Assembly (NCBI RefSeq): GCF_903913935.1
Contig: NZ_CAIWNH010000478.1
Span: 1 to 46,022, forward strand
DNA from: an uncultured Mucilaginibacter sp.
Lineage (GTDB): Bacteria; Bacteroidota; Bacteroidia; Sphingobacteriales; Sphingobacteriaceae
Reading direction: 5' to 3'
Length of the DNA: 46,022 nucleotides
Below, one piece after another: positions 1 to 46,022 of this stretch. The stretch's first letter is position 1. Each line of letters starts with the position of its first letter. The position numbers and the translations under genes are program-made. A model generated the notes under the pieces. That model was not told the origin of the DNA. It ran no database searches and saw nothing but the letters and a program-made list of their open reading frames with translations.

Positions 1-59
1 AAACCCCTCTCCGTCGTTTTTACCCACCCATACAAATCATTCATATACTGTGGATGATC
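1..59 (-). pseudogene. Detached C-terminal tail of a TPR-protein paralogue
   Basis: Read on the minus strand, these bases translate to DHPQYMNDLYGWVKTTERG, which closely matches the last residues of the TPR protein at 797-1813 (DHPQNMNDLDEWVKTTERS). At DNA level, bases 11-59 match 811-859 at 44 of 49 positions, an offset of exactly 800. The frame runs off the left edge of the window. On the other side the upstream TPR body is missing, because a DUF6624 gene ends at 101. It therefore looks like a leftover of a tandem duplication or of an insertion between duplicated ends. It could instead be the end of an unusual gene continuing to the left. Confidence 0.5.
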
Positions 60-100
60 TGTCATCCGTGTTCTTAAGAAGATAATTTTAAGATCATCCT

Positions 101-754
101 TTATTGTATATCAGCTAATTTCAAAACCTTGTAGGTAATGTGCATCACTTTAGCATTTTCCTCAACAGTTGATTCCAGCCCGGCCTTCTTACGGCGTTCA
201 TTTACCGTTTCCGCATCCTTTATTGGCCATATAAAGCAAACATATTCCTGCGAACCGTGAGGTTTACTGCATACGGCCTGTGTACCATATATCTGTTCTT
301 TTTTCTGGCTTACCAACTGCTGATCAACCATCATCGCATAATATTTGTAAAAGAGCTCACCATTTTCCGCCGCTTTTTTTATAACAGGCATATATTTGAA
401 TTTATCATTGGCGTGCTGAATCACGTACCAGGCCACTTCTATAGTGCCGGGTCCTACAAGCGTTTTGCCAGGGTAGCCATAAATCTTAAATATGCTATCC
501 ACAAAGACAACATTCAAGGAATCAATGCGATCCTGCTCCTTCCAAATCTTCGCATAAAGCACTTGGTCGTTCGCAGAATAGCCTTGAACGGTGGTATCCC
601 TTTTTAAAGGATCAATCAAAGGATGTAAATCATGTCGGCGCGTTTCAAGAATCATAATGCTATCCAGCTGTTTTTTCAGTGTGATATTTATTTTGTCCTG
701 GCCAAATACAATGCCCGAAGTGAAAACTAATAGTGCAAGGATGAGGTTTTTCAT
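101..754 (-). CDS. DUF6624 family secreted protein
   Basis: A 217-residue protein with an N-terminal signal peptide (MKNLILALLVFTSGIVFGQ), so it is probably exported. The middle and C-terminal half carry the pattern I associate with DUF6624: GYPGKTLVGPGTIEVAWYVI, then QHANDKFKYMPVI, an AMMVDQ stretch and the QIYGTQ motif near residue 158. The molecular function of this family is not known to me. It starts at an ATG at 754. It lies between a duplicated TPR-gene tail on its 3' side (1-59) and the complete TPR gene on its 5' side, so it may be part of the segment brought in or duplicated there. Family assignment is from motif memory, not from a search. Confidence 0.75.
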   Translation of the reverse strand: MKNLILALLVFTSGIVFGQDKINITLKKQLDSIMILETRRHDLHPLIDPLKRDTTVQGYSANDQVLYAKIWKEQDRIDSLNVVFVDSIFKIYGYPGKTLVGPGTIEVAWYVIQHANDKFKYMPVIKKAAENGELFYKYYAMMVDQQLVSQKKEQIYGTQAVCSKPHGSQEYVCFIWPIKDAETVNERRKKAGLESTVEENAKVMHITYKVLKLADIQ

Positions 755-796
755 GAAATGGATTTTAATAAAGATAGGTTAATAAAGACAAAAAGT

Positions 797-1813
797 TCAA
801 AAGCTTCTTTCCGTTGTTTTCACCCACTCATCCAAATCATTCATATTCTGTGGATGATCACTAATCCATTTGGCGCTTTCGGCGTTCCCCGGATTGAGCA
901 TCCTGGCAAAGGCCGGCATATCGGGTGATTGCGCCAACTGGTAGAAATAATCGGCAAAGTATTTTCTGAACGCAGGATCAGCATTTTGTTTATCGGCTAA
1001 TTGGCCAATGGCGGTAAAAATATTGGTTAACTGCGCGGTTAATTGGTCGGCCGGGGTGGAGTATTTCTTTTTATTTGCATCAGCAATGGCTTTAGTGATG
1101 GCGTTGTTCAAGGCGATACTGTTAGCATCCACCATTAGCACGGGTGTGCCGGCGGGCGGCCTTAAAATACCGCCCTGTAAAATGTGTGTTATGTTTCCAT
1201 ACGCCTCCGTAGTTCGGGTGGTGTTAGGCTCAAGCAGGATAAAGCTGCATAAACCCAGCAAAGCATTGGCCCTTTTATTTTGATGAAAACAAACCAGGGC
1301 GTACATGCGCTGGGTGCTGGCGTGTTTGGGGTCCAGCTTCATCGACTCGATAGCGCATTTTTCCGCCCCGGCATAATTTCTATCTCTAAAATAAACCAGC
1401 CCTAAATTGTAGTAAATGCTCTGGTATTTAGGGTCGAGTTTTAAGCCCGCCTTAAAGGCTTCAATGGCTTTGGCCGAATCGTGTTCTTTATCATAGATGC
1501 TGCCCAAAAGGTCATAAGCCCAAATGGTGATGGAACTGTTGGAGTTAATAACTTTTTGTAAATATGGTATACCTTCCTTTCCCCTCTCTGACGCCAGCAG
1601 GGAAAAAGCCATGCCATAATTCGCATAAATATTCTCCGGATCCAGTTTTAAAGCCTGGGTATATTTGTCGACAGCCTCGCTATATTTTCCGCCCTTGTTC
1701 AGTTGTACTGCTTCTTTTGTGAGTGATTGGGCATCAACCGGATCCTGGGCAAAGCCGGCTTTAGCAATTACCATTAAAACAAAGAATACCAGGAAAAAGC
1801 GAAACGATTTCAT
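797..1813 (-). CDS. Secreted tetratricopeptide repeat protein
   Basis: 338 residues with a signal peptide (first about 22 residues, ending AGFAQ) followed by at least four TPR units between residues 28 and 190. Typical TPR phrases are YSEAVDKYTQALKLDPENIY, AIEAFKAGLKLDPKYQSIYY and AEKCAIESMKLDPKHAS. The C-terminal 140 residues are not TPR and resemble no family I can name. TPR arrays are protein-protein interaction scaffolds; the export signal suggests a periplasmic or surface role. The start is the ATG at 1813; no TAnnTTTG box is visible just upstream. Its last codons are duplicated at 1-59. Confidence 0.85.
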   Translation of the reverse strand: MKSFRFFLVFFVLMVIAKAGFAQDPVDAQSLTKEAVQLNKGGKYSEAVDKYTQALKLDPENIYANYGMAFSLLASERGKEGIPYLQKVINSNSSITIWAYDLLGSIYDKEHDSAKAIEAFKAGLKLDPKYQSIYYNLGLVYFRDRNYAGAEKCAIESMKLDPKHASTQRMYALVCFHQNKRANALLGLCSFILLEPNTTRTTEAYGNITHILQGGILRPPAGTPVLMVDANSIALNNAITKAIADANKKKYSTPADQLTAQLTNIFTAIGQLADKQNADPAFRKYFADYFYQLAQSPDMPAFARMLNPGNAESAKWISDHPQNMNDLDEWVKTTERSF

Positions 1814-1925
1814 GGTTAAATTTAATCAGATGTTAACCAAATTGAAAATAATTAAAACATTATGTTAAACATGCGGGTATAATTTCTAATTTTTGCATCC
1901 GTTCTAATGTGTGGGATATTTATTT

Positions 1926-3143
1926 ATGAGATTTGTGTATAAAGCTGTTTTAATTTCTGCCATCTGCTTGTTTTCTTTAAGCTCCTGTACGTCGGGTGCA
2001 AATAAAAATAAAAAAGATAGTGAGCCCGTTAAGCCTGCCGGCCCGATGGATACCAAAGCCCTGCTGGCCTACGACCCCAAAAATGCCGATAAAAAGATTG
2101 ATGCCGTAATGGAGCAATTGCACCGTACGCGGGCTTTTAATGGTAACGTTCTTGTGGCCAAACATGGCAAAATTATTTACGAAAATGCCATTGGCTGGGC
2201 CGATTACCTGCGCCGCAAAGAATTAAATATCAACTCGCAGTTTGAGCTGGCATCCGTTACCAAAACATTTACCTCCACCGCCATACTGATGCTGATGGAA
2301 CAAGGTAAGCTTTCGTTAAATGATGACGTAAAAAAATACTTCCCTGATTTTCCGTACGATGGTATTACCATTCGTTTGTTGCTTACCCATCGCTCGGGGA
2401 TGATGAACTATGTTTATTTTACCGATGATTTGTACCGCGCTGAACACCGTGACCAACGCAAAGGCCTTACCAATGCACAGGAAATGGCGCTCATTGCCCA
2501 ATATAAACCGCGCCCGTTTAATAAGCCCGACAAACGCTTTTTATACAATAACTCCAACTTTATGGTGCTGGGCTCCATTATTGAAAAAGTTACCGGTCAG
2601 TCCTACGCTGATTTCGTGAAAACACATATTTTTATCCCGGCTGGAATGGCACATACTGCCGTTTATTCAAAAGCGGTTTACGAAAAAATCCCGGTTGATG
2701 TGGTAGGGCACGACAGGGGACAATGGCGTTATTCGGTAGCGCAAAACTTCCTGGATGGCCCTGTAGGGGATAAAGGCATTTACAGCACTGTTGGCGACCT
2801 ATATTTATACGACAGAGCGTTGCGCCAGGGCCGACTGCTAAAACAGGCCACTATGGACTCTGCTTATGTTCCGCGTAACCCAATGCTGCATGGCCATTTT
2901 AGTTATGGCTATGGCTGGCGGATTTTTGAAGCACCAGGCAAACAGGTGATCTATCATACCGGCTGGTGGCATGGTTTCAGGCATATTTACTTACGGGATA
3001 TTAAGGATGATATCACCATTGTATTGCTGTCAAACCTTTCAAACGGGAGTTTGCTAAAATTGGATGATCTTTTTAACGCAGCCGGTATGCCAATCGTTAG
3101 AAAGAGCGCCTATAAAGGTAATGGAGATACGAGTGATGATTAA
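1926..3143 (+). CDS. Serine hydrolase lipoprotein, class C beta-lactamase/DD-peptidase fold
   Basis: 405 residues from the ATG at 1926; an in-frame GTG at 1911 would add five residues before the signal sequence and is less likely. The N-terminus is a lipoprotein signal with lipobox LSSC, so the enzyme is probably anchored on the cell envelope. The class C/penicillin-binding-protein motifs are present: SVTK (nucleophile Ser about residue 110, Lys 113), a Tyr-x-Asn element in FLYNNSNFMVLG, and the HTGWWHGF motif near the C-terminus. Such proteins hydrolyse amide or ester bonds in peptidoglycan peptides, D-amino acid compounds or small esters. The substrate cannot be deduced here, and antibiotic resistance should not be assumed. 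The gene ends at the edge of the 3144-3240 inverted repeat. Confidence 0.88.
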   Translation: MRFVYKAVLISAICLFSLSSCTSGANKNKKDSEPVKPAGPMDTKALLAYDPKNADKKIDAVMEQLHRTRAFNGNVLVAKHGKIIYENAIGWADYLRRKELNINSQFELASVTKTFTSTAILMLMEQGKLSLNDDVKKYFPDFPYDGITIRLLLTHRSGMMNYVYFTDDLYRAEHRDQRKGLTNAQEMALIAQYKPRPFNKPDKRFLYNNSNFMVLGSIIEKVTGQSYADFVKTHIFIPAGMAHTAVYSKAVYEKIPVDVVGHDRGQWRYSVAQNFLDGPVGDKGIYSTVGDLYLYDRALRQGRLLKQATMDSAYVPRNPMLHGHFSYGYGWRIFEAPGKQVIYHTGWWHGFRHIYLRDIKDDITIVLLSNLSNGSLLKLDDLFNAAGMPIVRKSAYKGNGDTSDD

Positions 3144-3240
3144 TGTGCAGATATGCAGATGCGTGGATGTGCAGATGAAGAATTAATCGATACTGCCCAA
3201 TCATCAAAATAATCTGCACATTTGCACATACGCACATCAG
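3144..3240. repeat. Iterated-word inverted repeat, word GTGCAGAT/GCAGATGT
   Basis: The left part (3144-3178) repeats GTGCAGAT-like words: GTGCAGATATGCAGATG, then GGATGTGCAGATG. The right part (3211-3239) carries the complement (AATCTGCACATTTGCACATA...). ATGTGCAGAT on the left is matched perfectly by ATCTGCACAT on the right. It fills the whole gap between the beta-lactamase-like gene and ybaB. The same word builds the hairpin at 35861-36008. Confidence 0.75.
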
Positions 3241-3244
3241 AAAT

Positions 3245-3544
3245 ATGTTTGATAAACTAATGCAGGCCCAGCAAAAAGCGGGCGAAGTAAAAAAGAGGCT
3301 GGATGCCATTACCGTAACCGGCGTTGCTGAGGGCGGCAAAATTTCTGTTACTGCTAACGGGAATAAAGTGGTTCAATCCATTGTAATTGACGATCACCTT
3401 TTTAACGAGGGCGATAAAGAGCAATTGGAAGAACTGCTGATCATCGCGATAAATAAGGCTATGGAACAGGCGGACAATGTAAGCCAGACTGAAATGGCCG
3501 CGATGACCAAAGAAATGTTTGGCGGGCTTGGCGGAATGTTTTAA
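3245..3544 (+). CDS. ybaB: YbaB/EbfC nucleoid-associated protein
   Basis: A 99-residue protein of the usual YbaB/EbfC length, with the family pattern of a short N-terminal helix (LMQAQQKAGEVKKRLD), a beta-sheet core (VTGVAEGGKISVTANGNKVV) and a C-terminal helix with the glycine-rich end MFGGLGGMF. Family members are dimers that bind DNA and bridge the nucleoid. In many bacteria the gene sits by dnaX-recR, but neither is adjacent here. The start ATG at 3245 directly follows the 3144-3240 inverted repeat, so the repeat would form part of any leader transcript. Confidence 0.92.
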   Translation: MFDKLMQAQQKAGEVKKRLDAITVTGVAEGGKISVTANGNKVVQSIVIDDHLFNEGDKEQLEELLIIAINKAMEQADNVSQTEMAAMTKEMFGGLGGMF

Positions 3545-3570
3545 AAACTTTACAAACAGGGTACACAAAG

Positions 3571-3662
3571 TTTTTGAATATTGGATGCCGAATAACGAAT
3601 TTTGAAGCGTCGAATTTGTTCAATCGATAATCTAAATTTAATATTCTTTATTCGATATTTAA
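3571..3662. repeat. Iterated-word imperfect inverted repeat, word CGAATAACGAAT
   Basis: The left half (3575-3618) reads GAATATTGGATGCCGAATAA then CGAATTTTGAAGCGTCGAAT; the right half (3622-3660) is an imperfect complement (ATCGATAATC, ATATTCTTTATTCGATAT). The word CGAATAACGAA at 3589-3599 recurs at 43516-43526. It lies between ybaB and the UPF0173 hydrolase. Confidence 0.5.
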
Positions 3663-3680
3663 ACAAAAGATCCTATCTGT

Positions 3681-4358
3681 ATGAAAATCACTTATTATGG
3701 CCATTCCTCTTTTGAGGTGGAAACTGGCGGCAAAAAATTACTTTTTGATCCTTTTATTTCTCACAATGCCCTGGCGGCGGCAATTGATATCAATAGCTTA
3801 AAACCTGATTACATTTTGCTTTCCCATGGGCATGGCGACCACATGGCCGATCTGGAACCGATTCAAAAAAACAGCGGAGCGAAGGTTATTTGCATTGCCG
3901 ATATCGCGGGCTGGTTAAATAACAAAGGGATCGACAACGTGCATGGTATGAATTTCGGCGGTGGCTTTAATTTTGATTTCGGCAGGGTAAAAATGGTTTA
4001 CGCGCTACATTCCAGTTCAATGCCGGATGGCGCTTATGGCGGTAACCCGGCCGGCTTTGTGATCATTTCTGAAGGGAAAAAGCTTTATTTTGCAGGTGAT
4101 ACCGCGCTCACATTTGACATGAAACTGCTGGCCGATGAAAATCTTGATTGCGCAATTTTACCTATCGGCGACAACTACACCATGGGTGCAGATGATGCCA
4201 TAAAAGCGGCGGGCTTCGTCAACTGCAAAAATGTTATAGGGATGCATTACGATACGTTTCCGGTTATTAAAATCGATAAAAACGAAGTGAGCGAAAAGTT
4301 TGAAAAAGCAGGTCTTAATTTATCGTTGCTTCCCATAGGGGGCAGCTTAACTATTTAA
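3681..4358 (+). CDS. UPF0173 family metal-dependent hydrolase
   Basis: 225 residues of the metallo-beta-lactamase fold, UPF0173/YtkL type. It opens with MKITYYGHSSFEV, has the metal-binding motif LLSHGHGDHMAD around residue 50, a second metal ligand region FAGDTALTFDM near 135 and a late His in IGMHYDTFP. Together these give the two-metal site of a hydrolase; the physiological substrate of the family is not established to my knowledge. It is a soluble cytoplasmic protein of standard length. Transcription probably ends at the strong hairpin at 4357-4400. Confidence 0.9.
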   Translation: MKITYYGHSSFEVETGGKKLLFDPFISHNALAAAIDINSLKPDYILLSHGHGDHMADLEPIQKNSGAKVICIADIAGWLNNKGIDNVHGMNFGGGFNFDFGRVKMVYALHSSSMPDGAYGGNPAGFVIISEGKKLYFAGDTALTFDMKLLADENLDCAILPIGDNYTMGADDAIKAAGFVNCKNVIGMHYDTFPVIKIDKNEVSEKFEKAGLNLSLLPIGGSLTI

Positions 4359-4400
4359 AACAAAAAAGCTCCCCGGTTTTGCGGGGAGCTTTTTTGTTTT
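4357..4400. terminator. Rho-independent terminator, bidirectional
   Basis: A perfect stem with arms 4357-4375 and 4382-4400 (core AAAAAAGCTCCCCG / CGGGGAGCTTTTTT) and loop GTTTTG. A U-run is formed on both strands, so it can stop the hydrolase transcript rightwards and any transcript coming leftwards past glgC. Confidence 0.93.
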
Positions 4401-4415
4401 GTTACTGCTGTTTAA

Positions 4416-4553
4416 TTTGCTGGTTTATGGAAAGGCGGACAATACGGCTATCCGCTAACCATTGTATGGACTGGTTATATGCAAGTTATTATCTCCCGGC
4501 AAAAGGAATCTATAGAAGTGCTCAGGAATAAGTTGAATCAGCTTGATAAATGA
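4416..4553 (+). pseudogene. Possible gene remnant, about 45 codons
   Basis: In the gap between the terminator and glgC one frame reads without a stop from 4416 to the TGA at 4551-4553. It gives protein-like sequence such as GLWKGGQYGYPLTIVWTGY and SRQKESIEVLRNKLNQLDK. It has no start codon before an internal ATG and no recognisable family. It may be the 3' end of a lost gene, or chance. The last 20 bases fall in the left arm of the inverted repeat at 4531-4600. Confidence 0.25.
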
Positions 4554-4634
4554 TGATTTGAACAATCCACATTTATCAAGCCAATCCTCTTAATTCAACT
4601 ATGTTATTGACTAAATCCGAAATCGAATATTCGA
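4531..4634. repeat. Interrupted inverted repeat plus short palindrome before glgC 3' end
   Basis: AGTTGAAT (4531-4538) and GCTTGATAAATG (4541-4552) are matched exactly by CATTTATCAAGC (4570-4581) and ATTCAACT (4593-4600); the inner spacers differ in length. Just beyond, ATCCGAAATCGAA (4615-4627) runs into the perfect palindrome TCGAATATTCGA (4623-4634). The ATCCGAAATCGAA word recurs at 12195-12207. It could act as a glgC terminator, but it has no U-run. Confidence 0.6.
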
Positions 4635-4643
4635 GATCTGAAA

Positions 4644-5906
4644 TTATATTACCGTTCCGTTTGGTATAACCGCTCTTTTTTTAACAATCACGATACCATC
4701 CTGAACCACGTAAGGGCCGTAATCACCGTTCTCCAGCTTTTCGCCGCAATTTATTTGAACGTCATCGCCTATATAAGTGTTTTTGTCGATAATAGCGTTT
4801 TTGATATGGCACCGGTCGCCAATGCCCATTAAGGGTGTCTGGCTTAAATGCGATTCCTCGATCTGTTCAAGGGTTTGGTAATTATCGCTACCCATCACAT
4901 AACAGTTTTCAATAATGGTTTCGAAACCGAGACGCGTACGAACGCCGATAACGGACCGGGTAATGTGGCTGGCATTGATGATACAACCATCGGCGATGAT
5001 CACTTTATCCACGTGGGTCCCCGACATTTTTGACGGCGGCAACATACGTGCCCGGGTGTATATCGGGTGCTTGTCAAACAAATTAAATTGCGGGATATCA
5101 TCTGTCAGGCCAAGGTTAGCATCAAAAAATGAAGGGATGGTACCGATGTCTGTCCAGTAACCTTCGTACTGGTAACTTAATACGCGATGATCCGTGATGG
5201 ACTGTGGTATAATTTCCTTACCAAAATCCGTGCGCTCATTTCCCTGCAAAAGGTCATATAAAAGTTTGCGGTTAAACAGGTAAATCCCCATTGATGCCAG
5301 GTAAACCCTGCCCTCTGCGGCCATTTGCGGGCTCACTTCCGATGCCCAGCTTTCGAAATTGGTTTTCGGTTTTTCAACGAATGCAGAAACCATGCTATTT
5401 TCATCCGTTTTTAATATGCCAAATCCAGGCACATCGTTTGCATGAACCGGGATGGTGGCAATGGAGATTTCTGCATTTTTTTCAATATGCTCATTAATCA
5501 TCGCCTCAAAGTCCATCTGGTACAGCTGGTCGCCTGAAAGGATCAGTACATATTCAAATTCATGTACGGCAAGGTGATGCAAACTCTGCCTCACCGCGTC
5601 AGCGGTTCCCTGGTACCAGGCCACACTTGAGGGCGTTTGCTCAGCGGCCAGGATGTCAACAAAAGCCTCGCTGAAACTGCTAAAATGGTAAGTGTTTTTG
5701 ATGTGCTTATTTAACGATGCCGAATTAAATTGCGTTAATACGTAAATCCGGTGAATACCCGAATTAAGGCAATTTGAAATAGGGATATCCACCAGCCTGT
5801 ATTTACCTGCAATAGGAACAGCTGGTTTTGAACGTGTTGCGGTTAACGGAGATAACCGGCTTCCCTGGCCACCGCCAAGTACAATGCAAATTACTTTTGA
5901 GGTCAT
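4644..5906 (-). CDS. glgC: Glucose-1-phosphate adenylyltransferase
   Basis: 420 residues, full length for GlgC. It makes ADP-glucose from ATP and glucose 1-phosphate, the committed step of bacterial glycogen synthesis. The nucleotidyltransferase signature GGGQGSRLSPLTATRSKPAV is at the N-terminus, followed by YRLVDIPISNCLNSG and the sugar-phosphate motif FVEKP; the C-terminal third is a left-handed beta-helix of hexapeptide type (HIKNAIIDKNTYIGDDVQIN). Its ATG overlaps the stop of glgA in an ATGA tetranucleotide (5903-5906), so the two are translationally coupled. The stop lies just beyond the 4531-4634 repeats. Confidence 0.96.
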   Translation of the reverse strand: MTSKVICIVLGGGQGSRLSPLTATRSKPAVPIAGKYRLVDIPISNCLNSGIHRIYVLTQFNSASLNKHIKNTYHFSSFSEAFVDILAAEQTPSSVAWYQGTADAVRQSLHHLAVHEFEYVLILSGDQLYQMDFEAMINEHIEKNAEISIATIPVHANDVPGFGILKTDENSMVSAFVEKPKTNFESWASEVSPQMAAEGRVYLASMGIYLFNRKLLYDLLQGNERTDFGKEIIPQSITDHRVLSYQYEGYWTDIGTIPSFFDANLGLTDDIPQFNLFDKHPIYTRARMLPPSKMSGTHVDKVIIADGCIINASHITRSVIGVRTRLGFETIIENCYVMGSDNYQTLEQIEESHLSQTPLMGIGDRCHIKNAIIDKNTYIGDDVQINCGEKLENGDYGPYVVQDGIVIVKKRAVIPNGTVI

Positions 5907-7327
5907 ATTATTGGATTTAAGCTTTCATAAAGGTTTATATACTCTTTGGCTGAACGATCCCAGGAGAAATCGAGTGCCATCATTATTTTTCGCAAATGTT
6001 GTACGTGTTTAGTGTTTTCGAAGAGCGTTAAGGCCCGGCTTATCGCATCGCAAATATCATCAATGCTGGCATTATTATAGCTGATACCATAGCCGCCTTC
6101 ATCGCCAAAATCGATAACAGTATCTTTCAAACCGCCAGTGCTCCTCACCATGGGTAAAGTTCCGTAGCGCAGGGCATACAGCTGGTTAAGCCCGCAAGGC
6201 TCAACCCTTGAAGGCATCAATAAAAAGTCTGACCCGGCATAGATCAGGTGCGCCAAGGCTTCATCGTAACCGATAAAAACATTGCACTGTTCGTGGTAAA
6301 TTGTCTTTAAATGTAGCAGGGCATTTTCAACACCTTTTTCGCCTGCTCCCAAAATCAGCATATCAAATTTGCCCGGATGCTCGTTAAAGCTTCTTTCAAG
6401 CGCGGCCGGCAAAATGTCGGCGCCTTTTTCAAAAACAAGCCTGCCAATGAATGATATCAACGGTTTTTCAGGCGTAAAGTCAAACCTTTCGCAAAGGGCT
6501 TGTTTATCGGCCTGTTTCCCTTTGGTTATTTGTTTGATGGAGAATTTATGCGGGATCATTGGGTCCTTATTGGGGTCCCATATCTCCGTGTCAATCCCAT
6601 TAATAATGCCGCATCCTTTTGCCCGCTCAAGGTAAAATAAATATTCCAGGCCGTTGGAACTGATTGAAAGCTCCTGCAAATAACTTGGAGATACGGTGGT
6701 AAAACGCCAGCAGCATTTTACCGCTGAAGCCAGCGGGTTAATGGTTCCGCCCCAATCCAGCAGGCCCGTTTTGGTGATGTCTATTTCAGGCAGGTACGAC
6801 AGCTTATCCCATCCGAAAGCGCCGTGGTATTGCCCGTTATGTATGGTGAGGATGGTTGGCACATTTGCCAGCCGGGTATACAGTTTTGAATGTTGTAATA
6901 AAAATGGAACCAGCCCCGAGTGGTGATCATGACAATGGATCAGGTCGGGCGTTTGCTGCGAATAGCTGATCCAGTCGAGAAAAGCGATCTGGAAGGCGAT
7001 GAATTGTTCCGTTTCATCAGGGTATTGGTAAACTTCTTCCCGGTCAATTAAACCGGGGATCTTTACCAGGTACAATTCAAAACCCAGTTTATCGGTTCTC
7101 TCTTTTAGTATCTCAAAATACAAACGGCGGGTACCCAGCAGGGTTGAGGCCTGGAAAACGGTATCAAAATGATTTTCCTGTACAAACCGGCGGTTGTAAT
7201 AAGGCATAACAACAGCTGCCTTTAAACCCAACAGGTTTTGGTATTTAGGCAACGCGCCCACCACATCGGCAAGACCGCCAACCTTGGCAACTGGATAACA
7301 TTCGGCACTCAGGTGAAAAACTCTCAT
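5903..7327 (-). CDS. glgA: Glycogen synthase (ADP-glucose type)
   Basis: 474 residues from the ATG at 7327; an in-frame TTG one codon earlier (7330) is unlikely. It is a GT5 glycosyltransferase with a GT-B fold that transfers glucose from ADP-glucose to the growing alpha-1,4 glucan. Signatures are the N-terminal KVGGLADVVGALPK loop that binds ADP, HCHDHHSGLVPF, LTIHNGQYHG, and the C-terminal MPSRVEPCGLNQLYALRYG with the catalytic Glu. It is the first gene of a glgA-glgC operon. No TAnnTTTG box could be found in the 390 bases upstream, so its promoter is not identified. Confidence 0.96.
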   Translation of the reverse strand: MRVFHLSAECYPVAKVGGLADVVGALPKYQNLLGLKAAVVMPYYNRRFVQENHFDTVFQASTLLGTRRLYFEILKERTDKLGFELYLVKIPGLIDREEVYQYPDETEQFIAFQIAFLDWISYSQQTPDLIHCHDHHSGLVPFLLQHSKLYTRLANVPTILTIHNGQYHGAFGWDKLSYLPEIDITKTGLLDWGGTINPLASAVKCCWRFTTVSPSYLQELSISSNGLEYLFYLERAKGCGIINGIDTEIWDPNKDPMIPHKFSIKQITKGKQADKQALCERFDFTPEKPLISFIGRLVFEKGADILPAALERSFNEHPGKFDMLILGAGEKGVENALLHLKTIYHEQCNVFIGYDEALAHLIYAGSDFLLMPSRVEPCGLNQLYALRYGTLPMVRSTGGLKDTVIDFGDEGGYGISYNNASIDDICDAISRALTLFENTKHVQHLRKIMMALDFSWDRSAKEYINLYESLNPII

Positions 7328-7714
7328 CAAAAATATTATTGGCTCAATTTAAGCAAAGTAACCATCAAATAAACAAATGTGTCCTGATATAATTTTTAAA
7401 AAATTATTTTTATTAATTGTTCAGCGGGCGGGGCTGTTGATTTTGAAATTAGAATTTAAAGGTTACTTTCTTTAGTAAATCTTCATAAAAATGCGCTTTT
7501 TGACAATATTTTTTATGGAAATGTAAATATGTTATATCGTTTTTTAGCCCAAAACTGTCATCGCAAGAAGCCAGCCGGCCTATTGGCGGAGTATGATGAG
7601 GCAATCCCATCTTGTTACACAAACCATTTACGTGACAAAGATCACCACTGGAGATTTACGCTTTGATCTGCAAATTTTTATTAATCAATTTCTTAACCCT
7701 ACGCTGCCACCACC
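7328..7714. other. Intergenic region between divergent ends of glgA (5') and polA (3')
   Basis: 387 bases without a convincing gene. It must hold the glgA promoter, which I cannot recognise. Bases 7556-7613 contain GTCATCGCAAGAAG, then GATGAGGCAATCCCATC, which resemble a decayed copy of the REP-like element seen complete at 17011-17104 (GTCATTGCGAGGAGG ... GAAGCAACCTCG). The similarity is partial. Nothing else stands out. Confidence 0.4.
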
Positions 7715-10525
7715 TCAATGTGCCTCCAGCCAGTTCACCCCTGTGCCAATCTCCACCATAATGGGCACGGTAGTTTTGATGGCATTTTTCATGTTCTCCA
7801 TAATGATGGGTTTTACAATTTCCACCTCGTGATGTGGTACATCAAACACCAACTCATCATGCACCTGCATGGTCATGCGGGCATCCAGGTTGCGGGCTTT
7901 AAATTCGCGGTGGATATTGATCATCGCTATTTTTATCATGTCGGCAGCGGAACCTTGTATCGGCGCATTAATGGCATTTCGCTCTGCAAAACCACGTACC
8001 GTTTGATTGGCTGAATTAATATCGCGCAGGTACCTGCGGCGGCCCATCAGTGTGCATACATACCCGTTTTCGCGGGCAAAGTTCATGGTATCCGCCATAT
8101 AACTTTTGATACCGGGGAACTGTGCGAAATAATTATCAATTATCTCGGCGGCTTCCTTGCGGGGGATCCCCAGGCTTTGCGATAAACCAAAAGCCGACTG
8201 CCCGTAAATAATGCCAAAGTTTACCGCTTTGGCATTACGGCGCTGGGTACTGGTTACCTCCCCCAGGCTGATGCCATACACATTGGCAGCGGTAGCTGTG
8301 TGGATGTCGAGGTTTTGCACAAAAGCTTCCATCATGTTGGCATCTTTGCTGATCTCCGCAATAATGCGCAATTCTATCTGCGAATAATCCGCAGATACTA
8401 GGGTATGCCCGCTATCCCGCGGAATAAATGCTTTCCTTACTTCCCGCCCGCGCTCGGTGCGGATAGGAATGTTTTGCAGGTTGGGGTTATTGGAGCTTAA
8501 ACGCCCGGTTGCCGCTACCGCCTGGTTGTAGGAGGTATGCACCCTGCCGGTTTTACGGTTTACCATGGTCGGCAGCGCATCCACATAGGTTGATTTTAAC
8601 TTTTGCAGCTGGCGAAAATCAAGGATATCTCTTACAATATCACTTTTGGCGGCAAGCCCCATCAATACATCTTCACCGGTTTGGTATTGGCCTGTTTTGG
8701 TTTTTTTTGCTTTGGGATCGAGCATCAGTTTTTCAAACAACACCTCGCCCAACTGTTTTGGCGACGCGATATTAAAGCGTACCCCTGCTTTTTCAAAGAT
8801 GATTTTTTCGAATTTGGCGATATCTGTTTCCAGTTCTTTTGAAAATTCCTTCAGCGTTTCGTGGTCTATCAAAACGCCTTCGTACTCCATATCGGCCAGC
8901 ACATAGATCAGCGGGTTTTCAATTTCGTTAACGAGTTTTTCGCTGTCAACTTCTTTTAGTTTGGGCTCGAAAATGGTTTTCAATTGCAAGGTGATGTCAG
9001 CATCCTCGGCGGCGTATTCCTTTATTTTTTCGATCTCCACATCGCGCATGCTGCCCTGGTTTTTGCCTTTTGCACCAATGAGTTCAGTTATGGATACCGG
9101 TTTGTAATTCAAATAATTTTCAGAAAGCACATCCATACCGTGGCGGGTATCGGGGTCAATGACGTAATGGGCCATCATGGTATCAAAAAGTTGGCCTTTT
9201 ACTTCAACGCCATACCATTTCAGCATTAAAATATCAAACTTCAGGTTCTGGCCAATTTTGCCTACACCAGCATCTTCCAGCACTGGTTTAAACTCATTTA
9301 CTATCCCCTGGGTTATTTCCTGGTCTGCGGGAACCGGGATATACCATGCCTCGCCGGGCTTTATAGCGAAGGATAGCCCTACCAATTCACAATCATTGGC
9401 ATCCGTGCCGGTGGTTTCCGTATCAAAACAGAAACTTTTTTGCTGCGCGAGGATTTCAATAAGCGCTCTCCTTTTTTCAGGTGTATCTGCTAAATGGTAT
9501 TCATGTGCTACGTTATGGATGTTTTTAGCGTCTGCCGCAACAGGCGGTTCGTAAATATCCTGCATATCGACCGCCAAAACCGGGCGGCTATCATCAACAG
9601 GGGCGCCAAACAAATCCGTTTGAAAGCCGGCGGCCCGTGTTTCCGTTATGCTGAAATCATCCCCAAAAACCCGTTTACCTAAAGTCCTGAATTCCAGCTC
9701 GGCAAATAAAGGCTCCAGCAGGTCCTTGCTTGGCGGGCCCATTGCCAGGCCCTCTTCATCCAGTTCAACAGGAACATTGAGGATGATGGTAGCCAGCTTT
9801 TTCGACATCATGCCCTGATCGGCAAATTGCTCCACATTTTCGCGCTGCTTGCCTTTCAGTTCGTGGCTATGGCTGATGATCTCTTCAACCGAGCCATATT
9901 GTTTGATCAATGCCTTGGCAGTTTTTTCACCAATGCCGGGGATGCCGGGGATACCGTCGACAGCATCGCCCCAAAGGCCCAAAATATCTATCACCTGTTC
10001 AACGCGCTCAATTTCCCATTTCTCTAATATTTCCTTTACGCCTAATATCTCCATCTCGTTACCCATGCGTGCAGGTTTGTAGATAAAAATATTTTCGGAT
10101 ACCAGCTGGCCGAAATCCTTATCAGGTGTCATGCAATATACCTGGTAGCCCTGTACCTCCGCTTTTTTGGCCAGGGTGCCGATAATATCGTCGGCTTCGT
10201 AACCATCAGAGGTGATTACCGGGATATTAAACCCAAGGATCACTTTAAATATGTAAGGCAATGCCGCCGACAGATCTTCGGGCATACTTTCCCGGTGCGC
10301 TTTGTAGGCTGCAAAATCAATATGCCGTTCGGTAGGCGCTTCGGTATCAAATACCACGGCCATATGCGTAGGTTTTTCTTTTCTGATCACCTCGAGCAGG
10401 GTATTGGTAAAACCCATCACCGCCGAAGTGTTTAAACCGCCCGAAGTAAAACGCGGGGTTTTGCTCAACGCAAAATGCGCCCGGTAAATAAGGGCCATGC
10501 CGTCCAGGAGAAATAACTTTTTCAT
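7715..10525 (-). CDS. polA: DNA polymerase I with active proofreading domain
   Basis: 936 residues, the full three-domain enzyme used for Okazaki-fragment maturation and repair. The 5'-3' exonuclease/flap domain fills about residues 1-300 (LLDGMALIYRAHFAL, GYEADDIIGTLA, the helix-hairpin-helix GIPGIPGIGEKTA). The 3'-5' exonuclease starts near 365 and keeps all three motifs: FDTETTGTD, GQNLKFDIL and YAAEDADI, so proofreading is probably intact, unlike Taq-type enzymes. The polymerase domain shows VSADYSQIELRI, the O-helix RRNAKAVNFGIIYG and MQVHDELVFDVP. The ATG is at 10525; a good promoter lies at 10612-10640, inside the loop of the 10537-10720 repeat. Confidence 0.97.
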   Translation of the reverse strand: MKKLFLLDGMALIYRAHFALSKTPRFTSGGLNTSAVMGFTNTLLEVIRKEKPTHMAVVFDTEAPTERHIDFAAYKAHRESMPEDLSAALPYIFKVILGFNIPVITSDGYEADDIIGTLAKKAEVQGYQVYCMTPDKDFGQLVSENIFIYKPARMGNEMEILGVKEILEKWEIERVEQVIDILGLWGDAVDGIPGIPGIGEKTAKALIKQYGSVEEIISHSHELKGKQRENVEQFADQGMMSKKLATIILNVPVELDEEGLAMGPPSKDLLEPLFAELEFRTLGKRVFGDDFSITETRAAGFQTDLFGAPVDDSRPVLAVDMQDIYEPPVAADAKNIHNVAHEYHLADTPEKRRALIEILAQQKSFCFDTETTGTDANDCELVGLSFAIKPGEAWYIPVPADQEITQGIVNEFKPVLEDAGVGKIGQNLKFDILMLKWYGVEVKGQLFDTMMAHYVIDPDTRHGMDVLSENYLNYKPVSITELIGAKGKNQGSMRDVEIEKIKEYAAEDADITLQLKTIFEPKLKEVDSEKLVNEIENPLIYVLADMEYEGVLIDHETLKEFSKELETDIAKFEKIIFEKAGVRFNIASPKQLGEVLFEKLMLDPKAKKTKTGQYQTGEDVLMGLAAKSDIVRDILDFRQLQKLKSTYVDALPTMVNRKTGRVHTSYNQAVAATGRLSSNNPNLQNIPIRTERGREVRKAFIPRDSGHTLVSADYSQIELRIIAEISKDANMMEAFVQNLDIHTATAANVYGISLGEVTSTQRRNAKAVNFGIIYGQSAFGLSQSLGIPRKEAAEIIDNYFAQFPGIKSYMADTMNFARENGYVCTLMGRRRYLRDINSANQTVRGFAERNAINAPIQGSAADMIKIAMINIHREFKARNLDARMTMQVHDELVFDVPHHEVEIVKPIIMENMKNAIKTTVPIMVEIGTGVNWLEAH

Positions 10526-10536
10526 TTTTTTATAAT

Positions 10537-10720
10537 GATTACGCCGATTGTTGTTTTTGATTACACCGATTGATTATGTTGATTACACCGATCCATCAAA
10601 AAAGTGTGTTTCAAAAATACAACTTATGTTGATTAACAAAACTTATCGATGAAATCCTTTTTTCAAATCAATGAAATCCCCAATAAAAATCGGTGGAATC
10701 AATACCTAATCGGTGAAATC
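10537..10720. repeat. Iterated-word inverted repeat, word GATTACACCGATT
   Basis: The left arm has three copies: GATTACGCCGATT (10537-10549), GATTACACCGATT (10559-10571) and GATTACACCGAT (10581-10592). The right arm carries complementary copies: AATCGGTGGAATC (10688-10700), AATCGGTGAAATC (10708-10720) and weaker ones at 10644-10656 and 10666-10678. It fills the gap between polA (5' side) and the tag stop codon at 10721. The same word forms the hairpin at 15984-16078. Confidence 0.8.
10612..10640 (-). promoter_or_regulatory. polA promoter, Bacteroidota type
   Basis: On the minus strand TTTG (10640-10637) is followed after 17 bases by TATTTTTG (10619-10612), matching the TTTG-N17-23-TAnnTTTG consensus. 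It predicts a start near 10606 and a leader of about 80 bases that includes the left arm of the surrounding repeat. Confidence 0.6.
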
Positions 10721-11260
10721 TTATTTAAAAGAACAATCCGGCAAATGATCATTCACCATACCGGTGGCCTGCATGTGGGCATAGCAGATCGTTGTGCCGA
10801 AAAACTTAAAGCCGCGTTTTTTCATGTCCTTGCTGATCGCGTCGGAGATAGGGGTACTGGCAGGTGTGCTACCTGAAAAATTATTTATGGCCTTCCCACC
10901 TGGCATAAAACTGTACAGGTATTTATCAAACGAGCCGAATTCCTTTTGCACTTCAATAAAAAGCTTTGCGTTGTTGATGGACGATAAAACTTTAAGCTTG
11001 TTGCGGATAATTCCCGGGTCATTCATCAAACGCTCCACATCCCCATCATCAAAGGCGGCTACTTTCTGCACATCAAAATCAGCATAGGCTTTGCGATAAC
11101 CCTCGCGCCGGCGTAAAATAGTGATCCAGCTTAAACCTGCCTGGGCAGATTCCAATACCAGGAACTCAAACAGCTTTTTATCATCATGTACCTCTTTGCC
11201 CCATTCTTCGTCATGGTATTTAAGATAGAGTTCATCTTTGCCGGGCCATGAGCATCTCTT
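10721..11260 (-). CDS. tag: DNA-3-methyladenine glycosylase I; start codon replaced by an inverted repeat
   Basis: The frame encodes a full-length Tag: KRCSWPGKDELYLKYHDEEW, then LESAQAGLSWITILRRREGY, and the C-terminal KKRGFKFFGTTICYAHMQA with VNDHLPDC. The four zinc ligands of Tag (Cys of KRC, His of KYHD, His and Cys of NDHLPDC) and the base-binding Glu of LES are present. The enzyme removes 3-methyladenine from alkylated DNA. Oddity: no initiation codon exists. The codon before AAG-AGA-TGC is TTA (11263-11261), which is part of the inverted repeat at 11259-11288, and the frame meets a TAG four codons further upstream. An ATG was presumably there before. A TTG at 11155 is the only later candidate but would drop the zinc-binding Cys. 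The gene may be silent or use a non-standard start. Confidence 0.85.
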   Translation of the reverse strand, partial: KRCSWPGKDELYLKYHDEEWGKEVHDDKKLFEFLVLESAQAGLSWITILRRREGYRKAYADFDVQKVAAFDDGDVERLMNDPGIIRNKLKVLSSINNAKLFIEVQKEFGSFDKYLYSFMPGGKAINNFSGSTPASTPISDAISKDMKKRGFKFFGTTICYAHMQATGMVNDHLPDCSFK

Positions 11261-11715
11261 TAAGTCTTGAGTCTAAAGTCTTGAGTCATTTTTATTTGAA
11301 TTTTTCCGGATTGTTTATCATGAAGATTAGCAAACGCGTAACTTCGTCACTTTGCTTGTCAAGTTCATCATATTTCTCTTTGTTGATATAGTTACATGCA
11401 AGACAAGCATCCAACCACGCTTGGGTTTCACCATTTTCCATGTCGGCATCGGTTAGTTTACTAACAAAATGATTAGGATATCTTCTTTTTTTATAAGCTT
11501 CCGCAATTGATGCAAAAACCGATCTTGATGAACGCCTGATCTGATCAATTAAGCTATAGGTTTCTTCTTTAGGAAATGTTTTGGTGATGAAAAAAATTTC
11601 CATAGAAAGTGCAAAAGCCTTTTTGTATGCAATTAAATCCCGAAACGAACCCATAAATTAGAAATTTGCTAAATATAAGAAAACCTGACTCAAGACTTTA
11701 GACTCAGGACTTAAA
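11259..11715. mobile_element. Intervening-sequence-like cassette with heptad inverted repeats
   Basis: Arms at 11259-11288 and 11686-11715 are 30 bases each and complementary at 29 positions. Each arm is a heptad array, read as GACTCAA-GACTTTA-GACTCAA (or GACTCAG)-GACTTA. They enclose exactly one gene, a four-helix-bundle protein of the 23S rRNA intervening-sequence family (11292-11654), whose stop codon is 3 bases from the left arm. The outer left edge coincides with the lost start codon of tag. The right arm supplies the last two codons and the stop of the AhpD-like gene. No transposase, integrase or target duplication is visible, so the mode of movement is unknown; mobility is inferred from the architecture. 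Confidence 0.6.
11292..11654 (-). CDS. Four-helix-bundle protein, 23S rRNA intervening-sequence family
   Basis: 120 residues matching the pattern of the four-helix-bundle family known from 23S rRNA intervening sequences (S23/Avd-like): FRDLIAYKKAFALSMEIF, TKTFPKEETYSLIDQIRRSS, SVFASIAEAY, then a helix with the conserved Glu in ADMENGETQAWLDACLA, and a last helix LDKQSDEVTRLLIFMI. Structural members form pentameric basic bundles; a cellular role is not established, though binding to nucleic acid is suspected. In spirochaetes and Coxiella such genes sit inside 23S rRNA between inverted repeats. Here the gene sits between two protein genes, also within inverted repeats. It starts at the ATG at 11654, 31 bases from the right arm. 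Confidence 0.9.
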   Translation of the reverse strand: MGSFRDLIAYKKAFALSMEIFFITKTFPKEETYSLIDQIRRSSRSVFASIAEAYKKRRYPNHFVSKLTDADMENGETQAWLDACLACNYINKEKYDELDKQSDEVTRLLIFMINNPEKFK

Positions 11716-12048
11716 ACAAAGCTCATCCCAATATTCTACCGCTCTCCGGTAATGCGGAATCACAATTGATCCACCCACCAAATTGGCGATCATAAATACC
11801 TCATTCATTTCATCATGATTGACCCCCGCTTCGTGGCATTTGCCTAAATGGTATTTAATACAATCATCGCAACGCAAAACCATCGAAGCTACCAGGCCCA
11901 GCATTTCCTTGGTTTTCACATCCAGCGCGCCTTCGGCATAGGTGGTGGTATCCAGTGCGAAAAAGCGCTTGATATTGGTATTGGCGGTTTCCATGATCCT
12001 GTCGTTCATTTTAGTACGGTAGGATTCAAAATCTTCTATTAAGGACAT
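11704..12048 (-). CDS. AhpD-like / carboxymuconolactone decarboxylase family protein
   Basis: 114 residues of the alkylhydroperoxidase D-like fold. The redox motif C-x-x-C-x-x-x-H is present as RCDDCIKYH (Cys60, Cys63, His67), followed by the family helix EMNEVFMIANLVGGSIVIPH. Such proteins are thiol peroxidase partners or small reductases in oxidative stress defence; the presence of both cysteines favours a redox role over a decarboxylase. The final residues FKS and the stop codon are encoded by the right arm of the 11259-11715 cassette, so the native C-terminus may have been altered. The start ATG is at 12048. Confidence 0.88.
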   Translation of the reverse strand: MSLIEDFESYRTKMNDRIMETANTNIKRFFALDTTTYAEGALDVKTKEMLGLVASMVLRCDDCIKYHLGKCHEAGVNHDEMNEVFMIANLVGGSIVIPHYRRAVEYWDELCFKS

Positions 12049-12060
12049 GTTTAATTAGTG

Positions 12061-12260
12061 AGTTATTGAATTAGTGATTGATGTAATTTCGGATTTCGGA
12101 ATTTCGATTTCGGAATTAGAGCTGCAATTTTATTTATTGATCGGTGCAAAGTTCTAAAAAAGTATCGCGGTGTCCATATTTCCTAAAATAAAAAATCCGA
12201 AATCGAACATCCGAAACGGCATAGCCTTCTTGAACACCGTTAAAAATAAACCATCGTGAA
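12061..12260. repeat. Iterated-word inverted repeat, word TTTCGGAT/TTTCGATTTCGGA
   Basis: TTTCGGAATTTCGATTTCGG and on (12094-12117) is complementary at 21 of 24 positions to 12193-12216 (AAATCCGAAATCGAACATCC and on). A further half-copy GAAAAATCCGAAAT lies near 12257-12270. The left side is preceded by another iterated word, GAATTAGTGATTGATG (12068-12083). It fills the gap between the divergent AhpD-like and VOC genes and must include both promoters; no TAnnTTTG box was recognised. Confidence 0.7.
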
Positions 12261-12303
12261 AAATCCGAAATAAAAAAATAAATTTACTTCAAATTAAAAC
12301 CCC

Positions 12304-12681
12304 ATGGAAAGTCTCTCCCCCAACATTTTCGTTGAAGACATGAACGAAACCATCAGTTTTTATATGTCTATCGGATTTCAACTGGTAATGACCGTACCCG
12401 AAGCCGGTACTGAATTTGTTTGGGCGATGATGAGCAATGGCGACGTTACCTTTATGTTCCAGACCTTTGAAAGTTTGGATAAGGAACTCCCGAATATCAG
12501 CCGGCGAAATGGCGGATCGCTGTTGTTTTATATCAAACTTAAAAAGATTCGCGAGTTTTTTGAGTTGATCCATGAAAAGGTAACGGTATTGAAAGGCCTG
12601 GAAACCACTTTTTACGGCGCTACCGAATTCTCCATCCTTGATAATAATAACTACGTTTTAACTTTTGCAGAGGACGAATAA
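12304..12681 (+). CDS. VOC (glyoxalase/bleomycin-resistance fold) protein
   Basis: 125 residues with the repeated beta-alpha-beta-beta-beta layout of the vicinal oxygen chelate superfamily. The opening MESLSPNIFVEDMNETISFY and MSNGDVTFMFQTFESL are typical of the first half. The superfamily includes glyoxalases, dioxygenases and antibiotic-binding proteins, and the residues do not allow choosing among them. Its stop TAA overlaps by one base the ATG of a second VOC gene at 12681, so the two are an operon and may form a heterodimer; that partnership is inferred only from coupling. Confidence 0.85.
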   Translation: MESLSPNIFVEDMNETISFYMSIGFQLVMTVPEAGTEFVWAMMSNGDVTFMFQTFESLDKELPNISRRNGGSLLFYIKLKKIREFFELIHEKVTVLKGLETTFYGATEFSILDNNNYVLTFAEDE

Positions 12682-13049
12682 TGATCAACTTTATCCGTGC
12701 CGACCATATCCATATTTGTGTACCACCTGAGCGACTGGAAGAGGCCAGGCAATTTTACACCGGTATCATCGGCCTGAAACTGATTGAACGGCCCGACAAG
12801 ATCTTTGGCAATGCAGGTTATTGGTTTGATATAGGAAATATCCAATTGCATATCGGGGTGGAACCTTCATTAGCGCGCTCCATCAGGCATACCGCTTTTG
12901 AAGTTGCCGATGTACAAGCGGCAAGGTATTTGCTAGAAGAAAATAACATTGAAATCCTCGAAGAGCCAAAGATCCGCGGCCGTACGCGCTTTGCATTTAT
13001 CGACCCTTTTGGCAACCGGATGGAATTGTTACAAATGATTGATGAATAA
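12681..13049 (+). CDS. VOC family protein, glyoxalase-like
   Basis: 122 residues, second of two overlapping VOC genes (TAATG junction). It has a clearer metal-site pattern than its partner: ADHIHICVPPERLEEARQFY at the start with the first His, then QLHIGVE near residue 55, RHTAFEVADVQAARYLLEEN, and the C-terminal FIDPFGNRMELLQ, where the Glu is a usual fourth ligand. The arrangement resembles glyoxalase I-like or extradiol-dioxygenase-like members, so a metalloenzyme on a small substrate is likely. The substrate is unknown. Confidence 0.87.
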   Translation: MINFIRADHIHICVPPERLEEARQFYTGIIGLKLIERPDKIFGNAGYWFDIGNIQLHIGVEPSLARSIRHTAFEVADVQAARYLLEENNIEILEEPKIRGRTRFAFIDPFGNRMELLQMIDE

Positions 13050-13096
13050 GATTATATTTTTTAAATTTAGCATTAAATTAAAAGACTAAGCAGCAT

Positions 13097-13462
13097 ATGA
13101 AATTCATTTCCCCCAAAATTCATGGTGTAATCGACTATTTAATGGTGATCGTATTGCTATGTTCTCCAGCCTTTTTTTCCTTCACCGGTACACTGGCTAT
13201 TTTTACCTATGCGCTGGGGGCAGTTCATTTGGTTTTATCAATTTTGACAGATTATCCTTTAGGGATTTTTAAAGCTATCCCTGTTACCATACATGCCACT
13301 ATCGAGGTTTTGGTGGGTATTACTCTTATCATCCTGGCGTACACCCTGTTTGGTGACAACCCCGACGGCAAGCTTTTTTATGTGATCTTTGGCACGGTGA
13401 TATTGCTTACCTGGCTGGTAACTGATTATATGGGTAACGAATTTAACGAGGCTACCTTATAA
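13097..13462 (+). CDS. Four-helix integral membrane protein, SPW-like
   Basis: 121 residues, nearly all hydrophobic, with four predicted membrane helices (about residues 12-30, 33-50, 60-85, 92-110). The start MKFISPKIHGVIDYLMVIVL has the S-P-x-x-H-G-x-x-D-Y pattern of small membrane proteins related to the SPW repeat family. Function unknown. The gene overlaps the stop of the convergent alkyltransferase-like gene by 6 bases (13457-13462), so no terminator separates them. It ends YMGNEFNEATL in the cytoplasm or periplasm; topology cannot be settled here. Confidence 0.75.
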   Translation: MKFISPKIHGVIDYLMVIVLLCSPAFFSFTGTLAIFTYALGAVHLVLSILTDYPLGIFKAIPVTIHATIEVLVGITLIILAYTLFGDNPDGKLFYVIFGTVILLTWLVTDYMGNEFNEATL

Positions 13463-13789
13463 AGCCAGTTCGATTGACGGATCCCAGTATAACTTTTTAA
13501 AATCCTGCACCTGGTCGTCTACCACTTTTACGCCTTCGCTTTCCAGCAATTGCTGCATCAGGTTACCGCCGAAATGAAATTTGGCAGTTAACAAACCCTG
13601 CCTGTTTACAACCCTGTGCGCCGGTACCGGGGGCATCGCATTTCCGCAGGCCTGCATGGCCCAGCCTACCATCCGAGATGAACCTTTAGTGCCCAGGTAA
13701 GCGGCAATAGCGCCATACGAAGTTACCCTGCCAACAGGGATCAGTCGCGCCACTTCATAAACCTTTTCGAAAAAATTATCATCTTTCAT
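13457..13789 (-). CDS. Alkyltransferase-like (ATL) protein of the MGMT family
   Basis: 110 residues corresponding to the DNA-binding C-terminal domain of O6-methylguanine-DNA methyltransferase. The helix-turn-helix region GRVTSYGAIAAYLG with Tyr25, the arginine finger SSRMVGWAM (Arg39) and the active-site loop are present, but the loop reads PVPAHRV in place of PCHRV: the alkyl-accepting cysteine is an alanine (Ala57). By analogy with ATL proteins it should flip and bind alkylated guanine without transferring the alkyl group, marking it for nucleotide excision repair. It is convergent with and overlaps the membrane-protein gene at 13097-13462. Confidence 0.9.
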   Translation of the reverse strand: MKDDNFFEKVYEVARLIPVGRVTSYGAIAAYLGTKGSSRMVGWAMQACGNAMPPVPAHRVVNRQGLLTAKFHFGGNLMQQLLESEGVKVVDDQVQDFKKLYWDPSIELAL

Positions 13790-13811
13790 TGGCTGTGCGT
13801 TAAACTTTATT

Positions 13812-13895
13812 GCCTCACCCCGGCCCTCTCCAAAGGAGAGGGAGTAAAAACACTCTTTCTTAAAGCACTCTCCTTTGGAGAGGGTTGGGTGAGGC
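13812..13895. repeat. Large inverted repeat between ATL gene and trmB
   Basis: GCCTCACCCCGGCCCTCTCC with AAAGGAGAG (13812-13840) is complementary to 13868-13895 (CTCTCCTTTGGAGAGGG then TTGGGTGAGGC) apart from a CGG/AA difference. Each arm also contains its own palindrome CTCTCC-AAA-GGAGAG, so either two small hairpins or one long hairpin can form. I recall similar sequences scattered in many Bacteroidota genomes. It starts 2 bases from the trmB stop codon. Confidence 0.85.
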
Positions 13896-13897
13896 CT

Positions 13898-14548
13898 CTA
13901 TTCAAACGAAAACTTCAGATAGTTGATATTCTTATCGTGCTTTAAATATTTCTTTTCGTAATAGGTTTTGATGGACAGCACCTCATCTGCAAAATCGGAG
14001 TGATATAGATCCTCAGTTTTGATGTGCAGCTTCATGCCGGTGTCAGCAATTTTTTCAGTGGTATAGGCATGCAGGCCGTCGTTATCCGTTTTAAGGTTGA
14101 TAAAGCCGCCCGGTTTTAACAATGGTTTGTACTTATCAAGGAATCGGGATGAAGTGAGCCTTTTCTTTTCGCGGCTAACCTGAAGCTGTGGATCTGGGAA
14201 AGTGATCCAGATCTCATCTATCTCGCCTTCACCAAAATAATCAAGGATGGTTTCTATTTGGATCCGAAGGAATGCCACATTGGGTACGCCATCTTCCAGC
14301 GCCGTTTTAGCGCCGCGCCAGATACGGTTGCCCTTGTAATCAATCCCGATAAAATTCTTTGCCGGAAACAAACGGGCCAGGTTCACGGTGTATTCGCCTT
14401 TGCCACAAGCCAGCTCCAGCACTACCGGGTTGTTGTTTTTAAAATGACCTGTGCTCCATTGCCCTTTAAATGGTTTACCTGCATCCAGCTGCAAAACATT
14501 GCTGAAAGTATTTACTTCGGCAAAACGCCTTAACTTATCTTTTCCCAA
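13898..14548 (-). CDS. trmB: tRNA (guanine(46)-N7)-methyltransferase
   Basis: 216 residues, typical TrmB length. It methylates N7 of G46 in the variable loop of tRNA using S-adenosylmethionine. The SAM-binding motif VLELACGKGEYTVNLA is near residue 45, followed by NFIGIDYKGNRIWRGAKTA; the TrmB signature IWITFPDPQLQ and KPGGFINLKTDN complete the fold. The initiation codon appears to be TTG at 14548 (TTG GGA AAA GAT), aligning with the usual MGK start; no ATG is close. A TATTTTTG box 17 bases upstream (14566-14573) implies a very short leader. Confidence 0.93.
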   Translation of the reverse strand: MGKDKLRRFAEVNTFSNVLQLDAGKPFKGQWSTGHFKNNNPVVLELACGKGEYTVNLARLFPAKNFIGIDYKGNRIWRGAKTALEDGVPNVAFLRIQIETILDYFGEGEIDEIWITFPDPQLQVSREKKRLTSSRFLDKYKPLLKPGGFINLKTDNDGLHAYTTEKIADTGMKLHIKTEDLYHSDFADEVLSIKTYYEKKYLKHDKNINYLKFSFE

Positions 14549-14565
14549 TTCAAAAAATTAAAGCG

Positions 14566-14599
14566 CAAAAATAGGATTTTAGCGGCTTAATCGATCAAA
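14566..14599 (-). promoter_or_regulatory. Putative trmB promoter
   Basis: Minus-strand TTTG (14599-14596), 22-base spacer, TATTTTTG (14573-14566). The start codon at 14548 is 17 bases from the box, leaving a leader of roughly 10-13 bases. Confidence 0.45.
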
Positions 14600-14610
14600 A
14601 TATGTTATCC

Positions 14611-14710
14611 CGTTCTTTCTTTCGTCTTCCCCGCTGCCAGTCTTTTCTAACTTTCGGTCTTTTCTGACTTTCGGACTTTCGGTCTTCCCTCTCTTCCTGT
14701 CTTCCCGACG
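14611..14710. repeat. One-armed iterated word CTTTCGGA/CTTTCGGT
   Basis: Pyrimidine-rich stretch with repeats of GACTTTCG, GGTCTTTTCTGACTTTCGG and GGTCTTCC over about 100 bases, between trmB and the glycine-rich TPM gene. I do not find a complementary arm nearby. A short relative (TTTCGGACTTTTCCGACTTC) occurs at 42606-42625. Confidence 0.5.
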
Positions 14711-14715
14711 TCCTC

Positions 14716-15522
14716 CTACCAGCTGCCGCTGGCGCCGCCGCCGCCGAAATCTCCGCCGCCAAAGCCGCCGAAACCACCGCCACCGCTATCACCACCGCCG
14801 CCGCCAAAGCCGCCATCGCCGTTGGAGAAACCTCCCCAGCCACCACTGCCCCGACCCAGCAAAGTACCGCCCAGGAACCACCAGAAAGGGCTTGCACCGC
14901 CCCTGCCGCCAATGATATGGCCACCTCCACCGCCTCTGCCACGCAGCACGATGATGACAACAATAATAACAATGAAAAATATAATGCCGTAACTGCCGCT
15001 GTAATCCTGTTCTTTTTCAGCAACAGCTTTTTTAGGCGCTTTATATTCGCCCTTCATTAATTTTATCAGGTCGTCAACACCGGCATTTAAGCCACCGTAA
15101 TAGTCGCTTTGTTTAAAGCGGGGCAACATATCGTTATGGATGATCTCGTTAGCCCTGATGTCAGGCACAGCGCCTTCAGCGCCGTAACCGGTTTGTATGG
15201 TAACTTTATGGTCGTCAAAAGCAACCAGTATCAGTATACCGTTGTTTTTTCCTTTTTGGCCAATGCCCCAGGCGCGGCCCAGCTTTTGCCCGTAATCGGC
15301 TATGTCATACTGGCCGACGGATTTGATGATCACGATCGCGATCTGCGTAGAGGAGGTATCACTGAACGAAGCCAGCTTATACTCCAGCATATGCCTTTCC
15401 TCATCCTGCAATACGTGTACATAATCGGTAACCAGCGTGGTTGATTTTGGCGGCAGCTGCTGTGCAAATGCCATCAGCCCGATGAACAGCAGCGAAAATA
15501 TTATGGTTAATTTTTTAAACAT
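14716..15522 (-). CDS. TPM-domain membrane protein with glycine-rich tail
   Basis: 268 residues from the ATG at 15522; a longer frame up to 15654 would run into the neighbouring TPM gene and lacks a signal peptide at its front. It has a signal peptide (FKKLTIIFSLLFIGLMAFA), a TPM domain at about residues 25-170 (STTLVTDYVHVLQDEE, TSSTQIAIVIIKSVG, ALGRAW-like GRAWGIGQKGKNNGILILVA), one membrane helix near 190 (YGIIFFIVIIVVIIVLRG) and a tail of glycine, serine and phenylalanine ending GGGGASGSW. TPM proteins (YgcG/psb32 type) are thought to help photosystem or envelope protein maintenance; here the LemA partner is two genes upstream. Confidence 0.88.
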   Translation of the reverse strand: MFKKLTIIFSLLFIGLMAFAQQLPPKSTTLVTDYVHVLQDEERHMLEYKLASFSDTSSTQIAIVIIKSVGQYDIADYGQKLGRAWGIGQKGKNNGILILVAFDDHKVTIQTGYGAEGAVPDIRANEIIHNDMLPRFKQSDYYGGLNAGVDDLIKLMKGEYKAPKKAVAEKEQDYSGSYGIIFFIVIIVVIIVLRGRGGGGGHIIGGRGGASPFWWFLGGTLLGRGSGGWGGFSNGDGGFGGGGGDSGGGGFGGFGGGDFGGGGASGSW

Positions 15523-15532
15523 GATCTTAAGT

Positions 15533-15967
15533 TTATTCGCCATCCATAAAGGCAATGTCGTCTGATATTTCGTTATTGTCGCCCTTATGGTGAGGGAAAT
15601 ATTTTTGCAGGTGCTCGCCTGCAATCGCAAGGCCGGTAACAATACCTTCAACAATATCGCCTACTTTAAAATGCTTCAGCATGTCATCCTTGGTATCATC
15701 CCAAAAATTATCAGGCACCACTTTATTAATGCCCGCATCGCCAATAATGGCAAACTTACGGTCAACGGTGGCCACATATATCAGCACGCCGTTACGCAGT
15801 TTGGTTTTATGCATATCCAGCTGGTGAAAATATTTGGCTGCGCGGTCGAGCACTTGCTCGCTGCAGGTTTTTTCGATACAAACACGCAACTGCCCAGAGG
15901 TATGCCTTTCGGCATCCTCAACCGCAGTGCGGATCCGCTGTTGTTCCTCGTCGTTAAATACGGCCAT
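15533..15967 (-). CDS. TPM-domain protein without signal peptide
   Basis: 144 residues that form essentially a single TPM domain (EEQQRIRTAVEDAERHTSGQ, KLRNGVLIYVATVDRKFAII, DAGINKVVPDNFWDDTKDDM). Unlike its downstream neighbour it has neither signal peptide nor membrane helix, so it may be cytoplasmic or membrane-associated through partners. It lies 10 bases upstream of the larger TPM gene and downstream of lemA, forming the lemA-TPM-TPM set common in Bacteroidota. The gap to lemA is filled by the 15984-16078 hairpin. Confidence 0.88.
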   Translation of the reverse strand: MAVFNDEEQQRIRTAVEDAERHTSGQLRVCIEKTCSEQVLDRAAKYFHQLDMHKTKLRNGVLIYVATVDRKFAIIGDAGINKVVPDNFWDDTKDDMLKHFKVGDIVEGIVTGLAIAGEHLQKYFPHHKGDNNEISDDIAFMDGE

Positions 15968-15983
15968 AATTTTTGATTTTTTT

Positions 15984-16078
15984 GATTACACCGATTTTGT
16001 TCTTTGATTTCACCGATTATGCCGGCTTTATAACCGGGCAATCAAAATCAGTGTAATCGAAAATAAATCGGTGTAATC
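15984..16078. repeat. Iterated-word hairpin, word GATTACACCGATT
   Basis: GATTACACCGATTT (15984-15997) pairs perfectly with AAATCGGTGTAATC (16065-16078); the second unit GATTTCACCGATT (16006-16018) pairs with AATCAGTGTAATC (16046-16058) with two mismatches; GCCGG/CCGGGC closes the tip. It occupies the gap between lemA and the TPM gene inside one operon, so it should appear as RNA. The word is the same as at 10537-10720. Confidence 0.9.
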
Positions 16079-16087
16079 ATATGCTAA

Positions 16088-16687
16088 TTAAAATTGTACT
16101 TTCGGCGCGTTTTGTGCCCCTGCTTCGGCTGCAAAGCTGCCTTTTACGGTATACCCGTGCGAGCCTGCTACAATACTGTACGGGAACGAACGGATAGTGG
16201 TATTGTAATCCTGTACGGAACTGTTAAAATCCATACGGGCTACCGAGATCCGGTTTTCTGTACCTTCCAGTTCTGCCTGCAGGTCGCTGAAGTTTTGGTT
16301 AGCTTTCAGGTCAGGATATCTTTCTGAGGCTACCAGCAAACGACCCAAAGCGGTGCTTAACTGGCCCTGTGCAGCCTGGTATTTCTGGATAGTTTCGGGG
16401 TTAAGTTTGGTTGGATCAACCTGGATAGAAGTTGCGCGTGCCCGGGCATCGGTAACTTCAACCAAAGTGCTTTTCTCGAAATTGGCAACACCTTTAACGG
16501 TAGCCACCAGGTTAGGGATCAGGTCGCTTCGGCGCTGGTATTGCGATTGTACCGCACCCCATTTAGCTTTTACAGCCTCATCTTTGGCAACAATGCCATT
16601 GTTTAAACTCTGACCATAAAGCCATATCAGGCCCCAGATAATAATAATGCCGACAACGACACCAATTGCTATAAATAAACCTTTCAT
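16088..16687 (-). CDS. lemA: LemA family protein
   Basis: 199 residues with one N-terminal membrane helix (LFIAIGVVVGIIIIWGLIWLY) and a long helical domain outside. LemA signatures are seen: VKAKWGAVQSQYQRRSDLIP, NLVATVKGVANFEKSTLVEV, ARARATS and SERYPDLKANQNFSDLQAEL, then the NRISVARMDFNSSVQDYN stretch. LemA proteins are membrane-anchored helical bundles usually encoded next to TPM proteins, as here; a shared envelope role is likely but unproven. First gene of the operon; I cannot place its promoter in the long gap upstream. Confidence 0.93.
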   Translation of the reverse strand: MKGLFIAIGVVVGIIIIWGLIWLYGQSLNNGIVAKDEAVKAKWGAVQSQYQRRSDLIPNLVATVKGVANFEKSTLVEVTDARARATSIQVDPTKLNPETIQKYQAAQGQLSTALGRLLVASERYPDLKANQNFSDLQAELEGTENRISVARMDFNSSVQDYNTTIRSFPYSIVAGSHGYTVKGSFAAEAGAQNAPKVQF

Positions 16688-17240
16688 GATTTTTTTTCTG
16701 TTTGATTTTAATTCCTGTGAATTTACAATTTAGAGTACAAAACACATACCGTTGTTACAATTGATTATTTGTTATGCCATTATGGCAATAGCTGTGGTTT
16801 TTGTAAATGTAAATAAAAAGAATGGGATGAAAAATGACGGTGGTCAATTGTGAAGGACCATAGTGGATGGTCCATTGACCATGGAAGAATTGAGATGGTA
16901 ATATTATCATCTTGCTGCTATGGACCATGGACTTCTCACCCGTCCGTCCGGTTTTGAGTTGCGACAGGTAAACCTGTTATAAAACTGACAGCCGGCAAAT
17001 AAATCAACCCGTCATTGCGAGGAGGAACGACGAAGCAACCTCGTAGCCAATGCATAACCGCCAACCTATCAGCGACGAGGTTACCGCGCTACGGTCGTAA
17101 TGACAAAGTTTATTGGGCTATGTTTCGATGGACTCAACCCTTATCCACCCAACCAATGACTTAATGACCTAATGACATCCCCGTCCGCACCCATCCGCAT
17201 CACCCTCTATTCAAAACCGGACGGACGGGAGGATACGCTA
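16688..17240. other. Repeat-rich intergenic island between lemA and the membrane protein gene
   Basis: 553 bases without a gene but packed with repeats. ATGGTCCAT (16867-16875) pairs with ATGGACCAT (16920-16928) inside longer imperfect iterated arms. CCCGTCCGTCCGGTTTTGA (16939-16957) is perfectly complementary to 17211-17229 (TCAAAACCGGACGGACGGG). Between those arms lie a REP-like element and AATGACTT/AATGACCT iterations (17155-17176). The lemA promoter must be in the first part. Confidence 0.7.
17011..17104. repeat. REP-like palindromic element
   Basis: Starts GTCATTGCGAGGAGGAACG and ends TCGTAATGAC: the ends GTCATTGCGA (17011-17020) and TCGTAATGAC (17095-17104) are complementary at 9 of 10 positions, and AACCTCGT (17037-17044) matches ACGAGGTT (17075-17082) exactly. 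The GTCATTGCGAGGAGG...GACGAAGCAA pattern is one I know as a widely dispersed extragenic palindrome in many bacterial phyla. A decayed relative may be at 7556-7613. Confidence 0.65.
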
Positions 17241-17894
17241 TCAATAATCCTTCGCTATTTTTTCTGCAGCAAATATACTGTCGGCTTGTGTGCGGGTGAT
17301 AGTGTGGGTACTGTCGCCTAAAGAATAGAGAAAGGAAATGGTGTCCTTACCCTTTCGTTTTGCAAATTTGGTTAGGATAGAAATAGCCATTGGAAACCCT
17401 TGCTTTGGGTTAATTGTATAATCGTCACGCTCGAATTCAACGCCATAGTCGTTAGTAAAAAAAATTAGTTTCTCCCCATGTCCGGTTACTTTGTTTTTGG
17501 GTTTCCAATCAGCTTCGAAAAAGCCATAAGAAGAGGTGTTATGCCACCCTGCGGGTATCACCGGAATGCCCCTGGTTAGCCTTCGGGCGTTAAACGTCAT
17601 GCCAAATTTATCCTGGCAAATATTGTTTTTGTATTTGTCGATGTCTCGCTTAGCCATCTGCCAGCCGTTAAGCAGCATGACACCGAAGTAGAGAATTCCA
17701 ATCAAAATGCCCATAATAGGATACTTTTCTACTATAATTCGATAGACAATCGGAGTGATAGTTAACAGAAAAATGCAACTGTATTTAACGATCAACCAAT
17801 TCAAACTCCGCAATTCTACGACATCATCAAGGTATATCCAAAGAACGATGAATGCGATTGCGATAGATAAAAAAATGATGTCAAATTTTTTCAT
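17241..17894 (-). CDS. Unknown membrane protein with C-terminal soluble domain
   Basis: 217 residues, not recognised. Three hydrophobic helices lie near the N-terminus (about residues 7-23, 32-56 and 63-80: IIFLSIAIAFIVLWIYL, IFLLTITPIVYRII, ILIGILYFGVMLLNGW), followed by about 130 polar residues with PVIPAGWHNTSSYGFFEADW and a closing basic/acidic helix. The composition is more AT-rich than the flanking operons. It is enclosed by direct repeats on both sides and has its own promoter at 17936-17963, so it stands alone as an accessory gene. No family or function can be given. Confidence 0.7.
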   Translation of the reverse strand: MKKFDIIFLSIAIAFIVLWIYLDDVVELRSLNWLIVKYSCIFLLTITPIVYRIIVEKYPIMGILIGILYFGVMLLNGWQMAKRDIDKYKNNICQDKFGMTFNARRLTRGIPVIPAGWHNTSSYGFFEADWKPKNKVTGHGEKLIFFTNDYGVEFERDDYTINPKQGFPMAISILTKFAKRKGKDTISFLYSLGDSTHTITRTQADSIFAAEKIAKDY

Positions 17895-17935
17895 TGTATC
17901 CAGGTTTGGTTCGGTTACGGCATTTCAAATTTAAG

Positions 17936-17963
17936 CAAAAATACCATAAAACGTGTTTTGCAA
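17936..17963 (-). promoter_or_regulatory. Putative promoter of the orphan membrane gene
   Basis: Minus-strand TTG (17963-17961), 17-base spacer, TATTTTTG (17943-17936), 42 bases before the ATG at 17894. Confidence 0.45.
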
Positions 17964-18018
17964 TTTGTCCACATCCATCCGCATCACCCGCTATCCAAAA
18001 CCGGACGAACGGGTAATT

Positions 18019-18110
18019 GTCTGAACCGGAATTTATAGAATTAAAGAATTGGCAGAATTTTAAGATGTAATTCTAAAAATTCTACTAATTCCAAAAATTC
18101 GAGTTCAGAC
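18019..18110. repeat. Iterated-word hairpin, word AGAATT
   Basis: GTCTGAAC (18019-18026) and GTTCAGAC (18103-18110) close a hairpin whose arms are repeats of AGAATT-like words: TATAGAATTAAAGAATTGGC on the left, AATTCTAAAAATTCTACTAA on the right. It lies upstream of the GH92 gene, within the outer direct repeat. Confidence 0.7.
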
Positions 18111-18203
18111 AAAATATCCACCCAACCAATGACCTAATGACGCGCAGCAAAACCCAATATTGTCAAACCACCGTTACAACCTGTAATAATCCGGCAATCG
18201 GAT

Positions 18204-18211
18204 TATCTTTG
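18204..18211 (+). promoter_or_regulatory. TAnnTTTG box upstream of the GH92 gene
   Basis: TATCTTTG, 20 bases before the ATG at 18232. No clear TTTG partner was found at the expected distance. Confidence 0.5.
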
Positions 18212-18231
18212 GGCTTTAGTAATTGACCAAA

Positions 18232-20529
18232 ATGAAGAAAATACTGACCGTTATTTTTAGCGTTGCCATTTCTATCGCAACAGCACAAAATCAACCCGCC
18301 GAAAATTTAGTACAATATGTTAAGCCAATCATCGGCACGCAGCGCATGGGCCATGTGTACCCGGGCGCTACGGTACCTTTTGGGATGGTGCAGCTGAGCC
18401 CCGAAACGGATTCCGTTAGTTACGACCTGAATGGCCATTACAACCCGGATATTTATAAATATTGCGCCGGTTACCAGTACGATGATAAAACAATAGTAGG
18501 CTTTAGCCATACGCATTTCAGCGGCACGGGCCACTCGGATTTGGGCGACTTTTTGGTGATGCCAACCATTGGCCCGCTGAAACTGAACCCCGGCACAGCG
18601 GATAAACCTGCCAGCGGTTACCGCTCGGCGTTTTCGCATGAGAACGAAGTGAGTGCGGCCAATTACTATAAAGTAAAGCTGGATGCCAGCGGCATTATTG
18701 CCGAAATGACCAGCACCACCCGTGTGGGTTTTCATCAATATACTTTCCCGAAATCGGATAACGCGCATATTATCCTTGATTTGATGGCAGGGATTTACAA
18801 TTATCCTGATAAAAACCTTTGGGTGTACATGCGCAGGATAAACGACAGTACCGTTGCCGGTTACCGCATTACCAATGGCTGGGCGCGTACCCGTACCCTG
18901 TATTTCGCCATGACGTTTAATAAGCCTTTTGCCCAAATGGGCTATAAAAACTTTAGCAAGCGCGAGGTTTACGGCGGCTTCTGGGGCAAATTTAACGGGG
19001 TAAAAAACTTTCCCGACATTGCCGGAAGGCAAATAAAGGTTTGGTTTGATTTTAAGACCAACGAAGGTGAAAAGATAAAGATAAAAATGGCCATCTCACC
19101 GGTAAGTATAGAGGGCGCTTTAAACAACATGCAAACCGAAGCACCGGGCTGGGATTTTGACAAGGTGAAGAACGACGGGCAACAACAATGGGAAACCGAG
19201 CTGCATAAAATTGTGATCGAGGGTAGTAAGGATGATAAGGAGAATTTTTATACATCGATGTATCATGCCATGATCAACCCTACGGTTTATATGGATGCGG
19301 ATGGCAACTATAAAGGGCTTGACCAGGGCGTACACCATGCTGATGGTTTTACCAACTATACAACTTTCAGTCTTTGGGATACGCACCGGGCATTGCACCC
19401 GCTGTTTAACATCATCGAAACCAAAAGAAATGCCGATATGGCGCAAAGTATGCTGGCACATTTCGACCAGAGCCCGGAGCACATGCTACCCATCTGGAGC
19501 AACTCAGCCAATGAAAACTGGTGCATGAGCGGTTTTCATAGTGTATCAGTACTGGCGGATGCCATTATCAAGGGCAACGCGCCCTATGATGCCAACAGGG
19601 CCCTGGACGCGGCCATTACTACCGCCAACCACCGCGATTATGAAGGCATAGGTTATTTTAATGATATGGGCTATATCCCTGATGAGAAGGATGGCAATTC
19701 GGTATCATCCACCCTTGAATATGCTTATGACGACTGGTGCATCGCCCAAATCGCCAAAAAGCTAAACCGCACGGCAGATTATGATACCTTTATCAAACGC
19801 TCGCAAAATTGGAAGAATGTATTTGACCCGAAGAGCGGCTTTATGCACCCCAAACTGGCTGACGGCACCTTCCGCGCCACTAAGTTTGATCCGTTTACGG
19901 CCATTGGCATGGGCTTTATTGAAGGTAATGCCTGGAACTATACCCTGTATGTACCGCATGATGTGCCGGGCTTGATAGCAGCGATGGGCGGCAATAAACG
20001 GTTTGTAACTTATATCGACAGTCTGTTTAGCTACGACCTCCCTGATAAATATTTTGCCGAAACCGAAGATATTACCAAAGATGGCATCATTGGCAACTAT
20101 GTGCATGGTAACGAGCCTTCGCACCAGATCGCCTACATGTACGACTGGACCGATAAACCATGGAAAACCCAGGATAAGATCCGTATGATATTGAAAAAGA
20201 TGTACAAAAACACACCTGATGGTTTGGGCGGCAATGATGATACCGGGCAAATGAGCGCCTGGTATATTTTCAGCGCTTTAGGATTTTACCCTGTGGCGCC
20301 GGGCTCCGATCAATACGCCATCGGCAGCCCATCGGTTTACCATGCAACGCTTAATTTAGAGAATGGTAAAACCTTTACCATCAACGTAAAAAACCAAAGC
20401 GATAAGAATGTTTATGTGCAGAAGATCTTACTGAACGGCCGGTTGCTGATCGGGTATTTTATCAGCCATTCGGATATTATCAATGGCGGCGAAATTACTT
20501 TTGTGATGGGGGCAAAGCATAAGGGATAA
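18232..20529 (+). CDS. GH92 family alpha-mannosidase
   Basis: 765 residues from the ATG at 18232 (an in-frame TTG three codons earlier is unlikely). A signal peptide (MKKILTVIFSVAISIATAQ) leads into a GH92 protein: the N-terminal beta-sandwich has the opening YVKPIIGTQRMGHVYPGATV and FSHTHFSGTGHSDLGDF, and the catalytic barrel has PIWSNSANENWCMSGFHSVS, EGNAWNYTLYVPHDV, the conserved acid motif GNEPSHQIAYMYDW, and GGNDDTGQMSAWYIFSALGF. GH92 enzymes are calcium-dependent exo-alpha-mannosidases that trim mannose from N-glycans or yeast mannan. No SusCD pair is adjacent, so it is not in an evident polysaccharide locus. A toxin fragment follows 2 bases after its stop. Confidence 0.94.
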   Translation: MKKILTVIFSVAISIATAQNQPAENLVQYVKPIIGTQRMGHVYPGATVPFGMVQLSPETDSVSYDLNGHYNPDIYKYCAGYQYDDKTIVGFSHTHFSGTGHSDLGDFLVMPTIGPLKLNPGTADKPASGYRSAFSHENEVSAANYYKVKLDASGIIAEMTSTTRVGFHQYTFPKSDNAHIILDLMAGIYNYPDKNLWVYMRRINDSTVAGYRITNGWARTRTLYFAMTFNKPFAQMGYKNFSKREVYGGFWGKFNGVKNFPDIAGRQIKVWFDFKTNEGEKIKIKMAISPVSIEGALNNMQTEAPGWDFDKVKNDGQQQWETELHKIVIEGSKDDKENFYTSMYHAMINPTVYMDADGNYKGLDQGVHHADGFTNYTTFSLWDTHRALHPLFNIIETKRNADMAQSMLAHFDQSPEHMLPIWSNSANENWCMSGFHSVSVLADAIIKGNAPYDANRALDAAITTANHRDYEGIGYFNDMGYIPDEKDGNSVSSTLEYAYDDWCIAQIAKKLNRTADYDTFIKRSQNWKNVFDPKSGFMHPKLADGTFRATKFDPFTAIGMGFIEGNAWNYTLYVPHDVPGLIAAMGGNKRFVTYIDSLFSYDLPDKYFAETEDITKDGIIGNYVHGNEPSHQIAYMYDWTDKPWKTQDKIRMILKKMYKNTPDGLGGNDDTGQMSAWYIFSALGFYPVAPGSDQYAIGSPSVYHATLNLENGKTFTINVKNQSDKNVYVQKILLNGRLLIGYFISHSDIINGGEITFVMGAKHKG

Positions 20530-20531
20530 AA

Positions 20532-20983
20532 ATGCTAATCAGGGGGGCGATGATCCACAGCAACAGAGAGGATTTAATATAGCGGCGGCCATGGCTCATA
20601 TTAACGCCAACTTATATGCTTATTATGATAAAAACCTTTGTGGCGGTTGTGCACATGTTGTTAGGTTAGCAATAGAGGCTGGAGGAATTACCACAAATGA
20701 TCGTAATGCAAACCCAAGAGATCCAACATCTCAATACTATGCAAAAAATTGTTGGCCGTATTTATTAAAAAAAGGATTTATCGGAATTAGCGAAGATGGC
20801 TATGGCCCGGTAACAGGAGATATACGGGTTTGGCAAAACTACCCTGGAGGAAACATAGCCGGTCATATCGATATGTGGAACGGAAATTAGTGGGTTTCAG
20901 ATTTTAAAGAAAATGGTATGTATCCGGGATACGGCTATGGGCAAAATCCGAATTACCAAATTTTCCGTTGGGGTGGGCAATAG
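20532..20983 (+). pseudogene. Amidase-type toxin C-terminal domain, truncated and split by an in-frame TAG
   Basis: From 20532 the frame reads NANQGGDDPQQQRGF, then AAAMAHINANLYAYYDKN, LCGGCAHVVRLAIEAGG and GDIRVWQNYPGG with AGHIDMWNG. A TAG at 20888-20890 interrupts it, but the same frame continues WVSDFKENGMYPGYGYGQ to a second TAG at 20981-20983. I recognise the pattern, including the continuation after the stop, as a Cys/His peptidase domain (NlpC/P60-CHAP-like, Cys of GGCAH and His of GHIDM) found at the C-termini of Bacteroidota polymorphic or type VI effectors, where it cleaves peptidoglycan. The delivery part is absent. The first ATG is 20591. It is probably a displaced effector tip, now inactive unless the stop is read through. 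Confidence 0.65.
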
Positions 20984-21019
20984 AAATTGTTAATATAAAC
21001 TGGATAAACAATAATTAAC

Positions 21020-21490
21020 ATGAAAACTATAATATATTCTTTTATTGCTTACATAACACTTTTAAGTGGAAGCAGCGTCAAAGCGCAAAATGACAGTACA
21101 GATAAACAAGCTATACAGATGCTTACGGAGTTTTATACGGCCTATAATACTGCATGGGTAGTTCACTCTGCACCAGACCTTCTCATAAATAGATTAGATT
21201 CGTTGCAAAGTAAATATTGTACAATAAAACTAAGAGCAATACTTAAAAAGGAATTTAAAAAAAATGGATTCGACCATGACTTATTGCTAAATGACCAGGG
21301 AACGGATATTGAGCATTTAAAGACATTAACAGTTACAAAGGATGCAACCAAATCGAATGCCTATATTGTTTCTTATATGGTACATACCACCCGCGGTTAT
21401 AAGCCAATTGATATAAAAGTTACTATACATGTGACTGTTGTGAAAGAAGATGGTAAACTTAAAATTGCGTCTACAGATATGTCTAAGTGA
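21020..21490 (+). CDS. Putative periplasmic immunity protein (DUF3828-like)
   Basis: 156 residues with a signal peptide (IIYSFIAYITLLSGSSVKAQ). The mature part resembles DUF3828-type proteins: a helical start (QMLTEFYTAYNTAWVV), KYCTIKLRAILKKEF, and an alternating beta pattern at the end (IDIKVTIHVTVVKEDGKLKI). It directly follows the amidase-like toxin fragment, and export to the periplasm is what an immunity protein against a peptidoglycan-cleaving toxin needs, so I infer cognate immunity. The gene is AT-rich compared with the GH92 gene, which fits acquisition. It is intact, unlike the toxin. It could also be an unrelated secreted protein. Confidence 0.6.
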   Translation: MKTIIYSFIAYITLLSGSSVKAQNDSTDKQAIQMLTEFYTAYNTAWVVHSAPDLLINRLDSLQSKYCTIKLRAILKKEFKKNGFDHDLLLNDQGTDIEHLKTLTVTKDATKSNAYIVSYMVHTTRGYKPIDIKVTIHVTVVKEDGKLKIASTDMSK

Positions 21491-21597
21491 AATAGATAAG
21501 AATATTTAAAAGGCCACTCAGGGGGGATGCCGGGCGTGGATATAGGGTAAATGCCATTACGCTAATGTCCATTTCGTTGTAAGCCAACACTCTCCCC

Positions 21598-21625
21598 ATA
21601 AATGCACCATGGGGCATTTATTTTT
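21598..21625. terminator. Possible terminator between immunity gene and xth
   Basis: ATAAATGC (21598-21605), loop ACCATGGG, GCATTTAT (21614-21621), then TTTT. The stem is AT-rich and the loop is 8 bases, so strength is doubtful. Confidence 0.4.
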
Positions 21626-21728
21626 GGCGTATAAACGTGCCTTTTATTGAAATAAAACCGCCTTTGTACTGTGAAGATGGCGATATGTCGATTGCCAATT
21701 CACCCAAAATAAGGCCGAATGCGAATTT

Positions 21729-22496
21729 CTAAAATGCCAATTCCAGCAAAACCGGGCAATGGTCAGAGTGGCGGGCTTCGGGCAGGATGGCTGCTCTTTT
21801 AATATTTTCTTCCAGGGCTTTTGTCGCCATATTATAATCGATCCGCCAGCCCAGGTTTTTGGCCCTTGAATTAGCCCTGAAACTCCACCATGTATAATTA
21901 TGCGGCTCCTTGTTCATGTGCCTGAAGGTATCGATATAGCCCGATTCAATAAAGTGTTCCATCCACTCGCGTTCTTCGGGCAAAAAGCCTGACGAGTTAG
22001 CGTTTGATTTTGGGTTATGGATATCAATAGGGCGATGGCAAATATTATAATCGCCGGATACCACCAGTTTGGGGCATTGCGATTGCAGCAACTCCAGGTA
22101 CCTGCCAAATTCATCCAGGAAACGGTATTTAAAGGCCTGCCTATCGTCGCCGCTGGAGCCTGACGGGAAATACGCGCTCATTACGGAAACTTCATCAAAA
22201 TCAACCCGAATATTGCGGCCCTCGCGGTCGTAGTCACTTATGCCGCAGCCGTATTCCACATGCTTTGGTGTTTTTTTGGTGAGGATAGCCGTGCCGCTAT
22301 AGCCTTTTTTTTCGGCTGGATACCAGTAATGCTCGTAGCCCAATTGCTCCACCAGGTGCAGATCGGTTAAAACATCAGGCGTAGCCTTAATTTCCTGCAG
22401 GCAAACCACGTCTGCATCGGTAGCCCGCAGCCAGTCAATCCAGTTTTTGCTCATGGCAGAGCGTATGCCGTTAACGTTATAGGTGATTATTTTCAT
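21729..22496 (-). CDS. xth: Exodeoxyribonuclease III (AP endonuclease)
   Basis: 255 residues from the ATG at 22496, where the standard start MKIITYNVNGIRSAM begins; an in-frame extension to 22544 is coded by repeat sequence and should be ignored. It belongs to the exonuclease III/APE1 fold: LQEIKA with the metal-binding Glu, YWYPAEKKGYSGTAIL, VSGDYNICHRPIDIHNPK, NYTWWSFRANSRAKNLGWRI and the final HSDHCPVLLEL with the catalytic Asp-His. It cuts DNA 5' of abasic sites in base excision repair. The upstream gap holds the 22496-22568 iterated repeat. Confidence 0.95.
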   Translation of the reverse strand: MKIITYNVNGIRSAMSKNWIDWLRATDADVVCLQEIKATPDVLTDLHLVEQLGYEHYWYPAEKKGYSGTAILTKKTPKHVEYGCGISDYDREGRNIRVDFDEVSVMSAYFPSGSSGDDRQAFKYRFLDEFGRYLELLQSQCPKLVVSGDYNICHRPIDIHNPKSNANSSGFLPEEREWMEHFIESGYIDTFRHMNKEPHNYTWWSFRANSRAKNLGWRIDYNMATKALEENIKRAAILPEARHSDHCPVLLELAF

Positions 22497-22568
22497 TTCG
22501 GATGTCGGATGTTCGATGTCGGATTTAAGAATTACAAAACTCAATACTAAAATAAAAATTCCGAAATC
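22496..22568. repeat. Iterated word CGGATGT/CGATGT upstream of xth
   Basis: Bases 22496-22526 repeat CGGATG, CGGATGTTCGATG, CGGATTT. A weak complementary arm AAATTCCGAAATC lies at 22556-22568. Same word class as 4615-4627 and 12094-12216. Confidence 0.5.
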
Positions 22569-22575
22569 AAACGGC

Positions 22576-23289
22576 TTATTGTTTTGGGTTAAGAAGATTG
22601 TCTAATTGATTGCATTCTTTTTTGCTCAATAATTCAACCGTCATAGGTACATCGCTGAGCGGCCTGTCGTTTTTATCGGTTTTTACGGCGGCGATGCGGT
22701 CGATCATATCGATACCCACTACCACTTCGCCATACACGGTATAATTTTGGTCGAGGTGAGGTACGCCGCCAACTGAGCTGTAATATTCGCGCTGCCAGGC
22801 AGGTATTTTATGCCCGTTCATGCGAGGAGTTTTCTCGAGGCTGTCCATTTTGCCATTGGTAAAACGCTTGCCTTCAACAATATAAAACTGGCAACCGCTG
22901 GATGCTTTTGCCGGGTTATCGTCTCGTGCTGCTGCCAGTACGCCGCGTTTATGGAACAGGCTATCCCTAAACTCAGCCGGCACGGTATAGCCTACATCCC
23001 CGTTGCCCAATTCGGCGCCTGGTTTTGCTTTGGTAATATCCTTTGAATCCGGGTCGCCGCCCTGGATCATAAAGTTTTGTATCACCCTGTGAAAGAGCGT
23101 TCCGTTATAAAAGCCCTTCTTCACCAGTTTGATAAAATTGTCGCGGTGCTTTGGTGTTTCATTATACAAACGGATAATGCATTGGCCGTAGCTTGTTTTT
23201 ATCCTTACGTACTGGTTCTTCGGCCCGCCTGCGAATACTGCCGAAATGGTAAACACGGATAATAATAACGCCGATAAAAATTTCTTCAT
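22576..23289 (-). CDS. Secreted cyclophilin-type peptidyl-prolyl isomerase
   Basis: 237 residues with a signal peptide (KKFLSALLLSVFTISAVFAGG), then a cyclophilin domain. The signature GFYNGTLFHRVIQNFMIQGG has the catalytic Arg and the FxxxQ residues; VPAEFRDSLFHKRGVLAAAR and GCQFYIVEG follow, as does YTVYGEVVVGIDMIDRIAAV near the end. It catalyses cis-trans isomerisation of prolyl bonds in the periplasm, assisting folding. An insert between the core strands (FTNGKMDSLEKTPRMNGHKI) is typical of the Bacteroidota secreted type. The start ATG is at 23289. Confidence 0.93.
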   Translation of the reverse strand: MKKFLSALLLSVFTISAVFAGGPKNQYVRIKTSYGQCIIRLYNETPKHRDNFIKLVKKGFYNGTLFHRVIQNFMIQGGDPDSKDITKAKPGAELGNGDVGYTVPAEFRDSLFHKRGVLAAARDDNPAKASSGCQFYIVEGKRFTNGKMDSLEKTPRMNGHKIPAWQREYYSSVGGVPHLDQNYTVYGEVVVGIDMIDRIAAVKTDKNDRPLSDVPMTVELLSKKECNQLDNLLNPKQ

Positions 23290-23336
23290 AAATGATCTGT
23301 TTTATAAATATTTGAAATGATCAACTTATTCAACCC

Positions 23337-23354
23337 ACCCGATAGCTATCGGGT
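23337..23354. repeat. Perfect 18-base palindrome
   Basis: ACCCGATAGCTATCGGGT is its own reverse complement. It lies four bases before the end of the 114-residue gene's stop codon region and 48 bases from the cyclophilin start. I recall CCGATAGCTATCGG as frequent in sphingobacterial intergenic DNA; that needs counting. Confidence 0.7.
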
Positions 23355-23357
23355 CAA

Positions 23358-23702
23358 CTAACTATCCAATTCCTCAAAATAACTAACTATTAACGATTTC
23401 ATCAACATTTCCTGCTCAAGCAAGGTGTAATTTGGGATAGTTTTTACCAGTTTCCAGTGCGGCCAGCCATCCTGATCGAGGCCCTCCAGTTCATAAAAGC
23501 CAATCATGCTGAATAATTTGCAGGTGGCTATGTGCATCAGTTCCTCTTTTTGTCTTTTGCTGAATTTTTTTGGCCCCTGACCGAGTTCCTGCACACCTAT
23601 TAAAAACAGCATTACTTTTACATCGGGCTTTTCGTTATCAAACTCCTCGGCTATCCGTTGCTGTAATGCATTCCATTTCAAGTTAATTTCCGCAGGCTTC
23701 AT
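23358..23702 (-). CDS. Conserved hypothetical protein of Bacteroidota
   Basis: 114 residues, soluble, mostly helical, no known motif. Memorable stretches are INLKWNALQQRIAEEFDNEK, KVMLFLIGVQELGQGPKKFS and a C-terminal LEGLDQDGWPHWKLVKTIPN. It looks like a conserved small cytoplasmic protein, but I cannot assign a family. A TATCTTTG box ends 6 bases before its ATG (23708-23715), suggesting a leaderless transcript. It runs divergently from the small metal-motif gene at 23994. Confidence 0.7.
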   Translation of the reverse strand: MKPAEINLKWNALQQRIAEEFDNEKPDVKVMLFLIGVQELGQGPKKFSKRQKEELMHIATCKLFSMIGFYELEGLDQDGWPHWKLVKTIPNYTLLEQEMLMKSLIVSYFEELDS

Positions 23703-23707
23703 GTGGG

Positions 23708-23715
23708 CAAAGATA
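23708..23715 (-). promoter_or_regulatory. TAnnTTTG box 5 bases from the ATG at 23702
   Basis: The minus strand reads TATCTTTGCCCACATG. The box is so close that the predicted transcription start falls on or next to the start codon. Confidence 0.5.
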
Positions 23716-23726
23716 GGGGAGTTGGT

Positions 23727-23860
23727 GGTTCATCGTTCATGGTTCATTGCGAAAACCATCAAAGGCTATAATATTTTTAATTTTTTGCAACAAAATGGGC
23801 CTCCCGTGCATCAAATAAGCGAAAACCTATTTTTTTACTATGAACCATGAACTATCAACC
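23727..23860. repeat. Iterated-word inverted repeat, word GGTTCAT
   Basis: Left arm 23727-23747 (GGTTCATCGTTCATGGTTCA...) is complementary at 19 of 21 positions to the right arm 23840-23860. The arms are 7-base iterations of GGTTCAT/AGTTCAT; the right side carries one extra unit up to 23867. It is the first of four loci with this word (also 39082, 40902, 41571). Confidence 0.85.
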
Positions 23861-23933
23861 ATGAACCAAATAAAACTTTGTTGCATTTAACAAGATTGTT
23901 ACGTTGGCGCATAGGCGGCAAACTTTAATTGTT

Positions 23934-23941
23934 TACTTTTG
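23934..23941 (+). promoter_or_regulatory. TAnnTTTG box upstream of the small CxxC/HH protein
   Basis: TACTTTTG, 52 bases before the ATG at 23994; no TTTG partner at the normal spacing. Confidence 0.4.
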
Positions 23942-23993
23942 TTCAATTTTTAGAACGACCTCATTTACCGGATTGAAAAGAGATAAATACCAT

Positions 23994-24314
23994 ATGCTCC
24001 GTACGTGGATATTGCTGGTTTGCTTTATTGCCGGCCAGTTAATGGTATTTGTGCACCAGCATCCTGATTCAGCAGGGGCTGCCCGGATTTATACCCATTC
24101 AAAAACAGCGGATCATCAAATTGTAAAAGAGAAGTGTTATATGTGCGACGTAATGCACCATAACGCGATGATGGCCACGTACCAGGTTTTCTTAAAACCG
24201 GTTCCGTTTATTGCTCATTCTTTTAACGTCTGTGAATATAAAATCTCAGCTCTAAAACTTATTTCAGCTGGTGGCCGGGCCCCTCCGCGCTGTCACGCAA
24301 CAAACATCGTTTAA
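23994..24314 (+). CDS. Small membrane-anchored protein with Cys/His metal-type motif
   Basis: 106 residues from the ATG at 23994; a longer frame from 23904 starts upstream of the promoter box and is unlikely. One N-terminal membrane or signal helix (TWILLVCFIAGQLMVFV) is followed by HQHPDS, THSKTADHQ and the compact motif CYMCDVMHHNAM (C-x-x-C next to two His), then a C-terminal GRAPPRC. Short proteins of this layout, ending in R-x-P-P, precede TonB receptors for metals in Bacteroidota, to my recollection. With the TonB receptor 150 bases downstream, I infer an envelope metal-binding or sensing role. The metal is not known. Confidence 0.65.
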   Translation: MLRTWILLVCFIAGQLMVFVHQHPDSAGAARIYTHSKTADHQIVKEKCYMCDVMHHNAMMATYQVFLKPVPFIAHSFNVCEYKISALKLISAGGRAPPRCHATNIV

Positions 24315-24467
24315 AAGTTTTGCTGCTTTTCTGCCAAAAAGCGATTAATACAAAAAATCTTACTGTTATGCGATTAAACTTTTATCAAAGGCCGCTATCT
24401 ATTTTACCTGTTAGCTATCCGCATAAATGAAATACATTTTAAAAACATTCCCCTATTTACATTTTAC

Positions 24468-26993
24468 ATGAAAATCATCAGATCCTATATATTATTCCTG
24501 GTCTTAGTCACGAGTTGGTTTACATTATTTGCAAAGGGCAAAAAATCGTCCGGCGATGTCACGATAGGTAACCTAACCGGAACAGTAACTGATAAAGCCG
24601 ATGGCAAACCGATTATTGGAGCATCCATCAGCATTCCAGACCTTAGAACGGGTACCATTACAGACGTAAACGGTCATTTTAATATCAATAACCTGCCAAA
24701 AGGCGTTTACCTTGTGCAGGTAAGCTACCTGGGTTATTCAACTTATACAGAAAAGGTGGATTTCGCCAAAACCACCGTCCTCAACATACAACTGATGTCC
24801 TCAACCATTGAAACGGGCGAGGTGGTGATTACCGGCGTTAGTAAGGCCACTGAAATAAAAAGAGATCCGGTACCCATGGTTGCTGTTGGTAAAAATTATA
24901 TCGACGAACATTCCGCCTCGGGAAACGTGATCGACGTGATCGCCAATTTACCGGGTGTGAGCGCGGTTACCACCGGGCCAAATATTTCAAAACCTTATAT
25001 TCACGGCCTCGGTTATAACCGGGTGGTTACGCTGGAGGACGGCATCCGCCAGGAGGGCCAGCAATGGGGGGATGAACATGGTATCGAAATAGATCAGAAT
25101 TCTATCGACCGGGTCGAGATCATCAAAGGACCAGCCAGTTTAACCTACGGCTCCGATGCAATTGGCGGGGTAGTTAACATGATCACGTCTTCGCCCGTTT
25201 CGGAGGGCAAGATTCTCGGTTCGCTTACCGGGATCTATGGAACAAATAACGGCCTCATCAATACTTCCCTAAAATTACAGGGCAACAATAACGGGCTGGT
25301 TTGGGGAACAGTAATTTCCGACAAAATGGCAAAGGATTACAAGGACCCGCATGACGGAAGGGTTTATGCCACCAATTTTAACGAAAAGGATGCAAGGGTG
25401 ATGGTCGGCCTTAATAAATCATGGGGATCATCTTACTTAAATGCATCTGTATTTGATGACCTGCAGGCGATCCCTGATGGCAGCCGCGATTCACTTACCC
25501 GGCAGTTTACCAAACAGGTTACCGAGGCAGATACCTACAGGCCCATTGTACCGGCATCCGAATTAAATAGCTATGGCATACCCACACTGCACCAGCACGT
25601 ACAGCTATACCGTATTTATAATAACAGTAATTTTATATTGGGCAGCGGTAACCTGGCCGTTAACCTTGGATATGAATACAGCCACCGCAGGGAGTTTACA
25701 CACCCTGAAGACGGGACTATCCCCGGGCTAAACCTTACGTTAAGCAGCTATACCTATGATGTTAAATATAATATTGAAATTGGAAAAGGTTATGAAACCA
25801 CCTTTGGCATTAACGGCATGTACCAGAGCAATGCCCTTGGCTATAGTACTGATTTTCCGATACCGGCATACCACCAGTTTGACATCGGCCCTTTCTTCGC
25901 TGTAAAAAAGAGCTTTGGCAAACTTGACCTTGAAGGCGGCTTAAGGTACGATAGCCGCTCCTTTAGCGGGCAGGCCGCTTACGTTGATACGGCAACCACA
26001 TTCCCAACGCTTTATACCGGGCCTAACCCAACTTCAACGCCAAATGTCACCCGGCAATTTAGCGCTTTAAACAAGACCTTCTCGGGCATGTCCGGAAGTT
26101 TTGGAGGCACCTATAATTTCTCTGACAGGTTTTTGATAAAAGCCAATGTCGCCCGTGGTTTCAGGGCGCCAAGTATTGCCGAGTTATCGGCTAACGGCCC
26201 TGATCCTGGTTCGCAGATCTACCATGTGGGCAACAGCAGCTTTAAACCGGAATTTAACACACAGGAGGATATTGGCGCATTTTTAACATTACCCAATGTA
26301 TCCGCAAGTGCCGAAATTTTCAGGAACAACCTTCAAAATTATATCTTCCAGGAGCAATTGCTTGATCCCAACGGAAACCCCCAAAGGGTAAATGCAGACG
26401 GAAGCCCCAACCCAACCGGGCAGTACAGTAAGTTTAGCTATATGCAAAGCAAAGCCCAGATACAGGGTGGCGAATTTAGCCTGGATATCCATCCATGGCC
26501 ATGGCTGCATTTTGAAAACTCGCTGACCTTAACTTACGGCACCAACCTGGGGACCGGCGGTCGCGTTCCGGATAGTTTGAAATACCTGCCATTTATACCG
26601 CCCGCACATACCCATTCCGAGCTTCGCGGCACTTTTGCCAAAGGTTTCAGCAGCCTTAAAAATGTTTATGCGTTTGTTGGCTTTGATCATTTTGATGCTC
26701 AAAATCATTATTTTTCCGCATACGGAACGGAGAACTATACCGCAGGTTATAATTTAGTTAGTGCAGGCATTGGCGGCAACCTGGTAAATTCTGCAGGAAA
26801 AAAAGTTATTGAATTGTTTATAGAAGGCACTAATCTGGGTAACGTAAGCTACCAATCAAACATGAGCAGGCTTAAATATTTTGATAACTCAACTGTTCCG
26901 GCTGGCGTACAGCCAGGAATTTTTAATATGGGCCGCAATATCAGTTTTAAAGTAGTGGTACCATTTGACTTATCAGCACATCCAAAATCATAA
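24468..26993 (+). CDS. TonB-dependent outer-membrane receptor, possibly for a metal
   Basis: 841 residues. After a signal peptide (YILFLVLVTSWFTLFAKG) comes a carboxypeptidase-regulatory-like domain at about 35-115 (LTGTVTDKADGKPIIGASIS, NINNLPKGVYLVQVSYLGY), then the plug at about 120-240 (NVIDVIANLPGVSAVTTG, GLGYNRVVTLEDGIRQEGQQ, RVEIIKGPASLTYGSDAIGG) and a 22-strand-type barrel to the C-terminal Phe-rich end. The His- and Asp-containing plug segment QQWGDEHGIEIDQ resembles receptors for zinc or copper rather than SusC proteins, and no SusD follows. The small Cys/His protein upstream fits metal uptake. Substrate is inference only. A terminator follows at 27017-27050. Confidence 0.88.
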   Translation: MKIIRSYILFLVLVTSWFTLFAKGKKSSGDVTIGNLTGTVTDKADGKPIIGASISIPDLRTGTITDVNGHFNINNLPKGVYLVQVSYLGYSTYTEKVDFAKTTVLNIQLMSSTIETGEVVITGVSKATEIKRDPVPMVAVGKNYIDEHSASGNVIDVIANLPGVSAVTTGPNISKPYIHGLGYNRVVTLEDGIRQEGQQWGDEHGIEIDQNSIDRVEIIKGPASLTYGSDAIGGVVNMITSSPVSEGKILGSLTGIYGTNNGLINTSLKLQGNNNGLVWGTVISDKMAKDYKDPHDGRVYATNFNEKDARVMVGLNKSWGSSYLNASVFDDLQAIPDGSRDSLTRQFTKQVTEADTYRPIVPASELNSYGIPTLHQHVQLYRIYNNSNFILGSGNLAVNLGYEYSHRREFTHPEDGTIPGLNLTLSSYTYDVKYNIEIGKGYETTFGINGMYQSNALGYSTDFPIPAYHQFDIGPFFAVKKSFGKLDLEGGLRYDSRSFSGQAAYVDTATTFPTLYTGPNPTSTPNVTRQFSALNKTFSGMSGSFGGTYNFSDRFLIKANVARGFRAPSIAELSANGPDPGSQIYHVGNSSFKPEFNTQEDIGAFLTLPNVSASAEIFRNNLQNYIFQEQLLDPNGNPQRVNADGSPNPTGQYSKFSYMQSKAQIQGGEFSLDIHPWPWLHFENSLTLTYGTNLGTGGRVPDSLKYLPFIPPAHTHSELRGTFAKGFSSLKNVYAFVGFDHFDAQNHYFSAYGTENYTAGYNLVSAGIGGNLVNSAGKKVIELFIEGTNLGNVSYQSNMSRLKYFDNSTVPAGVQPGIFNMGRNISFKVVVPFDLSAHPKS

Positions 26994-27016
26994 AATATTA
27001 TCCCTATTACAACAAC

Positions 27017-27050
27017 AAAACCCGGTATTTTAGCCGGGGTTTTTATTTTT
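27017..27050 (+). terminator. Rho-independent terminator after the TonB receptor
   Basis: AAAACCCGG, loop TATTTTAG, CCGGGGTTTTTATTTTT: a stem with one bulged G and a U-rich tail, 24 bases after the stop codon. It may also serve the convergent gene ending at 27069. Confidence 0.8.
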
Positions 27051-27068
27051 ATATGAAGCGCCTGTTTA

Positions 27069-27806
27069 CTATTTGCTTACCAGCGGCGGCAATCCATAGG
27101 TTCTCTGGCTACGTAAAAATCTTCGCAGGTTGGCTCTTATCATCGTAATAAATTCATAGTCGTTCATATTGGTGGTAGTGTAATAACCCGGCCGGTACCT
27201 GAACATAAACGATGTTAGTTTTTCGTCTTTTAAACCAGTAATGCCGGCTACATATTCCCTGTTAAACCGGTAGTCGATAACATTCTGTTCATAATCCTGC
27301 TGGATGACATCCCTCAATTTTGATGCATTTCGCCCGCTGCGGCTAATGGAATTCCATAACGCGTCAATACTTAAACCGGCACCGCCGCCGTATGGTGTGG
27401 ATAGGTAATCGCCATAGGCCAATGAGCCATAAATTTTTGTGAAATCATTTTTGGTTGCTTCCAGTTTTTGATCGGGGGTAAGGCTTGTGTTATGTACAGT
27501 TACTTCCTTTAACTGTATGGCTAAGCGCACCATGGAAACAGCCAGTTGCGCACGGGATTGAACTTTTATGGTATCTGAGCGATAATTCTGCTTCGAAAAA
27601 ACCAAAATATCGCCATCAGCAGCTATAATCTGGTATTCGCCTTTCAGGTTATCATAAATGGCAATGCCGTTGGTAAGATCGTGAATATTTACACTTGCAA
27701 TGCGTTCTTTGCTTTCCTTATCAAACACAATGCCTTCAAGGGGTTTTGGCTGGGCAAAGCCTTTAAGGGTCAGCAGGAGCAGTAACAGAAATAACCGGGG
27801 TTTCAT
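27069..27806 (-). CDS. Secreted carboxypeptidase-regulatory-like domain protein
   Basis: 245 residues from the ATG at 27806 (an upstream frame to 27845 precedes the signal peptide and is not credible). A signal peptide (KPRLFLLLLLLTLKGFAQ) is followed by a CarboxypepD_reg-like beta-sandwich at about 20-100: LEGIVFDKESKERIASVNIH, GEYQIIAADGDILVFSKQNY, then LKEVTVHNTSL. The remaining helical half (DYEQNVIDYRFNREYVAGIT, DEKLTSFMFRYRPGYY) is shared in layout with the gene at 42689-43468, so the two are paralogues. Such domains are usually found on TonB receptors; as a stand-alone periplasmic protein its role is unknown. Confidence 0.82.
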   Translation of the reverse strand: MKPRLFLLLLLLTLKGFAQPKPLEGIVFDKESKERIASVNIHDLTNGIAIYDNLKGEYQIIAADGDILVFSKQNYRSDTIKVQSRAQLAVSMVRLAIQLKEVTVHNTSLTPDQKLEATKNDFTKIYGSLAYGDYLSTPYGGGAGLSIDALWNSISRSGRNASKLRDVIQQDYEQNVIDYRFNREYVAGITGLKDEKLTSFMFRYRPGYYTTTNMNDYEFITMIRANLRRFLRSQRTYGLPPLVSK

Positions 27807-27870
27807 AAATTTATTTAAAAGTAAACTTTCGGCTATTCTTTGCAATATAGTTTAACAAAAATTAACAGCC

Positions 27871-28695
27871 TTATTTCACTACAACCAAAACCTGGCCAAT
27901 CTTAATAGCAGACCCATCGAGGTTGTTTAGTGATTTAAGGTCATCAACCGATAATCCAAAACGTTTGGAAATATTATATAGTGTATCCCCCTGCTTAACT
28001 GTATAGGTTTTGTTACCTGGATTGGGTTGAACAGCCGAATCTCTAACAGCAACGATGCTGTCCGGATGCCCGGTTAAAGGCGCAGGATCCTGCGTCTTCA
28101 TTTCAATTTGTTTATGGCCTGGATTATCGTATTGCTGCAGGTTGTATTTTTCGATGATACCTATTAAAATAGATGGGTAATTAGGATTGGTGGCGTAGCC
28201 AGCCTTTTTTAGCCCCCTGCACCAACCTTTATAGTCGGTTATATCGAGGTCAAATAATGGCGTATAATTCTTCCTCATTAAAAACAGGGAATGGTCCCTG
28301 AACGATTCTTCGGGGCTGCTATAAACCCTGAACGCATCGTTTTTATTGTCGTCATCTTTGTAATAAACATTTCCGTTCCAGCTGGGGGTGCTTTTTATGC
28401 CGAAATGGTTGTTCGCCACCCTCGCCAGTTCGCCGTTACCGTTGCCCGATTCAAAAAGGCCCTGGGCCAGTGTTATGCTCGCGGGTATACCGTAGGAGTT
28501 CATTTCCTGTATGGCTATTGCCTTATACCGGTCAATATATTGCAGGGAGGTAAGCGGTGTATAGTTTGACCCATCATTTTGTTGCCTGACATGCCTGTTG
28601 TTTTGTTTTGCCGCCCTGTTTGAAACTGTAACCCTATGCGCCGAACATGAAGTAAAAAACGCAAGCCCGATAAATAAATAAATTGTTTTTCTCAT
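27871..28695 (-). CDS. Glucosaminidase lipoprotein with LysM domain
   Basis: 274 residues from the ATG at 28695. A lipobox (FFTSCSAHR) marks a lipoprotein. A glucosaminidase (GH73/FlgJ-like) domain at about 50-190 has YKAIAIQEMNSYGIPASITL, AQGLFESGNGNGELARVANN with the catalytic Glu, HFGIKST and YKGWCRGLKKAGYATNPNYP. After a Pro-rich linker a LysM domain ends the protein (YTVKQGDTLYNISKRFGLSV) and binds peptidoglycan. It would hydrolyse N-acetylglucosaminyl bonds in the wall, in growth or turnover. A paralogue without LysM lies upstream (28874-29407). Confidence 0.92.
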   Translation of the reverse strand: MRKTIYLFIGLAFFTSCSAHRVTVSNRAAKQNNRHVRQQNDGSNYTPLTSLQYIDRYKAIAIQEMNSYGIPASITLAQGLFESGNGNGELARVANNHFGIKSTPSWNGNVYYKDDDNKNDAFRVYSSPEESFRDHSLFLMRKNYTPLFDLDITDYKGWCRGLKKAGYATNPNYPSILIGIIEKYNLQQYDNPGHKQIEMKTQDPAPLTGHPDSIVAVRDSAVQPNPGNKTYTVKQGDTLYNISKRFGLSVDDLKSLNNLDGSAIKIGQVLVVVK

Positions 28696-28805
28696 CACTA
28701 TAAATACCAAACCATTGGCAAGTTGCGTACTGCCAATTTACCCGTAATACGTTGTTTTGGTTAATTAGGTTGAGCTGTATGGTCTTTTATTGAATGAAAT
28801 ATCAA

Positions 28806-28839
28806 AAAACAACCGTAAACCGGGCAAAATTCAGCCCGG
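28806..28839 (-). terminator. Possible terminator downstream of glucosaminidase gene
   Basis: On the minus strand CCGGGC, loop TGAATTTT, GCCCGG, then TTTACGGTTGTTTTTT. The perfect 6-base GC stem is good but the U-run is interrupted and offset. Confidence 0.45.
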
Positions 28840-28873
28840 ATAATAGGAAAACGGTGATCAGGAAATTGTGTTT

Positions 28874-29407
28874 TTAATTGTTTTGAGCCAGTTGGTCCTG
28901 GTTGGCTGGTTTCTCGTCAAATAAATACAGATGGTATTTATTGATAATATCAAGCACATATTTTGACCACCGGCGATCATGAGCATACCCGTGTTTTTGG
29001 ATACCGTGAGCCCAGCCCTGGTAATCAAAATGAGTAAACTTGTCAGACAGGCCGCTAAACTCCTGGCGCTCCGTCATGATCCGGGCAAAATCCTCGAAGG
29101 AATCATAAACAGAACCATACTTTTTATAGGCCGTATTTACTTTTTTGTTATGCTTGTTGTAATAAACTATCCTGCTGCCGCCTTTAACGCCAAACTGGTT
29201 GTTCAAATTTTTCGCAAGTGCGCTGTTTCCGCAGCCCGACTCGTGCATGGCTACACCTAAAACAATACTTGCGGGAACCCCTGTTTCGTGCATGATGCGG
29301 ATCGCATCTTCCTTAAATTGATCAATATAGGATTGGGGGGTGTTTTTTTGGGCCGATGCCATTAAAAATGAAACCAGCAGCAATGTAACCAGTAAGAGTT
29401 TCTTCAT
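28874..29407 (-). CDS. Secreted glucosaminidase
   Basis: 177 residues with a signal peptide (KKLLLVTLLLVSFLMASA) and one glucosaminidase domain: FKEDAIRIMHETGVPASIVL, GVAMHESGCGNSALAKNLNN (catalytic Glu in MHESG), QFGVKGG, DYQGWAHGIQKHGYAHD. It lacks the LysM anchor of its neighbour, so it may act on peptidoglycan in the periplasm without strong wall binding. It starts 3 bases after the stop of the O-methyltransferase gene and so is co-transcribed with it, a pairing without obvious metabolic logic. It and the 27871 gene are likely tandem-duplicate paralogues. Confidence 0.9.
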   Translation of the reverse strand: MKKLLLVTLLLVSFLMASAQKNTPQSYIDQFKEDAIRIMHETGVPASIVLGVAMHESGCGNSALAKNLNNQFGVKGGSRIVYYNKHNKKVNTAYKKYGSVYDSFEDFARIMTERQEFSGLSDKFTHFDYQGWAHGIQKHGYAHDRRWSKYVLDIINKYHLYLFDEKPANQDQLAQNN

Positions 29408-29410
29408 AAT

Positions 29411-30049
29411 TTACTTTTTTCTGATGACCAGCAAACCGTCACGTACAGGAAGGATGAGCTTTTCAACCCTCTCGTCAGCGGCTACCAGGTCATTTAGTTT
29501 GCGGATAACTTGTGTATCAACGTCGTTTTCTTCGCCATACACCTTACCTTTCCACAACACATTATCAATTATTATTAATCCTCCGGATCGTACTTTTTCA
29601 AATATAAGTTGAAAATAGGTATAATTATTCTTTTTATCTGCATCAATAAAAACCAGATCGAAGCCTGTATACGGCATTTCGCGTATAATTTGTTCTGCCT
29701 GGCCAAAATGCAGCTTTATTTTTTTACCAACATTTGTGGATTCAAAGTGTGAATTAAGCATTTCTTCCAGCTCGCGGTTCACTTCAATGGTATGAATAAT
29801 TCCGTCCTCAACAAGACCCTCTGCCAGGCAAACTGTTGCATAACCGGTAAAAGTTCCTATTTCAAGAATCAGTTTTGGCTGTATTAATTTGCTCAAAAAA
29901 CTTAATACCCTACCCTGGTAATGCCCCGAAAGCATGTGTGGCCGCAGCACTTTTAAATAAGTTTCGCGGTTGATGTTTTGCAATGCTTTTGGTTCTGCAT
30001 CGCAATGATCATCCAGGTAAGTTTGCAGGTCATGGGGTAATATGTCCAT
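29411..30049 (-). CDS. SAM-dependent O-methyltransferase, class I (catechol type)
   Basis: 212 residues from the ATG at 30049. It belongs to the O-methyltransferase family 3 (COMT/caffeoyl-CoA type): the SAM site ILEIGTFTGYATVCLAEGL, the acidic strand IHTIEVNRELEEML, the metal and catalytic segment LVFIDADKKNNYTYF and the IIIDNVLWKGKV stretch. Members methylate catechol-like hydroxyls with a divalent metal; the substrate here is unknown. A TACCTTTG box ends 5 bases before the ATG (30054-30061), which implies a leaderless mRNA. The downstream glucosaminidase follows after 3 bases. Confidence 0.92.
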   Translation of the reverse strand: MDILPHDLQTYLDDHCDAEPKALQNINRETYLKVLRPHMLSGHYQGRVLSFLSKLIQPKLILEIGTFTGYATVCLAEGLVEDGIIHTIEVNRELEEMLNSHFESTNVGKKIKLHFGQAEQIIREMPYTGFDLVFIDADKKNNYTYFQLIFEKVRSGGLIIIDNVLWKGKVYGEENDVDTQVIRKLNDLVAADERVEKLILPVRDGLLVIRKK

Positions 30050-30053
30050 GGCG

Positions 30054-30061
30054 CAAAGGTA
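30054..30061 (-). promoter_or_regulatory. TAnnTTTG box 4 bases from the O-methyltransferase ATG
   Basis: The minus strand reads TACCTTTGCGCCATGG. No convincing TTTG at the upstream position. Confidence 0.5.
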
Positions 30062-30244
30062 GACCACAGATTTTAATGATTAAAGGATTTCACTGATTTT
30101 TTTGGCAACCAGTTGATTATCAATGTTTTTTATTGAGGTAATTTTATGGAAAAGATTGATTTTTGGTGATTTTTACCGCACAAGCAAATTTAGCGAGCTG
30201 TTTTTCTGGCGACAATTTTGGTTGGTATAAGCTACTTCTTACCA

Positions 30245-30280
30245 CTTAAACCTAATCAACTTAATCCAACTTAATCAACC
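30245..30280. repeat. One-armed iterated word CTTAATCAAC
   Basis: Three 10-base units: CCTAATCAAC, TTAATCCAAC, TTAATCAACC. It sits just after the DUF4407 stop. The same word, inverted, appears in the 40246-40325 gap (GAGTTGGATGAGGTGATTAA). Confidence 0.5.
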
Positions 30281-30286
30281 AAAAAA

Positions 30287-31405
30287 TCAATCATACCTGT
30301 GCCGCTCCAGGTCGTAGTCTGACTGCGCCGAAATGATCTTTTTCTGTTTTTCAATTTCCTCTCCAAGGTGATGGTCGTACACGCTGTCGGTCACCTGGAT
30401 ATTCCGTTCTTTGTCCCTTTCGGCATAATGGATATCGGCGTCATACAATTTTGAAACGGCCACATCATAGGGCCCTTTTGGCGACATCAGCTTAACGAAT
30501 ACCGGCAGGCATTCAAACAAGATGAAAAGAAAACTGATGAATGATTCTGCCAGGTAGGTATCCAGGTCGCGCGTGCCGTTCTCATTATAGGATAGCTGCC
30601 CGAGCGCCCAGTTACGGTCCGAAAATCCTGCAACATTAGAGAGACTGTCTAACTGGTGGTCGTTAAAAAGGCGAATATCATTCACCCCTTCATAGTTTTT
30701 ACGTGAGCTGAGGTACTGGTCCATTTTTGCCTGATTGTCGGTAACTGTTTTTAGGCGGTCCTCTTTTTCCTGTAAAATGGCTTGTTTTTGTTTGGCATAA
30801 GTGCCATAACCCACAATACCTGATGTTTGGTTGCTTTTATCGCCAAATACCTCCTGGTTCAGCTGGTAGCGTGAGCGGTTGATATCAGTTTCGAGGGAAT
30901 CTTTTTCCTTTTTCAGGTCGTTGTTTTTGCCGAGTTCCATCGCATACTTCTCGGTATACGTTTTTTGCAGGGTATCAATTTTGCGGTGTTGTCCTTTTAA
31001 ATAGGCGGTTTTTAATTTCTGGCGGATCTCTTTATCAAATATTTTCAGTTCCAGCGGCCTCGATATAACGATCCCGATCATAATGGCCAGCAAAATACGC
31101 GGCGATGCCTGCATGATCTGCTGGTTGGTGGTGCCCTGCTTATCAATGCTGGATACAATATAACGGTCCATATTAAAAATTGCCGTACCCCATATCAACC
31201 CAAAAATAATTGCAAAAACCACTGCGAGGGGATTGCCCGCAAATACAAAATACATGGCGTAACCGCCTGAAAGTGCTGCAAATAACGCTGTGAAAAATAT
31301 AGTGGCCCCAATACCTACATATTTATTATGCTCAATAGGGTATTTTTTTAGTGTACCAATATGTGCTCCCGAACAGAACCAAAAAAAACGGGTTACTTTC
31401 TTCAT
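30287..31405 (-). CDS. DUF4407 integral membrane protein with coiled coil
   Basis: 372 residues fitting DUF4407: the N-terminus KKVTRFFWFCSGAHIGTLKK and IEHNKYVGIGATIFFTALFA, two to three membrane helices in residues 28-125, a long charged coiled coil at about 140-240 (LQKTYTEKYAMELGKNNDLK), and a final membrane helix near 280-300 (SFISFLFILFECLPVFVKLM). The coiled coil probably faces the periplasm or cytoplasm between helices. Family function is unknown; it has been noted next to phage-defence-like genes in some genomes, but nothing of that kind is adjacent here. It is single and divergent from the rhodanese operon. Confidence 0.88.
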   Translation of the reverse strand: MKKVTRFFWFCSGAHIGTLKKYPIEHNKYVGIGATIFFTALFAALSGGYAMYFVFAGNPLAVVFAIIFGLIWGTAIFNMDRYIVSSIDKQGTTNQQIMQASPRILLAIMIGIVISRPLELKIFDKEIRQKLKTAYLKGQHRKIDTLQKTYTEKYAMELGKNNDLKKEKDSLETDINRSRYQLNQEVFGDKSNQTSGIVGYGTYAKQKQAILQEKEDRLKTVTDNQAKMDQYLSSRKNYEGVNDIRLFNDHQLDSLSNVAGFSDRNWALGQLSYNENGTRDLDTYLAESFISFLFILFECLPVFVKLMSPKGPYDVAVSKLYDADIHYAERDKERNIQVTDSVYDHHLGEEIEKQKKIISAQSDYDLERHRYD

Positions 31406-31515
31406 TAATAAAATATAACTTTGCCTTTAAAACATATATAAAACGCACTTAGCTAATGTTTGTTACAAAAGGCAAGCCTAAATATTTATAGGCCAGCAAC
31501 CTTTATAAAAATTTT

Positions 31516-31523
31516 TATATTTG
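31516..31523 (+). promoter_or_regulatory. TAnnTTTG box 3 bases from the rhodanese ATG
   Basis: Reads TATATTTGACCATG. A second box, TAACTTTG (31416-31423), about 100 bases upstream, is an alternative that would give a normal leader. Confidence 0.4.
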
Positions 31524-31526
31524 ACC

Positions 31527-31841
31527 ATGAAAGAAATAAGCGTACAGGAACTAAAAGAGAAAAAAGACAAAGGCGAAGATTTTCAATTAATAGATGTAAG
31601 GGAAGATTTTGAGTATGAAATGTCGAACCTGGGCGGTACCTTAATACCCCTTGGAGGCATATTAATTGAAGCTGATAAAATCGACAAAACAAAACCGGTT
31701 GTGGTAATGTGCCGCAGCGGAAAACGCAGCGCCGCTGCCATTATGCAGCTGGAGCAACAGGGTTTTACCAACCTGATAAATCTTAAAGGCGGCATCCTGG
31801 CCTGGGCCGATGAGATTGACCCCACCATTAACGTATATTAA
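31527..31841 (+). CDS. Rhodanese-like domain protein
   Basis: 104 residues from the ATG at 31527 (an in-frame TTG two codons earlier lies inside the promoter box). It is a single rhodanese domain: VQELKEKKDKGEDFQLIDVR, then the active-site loop VVVMCRSGKRSAAA with Cys62 as the sulfur acceptor, and LINLKGGILAWADEID at the end. Such proteins carry persulfide sulfur for thiosulfate or sulfide metabolism, or for tRNA thiolation. No signal peptide is present. It is followed after 3 bases by a small membrane protein and then by a prohibitin-like gene, probably one operon. Confidence 0.93.
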   Translation: MKEISVQELKEKKDKGEDFQLIDVREDFEYEMSNLGGTLIPLGGILIEADKIDKTKPVVVMCRSGKRSAAAIMQLEQQGFTNLINLKGGILAWADEIDPTINVY

Positions 31842-31844
31842 GCC

Positions 31845-32036
31845 ATGTGGAAAAAGGCTATACCCAACGTACTTTATACGATTGGGATATTTGTATGTAT
31901 TATCAGCGGCTATCAATACGGGATTGAGGGACATAATTATGTGTTTTTAGCGGGCGCAGTGTTATTAATAGGTATATTTGTTTACCTCAAGATAAAGATC
32001 CTGAAGGATATCAAAGACACACTCAAAAAACCATAA
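31845..32036 (+). CDS. Small two-helix membrane protein
   Basis: 63 residues with two hydrophobic helices (AIPNVLYTIGIFVCIISGY and YVFLAGAVLLIGIFVYLKI) and a basic C-terminal tail. It is encoded between the rhodanese gene (3-base gap) and the prohibitin gene (12-base gap), so it is certainly translated as part of that operon if the operon exists. I do not recognise a named family. It may assist membrane localisation of the prohibitin-like protein, but this is only a suggestion from context. Confidence 0.75.
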   Translation: MWKKAIPNVLYTIGIFVCIISGYQYGIEGHNYVFLAGAVLLIGIFVYLKIKILKDIKDTLKKP

Positions 32037-32048
32037 CCCCTTAAATTT

Positions 32049-32951
32049 ATGCTTATCGCAGTTTTAGGTCTCATTATACTTATAGTAAGTATAGTGATGA
32101 AGCGCTCGCCCGAACCAAGCAGCCATTTTGCCGGCATTACCCGCATTGTAGGTATTATCGTTGTAATAGCAGGCCTCGGCCTTTCATCAGTTAAACAAAT
32201 CGACCACGGTACAATAGGCGTACAGGTGCTTTTTGGTAAAGTACAAGATAATATCCTTGAAAGCGGTTTGCACTTTATAGACCCCGTAGTTGATGTTGTT
32301 CCCTTTAACATTCAAACGCAGAATTATACAATGAGCGCCAAATCGAATGAAGGCCAGGTACAGGGGGATGACGCGATAACGGTTCTATCGTCTGATGGAT
32401 TGGAAGTTACTATCGATCTTTCTGTTTTATATACGGTAGATCCGGCAAAGGCCCCATATATCCTTCAAAATATCGGACAGGACTACCAGGATAAAATTGT
32501 TCGCCCGGTTACCCGGACCGCTATCCGCGACAACGCTGTGAGCTACCAGGCTGTTGATCTGTATTCAATCAAAAGGGGGGAATTCCAGGCGAAAATAAAC
32601 CAAACCATTACGCAGAGCTTTGCAAAACGGGGACTTGTAGTGCAATCCATACTGGTACGCAACATTTCATTGCCGGCATCTGTTAAGGCCAGTATTGAAT
32701 CAAAGATCAACGCAGAGCAGGACGCGCAAAAAATGCAGTTCGTTTTGCAAAAGGAACGCCAGGAAGCCGACCGGAAACGCGTGGAAGCCCAGGGTATTGC
32801 CGATTACCAAAAGATTCTCTCAACCGGATTGACCTCGCAGCAGCTGGAATACCAATCGATCTTAGCACAAAAAGAGATCGCTTTATCGCCCAATACCAAG
32901 ATCATTATTATGGGTGGCGGTAAGAATCCGGTCATACTGAGCGATAAATAA
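32049..32951 (+). CDS. Prohibitin-like SPFH domain membrane protein
   Basis: 300 residues. Two hydrophobic segments at the N-terminus (IAVLGLIILIVSIVM and IVGIIVVIAGLGLSSV) precede an SPFH/band-7 domain at about 50-210: GTIGVQVLFGKVQDNILESG, then VLSSDGLEVTIDLSVLYTVD, KIVRPVTRTAIRDNAVSYQA and GLVVQSILVRNISLPASVKA. A C-terminal coiled coil (KMQFVLQKERQEADRKRVEA) is as in mitochondrial prohibitins. Prohibitins form large rings that organise membrane microdomains and control membrane proteases such as FtsH. It is the third gene of the rhodanese operon; a good terminator lies 109 bases downstream. Confidence 0.92.
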   Translation: MLIAVLGLIILIVSIVMKRSPEPSSHFAGITRIVGIIVVIAGLGLSSVKQIDHGTIGVQVLFGKVQDNILESGLHFIDPVVDVVPFNIQTQNYTMSAKSNEGQVQGDDAITVLSSDGLEVTIDLSVLYTVDPAKAPYILQNIGQDYQDKIVRPVTRTAIRDNAVSYQAVDLYSIKRGEFQAKINQTITQSFAKRGLVVQSILVRNISLPASVKASIESKINAEQDAQKMQFVLQKERQEADRKRVEAQGIADYQKILSTGLTSQQLEYQSILAQKEIALSPNTKIIIMGGGKNPVILSDK

Positions 32952-33059
32952 ATTTATAGGCACGTATTTCACGAATGGGGACGAATAAACGCGAACCGCC
33001 AAGGATAGCCTTTTATAACTAATAATCAATTTAGTAACTAGCCCGCTTTTAAAAGTATT

Positions 33060-33097
33060 ACAAAAAGCCATTGAATAAAATCAGTGGCTTTTTTTGT
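33060..33097. terminator. Rho-independent terminator after prohibitin gene
   Basis: ACAAAAAGCCATTGA, loop ATAAAA, TCAGTGGCTTTTTTTGT. The stem has one mismatch and ends in a run of seven T; the complementary A-run makes it work in both directions. Confidence 0.85.
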
Positions 33098-33139
33098 AAT
33101 TATCCTGTTTTCCAGCAATCTAAAGTTAAAATCCTACGA

Positions 33140-33334
33140 AAAAAATATCCTTATCCTGTTCGTTTTATTGGTTGGAAAGATAAGGGCAATGCGATCAACA
33201 CCGCAGGCATCGACGGCGCATTGCACCTGGTTAAAAAACTACGTGGCTGGCCATACGGCCAGGGAGTAGTAACGATGGAGTATGATAAATGGGTGCCGGC
33301 ACAGAGGCTGGTGATAAATGGCGGCGGTAAGTGA
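33140..33334 (+). pseudogene. Possible gene remnant of about 64 codons
   Basis: Downstream of the terminator a frame continues to a TGA at 33332-33334 and reads like real protein: KKYPYPVRFIGWKDKGNAIN, ALHLVKKLRGWPYGQGVV, YDKWVPAQRLVINGGGK. No credible start codon precedes it, since the open frame begins inside the terminator. I cannot identify the family. It is either the decayed 3' end of a gene or chance. Confidence 0.3.
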
Positions 33335-33552
33335 TCGATTAGTAAGCGAAATGGGGCTTACAAACTGGCTAATTCTAAATTCTTCATCGGGGAATTCAAT
33401 CGCCTTTGCGTGAATGGAACCATATATACAAAAATGTATATATACAAATTTGCATATGTTATCCTATAGCCAACAAATGCAGAACGAGGTATCTCCGCAC
33501 ATGCAAATCAACATAACTTATTTATCTTAGCATCCTAATCCTGTAACTTGTT

Positions 33553-34074
33553 ATGCCCGTTCCATATTCTTTTACCTGCGACTGCTGCGGCAAAACATAT
33601 AATGAAATGCCGTTGTGTTTCGGCAGCAAATACCCCGAATATTATTTCTCAATACCTGAAGATGAAAGAGAACAACGGGTTGAACTTGCTGAAAGTTTAT
33701 GTGTTATCGATGAGCACTTTTTTCACAGGGGGCGCATTACAATCCCAATAGATGACCACGATGAGGATTTGGTATTCAACGTTTGGACAACCATCAGCCA
33801 ACAGAATTTTGAACTTAGAAATGATTTGTGGAACGATCCGGAAAGAGTTAACCAACCGCCTTACTTTGGTTGGCTGCAAACGGCCGTGCCGACTTACGGA
33901 AATACGTTAAGCCTTAAAACAAGGGCATTTGAAAATGAAGTCGGCTTGATACCAACTATCGAGGTAATTGAGGAAGGTCATCCCCTACGCCATGATCAGC
34001 AAAATGGCATTTCTTTTAAAACGGCGGTTGAAAAAGTGCAGATGATCCTTAAAGAATGGCATAAGGAATCTTAA
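33553..34074 (+). CDS. DUF2199 family protein
   Basis: 173 residues. It opens with a C-x-C-C type cluster (FTCDCCGKTYNEMP), then shows DUF2199 features: FGSKYPEYYFSIPEDEREQR, LCVIDEHFFHRGRITIPI, LVFNVWTTISQQNFEL, PPYFGWLQTAVPTYGNTLSL and HPLRHDQQNGIS. The Cys pairs suggest a structural zinc, but the family has no known function. The gene converges on higA and overlaps its stop by 3 bases (34071-34074). A soluble cytoplasmic protein; common in accessory regions of diverse bacteria. Confidence 0.88.
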   Translation: MPVPYSFTCDCCGKTYNEMPLCFGSKYPEYYFSIPEDEREQRVELAESLCVIDEHFFHRGRITIPIDDHDEDLVFNVWTTISQQNFELRNDLWNDPERVNQPPYFGWLQTAVPTYGNTLSLKTRAFENEVGLIPTIEVIEEGHPLRHDQQNGISFKTAVEKVQMILKEWHKES

Positions 34075-34367
34075 GCCTGTGCCTCCAATTGTTTGGCAAC
34101 AAACAGGTCATATTCCATTTGCAAGCCTAACCAGTAGTGGGAACTAATGTTGAATAGTTTTTCGAGTTTTACAGCCAAACGGGCTGATATATTTCTTTTT
34201 CCTGCAAAAATTTCGCTTAAATGATGCGGTAAAATATCAAGCGATTTGGCAACATCCTTTTTAAGGATATTTCTTGCTTCTATCTCTTCCTGCAAAAATT
34301 CACCGGGGTGAAATGCTTCTATTTCAATTTCGTTACCATTATGATCTAATACTTCGTTATTATTCAT
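34071..34367 (-). CDS. higA: HigA-type antitoxin (XRE helix-turn-helix)
   Basis: 98 residues with the HigA/VapI layout: HPGEFLQEEIEARNILKKDV, the recognition region AKSLDILPHHLSEIFAGKRN, and ARLAVKLEKLFNISSHYWLG. It should neutralise the adjacent HigB-type toxin and repress the operon through its helix-turn-helix. It is the second gene of the pair, 29 bases after the toxin gene, which is the usual HigBA order (toxin first). It overlaps the convergent DUF2199 gene at its stop codon. Confidence 0.9.
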   Translation of the reverse strand: MNNNEVLDHNGNEIEIEAFHPGEFLQEEIEARNILKKDVAKSLDILPHHLSEIFAGKRNISARLAVKLEKLFNISSHYWLGLQMEYDLFVAKQLEAQA

Positions 34368-34396
34368 AAAAGGTTAAAGCCTCCTGGGCTATAAAT

Positions 34397-34714
34397 TTAA
34401 GAGTAGTGGTTGTTAATCTCTTCAATGCAGATGATCTCAATTCGGTTATTACCCTCATAATTTTCAATACGAAATATAATGCGGTAAGCTATATTCAAGC
34501 GTATGGAATACTTACCCTCATATTTCTTTTCTTTTAATTTCTCAAAGTGCAGGCTTTTTATATTTCTCAGGTCAGCGCTGTTTTTAGCTTGCTTAATTTG
34601 AAAAACACGCTTTTTAAAAGCTTTTAACACATCATCGGGATATGGAGATTTTCCATACACCTTGTTTGAATTGGCCACTTCACCTAGAAAGTGATCTTCA
34701 ATTTTTATTAGCAT
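34397..34714 (-). CDS. higB: HigB-type toxin (RelE/ParE superfamily)
   Basis: 105 residues of the RelE fold: the N-terminal strand-helix (IKIEDHFLGEVANSNKVYGK), basic helix AFKKRVFQIKQAKNSADLRN, then the strand pair GKYSIRLNIAYRIIFRIENY with the Arg residues expected at the active surface, and a final strand IEIICIEEINNHY. HigB toxins are ribosome-dependent mRNA endonucleases. It starts at the ATG at 34714; a good promoter lies at 34782-34813. The toxin-antitoxin pair is complete with no sign of decay. Confidence 0.88.
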   Translation of the reverse strand: MLIKIEDHFLGEVANSNKVYGKSPYPDDVLKAFKKRVFQIKQAKNSADLRNIKSLHFEKLKEKKYEGKYSIRLNIAYRIIFRIENYEGNNRIEIICIEEINNHYS

Positions 34715-35017
34715 AGCTAAATTTTGTTAAAGGTTGCTGTGATTTTTGCCATTTTCCGTGAGATTTTACGTTTGTTCTAAGCAAATCTAATTAAAAATCC
34801 GCTAATTACCAAATTTTGGTTATTTTTTTGCGTACCATACTATGATGCCAGCAGGCTTTTATATGCTGCTGGTAAATCGCAGACTACCATTATCGAAAGC
34901 AGGCCGGTTGAAAACAACCATGGCGGTGCGCTTAATATATTTTATTTTTTTGCGTAAATTAGAACGGTATGAAAACCAAAAACATGAATTTTAAATAATA
35001 GGACTTAAAAAGCGAAT
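34715..35017. other. Intergenic region with higBA promoter and a 14-base direct repeat
   Basis: 303 bases. TATTTTTTTGCGTA occurs at 34821-34834 and again at 34943-34956, enclosing 108 bases. One frame in that segment reads GKSQTTIIESRPVENNHGGA, faintly like the N-terminal FAD-binding region of an oxidoreductase, but too short to call. The second copy lies 60 bases before the universal stress gene and may be part of its promoter. Confidence 0.4.
34782..34813 (-). promoter_or_regulatory. higBA promoter
   Basis: Minus-strand TTTG (34813-34810), 20-base spacer, TAGATTTG (34789-34782), 67 bases before the higB ATG. Confidence 0.55.
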
Positions 35018-35857
35018 ATGAAAACATTACTGATCCCAGTTAATTTTTCAGGATCATCTGAAAATATCATACAATATGCAGCTGATTTTAGCTGTGATAC
35101 GCATGTGGAGCGCATCATTTTACTGAAAAGTTTTTATGTTTCGATGTATACGCAATTACTGCCCGACGCGGATTTTGTGCAGTTAAGCGCGGACGAGATT
35201 GAGGGGGAAAAACAGGACGAGCTGGACAAATTAAAATCACTTGGGCAGCAATTGCTGAAAAAATGCCTGCCAACTATTAAAATAAAAACAGTGATCAGTG
35301 AACTTCCGTTGCTGCGGGCGGTACACCAGGTGCTGGGCGATGAGCAGGCCGATGTGGTTATGATAGGTACCGATAAAGCTTTATATGAAAATGACCCCTA
35401 CATCAGCGAGCAGATCATCGCGATAGCTAAAACAAGCCCGCGGCCGGTAATGATCATCCCCAACCATATCCGGTATAAAAAGATGGAAGAAGCGGTTGTA
35501 CCCTGCGATTTTACAGCGATCTCGCGCCTCAACGCTTTTAAAACCTACCGCGACCCTGCTAAATGGCTGCATCCCAAACTCCTGCTTTTAAATGTTGATG
35601 CGAAACATCAGCACCCTGAAGATGATTCCAAATTAACAAGCGGACTTAAAGATTTAATGGAGGGCTATGAATACCAGGTTTTTTATTCGGAAGATAAAGA
35701 CACCGTGCATGGCATACTTGATTTCTCCCGTAAACACAACCCGCAACTCATCATTGCGCTGCCGGGCAAATACAGTTTCTTTTACAATTTAACGCACCGC
35801 AGCATTACCAAAGCCCTCACCCTTAATTCGGACAGGCCGGTGTTGATTTTGAAATAA
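35018..35857 (+). CDS. Universal stress protein, two tandem domains
   Basis: 279 residues, twice the length of a single UspA domain. The first domain begins KTLLIPVNFSGSSENIIQYA and ends ADVVMIGTDKALYENDPYIS; the second begins EEAVVPCDFTAISRLNAFKT and ends NPQLIIALPGKYSFFYNLTH followed by SITKALTLNSDRPVLILK. The ATP-binding G-x-x-G pattern is weak in both halves, so nucleotide binding is uncertain. Tandem Usp proteins are common in Bacteroidota and respond to starvation or low oxygen. Its stop is followed directly by the 35861-36008 hairpin. Confidence 0.88.
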   Translation: MKTLLIPVNFSGSSENIIQYAADFSCDTHVERIILLKSFYVSMYTQLLPDADFVQLSADEIEGEKQDELDKLKSLGQQLLKKCLPTIKIKTVISELPLLRAVHQVLGDEQADVVMIGTDKALYENDPYISEQIIAIAKTSPRPVMIIPNHIRYKKMEEAVVPCDFTAISRLNAFKTYRDPAKWLHPKLLLLNVDAKHQHPEDDSKLTSGLKDLMEGYEYQVFYSEDKDTVHGILDFSRKHNPQLIIALPGKYSFFYNLTHRSITKALTLNSDRPVLILK

Positions 35858-35860
35858 TGC

Positions 35861-36008
35861 GGATGTGCGGATGTGCAGATATGCAGATGTGCAAATGAAA
35901 AAATTGCGACAGGATATTAATCTTAATTTATAATTAGCGTATTAGCAAATTCAGTTCTAACCCATCAACAAATTTCCTCCATCTGCATATCTGCACATTT
36001 GCACATCC
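35861..36008. repeat. Iterated-word inverted repeat, word GCAGATGT
   Basis: Left arm 35861-35889 (GGATGTGCGGATGTGCAGAT then ATGCAGATG) matches the complement of 35980-36008 at 27 of 29 positions. The arms are 8-base iterations (GCGGATGT, GCAGATAT, GCAGATGT). The loop is 90 bases. It separates two convergent genes and reaches the last base before the stop codon of the 36009 gene. Same word as 3144-3240. Confidence 0.9.
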
Positions 36009-36725
36009 TCAAGCTGCATGGGAAATATATTTCACCAAACTTCTTTTTGCCACCGGCAGCAGGGTTTGTTCAAGCGGAAACGTAATATCGCTCTGCACAT
36101 AATACACCGCCGGGTTGGGCAGGTATTTGTTTCTGCGGATCAGGTCGAGTTTGATGGCCTCCGGGGTTTTGGTAATGCTTTCTTCGTATGTTTCTAAAAA
36201 CTGGATATTGATGCCCCGGTATTTATCGTCCTTATTCTCAAAAATGGTGATCTGGTACTCATAGATGCCGTGCGTTTTTTCTTTACCGTTGCGCAGCGAA
36301 AAGTAGCCATGGTAAGGCATCAGTGGTACAATGCCTACAGGATCAATTACCAGGCATTTTTCAACAAAATCATAAATTTCCTTACCGGTTTGTATGGCCG
36401 GGTCCATTTTTTGCATTGCATAGGTAATGATAAGTTCTATCTCGCGCATGGAACTGTCATCATCAACAATTTTTTGGTAGGTAAGCTTTACTGCTTCAAT
36501 ATCAGCCAGGGTTAAGCGCTGCGGAAATGCCTGCTGCAGCATGGTTTTGTTCTTTTTAAAATACAAAAGGTTATTAAAGTGGAAGATCAGGTCGGTAAGG
36601 TTGGGGTACAGCCTGCTTTTATCAAAATGACGGTTAATTTCCTGTAAATAATCCAGCAGGATGTATTTTTTATGCTCAAAATCGATCGATCCCTCAATAA
36701 ACCAGTTTTTACTTAGCTCTTTCAT
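36009..36725 (-). CDS. Conserved hypothetical protein
   Basis: 238 residues from the ATG at 36725, preceded by AAAGGAAATG as a plausible ribosome site; a frame starting at a TTG at 36743 is less likely. No signal peptide or membrane helix. Notable segments are LLDYLQEINRHFDKSRLYPN, HFNNLLYFKKNKTMLQQAFP and the C-terminal YVQSDITFPLEQTLLPVAKR. I believe it is conserved among Sphingobacteriaceae but cannot name a family. It is divergent from the RsmI-like gene, with a short 54-base gap between the starts. Confidence 0.7.
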   Translation of the reverse strand: MKELSKNWFIEGSIDFEHKKYILLDYLQEINRHFDKSRLYPNLTDLIFHFNNLLYFKKNKTMLQQAFPQRLTLADIEAVKLTYQKIVDDDSSMREIELIITYAMQKMDPAIQTGKEIYDFVEKCLVIDPVGIVPLMPYHGYFSLRNGKEKTHGIYEYQITIFENKDDKYRGINIQFLETYEESITKTPEAIKLDLIRRNKYLPNPAVYYVQSDITFPLEQTLLPVAKRSLVKYISHAA

Positions 36726-36779
36726 TTTTACATTTCCTTTCAATAGCTTAAATTAAACAAAAAACAGCAATTTTGCAAG

Positions 36780-37490
36780 ATGCCTTTAGGAACCCTTTAT
36801 TTGATCCCCGTGCCGCTTGCCGATGAGGCCGCCGCCAAATCATTTACCCCATATTTAGTGGATACGATAAACCACATCAAAGAGTATATCGTTGAGAATG
36901 AAAAAACAGCGCGCCGGTTCCTGAAAGAAGCGGGATTGAAGACTCCGCAAAGCGAATTGCTGATCCATGATTACAGCAAACATAACCGCGAACTGGGCAA
37001 GGCCGAGTTTTTTAAAGGTTTGCAAACCGGCAAAGATGTTGGCCTGATGAGTGAAGCCGGCTGCCCCGGCATTGCCGACCCCGGTGCTGAGATTGTGGAG
37101 AAAGCCCACCGCATGGGCATTAAGGTAGTGCCGCTGGTGGGGCCAAGCTCCATCCTGCTGGCGCTGATGGCCTCGGGCTTTAACGGCCAAAGTTTTACAT
37201 TCCACGGCTACCTGCCTATCGATAAGCTTTTACGCGCAAAAAAAATAAAAGAGCTGGAAAGTATTGCCGAACGGATAGACCAGACACAGATCTTTATCGA
37301 AACCCCGTTCCGCAATAATGTTTTGCTGGAGGAAATATTAAAAACAGCCAACCCAAAATCACGTTTGTGCATTGCCTGTGATCTGACCTCAGAAACTGAA
37401 TTTGTTCAAACCAAAACCATTGCCGACTGGCAAAAGAAAGTGCCCGAACTGCATAAACGCCCGGCTATATTTTTATTATTTCATAAATGA
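36780..37490 (+). CDS. RsmI-like SAM-dependent methyltransferase (tetrapyrrole methylase fold)
   Basis: 236 residues. It has the tetrapyrrole-methylase fold seen in RsmI, which 2'-O-methylates C1402 of 16S rRNA: LGTLYLIPVPLADEAAAKSF, the SAM loop GLMSEAGCPGIADPGAEIVE, VVPLVGPSSILLALMASGFN and the late QIFIETPFRNNVLLEEI. It is shorter than E. coli RsmI (286 residues), lacking the C-terminal helical domain. Bacteroidota often have this short form in addition to true RsmI, so the target may differ. A monooxygenase gene starts 3 bases after its stop. Confidence 0.88.
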   Translation: MPLGTLYLIPVPLADEAAAKSFTPYLVDTINHIKEYIVENEKTARRFLKEAGLKTPQSELLIHDYSKHNRELGKAEFFKGLQTGKDVGLMSEAGCPGIADPGAEIVEKAHRMGIKVVPLVGPSSILLALMASGFNGQSFTFHGYLPIDKLLRAKKIKELESIAERIDQTQIFIETPFRNNVLLEEILKTANPKSRLCIACDLTSETEFVQTKTIADWQKKVPELHKRPAIFLLFHK

Positions 37491-37493
37491 TAG

Positions 37494-39101
37494 GTGACCC
37501 TCAGTGAACTACATACCCCGGTATTGATCGTCGGCGCAGGGCCTTCGGGGTTGATGATGGCCGCGCAATTGCTCAGGTATGGTATTCAGCCTGTAATTAT
37601 TGACAGTAAACAGGGGCCAACCGATGAATCAAAAGCCCTGGCGGTACAGGCCCGGTCGCTGGAGATCTACCGGCAGATGGGGCTTATTGACCGCGTGTTG
37701 GAAGGTGGCAAGGCGGCAGAGGGCCTTTCATTTACCCTGGATGGCAAAAAGGCGGCATCCCTTTCATTTAATAATGTTGGCGAAGGGCAAACGGCTTTTC
37801 CGTTTATTCATTTGTACCAGCAAAGCAAAAACGAAAAGCTGCTGCTCGATTTTTTAACACGCCATGTTTGCCCGGTTTACTGGGAAACCGATTTAGTTTC
37901 GCTTAAACAAACTGAAAAGAGTGTTGAAGTAAATCTTCAAAATTCCGGACATGCGATCACCTTAACTTGTGATTGGGTGATCGGCGCGGATGGCGCCCAC
38001 AGCACCGTACGCAAACAATTGAACATCCCGTTTAGTGGTGATACCTATGCCCACGAGTTTTACCTGGCCGATGTTGAACTCCTGAATGAAGAAATAAACG
38101 ATGGTTTTGTACATCTTTGCCTCGGCAAGCAGGGTTTTTCTGGATTTTTCCCGATGGCGGAGCCTAACCGATACCGCGTCATCGGCAACCTGCCGGTTAT
38201 ATTGGAAAAAAAAGAAGGCCTTCGGATTGAAGATGTGTTACCCTACCTGCAAAATGTTTCAGGTGTGCAGGTAAACGTCAAAAATAATTACTGGTTTACT
38301 ACCTACCGCCTGCACCACCGCATGGCTGATAAATTCAGGGAGCAGCGATGCTTTTTAATTGGCGATGCGGCGCACATTCACTCGCCGGTAGGCGGCCAGG
38401 GCATGAACACCGGTTTGCAGGATGCCTATAACCTTGCCTGGAAGCTGGCCGGAGTAATAAACGGCCGTTTAAAACAACCCATCCTTGACAGTTATGCCGC
38501 TGAACGGATGCCCGTCGCCAAAACATTACTGAACACTACCGACAGGGTATTCAACATCGTGATGTCAAACAAATGGTATAGCCGGATATTTAAAACCTGG
38601 TTGATGCCATCGGTGTTGAAATTTGCATGGAACAACAAAGGCATCAGGGAAGAACTTTTTAAGCGTGTCTCGCAAATCAACATCAACTATCGCAATAGCG
38701 CCATTAGCCTGCAAATTAGTCAATCTACTAAAATAAAGGCCGGCGACCGGCTGCCTTATCTGAAAGTTTTTGATGAAAAAAAACAGGAGGAAACCGACCT
38801 GCACGAATGGTGCAGCAAGCCCGGCTTTACTTTTATTGTTTTGGGGAAACTGGCAGAGAGCGATCTTTTTATGCTTGCGAAATGGATCACGCAAAATTAT
38901 CCGGCAACATTAAATTTCTTCTACCTGCCGCCATCTGCAAAAAACCTGCACGTTTTCGAGACCTTTGAAATTGATTCAAACCGTGTAAAGTCCCTCATCG
39001 TTCGCCCCGACATGCACATCGGCTTTATAAATGATAAGGTGGATATGGTTTTGACGGATAATTATTTGAGGAATATTGTTGGGTTCATGGTTCATAGTTG
39101 A
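37494..39101 (+). CDS. FAD-dependent aromatic-type monooxygenase
   Basis: 535 residues starting at a GTG (37494). All three flavin-hydroxylase motifs are present: VLIVGAGPSGLMMAAQLLRY (ADP-ribose binding), CDWVIGADGAHSTVRKQL (the DG motif) and CFLIGDAAHIHSPVGGQGMN with the following TGLQDAYNLAWKLA (the GD motif). The C-terminal 120 residues form a thioredoxin-like domain as in phenol hydroxylase. It should hydroxylate a phenol-like or polyketide-like substrate using NAD(P)H; which one is unknown. The final residues GFMVHS and the TGA are coded by the GGTTCAT repeat at 39082-39111, so the native C-terminus may have been changed. Confidence 0.9.
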   Translation: MTLSELHTPVLIVGAGPSGLMMAAQLLRYGIQPVIIDSKQGPTDESKALAVQARSLEIYRQMGLIDRVLEGGKAAEGLSFTLDGKKAASLSFNNVGEGQTAFPFIHLYQQSKNEKLLLDFLTRHVCPVYWETDLVSLKQTEKSVEVNLQNSGHAITLTCDWVIGADGAHSTVRKQLNIPFSGDTYAHEFYLADVELLNEEINDGFVHLCLGKQGFSGFFPMAEPNRYRVIGNLPVILEKKEGLRIEDVLPYLQNVSGVQVNVKNNYWFTTYRLHHRMADKFREQRCFLIGDAAHIHSPVGGQGMNTGLQDAYNLAWKLAGVINGRLKQPILDSYAAERMPVAKTLLNTTDRVFNIVMSNKWYSRIFKTWLMPSVLKFAWNNKGIREELFKRVSQININYRNSAISLQISQSTKIKAGDRLPYLKVFDEKKQEETDLHEWCSKPGFTFIVLGKLAESDLFMLAKWITQNYPATLNFFYLPPSAKNLHVFETFEIDSNRVKSLIVRPDMHIGFINDKVDMVLTDNYLRNIVGFMVHS

Positions 39102-39174
39102 TGGTTCATGGCAACTGCAAATTTTGGATACCGATACGTTTTTTCCATGAACTATGAACCATCAACCATGAACT
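39082..39174. repeat. Iterated-word inverted repeat, word GGTTCAT, spanning two stop codons
   Basis: Left arm 39082-39111 (GGTTCATGGTTCATAGTTGA and on) and right arm 39145-39174 are complementary at 25 of 30 positions, loop 33 bases. The left arm encodes the last residues and stop of the monooxygenase; the right arm overlaps the last bases of the miaE stop. It could terminate both convergent transcripts, but has no U-run. Confidence 0.9.
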
Positions 39175-39772
39175 ATCCATGTATCGTCTCCGCTTTTCCG
39201 TAATTTTGAATTACAATGGCTTCATAATCCAGGTATTGGTTCCAACGTGCGTCTACATCAATATCCCCGGCATGTTTTTTTGCCAGGCGGATAAACATGG
39301 CGTAATGAGTGGCTTCGCTGATCATCAGTTCATGATAAAATGCCGATAATGCCGCATCATTTATATTTTCGGATAAAACCTTAAAACGCTCGCAACTCCG
39401 GGCCTCGATCATTGCGGAGAAAAGTAAACGATCGATCAATTGCTCTGTCCGTCCGCCGCCGATAACAATGAATTTGCGCAGCTCGTTTACGTAATTATCC
39501 TTCCGTTCACGACCGAGCACAAAGCCCCGTTCTAGAATAATATCATGAACCCGTTTAAAATGGTCCATTTCTTCCTGTACCAGTTTGGCCATTTCCTGCA
39601 CCAGATCTGACAGGTTTGGGTTTTGCACTATTAAAGTGATGGCGTTGCTCGCGGCTTTTTGCTCGCAAAAGGCATGGTCGGTTAAAAGCTCTTCAATATT
39701 GCTTTCCACCACATTCTTTACCCAAAGCGGGTCGGTAGGTAGTTGCAGTTTTAAGATGGTTTTTTCGCTCAC
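39173..39772 (-). CDS. miaE: tRNA-(ms2io6A)-hydroxylase
   Basis: 199 residues, MiaE length. It is a ferritin-like diiron enzyme that hydroxylates the isopentenyl group of ms2i6A at position 37 of tRNA. The diiron ligands are visible as Glu-Glu-x-x-His in VQEEMDHFKRVH, MIEARSCERF, and ISEATHYAMF; the N-terminus ILKLQLPTDPLWVKNVVESN and DHAFCEQKAASNAI are also typical. The start is a GTG at 39772, 4 bases from a TACCTTTG box, suggesting a leaderless GTG-started mRNA. The last stop base lies in the 39082-39174 repeat. Confidence 0.93.
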   Translation of the reverse strand: MSEKTILKLQLPTDPLWVKNVVESNIEELLTDHAFCEQKAASNAITLIVQNPNLSDLVQEMAKLVQEEMDHFKRVHDIILERGFVLGRERKDNYVNELRKFIVIGGGRTEQLIDRLLFSAMIEARSCERFKVLSENINDAALSAFYHELMISEATHYAMFIRLAKKHAGDIDVDARWNQYLDYEAIVIQNYGKAETIHG

Positions 39773-39776
39773 CTTA

Positions 39777-39784
39777 CAAAGGTA
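39777..39784 (-). promoter_or_regulatory. TAnnTTTG box 4 bases from the miaE GTG
   Basis: The minus strand reads TACCTTTGTAAGGTGAGC. The AAGG just before the GTG is either part of a very short leader or promoter-proximal spacer. Confidence 0.5.
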
Positions 39785-39900
39785 GTCGATATTCTGCTGG
39801 TTTTAAGCGCTGCAAAGGCTGTTTCTGCTATTGGAAATTCGATTTTTAAAACAAAACGCTTAATCACACCTTGTAATAAGTACACCAAACAAATTTTATT

Positions 39901-40245
39901 ATGGAAAACCACGATCATAGTGCATTGATTCAAAAATTATTGAACTGTGCCCTTGCCTGCGAAAATTGCGCCACCGCCTGCCTTCATGAAAAAGAAATTG
40001 CGCTAATGGTGCGCTGTATTGCCATTGACAGAGATTGTGCCGATATATGTACACAGGCAGCGATGTTACTGAAGCGAAATTCCGAAATAGCTCATCAGTA
40101 CCTCCTTTTATGCGAAGAAATCTGCCGTATTTGCGCCACCGAATGCGGCATGCACCAGCACGATCACTGCCAGCAATGTGCCGAAGCCTGTAGAGTATGC
40201 GCTGAGGCCTGCCATGAGCATCATCAGCCGATAACGCAAGATTAG
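39901..40245 (+). CDS. Cysteine-rich four-helix copper-storage-type protein (Csp/DUF326)
   Basis: 114 residues, with 16 cysteines spaced along amphipathic helices: LLNCALACENCATACLHEK, RCIAIDRDCADICTQAAML, LCEEICRICATECGMHQHDH, QQCAEACRVCAEACHEHH. This matches the four-helix-bundle copper storage proteins (Csp; DUF326), which hold many Cu(I) ions inside the bundle. No signal peptide is seen, so it is the cytosolic Csp3-like kind. His residues at both ends (MENHDH, CHEHH) could pass copper in. It is transcribed alone, with no visible copper operator. It is unrelated to the four-helix-bundle protein at 11292. Confidence 0.93.
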   Translation: MENHDHSALIQKLLNCALACENCATACLHEKEIALMVRCIAIDRDCADICTQAAMLLKRNSEIAHQYLLLCEEICRICATECGMHQHDHCQQCAEACRVCAEACHEHHQPITQD

Positions 40246-40271
40246 TTAGGGGGTGATTGAGTTGGATGAGG

Positions 40272-40299
40272 TGATTAAGTTAATTATTTAACCTAATCA
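40272..40299. repeat. Hairpin TGATTAAGTTAA/TTAACCTAATCA with iterated flanks
   Basis: Arms 40272-40283 and 40288-40299 match at 11 of 12 positions with a loop of 4. The flanks carry related words (GGTGATTGAGTTGGATGAGG to the left, GTGATCAACCCAATCCAC to the right), so the dyad can extend to about 40250-40325. It separates the convergent copper-protein and nadD genes. Confidence 0.75.
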
Positions 40300-40325
40300 A
40301 TTACAAACGTGATCAACCCAATCCA

Positions 40326-40898
40326 CTACCTATACAAATGCTTAGCCTCTATAAACTCCAGCACAACATCCGGCACAAAATATTGCACATTTTTTTTCTG
40401 TGCGATGGATTGGCGGATAAATGTTGCTGAAAGCTCCATCAAGGGGGTCATCGTAATAGTTACAGACGGATGGGTAGCCAGGTCGGTGTTTTCATAACCC
40501 GGGCGGGGATAAACATAGATTTGATAATCGCGCAGGATCAGTTTGTAGTTTTTCCACTTGGGTAACGATACCAGGTTATCTGACCCCATAATGAGAGAGA
40601 ACTCGTGCTGCGGGTATTTTTCTTTTAGATGGGTAAGCGTATCTATGGTATAGGAAGGTTGCGGTAACCTCAGTTCCACGTCACTTACTTCCAGTTTGGT
40701 AGAATTATCTGTCGCAAGTTTTGCCATTTCCAGCCGGTCGTAAGTATTGATCAGGTCGTGGTATTTTTTTAATGGATTTTGGGGCGATACTACCAGCCAA
40801 ACCTTATCGAGGGTGGTATAGTTGGCCATATAATTTGCGATAATTAAATGGCCGACGTGTACAGGATTAAATGAACCGAATAGAAGACCGATTTTCAT
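40326..40898 (-). CDS. nadD: Nicotinate-nucleotide adenylyltransferase
   Basis: 190 residues, standard NadD. It joins nicotinate mononucleotide and ATP to give deamido-NAD in NAD synthesis. The N-terminal motif GLLFGSFNPVHVGHLIIANY has the HxGH nucleotide loop; VWLVVSPQNPLKKYHDLINT, EFSLIMGSDNLVSLPKWKNY and the C-terminal SATFIRQSIAQKKNVQYFVP (IxxTxIR-type motif) confirm it. The start ATG at 40898 lies 3 bases from the right end of an iterated-word arm (40902-40932), so its translation start sits just beyond a potential hairpin. It is the last gene of a yicC-gmk-nadD run. Confidence 0.95.
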   Translation of the reverse strand: MKIGLLFGSFNPVHVGHLIIANYMANYTTLDKVWLVVSPQNPLKKYHDLINTYDRLEMAKLATDNSTKLEVSDVELRLPQPSYTIDTLTHLKEKYPQHEFSLIMGSDNLVSLPKWKNYKLILRDYQIYVYPRPGYENTDLATHPSVTITMTPLMELSATFIRQSIAQKKNVQYFVPDVVLEFIEAKHLYR

Positions 40899-40901
40899 GT
40901 T

Positions 40902-41022
40902 TAGTTCATAGTTGATGGTTAATAGTTCATAGTAAAAATCAATTATTTACGGCAGGAGAAATAAGTAATACCAGATTGTACTGCGCAGCTGCCATGAACT
41001 ATGAACCATGAACCATGAACTG
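40902..41022. repeat. Iterated-word inverted repeat between gmk and nadD
   Basis: Arms 40902-40932 and 40992-41022, 31 bases each, complementary at 26. Units are TAGTTCA/TGGTTCA/TAGTTGA words of 7 bases. The right arm encodes the last residues and stop of gmk (FMVHGS, then TAG), and the left arm lies directly before the nadD ATG. Confidence 0.9.
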
Positions 41023-41577
41023 CCTCACCAACTCCTCCGCCTCGCTGCAAGCCGTTTGAAGATCGTGATTTTTTAGGATAATATCAAATTCCGGCGCATA
41101 ATTCAATTCTTTTTCTGCTTTTGCAAAACGCTCCTTTAATTTTTCAGGACTATCAGTACCACGGCCGGTTAATCGCTCAATAAGTACCTCCAGCGATGGC
41201 GGCTGTACAAATATGGCCAGCGCCTGTCCGTCGTATTTTCTTTTGAGGTGTAATCCGCCAATTACGTCGATATCAAAGATCACTGTTTTTCCTTCAGCCC
41301 AGATCCGTTCAATTTCGGTACGAAGGGTACCATAAAAAGTGCCGGTATATACTTCTTCAAATTCAACAAATTGTTTTTTTGCAATGCGGTGCAAAAATTC
41401 CTCTTTGCTGATAAAATAGTAATCTTTACCATGTTGTTCATCGCCGCGGGGCTTGCGGGTAGTTGCCGATACTGAAAACTCAAGCTGCGGTACTTTACCA
41501 AGCAAGTGCTGAACAATGGTTGTTTTACCTGCTCCTGATGGTGCCGAAAATATGATGAGTTTACCTTCCTGGTTCAT
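40999..41577 (-). CDS. gmk: Guanylate kinase
   Basis: 192 residues. It phosphorylates GMP to GDP. The P-loop LIIFSAPSGAGKTTIVQHLL is at residues 7-26, followed by the GMP-binding VSATTRKPRGDEQHGKDYYF and VEFEEVYTGTFYGT, then KTVIFDIDVIGGLHLK and the lid region RLTGRGTDSPEKLKERF. Both ends of the gene come from iterated repeats: the ATG and first codons (ATGAACCAGG) lie in the left arm of 41571-41667, and the tail FMVHGS plus stop lie in the right arm of 40902-41022. The core is intact, so activity is expected. Confidence 0.95.
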   Translation of the reverse strand: MNQEGKLIIFSAPSGAGKTTIVQHLLGKVPQLEFSVSATTRKPRGDEQHGKDYYFISKEEFLHRIAKKQFVEFEEVYTGTFYGTLRTEIERIWAEGKTVIFDIDVIGGLHLKRKYDGQALAIFVQPPSLEVLIERLTGRGTDSPEKLKERFAKAEKELNYAPEFDIILKNHDLQTACSEAEELVRQFMVHGS

Positions 41578-41667
41578 GGTTCATAGTTCATGGTTCATAG
41601 TGTGGAGCATAGGATGATATTCGGCTTTTGCTTTCTACCATGAACCATGAACCATCAACTATGAACT
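41571..41667. repeat. Iterated-word inverted repeat between yicC and gmk
   Basis: Arms 41571-41600 and 41638-41667, 30 bases, complementary at 25. Four 7-base units per arm (GGTTCAT, AGTTCAT, AGTTGAT). The left arm contains the gmk start codon; the right arm supplies the yicC stop codon TAG (41668-41666). Confidence 0.9.
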
Positions 41668-42541
41668 ACAATACGTTCAGTAGTTGTTCTTTAATTTTTT
41701 CCAATTCTTCTTTCATGCCTACTACCAGCTTTTGAATATTGGCATCATTGGCTTTTGAGCCCAGCGTATTTATTTCGCGGCCTATTTCCTGGGAGATGAA
41801 ACCCAGTTTTTTGCCATTGGCATCGTCATTTTTTAACGTCTCAATAAAATAATCGCAATGCGCGTTCAGGCGGATCTTTTCTTCAGTAATATCAAGCTTG
41901 TCAATATAGTAGATCAGTTCCTGCTCAAAACGGTTCTGGTCGATGGCTTCGCGGCCAACGGCTTCGGCTAAAAACTGGTTTAAACGTTCCCTGATCACCG
42001 GAACCCGTTTAGGTTCTTCTATCTCAATCAGCGTAAGGTTTTTTAAGATGATGCCGATACGCATTTTTGTATCCTGCTCCAGTATCTTACCCTCATCTAT
42101 CCTGAATTGCTGAAACGCTGCTAAAGCCTGTTTAAATGTTTTATCTGCTACTTTCCACTCCTCTTCCGAAACAGTTTCCTCGGCGTATTTAATCACTTCG
42201 GGTAAGCCGAGCGCTAATTCCAGTAAATTATTGGATTGCTCATTAAAATCAAGGCTAACTGCTTTTAATTGCTCATAATAGTGTTTAAGCAATTCTTTAT
42301 CAATTCCGGCAGCTTTCACCGTCGAGTCGGCTTTTTCAACGTTGAAAGAAAGGTTTACTTTACCGCGTTCAATTTGCTTACTGCATTCATTACGCAACTG
42401 AAATTCTTTTTCGGTAAAAGATTTTGGCAGCCGCAGCGACAATTCCAGGAATTTACTATTGAGTGATTTTATCTCGACGGTATATTTTGTACTCCCGGAG
42501 TCAAAACTGGCAATTCCATAGCCGGTCATGGATTTTATCAT
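41666..42541 (-). CDS. yicC: YicC family endoribonuclease
   Basis: 291 residues from the ATG at 42541 (MIKSMTGYG is the family start; a TTG two codons earlier is inside the promoter box). Signatures: SMTGYGIASFDSGSTKYTVE, EIKSLNSKFLELSLRLPKSF, RNECSKQIERGKVNLSFNVE, and the C-terminal DANIQKLVVGMKEELEKIKE QLLNVL region with RLNAHCDYFIETLKND before it. YicC-type proteins are RNases that affect small-RNA and mRNA decay. It heads the yicC-gmk-nadD run, and each gap in that run carries a GGTTCAT-word hairpin, a possible RNA-processing site. A box 3 bases from the ATG suggests leaderless transcription. Confidence 0.92.
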   Translation of the reverse strand: MIKSMTGYGIASFDSGSTKYTVEIKSLNSKFLELSLRLPKSFTEKEFQLRNECSKQIERGKVNLSFNVEKADSTVKAAGIDKELLKHYYEQLKAVSLDFNEQSNNLLELALGLPEVIKYAEETVSEEEWKVADKTFKQALAAFQQFRIDEGKILEQDTKMRIGIILKNLTLIEIEEPKRVPVIRERLNQFLAEAVGREAIDQNRFEQELIYYIDKLDITEEKIRLNAHCDYFIETLKNDDANGKKLGFISQEIGREINTLGSKANDANIQKLVVGMKEELEKIKEQLLNVL

Positions 42542-42544
42542 ACG

Positions 42545-42552
42545 CAAAGATA
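42545..42552 (-). promoter_or_regulatory. TAnnTTTG box 3 bases from the yicC ATG
   Basis: The minus strand reads TATCTTTGCGTATGATA, placing the predicted start point at the ATG. Confidence 0.5.
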
Positions 42553-42642
42553 GGGATTTAGTCCGGAAGTTAAATCGGTGCCACTATCTATCTACGGCTT
42601 TTTTCTTTCGGACTTTTCCGACTTCTTTAACACTTTTTCACA

Positions 42643-42671
42643 TTTGCTCTCAAATACTATCTTTAAGTTTG
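42643..42671 (+). promoter_or_regulatory. Consensus Bacteroidota promoter for the 42689 gene
   Basis: TTTG (42643-42646), 17-base spacer, TAAGTTTG (42664-42671), then 17 bases to the ATG at 42689. Confidence 0.65.
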
Positions 42672-42688
42672 TACCTCAATTTATTAGC

Positions 42689-43468
42689 ATGCGCATCGGC
42701 TGTTTATCCTTGTTTGTTTTATGCATATCCGCTTGTTTAAATGCCGGGGCGCAACAAATATTGACTATACGCGGCGTAACATCCAAGAAATTAAGCGGCG
42801 AAAGGGTTCCGCAGGTAGTGATCCATAATTTAAAAACAGGGGAGCTGATAATGAGCGATGAGCTGGGCTGGTTTACTATTAAAGCTGCTGTTGGCGATAC
42901 CCTGCGTTTTACAAAAGATGATTTTACCGAACAAAAAATTGTTGTGCTGAACGGAAGCGATATGCCGGTTTATATGCAGCCGGTAATTAAACTGAACACC
43001 GTAACCGTACAGGGCGAATCAAAAAAACAGGAATTAAATGATGTTTTAAAGGATTATAACCGTAAAGGGGTTTATTATAACGGCGATCCGCCGCTATTGT
43101 CTGTTTTATTAAACCCGCTAAACGACCTGCACACGTGGTTTGGAAAGGATGCGGCCAATCTGCGCCGGTTTAAAAACTATACCAGGGCTGAATTGGAAGC
43201 ATCGGCGGTTGACAGAAGGTATACCGTTGCCCTTGTAAAAAAGGTAACCAACGCCCCCGATACTACCGTGAAGAAGTTTATGGAGTATTACCGTCCCTCG
43301 TACGAAGATATTAAAGCCTGGAATGATTACGACCTGATGAAAAAAGTAAAAAAGAACTACGATTTTTACGTTCTGAATAAATTAAGGATAACGCAGCCCA
43401 AACCTGTTTTTACTACAACTAATAAATCCCTGGCGCCGGTCTCTTTGGATGATGGAACGATAAAATGA
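42689..43468 (+). CDS. Secreted carboxypeptidase-regulatory-like domain protein
   Basis: 259 residues from the ATG at 42689; a GTG-started extension to 42578 lies upstream of the promoter and is not used. A signal peptide (IGCLSLFVLCISACLNAGA) leads into a CarboxypepD_reg-like domain (ILTIRGVTSKKLSGERVPQV, ELGWFTIKAAVGDTLRFTKD, KLNTVTVQGESKKQELNDVL). The second half is helical (YYNGDPPLLSVLLNPLNDLH, VDRRYTVALVKKVTNAPDTT, KKFMEYYRPSYEDIKAWNDY). The overall plan matches the protein at 27069-27806, so the two are divergent paralogues. Role unknown; perhaps envelope-associated. It ends shortly before the 43502-43557 hairpin. Confidence 0.82.
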   Translation: MRIGCLSLFVLCISACLNAGAQQILTIRGVTSKKLSGERVPQVVIHNLKTGELIMSDELGWFTIKAAVGDTLRFTKDDFTEQKIVVLNGSDMPVYMQPVIKLNTVTVQGESKKQELNDVLKDYNRKGVYYNGDPPLLSVLLNPLNDLHTWFGKDAANLRRFKNYTRAELEASAVDRRYTVALVKKVTNAPDTTVKKFMEYYRPSYEDIKAWNDYDLMKKVKKNYDFYVLNKLRITQPKPVFTTTNKSLAPVSLDDGTIK

Positions 43469-43501
43469 GAGGGATTTCTACTCGCTTTAGGATGGAAATA
43501 A

Positions 43502-43557
43502 CGAACAATGAATTTCGAATAACGAACGCCGAAGTTTACTTCAAAATTCATTGTTCG
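43502..43557. repeat. Hairpin with iterated word CGAATAACGAA
   Basis: CGAACAATGAATTT (43502-43515) pairs perfectly with AAATTCATTGTTCG (43544-43557). The loop repeats CGAATAA, CGAACGC, CGAAG. It lies between the convergent 42689 gene and rnc. The word CGAATAACGAA is shared with 3589-3599. Confidence 0.85.
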
Positions 43558-43614
43558 GTGTTAAATATTACACCTTTTAAACCAATAATATTCTCTTTTA
43601 AGGGGGGGTAGGGG

Positions 43615-44340
43615 CTAAATTCCCAGCGTTTCGCAGGCTTTTTCGGCAGCCAGTTTTTCGGCATTCTTTTTATTGAACTCCTTGCCAAGGCCCATTACTT
43701 CACCGTCAATAATAGCCTGTACGGTAAATAATTTCACATTTTCACATTCCTCATTGCTGATCAGGTCAAACGCTATGTCCTTGCTGTGGCGCTGGCACCA
43801 CTCTATCAGTTTGCTTTTGAAATTGGTTTCCGTCTGCTCCAGCGTGTGGATATCGATGTGTGATTTGATAATATGGTTCACCAGGAAGCTGCGGGTAAAA
43901 TCGTAACCTTTATCCAGGTAAATAGCACCAACCAGGGCTTCAAACGCGTCGCCAAGTAATGATCCCTGCCTTGATGAGTTGAGCATCCGGCTATCATACT
44001 CAATCAGTTTATCAAAACCAAGTTTGCGGGCCAGTTGGTTAAGGTTAACACGACTAACTATCTTTGAACGTAATTCAGTTAAAAATCCCTCATCTTCATA
44101 AGGGTATAATTTAAAAAGCACCTCGGCAACAACGCTGCCCAAAACTGCGTCACCTAAAAATTCAAGCCTTTCATTACTGTTCTTTACGCCCTTTTTAACG
44201 TTTTGCGCTACCGATTTATGGCGGAACGCCATCTTGTAAAGCGACAAATTGCCGGGTACAAAACCCAGCAAGTTTTTTAAAACCTTTACGTATTTTCTAT
44301 TGGGAGATATGTAGAGTTTGTAAAAACGACTTATAGGCAT
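43615..44340 (-). CDS. rnc: Ribonuclease III
   Basis: 241 residues. The catalytic domain carries the signature NERLEFLGDAVLGSVVAEVL and the second acidic motif GDAFEALVGAIYLDKG; the C-terminal double-stranded RNA-binding domain follows (NFKSKLIEWCQRHSKDIAFD, EFNKKNAEKLAAEKACETLG). It cleaves double-stranded RNA in rRNA and mRNA maturation. An N-terminal extension of about 45 residues (FYKLYISPNRKYVKVLKNLL) is usual in Bacteroidota. It lies 9 bases after fabF in the common acpP-fabF-rnc operon. RNase III is the enzyme that excises intervening sequences from 23S rRNA, relevant to the hairpins and cassette in this window. Confidence 0.96.
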   Translation of the reverse strand: MPISRFYKLYISPNRKYVKVLKNLLGFVPGNLSLYKMAFRHKSVAQNVKKGVKNSNERLEFLGDAVLGSVVAEVLFKLYPYEDEGFLTELRSKIVSRVNLNQLARKLGFDKLIEYDSRMLNSSRQGSLLGDAFEALVGAIYLDKGYDFTRSFLVNHIIKSHIDIHTLEQTETNFKSKLIEWCQRHSKDIAFDLISNEECENVKLFTVQAIIDGEVMGLGKEFNKKNAEKLAAEKACETLGI

Positions 44341-44349
44341 CCGGTTATT

Positions 44350-45603
44350 TTATTCTTCGTACTTTTTAAATATCACGGAAGCATTGTGTCCGCCGAACCC
44401 GAAACCGTTGCTTTGAGCAATATTTACTACTCTTTGTTGTGCCTTGTTAAAGGTAAAATTAATTTTAGGGTCGAAAGCCGGATCATCGGTAAAGTGGTTG
44501 ATCGTTGGCGGTATCATATCATTTTTGATTGCCAATATAGCGGCAATAGCTTCAACCGCACCAGCAGCGCCTAATAAGTGCCCTGTCATTGATTTGGTGG
44601 AACTGATATTGATCCTGTAAACTTCATCACCATATACATCCTGGATCGCTTTAACTTCCTGCGGATCGCCGATTGGGGTCGACGTACCGTGAACGTTGAC
44701 GTAGTCAATGTCGGCAGGGGTTATACCAGCATCCTGTAAGGCATGCCTCATTACCAGTGCAGCGCCAAGTCCTTCCGGATGCGGAGCAGTCATGTGGTAG
44801 GCATCGGCACTCATGCCGCCGCCAATCATTTCAGCATAAATTTTAGCACCCCTTGCTTTGGCGTGCTCCAATTCTTCTAAAATAATGGTTCCGGCGCCTT
44901 CACCCGCAACAAATCCATCGCGGTCAAGGTCAAACGGGCGCGAAGCCGTTGCAGGATCATCATTCCGGGTGGAAAGTGCATGCATAGCATTAAACCCGCC
45001 TATACCGGCTTCATTAATGATCGCTTCAGAACCGCCGCTGATAAACATATTCGCTTTACCCAAACGGATATAGTTAAATGAATCAATCAGCGAATTATTT
45101 GAGGAAGCGCAGGCAGAAACCGTCGAAAAATTTGGTCCGCGTAAACCATATTTGATAGAAATATGCCCGGGGGCGATATCCGCTATCATTTTTGGAATAA
45201 AGAAAGGATTAAAACGGGGAGAACCATCACCTCTGGCGAAGTTGGTTACCTCGTCTAAAAATGTTTTTAACCCTCCGATACCAGAACCCCAGATAACGCC
45301 TATACGGCTGGTATCCAGTGTAGCAAAATCAACCCCGGCGTCTTTTACGGCTTCTTCTGTAGAGAATAAGGCATACTGAACAAAGGGATCAAGTTTCCTG
45401 GCATCTTTTCTGCCTAAAAATCCATCCGCGTCAAAGTTTTTTACTTCGCACGCAAATTTGGTTTTGAACTTTTCGGTATCAAAACTTTTAATTAAGGCAG
45501 CGCCACTCACTCCATTGATCAACGATTCCCAGTATTCAGGAACAGTATTGCCAATCGGAGTAAGTGCTCCAAGCCCGGTTACAACAACTCTTTTAAACTC
45601 CAT
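44350..45603 (-). CDS. fabF: 3-oxoacyl-[acyl-carrier-protein] synthase II
   Basis: 417 residues, full-length FabF. It condenses malonyl-ACP with acyl-ACP in fatty acid elongation. The catalytic triad is in place: Cys165 in NFSTVSACASSNNSL, the first His in VNVHGTSTPIGDPQE and the second in STKSMTGHLLGAAGA. The N-terminus RVVVTGLGALTPIGNTVPEY and the end QSNGFGFGGHNASVIFK are typical. It is 20 bases downstream of acpP and 9 bases upstream of rnc, so the three are one operon. Start ATG at 45603. Confidence 0.97.
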   Translation of the reverse strand: MEFKRVVVTGLGALTPIGNTVPEYWESLINGVSGAALIKSFDTEKFKTKFACEVKNFDADGFLGRKDARKLDPFVQYALFSTEEAVKDAGVDFATLDTSRIGVIWGSGIGGLKTFLDEVTNFARGDGSPRFNPFFIPKMIADIAPGHISIKYGLRGPNFSTVSACASSNNSLIDSFNYIRLGKANMFISGGSEAIINEAGIGGFNAMHALSTRNDDPATASRPFDLDRDGFVAGEGAGTIILEELEHAKARGAKIYAEMIGGGMSADAYHMTAPHPEGLGAALVMRHALQDAGITPADIDYVNVHGTSTPIGDPQEVKAIQDVYGDEVYRINISSTKSMTGHLLGAAGAVEAIAAILAIKNDMIPPTINHFTDDPAFDPKINFTFNKAQQRVVNIAQSNGFGFGGHNASVIFKKYEE

Positions 45604-45623
45604 TTAATACAATTGGGGAGTTC

Positions 45624-45860
45624 TTATTTAACGTTTTTTTCAAGGTAAGCAACCGCTTGCCCTACAGTACCAATAGTTTCTGCCTGGTCATCAGGAATAG
45701 CTACGTTAAATTCTTTTTCAAACTCCATGATTAATTCCACGGTGTCCAACGAGTCAGCACCAAGATCATTGGTGAAGCTAGCTTCGGGTGTTACTTCACT
45801 TTCGTCAACACCTAATTTTTCTACGATAATAGCTTTTACTCTTGAAGCGATATCAGACAT
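45624..45860 (-). CDS. acpP: Acyl carrier protein
   Basis: 78 residues, the normal ACP size. The phosphopantetheine attachment site is [14 protein letters not shown] with Ser37. The acidic four-helix composition ([40 protein letters not shown]) is standard. It is the first gene of the acpP-fabF-rnc operon. The promoter box is at 45997-46004, giving a leader of about 130 bases, longer than those of most genes here. Confidence 0.97.
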
Positions 45861-45982
45861 AGTCTTATAGTTTAATGATTAATAAAAAATTTGTGCAAAG
45901 GAAAAATAAATTCTGATAATTATCAAATCTAAAAACTTTTGTATAATCTGCAACAAAATTTTATTGCAAGAGTTTCGATTTG

Positions 45983-46004
45983 TACTTTTACCGCCGCAAA
46001 AGTA
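45983..46004. promoter_or_regulatory. acpP promoter box inside a palindrome, possibly divergent
   Basis: TACTTTTACCGCCGCAAAAG and on to TA forms a dyad, TACTTTT...AAAAGTA. On the minus strand it contains TACTTTTG (46004-45997), a perfect TAnnTTTG box for acpP. On the plus strand TACTTTTA is one base off the consensus and would point rightwards out of the window, where Bacteroidota often have purN. The upstream TTTG element would be near or beyond the window edge. Confidence 0.45.
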
Positions 46005-46022
46005 ATGATTTTGAACAGGAAA

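Follow-up and report, generated by a model that had tools for sequence, protein, structure and literature searches.

Genes of the PF05635 family enclosed by inverted arms of short iterated words very probably form a family of mobile cassettes, since they are inserted as whole units, their ends vary between loci in step with the protein lineage, and hairpins of the same kind occur without a gene. We analyzed one such cassette in the window, a stretch of 46,022 nt from an uncultured Mucilaginibacter sp., together with its relatives, and found that the cassette has entered gene clusters in at least two phyla of bacteria. Among open PMC papers, no listed title or abstract opening describes a word-armed PF05635 cassette.

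The cassette in the window and its neighbors

The two arms (TTTAAGTCTTGAGTCTAAAGTCTTGAGTCA and TGACTCAAGACTTTAGACTCAGGACTTAAA; Table 1) pair at 29 of 30 positions in a scripted recount and enclose a single gene, which confirms the sequence-only reading of 30-base heptad arms around one member of the intervening sequence (IVS) protein family. Read on the forward strand, arm 2 consists of the heptads GACTCAA GACTTTA GACTCAG GACTTAA. Gapless extension lengthens the arms to 41 nt each (11248-11288 and 11686-11726) with a score of 28.5, as compared with best scores of 16 in three shuffled windows and of 14.5 in dinucleotide-shuffled controls (605 flank pairs of 121 loci). The segment 11240-11735 has a predicted RNA fold of -134.4 kcal/mol (z -5.5). 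Read in the direction of the PF05635 gene, the AhpD-like gene comes first, followed by one arm, the PF05635 gene, the other arm and tag, which places the cassette outside any rRNA gene, and an Rfam search of 10400-12400 gave no match. The cassette codes for one protein alone, a PF05635 four-helix bundle; a transposase or recombinase was found neither in the open reading frame list nor by profiles or structure.

Table 1. Positions of the cassette, the adjoining genes and the gene-less hairpins in the window
Feature	Position	Strand	Remarks
Arm 1	11259-11288	+	AAGTCTTGAGTC heptads; distal in gene orientation; region expected for the tag start
Four-helix-bundle protein gene	11292-11654	-	PF05635 / TIGR02436, 120 aa
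Arm 2	11686-11715	-	Proximal in gene orientation; 29/30 paired with arm 1
Whole cassette including 41-nt arms	11248-11726	-	From gapless arm extension and RNA fold
tag (3-methyladenine glycosylase) ORF	10721-11155	-	Frame continues upstream into arm 1; no start codon
AhpD-like gene	11704-12048	-	Final codons and stop inside arm 2
Gene-less iterated-word hairpin	12094-12216		TTTCGGAA words; loop of 75 nt
Gene-less hairpin	23726-23861		GTTCATGG words, the word of coding copies L002 and L003 of the same genome
Gene-less hairpin	39083-39173		GTTCATGG words; between convergent genes whose stops lie inside (by eye)
Gene-less hairpin	40902-41019		GTTCATGG words
Gene-less hairpin	41566-41668		GTTCATGG words

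The encoded protein scores 108.8 bits against PF05635 (cut-off 33.8) and 96.3 against TIGR02436 (cut-off 24). These matches and the location between two protein genes support the earlier proposal that the unit is an IVS relative that codes for protein and lies outside rRNA. We modeled the protein with AlphaFold2 (pLDDT 97.7) and searched the model with Foldseek, which returned 2GSC and 2RLD first, followed by Avd (4DWL, E 0.018) and a diversity-generating retroelement (DGR) reverse transcriptase complex (8UB7, chain C; E 0.095). Despite their weaker E-values, the matches to 4DWL and 8UB7 reach TM scores of 0.76-0.90, and the predicted fold is that of Avd, a retroelement accessory protein. The protein is probably a pentamer, because the entries of both solved relatives, 2GSC and 2RLD, contain five chains. 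An alignment of 23 sequences has four invariant residues (Q38, S45, E52 and E76), and no catalytic motif was recognized in it. Six orthologues differ by dN values of 0.08-0.16 with dS above 2 or saturated, and the cassette protein is thus under purifying selection. In-frame stops interrupt 4 of the 12 copies in the window's own genome (G000, a draft of 603 contigs); sequencing errors could also produce them.

The cassette was suspected from the start to have reshaped both adjoining genes, and the gene ends support this. The stop codon of the AhpD-like frame (11704-11706) is provided by arm 2, and the tag frame lacks a start codon between an in-frame TAG and the first tag motif (tag 5' region, 11155-11288 of the window). 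In sister genomes with the cassette, the tag ATG lies 13 codons (G017, G020, G011 and G019) or 20 codons (G023) before the first motif. Because these two positions are 21 nt apart, corresponding to three heptads, the distal arm encodes the N-terminus of Tag in these five sisters. The G000 arms, as read from a single draft assembly, are each one heptad shorter than those of G017, and tag is consequently out of frame and without an in-frame start codon. The 5' region of tag in G000 is a possible frame switch.

We compared the site in 20 genomes, including the window's own, and found the cassette in six of them (partly by eye); at this site the remaining genomes have different content, including gene-less hairpins built from other words. 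The comparison of sister genomes thus bore out that relatives differ at this site, but it left no clean empty site visible, as the candidates carry other hairpins, REP-like repeats, longer inserts, or no adjoining tag. No target duplication is visible at the window copy. The insertion is old, as its orthologues have saturated dS. Between tag and the AhpD-like gene, L137 (G021) and L141 (G015) contain differing REP-like palindromes, GTCATTGCGAGGAGG... and GTCATTCAGAGCGAC..., respectively. In several of the 20 genomes (L122-L141, by eye), a one-sided array of ATTCACTA-like 8-mers with no obvious partner arm is located just before the start codon of the AhpD-like gene.

Distribution, orientation and evolution of the arms

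In G000, all 12 places with a PF05635 match lie between inverted iterated words (scores 16.5-34), and the words differ between them (AGTCCGAA, GTTCATGG, GGTAAAAGG, GACTCAA, GTCATTGG, AATTAGTG and others). We next considered 41 related genomes with 232 family matches, 121 of which, mostly the strongest, were examined for arms. Whether members of the family in this clade carry inverted repeats had been a key point of the sequence-only reading, and most of those examined do: 114 of 121 loci score above 12.0, the 99th percentile of dinucleotide-shuffled flanks, and seven do not (L027, L028, L031, L046, L106, L110 and L114). The median score is 19.5 for a locus's own flanks, 8.5 for shuffles and 8.5 for flanks swapped between loci. 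Two of 33 ordinary window genes pass the threshold (12.5 and 28.5), and the gene with the higher score (40999-41577) has a gene-less hairpin on either side. Among the 114 armed loci the word period is 7 in 85, 8 in 19, 6 in 5 and 9 in 4, with no period in 1.

A survey of the phylum found the family in 116 of 148 genomes, and 21 of 30 loci (the best match from each of 30 genomes) have arms, with 9 failing the threshold. Among loci from named organisms, of which we took the best 80 of at least 581 confirmed, 60 of the 79 testable ones have arms and 19 fail; those passing include metagenome-assembled genomes labeled, in the records, as Ignavibacteriae, Opitutae, Alpha- and Betaproteobacteria, and Bacillota. 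The family is matched in 28 plasmid records, 17 of which belong to Nostocales judging by the genus name, and no match was found in the phage records searched. Judged by score alone, eleven of 12 cyanobacterial plasmid stretches, a set that includes three pairs of the same or a near-identical insertion, have heptad arms with scores of 15.5-30; L347 scores 10.0.

Coding copies in Bacteroidota lie in the sense direction of their neighbors. With each site group represented by a single locus (context readable for 55 of 59) and the longest nearby open reading frames taken as flanking genes, we found 47 groups between co-directional genes, with a sense to antisense ratio of 47:0, as well as 6 groups between convergent and 2 between divergent genes. 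The named loci comprise 54 sense, 1 antisense and 1 divergent case (56 of 60 readable). For ordinary genes (window plus a sample of G010), the corresponding counts are 157 in the same and 46 in the opposite direction. Transposases in cas loci are reported in a 2013 paper to be on the opposite strand in 36-69% of cases (PMC3936711, in excerpt). By annotation, 9 of the 12 plasmid copies are sense between co-directional genes, 2 are antisense (L343 and L345) and 1 is convergent. Gene-less hairpins are found in 14 co-directional, 5 divergent and 3 convergent contexts (22 readable of 23, some duplicates), and adjacent ordinary gene pairs in 236, 51 and 58, respectively.

The word tracks the protein lineage across sites and families. 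A Mantel test of word against protein gave r 0.489 for 114 loci, a value reached by none of 2000 permutations, when leaving out 193 of 6441 pairs judged to be same-site, and r 0.443 in a cross-species set of 90 loci (named species, class relatives and 15 hand-picked same-genus loci), reached by none of 1000; same-site calls relied on shared 13-mers, and some distant same-site pairs may persist in these sets. Among different-site pairs, the word (5-mer cosine >0.3) is shared by all 22 with a protein identity of at least 0.8 and by 1.1-1.5% of those with an identity below 0.4. Within G000, L002 and L003, L004 and L005, and L006 and L008 have common words at different sites.

The arms undergo concerted evolution: their sequence changes, yet the two remain complementary. 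In 152 pairs from orthologous sites (17 site groups), the within-locus arm-to-arm score remains at ~20 at every protein identity, while the score between same-side arms of orthologues drops from 25.1 (identity at least 0.85) to 20.2, 15.6 and finally 13.1 (0.55-0.65), where it equals the opposite-side score of 13.0. The within-locus score exceeds the same-side score in 105 of the 152 pairs, and the relation is reversed among close orthologues. Units are arranged in mirrored order, with scores in 90 of 101 loci that are higher than the mean of unit permutations, and fewer than 5% of permutations reach the observed score in 37 of 101. In 110 of 114 loci, the 5' arm is richer in G than in C. Where the arms mismatch, there is no sense-strand bias toward G-U wobble pairs (100 versus 121, with 196 transversions), and the mismatches thus do not place the pairing at the RNA level. 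A period indivisible by three would give every frame a stop, and the arms do provide stop codons for neighboring genes. A three-frame stop signal was rejected as the function of the arms, with inward stops in 1.89 frames versus 1.83 in column-permuted arms.

Plasmid insertions and gene-less hairpins

Near-identical cyanobacterial plasmids either carry the complete cassette or lack it altogether, which supports the mobility originally suggested. The cassette is located on Trichormus and Scytonema plasmids and absent at the same place in three plasmids of 97-98% identity, where the comparison reveals an exact 5-bp duplication, GTAAT (L346 versus L353 and L354; L355 versus L361). A relative from the same word family (AGTCAG) is found on the Nostoc plasmids in L365, L367 and L368 and is absent from L352 and L366. 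The cassette is flanked by TTCTA on each side in L365 and L368 and by TTCTG on the right in L367. We consider TTCTA a probable duplication; in L365 and L368, compared with the empty site, one base following the right TTCTA is missing, and the arm word itself might include TTCT. No clear duplication was read at the junctions of Calothrix L349 and of Nostoc L341 and L352 (TAATG versus TTATG in L352). The Bacteroidota set gives no signal of target duplication: the two sides have a 5-mer in common at 17 of 114 loci, as compared with 18.8% of swapped pairs. Two candidate empty sites were discarded: the search for L178 returned dispersed arm matches alone, and at the L094 site G012 carries another hairpin.

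Gene-less hairpins bear the same word beside coding copies. We counted overlapping exact pattern matches on both strands, coding copies included, and obtained 121 matches to the GTTCATGG word in G000 and 217 in G014 (at most 2 per strand for reversed patterns), and 65 to the window word in G000 (reversed controls of at most 1 within the genus and up to 18 in one class relative); some of these matches are plain tandem arrays. In tests based on the part of the coding copies that had their words read, genomes in which a coding copy of the word was seen contain more matches to it (p 0.0003, 7 versus 18 genomes), as is the case for a second word (p 0.003, 6 versus 19 genomes; both one-sided). G013 and G014 contain 57 and 54 window-word matches, respectively, with no coding copy seen. 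A third word, RGTAKCA, was dropped as a hairpin cohort (0-7 matches per genome versus up to 11 in reversed controls), as was a conserved hairpin loop, since the loops look unrelated by eye. Among inverted repeats in 400 kb of G010, 5 of 23 are periodic.

At the convergent-gene site of Table 1 (39083), the relatives differ: G021 has a hairpin built from a different word, G013 a Y1 match, and G001 and G018 a short gap. The G013 locus, L215, contains a Y1/RAYT-like gene amid REP-like palindromes where G000 has the GTTCATGG hairpin. A longer iterated word, GATTACACCGATT, forms gene-less inverted repeats at 10536-10720 and 15979-16063 of the window; the former lies between polA and tag (by eye), and a similar word occurs in G017 at the 39083 site. 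An 8-nt word, TGTGCAGATG, forms gene-less hairpins in the window (35858-36011) and in G010 (L166, 9346-9403; L170, 4152-4238), and no coding copy of it was found among the loci read.

Possible mechanisms and relation to known elements

Our preferred explanation, which we hold tentatively and rate somewhat short of an even chance, combines an Avd-like-protein cassette, a word read by the cognate protein, and transcription-linked movement. Because the protein, probably as a pentamer, would bind its cognate iterated stem, the word could act as a recognition signal that co-evolves with it. Gene-less hairpins would be served in trans by the cognate protein, and the cassette would be expressed by read-through from the upstream gene. 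Movement would probably proceed via a transcribed or single-stranded intermediate, which would account for the sense placement, and would borrow host or reverse transcriptase functions. Residing in an operon, the protein may persist by handling its own hairpin in the host mRNA. The sense bias and the Avd fold favor a transcription-linked intermediate, and the exact 5-bp duplication favors a DNA integration step. Long vertical persistence under purifying selection argues against this explanation, as it is unusual for a purely selfish element. The missing G-U bias, the single exact duplication with none signaled in Bacteroidota, the two antisense plasmid copies and the loci below the arm threshold (7 of 121, 19 of 79 and 9 of 30) also count against it. 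A reverse transcriptase profile search found none at E 0.001 in 21 of the 41 family-carrying genomes, including the single-contig G010 and G012, and one match in G000, on another contig. Y1 transposases are present in 37 of the 41 genomes and absent from four, including G033 with 12 copies. No standing helper is therefore identified, and neither reverse transcriptase nor Y1 is supported as an obligatory one.

In an unlikely, though not far-fetched, alternative the cassette would behave as an IVS at the RNA level, excised by RNase III at its paired arms and copied back by a reverse transcriptase recruited by the Avd-like protein. The family shared with IVS proteins, the Avd fold with 8UB7_C among the matches, the sense bias (47:0 and 54:1) and the stable predicted RNA hairpin (z -5.5) are consistent with this. 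However, the 21 genomes without a reverse transcriptase match, the missing G-U bias and the two antisense plasmid copies speak against it, and the exact 5-bp duplication suits DNA integration at least equally. We regard it as improbable that a host or IS transposase recognizes the hairpins and moves them as DNA in trans, with the gene a passenger or accessory as in MITE- or REP/RAYT-like systems. Such a transposase would fit the terminal inverted repeats, the 5-bp duplication, the gene-less hairpins, the 37 genomes with Y1 and the Y1 match at one shared site (G013). Being sequence-specific, it would leave ends that vary by locus and follow the protein unexplained, and Y1 is missing from four genomes, G033 with its 12 copies among them. 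The 47:0 sense bias also counts against it, as such a strong bias is unexpected for IS-like insertion.

Lower still we place a host regulatory or mRNA-processing unit, inherited mostly vertically, with repeats generated by slippage and arm correction and transposition only in the past. Recent unit insertions on plasmids, words repeated at different sites of one genome, in-frame stops in 4 of 12 own copies and the many different host neighbors are hard to reconcile with such a unit, even if it would account for orthologues that occupy one site in as many as 11 genomes, the strong purifying selection, the concerted arms and the sense placement between co-directional genes. The origin of the window in a 603-contig draft might point to chance or an assembly artefact of simple repeats; this can practically be dismissed, as the arms are reproduced neither by shuffles or swaps nor by 31 of the 33 ordinary genes of the window, and the same anatomy in complete plasmids and single-contig genomes refutes it.

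We compared the cassette to known systems. In Leptospira, the 23S rRNA IVS contains an open reading frame of the same S23p / 23S_rRNA_IVP family. The Coxiella IVS, as described in an excerpt of PMC4990558, has a 28-bp stem, a length of 428 nt and an S23p / 23S_rRNA_IVP frame. The rRNA IVS and the cassette share the protein family, one open reading frame between terminal inverted repeats, and suspected mobility. They differ in that the cassette resides in operons and intergenic sites rather than in rRNA and that, judging from the descriptions, its arms are locus-variable words that track the protein and are found in gene-less hairpins too. MITEs and REPIN/RAYT systems are multicopy short non-coding hairpins whose ends match those of a coding element. 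The cassette resembles them in its many non-coding copies with the ends of a coding copy, as in the four GTTCATGG hairpins of the window. Unlike in these systems, its coding member is a PF05635 protein without a Y1 or DDE transposase, and its ends vary by locus, a 7/8-nt periodicity being what most of them share.

Cyanobacterial heptanucleotide STRRs were reportedly described by Mazel in 1990 and by Jackman and Mulligan in 1995. TAACTGA direct repeats occur in Beggiatoaceae, cyanobacteria and some Bacteroidetes (PMC4679880, in part). Both are degenerate tandem heptads in intergenic DNA, and the cassette arms are heptad-built as well (11 of 12 plasmid stretches), a likeness to the heptad form described for STRRs. 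These are described as direct repeats with no evident mechanism of spread, whereas the cassette heptads make up two complementary arms that enclose a PF05635 gene. Some of the heptanucleotide repeats scattered through cyanobacterial DNA may derive from such cassettes. Avd of DGRs (PDB 4DWL and 8UB7; excerpt of PMC10053308) is similar in fold and, distantly, in profile, but the cassette lacks a reverse transcriptase gene.

Members of the same family have also been noted inside operons and rRNA genes: 23S_rRNA_IVP genes occur in cas loci, in the orders cas6-IVP-cas4 and cmr2-IVP-cmr3, where they were reported as a function found there (excerpt of PMC3936711), and in rRNA insertions of CPR bacteria (excerpt of PMC11270868). 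On our cyanobacterial plasmids, L344 and L348 have the gene between cas6 and cas4 and carry heptad arms, and insertion may thus explain them without a cas function. L363 contains the gene between cmr2 and cmr3, and PCC 7002 pAQ6 (L369) has no gene there. IVP genes in cas loci once read as a CRISPR-associated function may be insertions.

Whether the cassettes constitute a distinct class of mobile element, with ends set by the 7/8-nt periodicity of a freely changing word rather than by a fixed sequence, a cognate Avd-like reader, no known recombinase, and heptad DNA as gene-less progeny, is in our judgment almost evenly balanced. Such a class would range over Bacteroidota and Cyanobacteria and probably further phyla, and its progeny would make up much unexplained heptad DNA of cyanobacteria and Bacteroidetes. 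The cassettes offer a testable cause both for the presence of PF05635 genes in places as different as rRNA, cas loci and operons and for some of the heptanucleotide repeats of cyanobacteria and Bacteroidetes. The many natural pairs of protein and word may help to establish how a helical bundle might read a nucleic acid stem. If true, a one-gene element with co-evolving word ends would represent a new self-recognition logic for mobile DNA.
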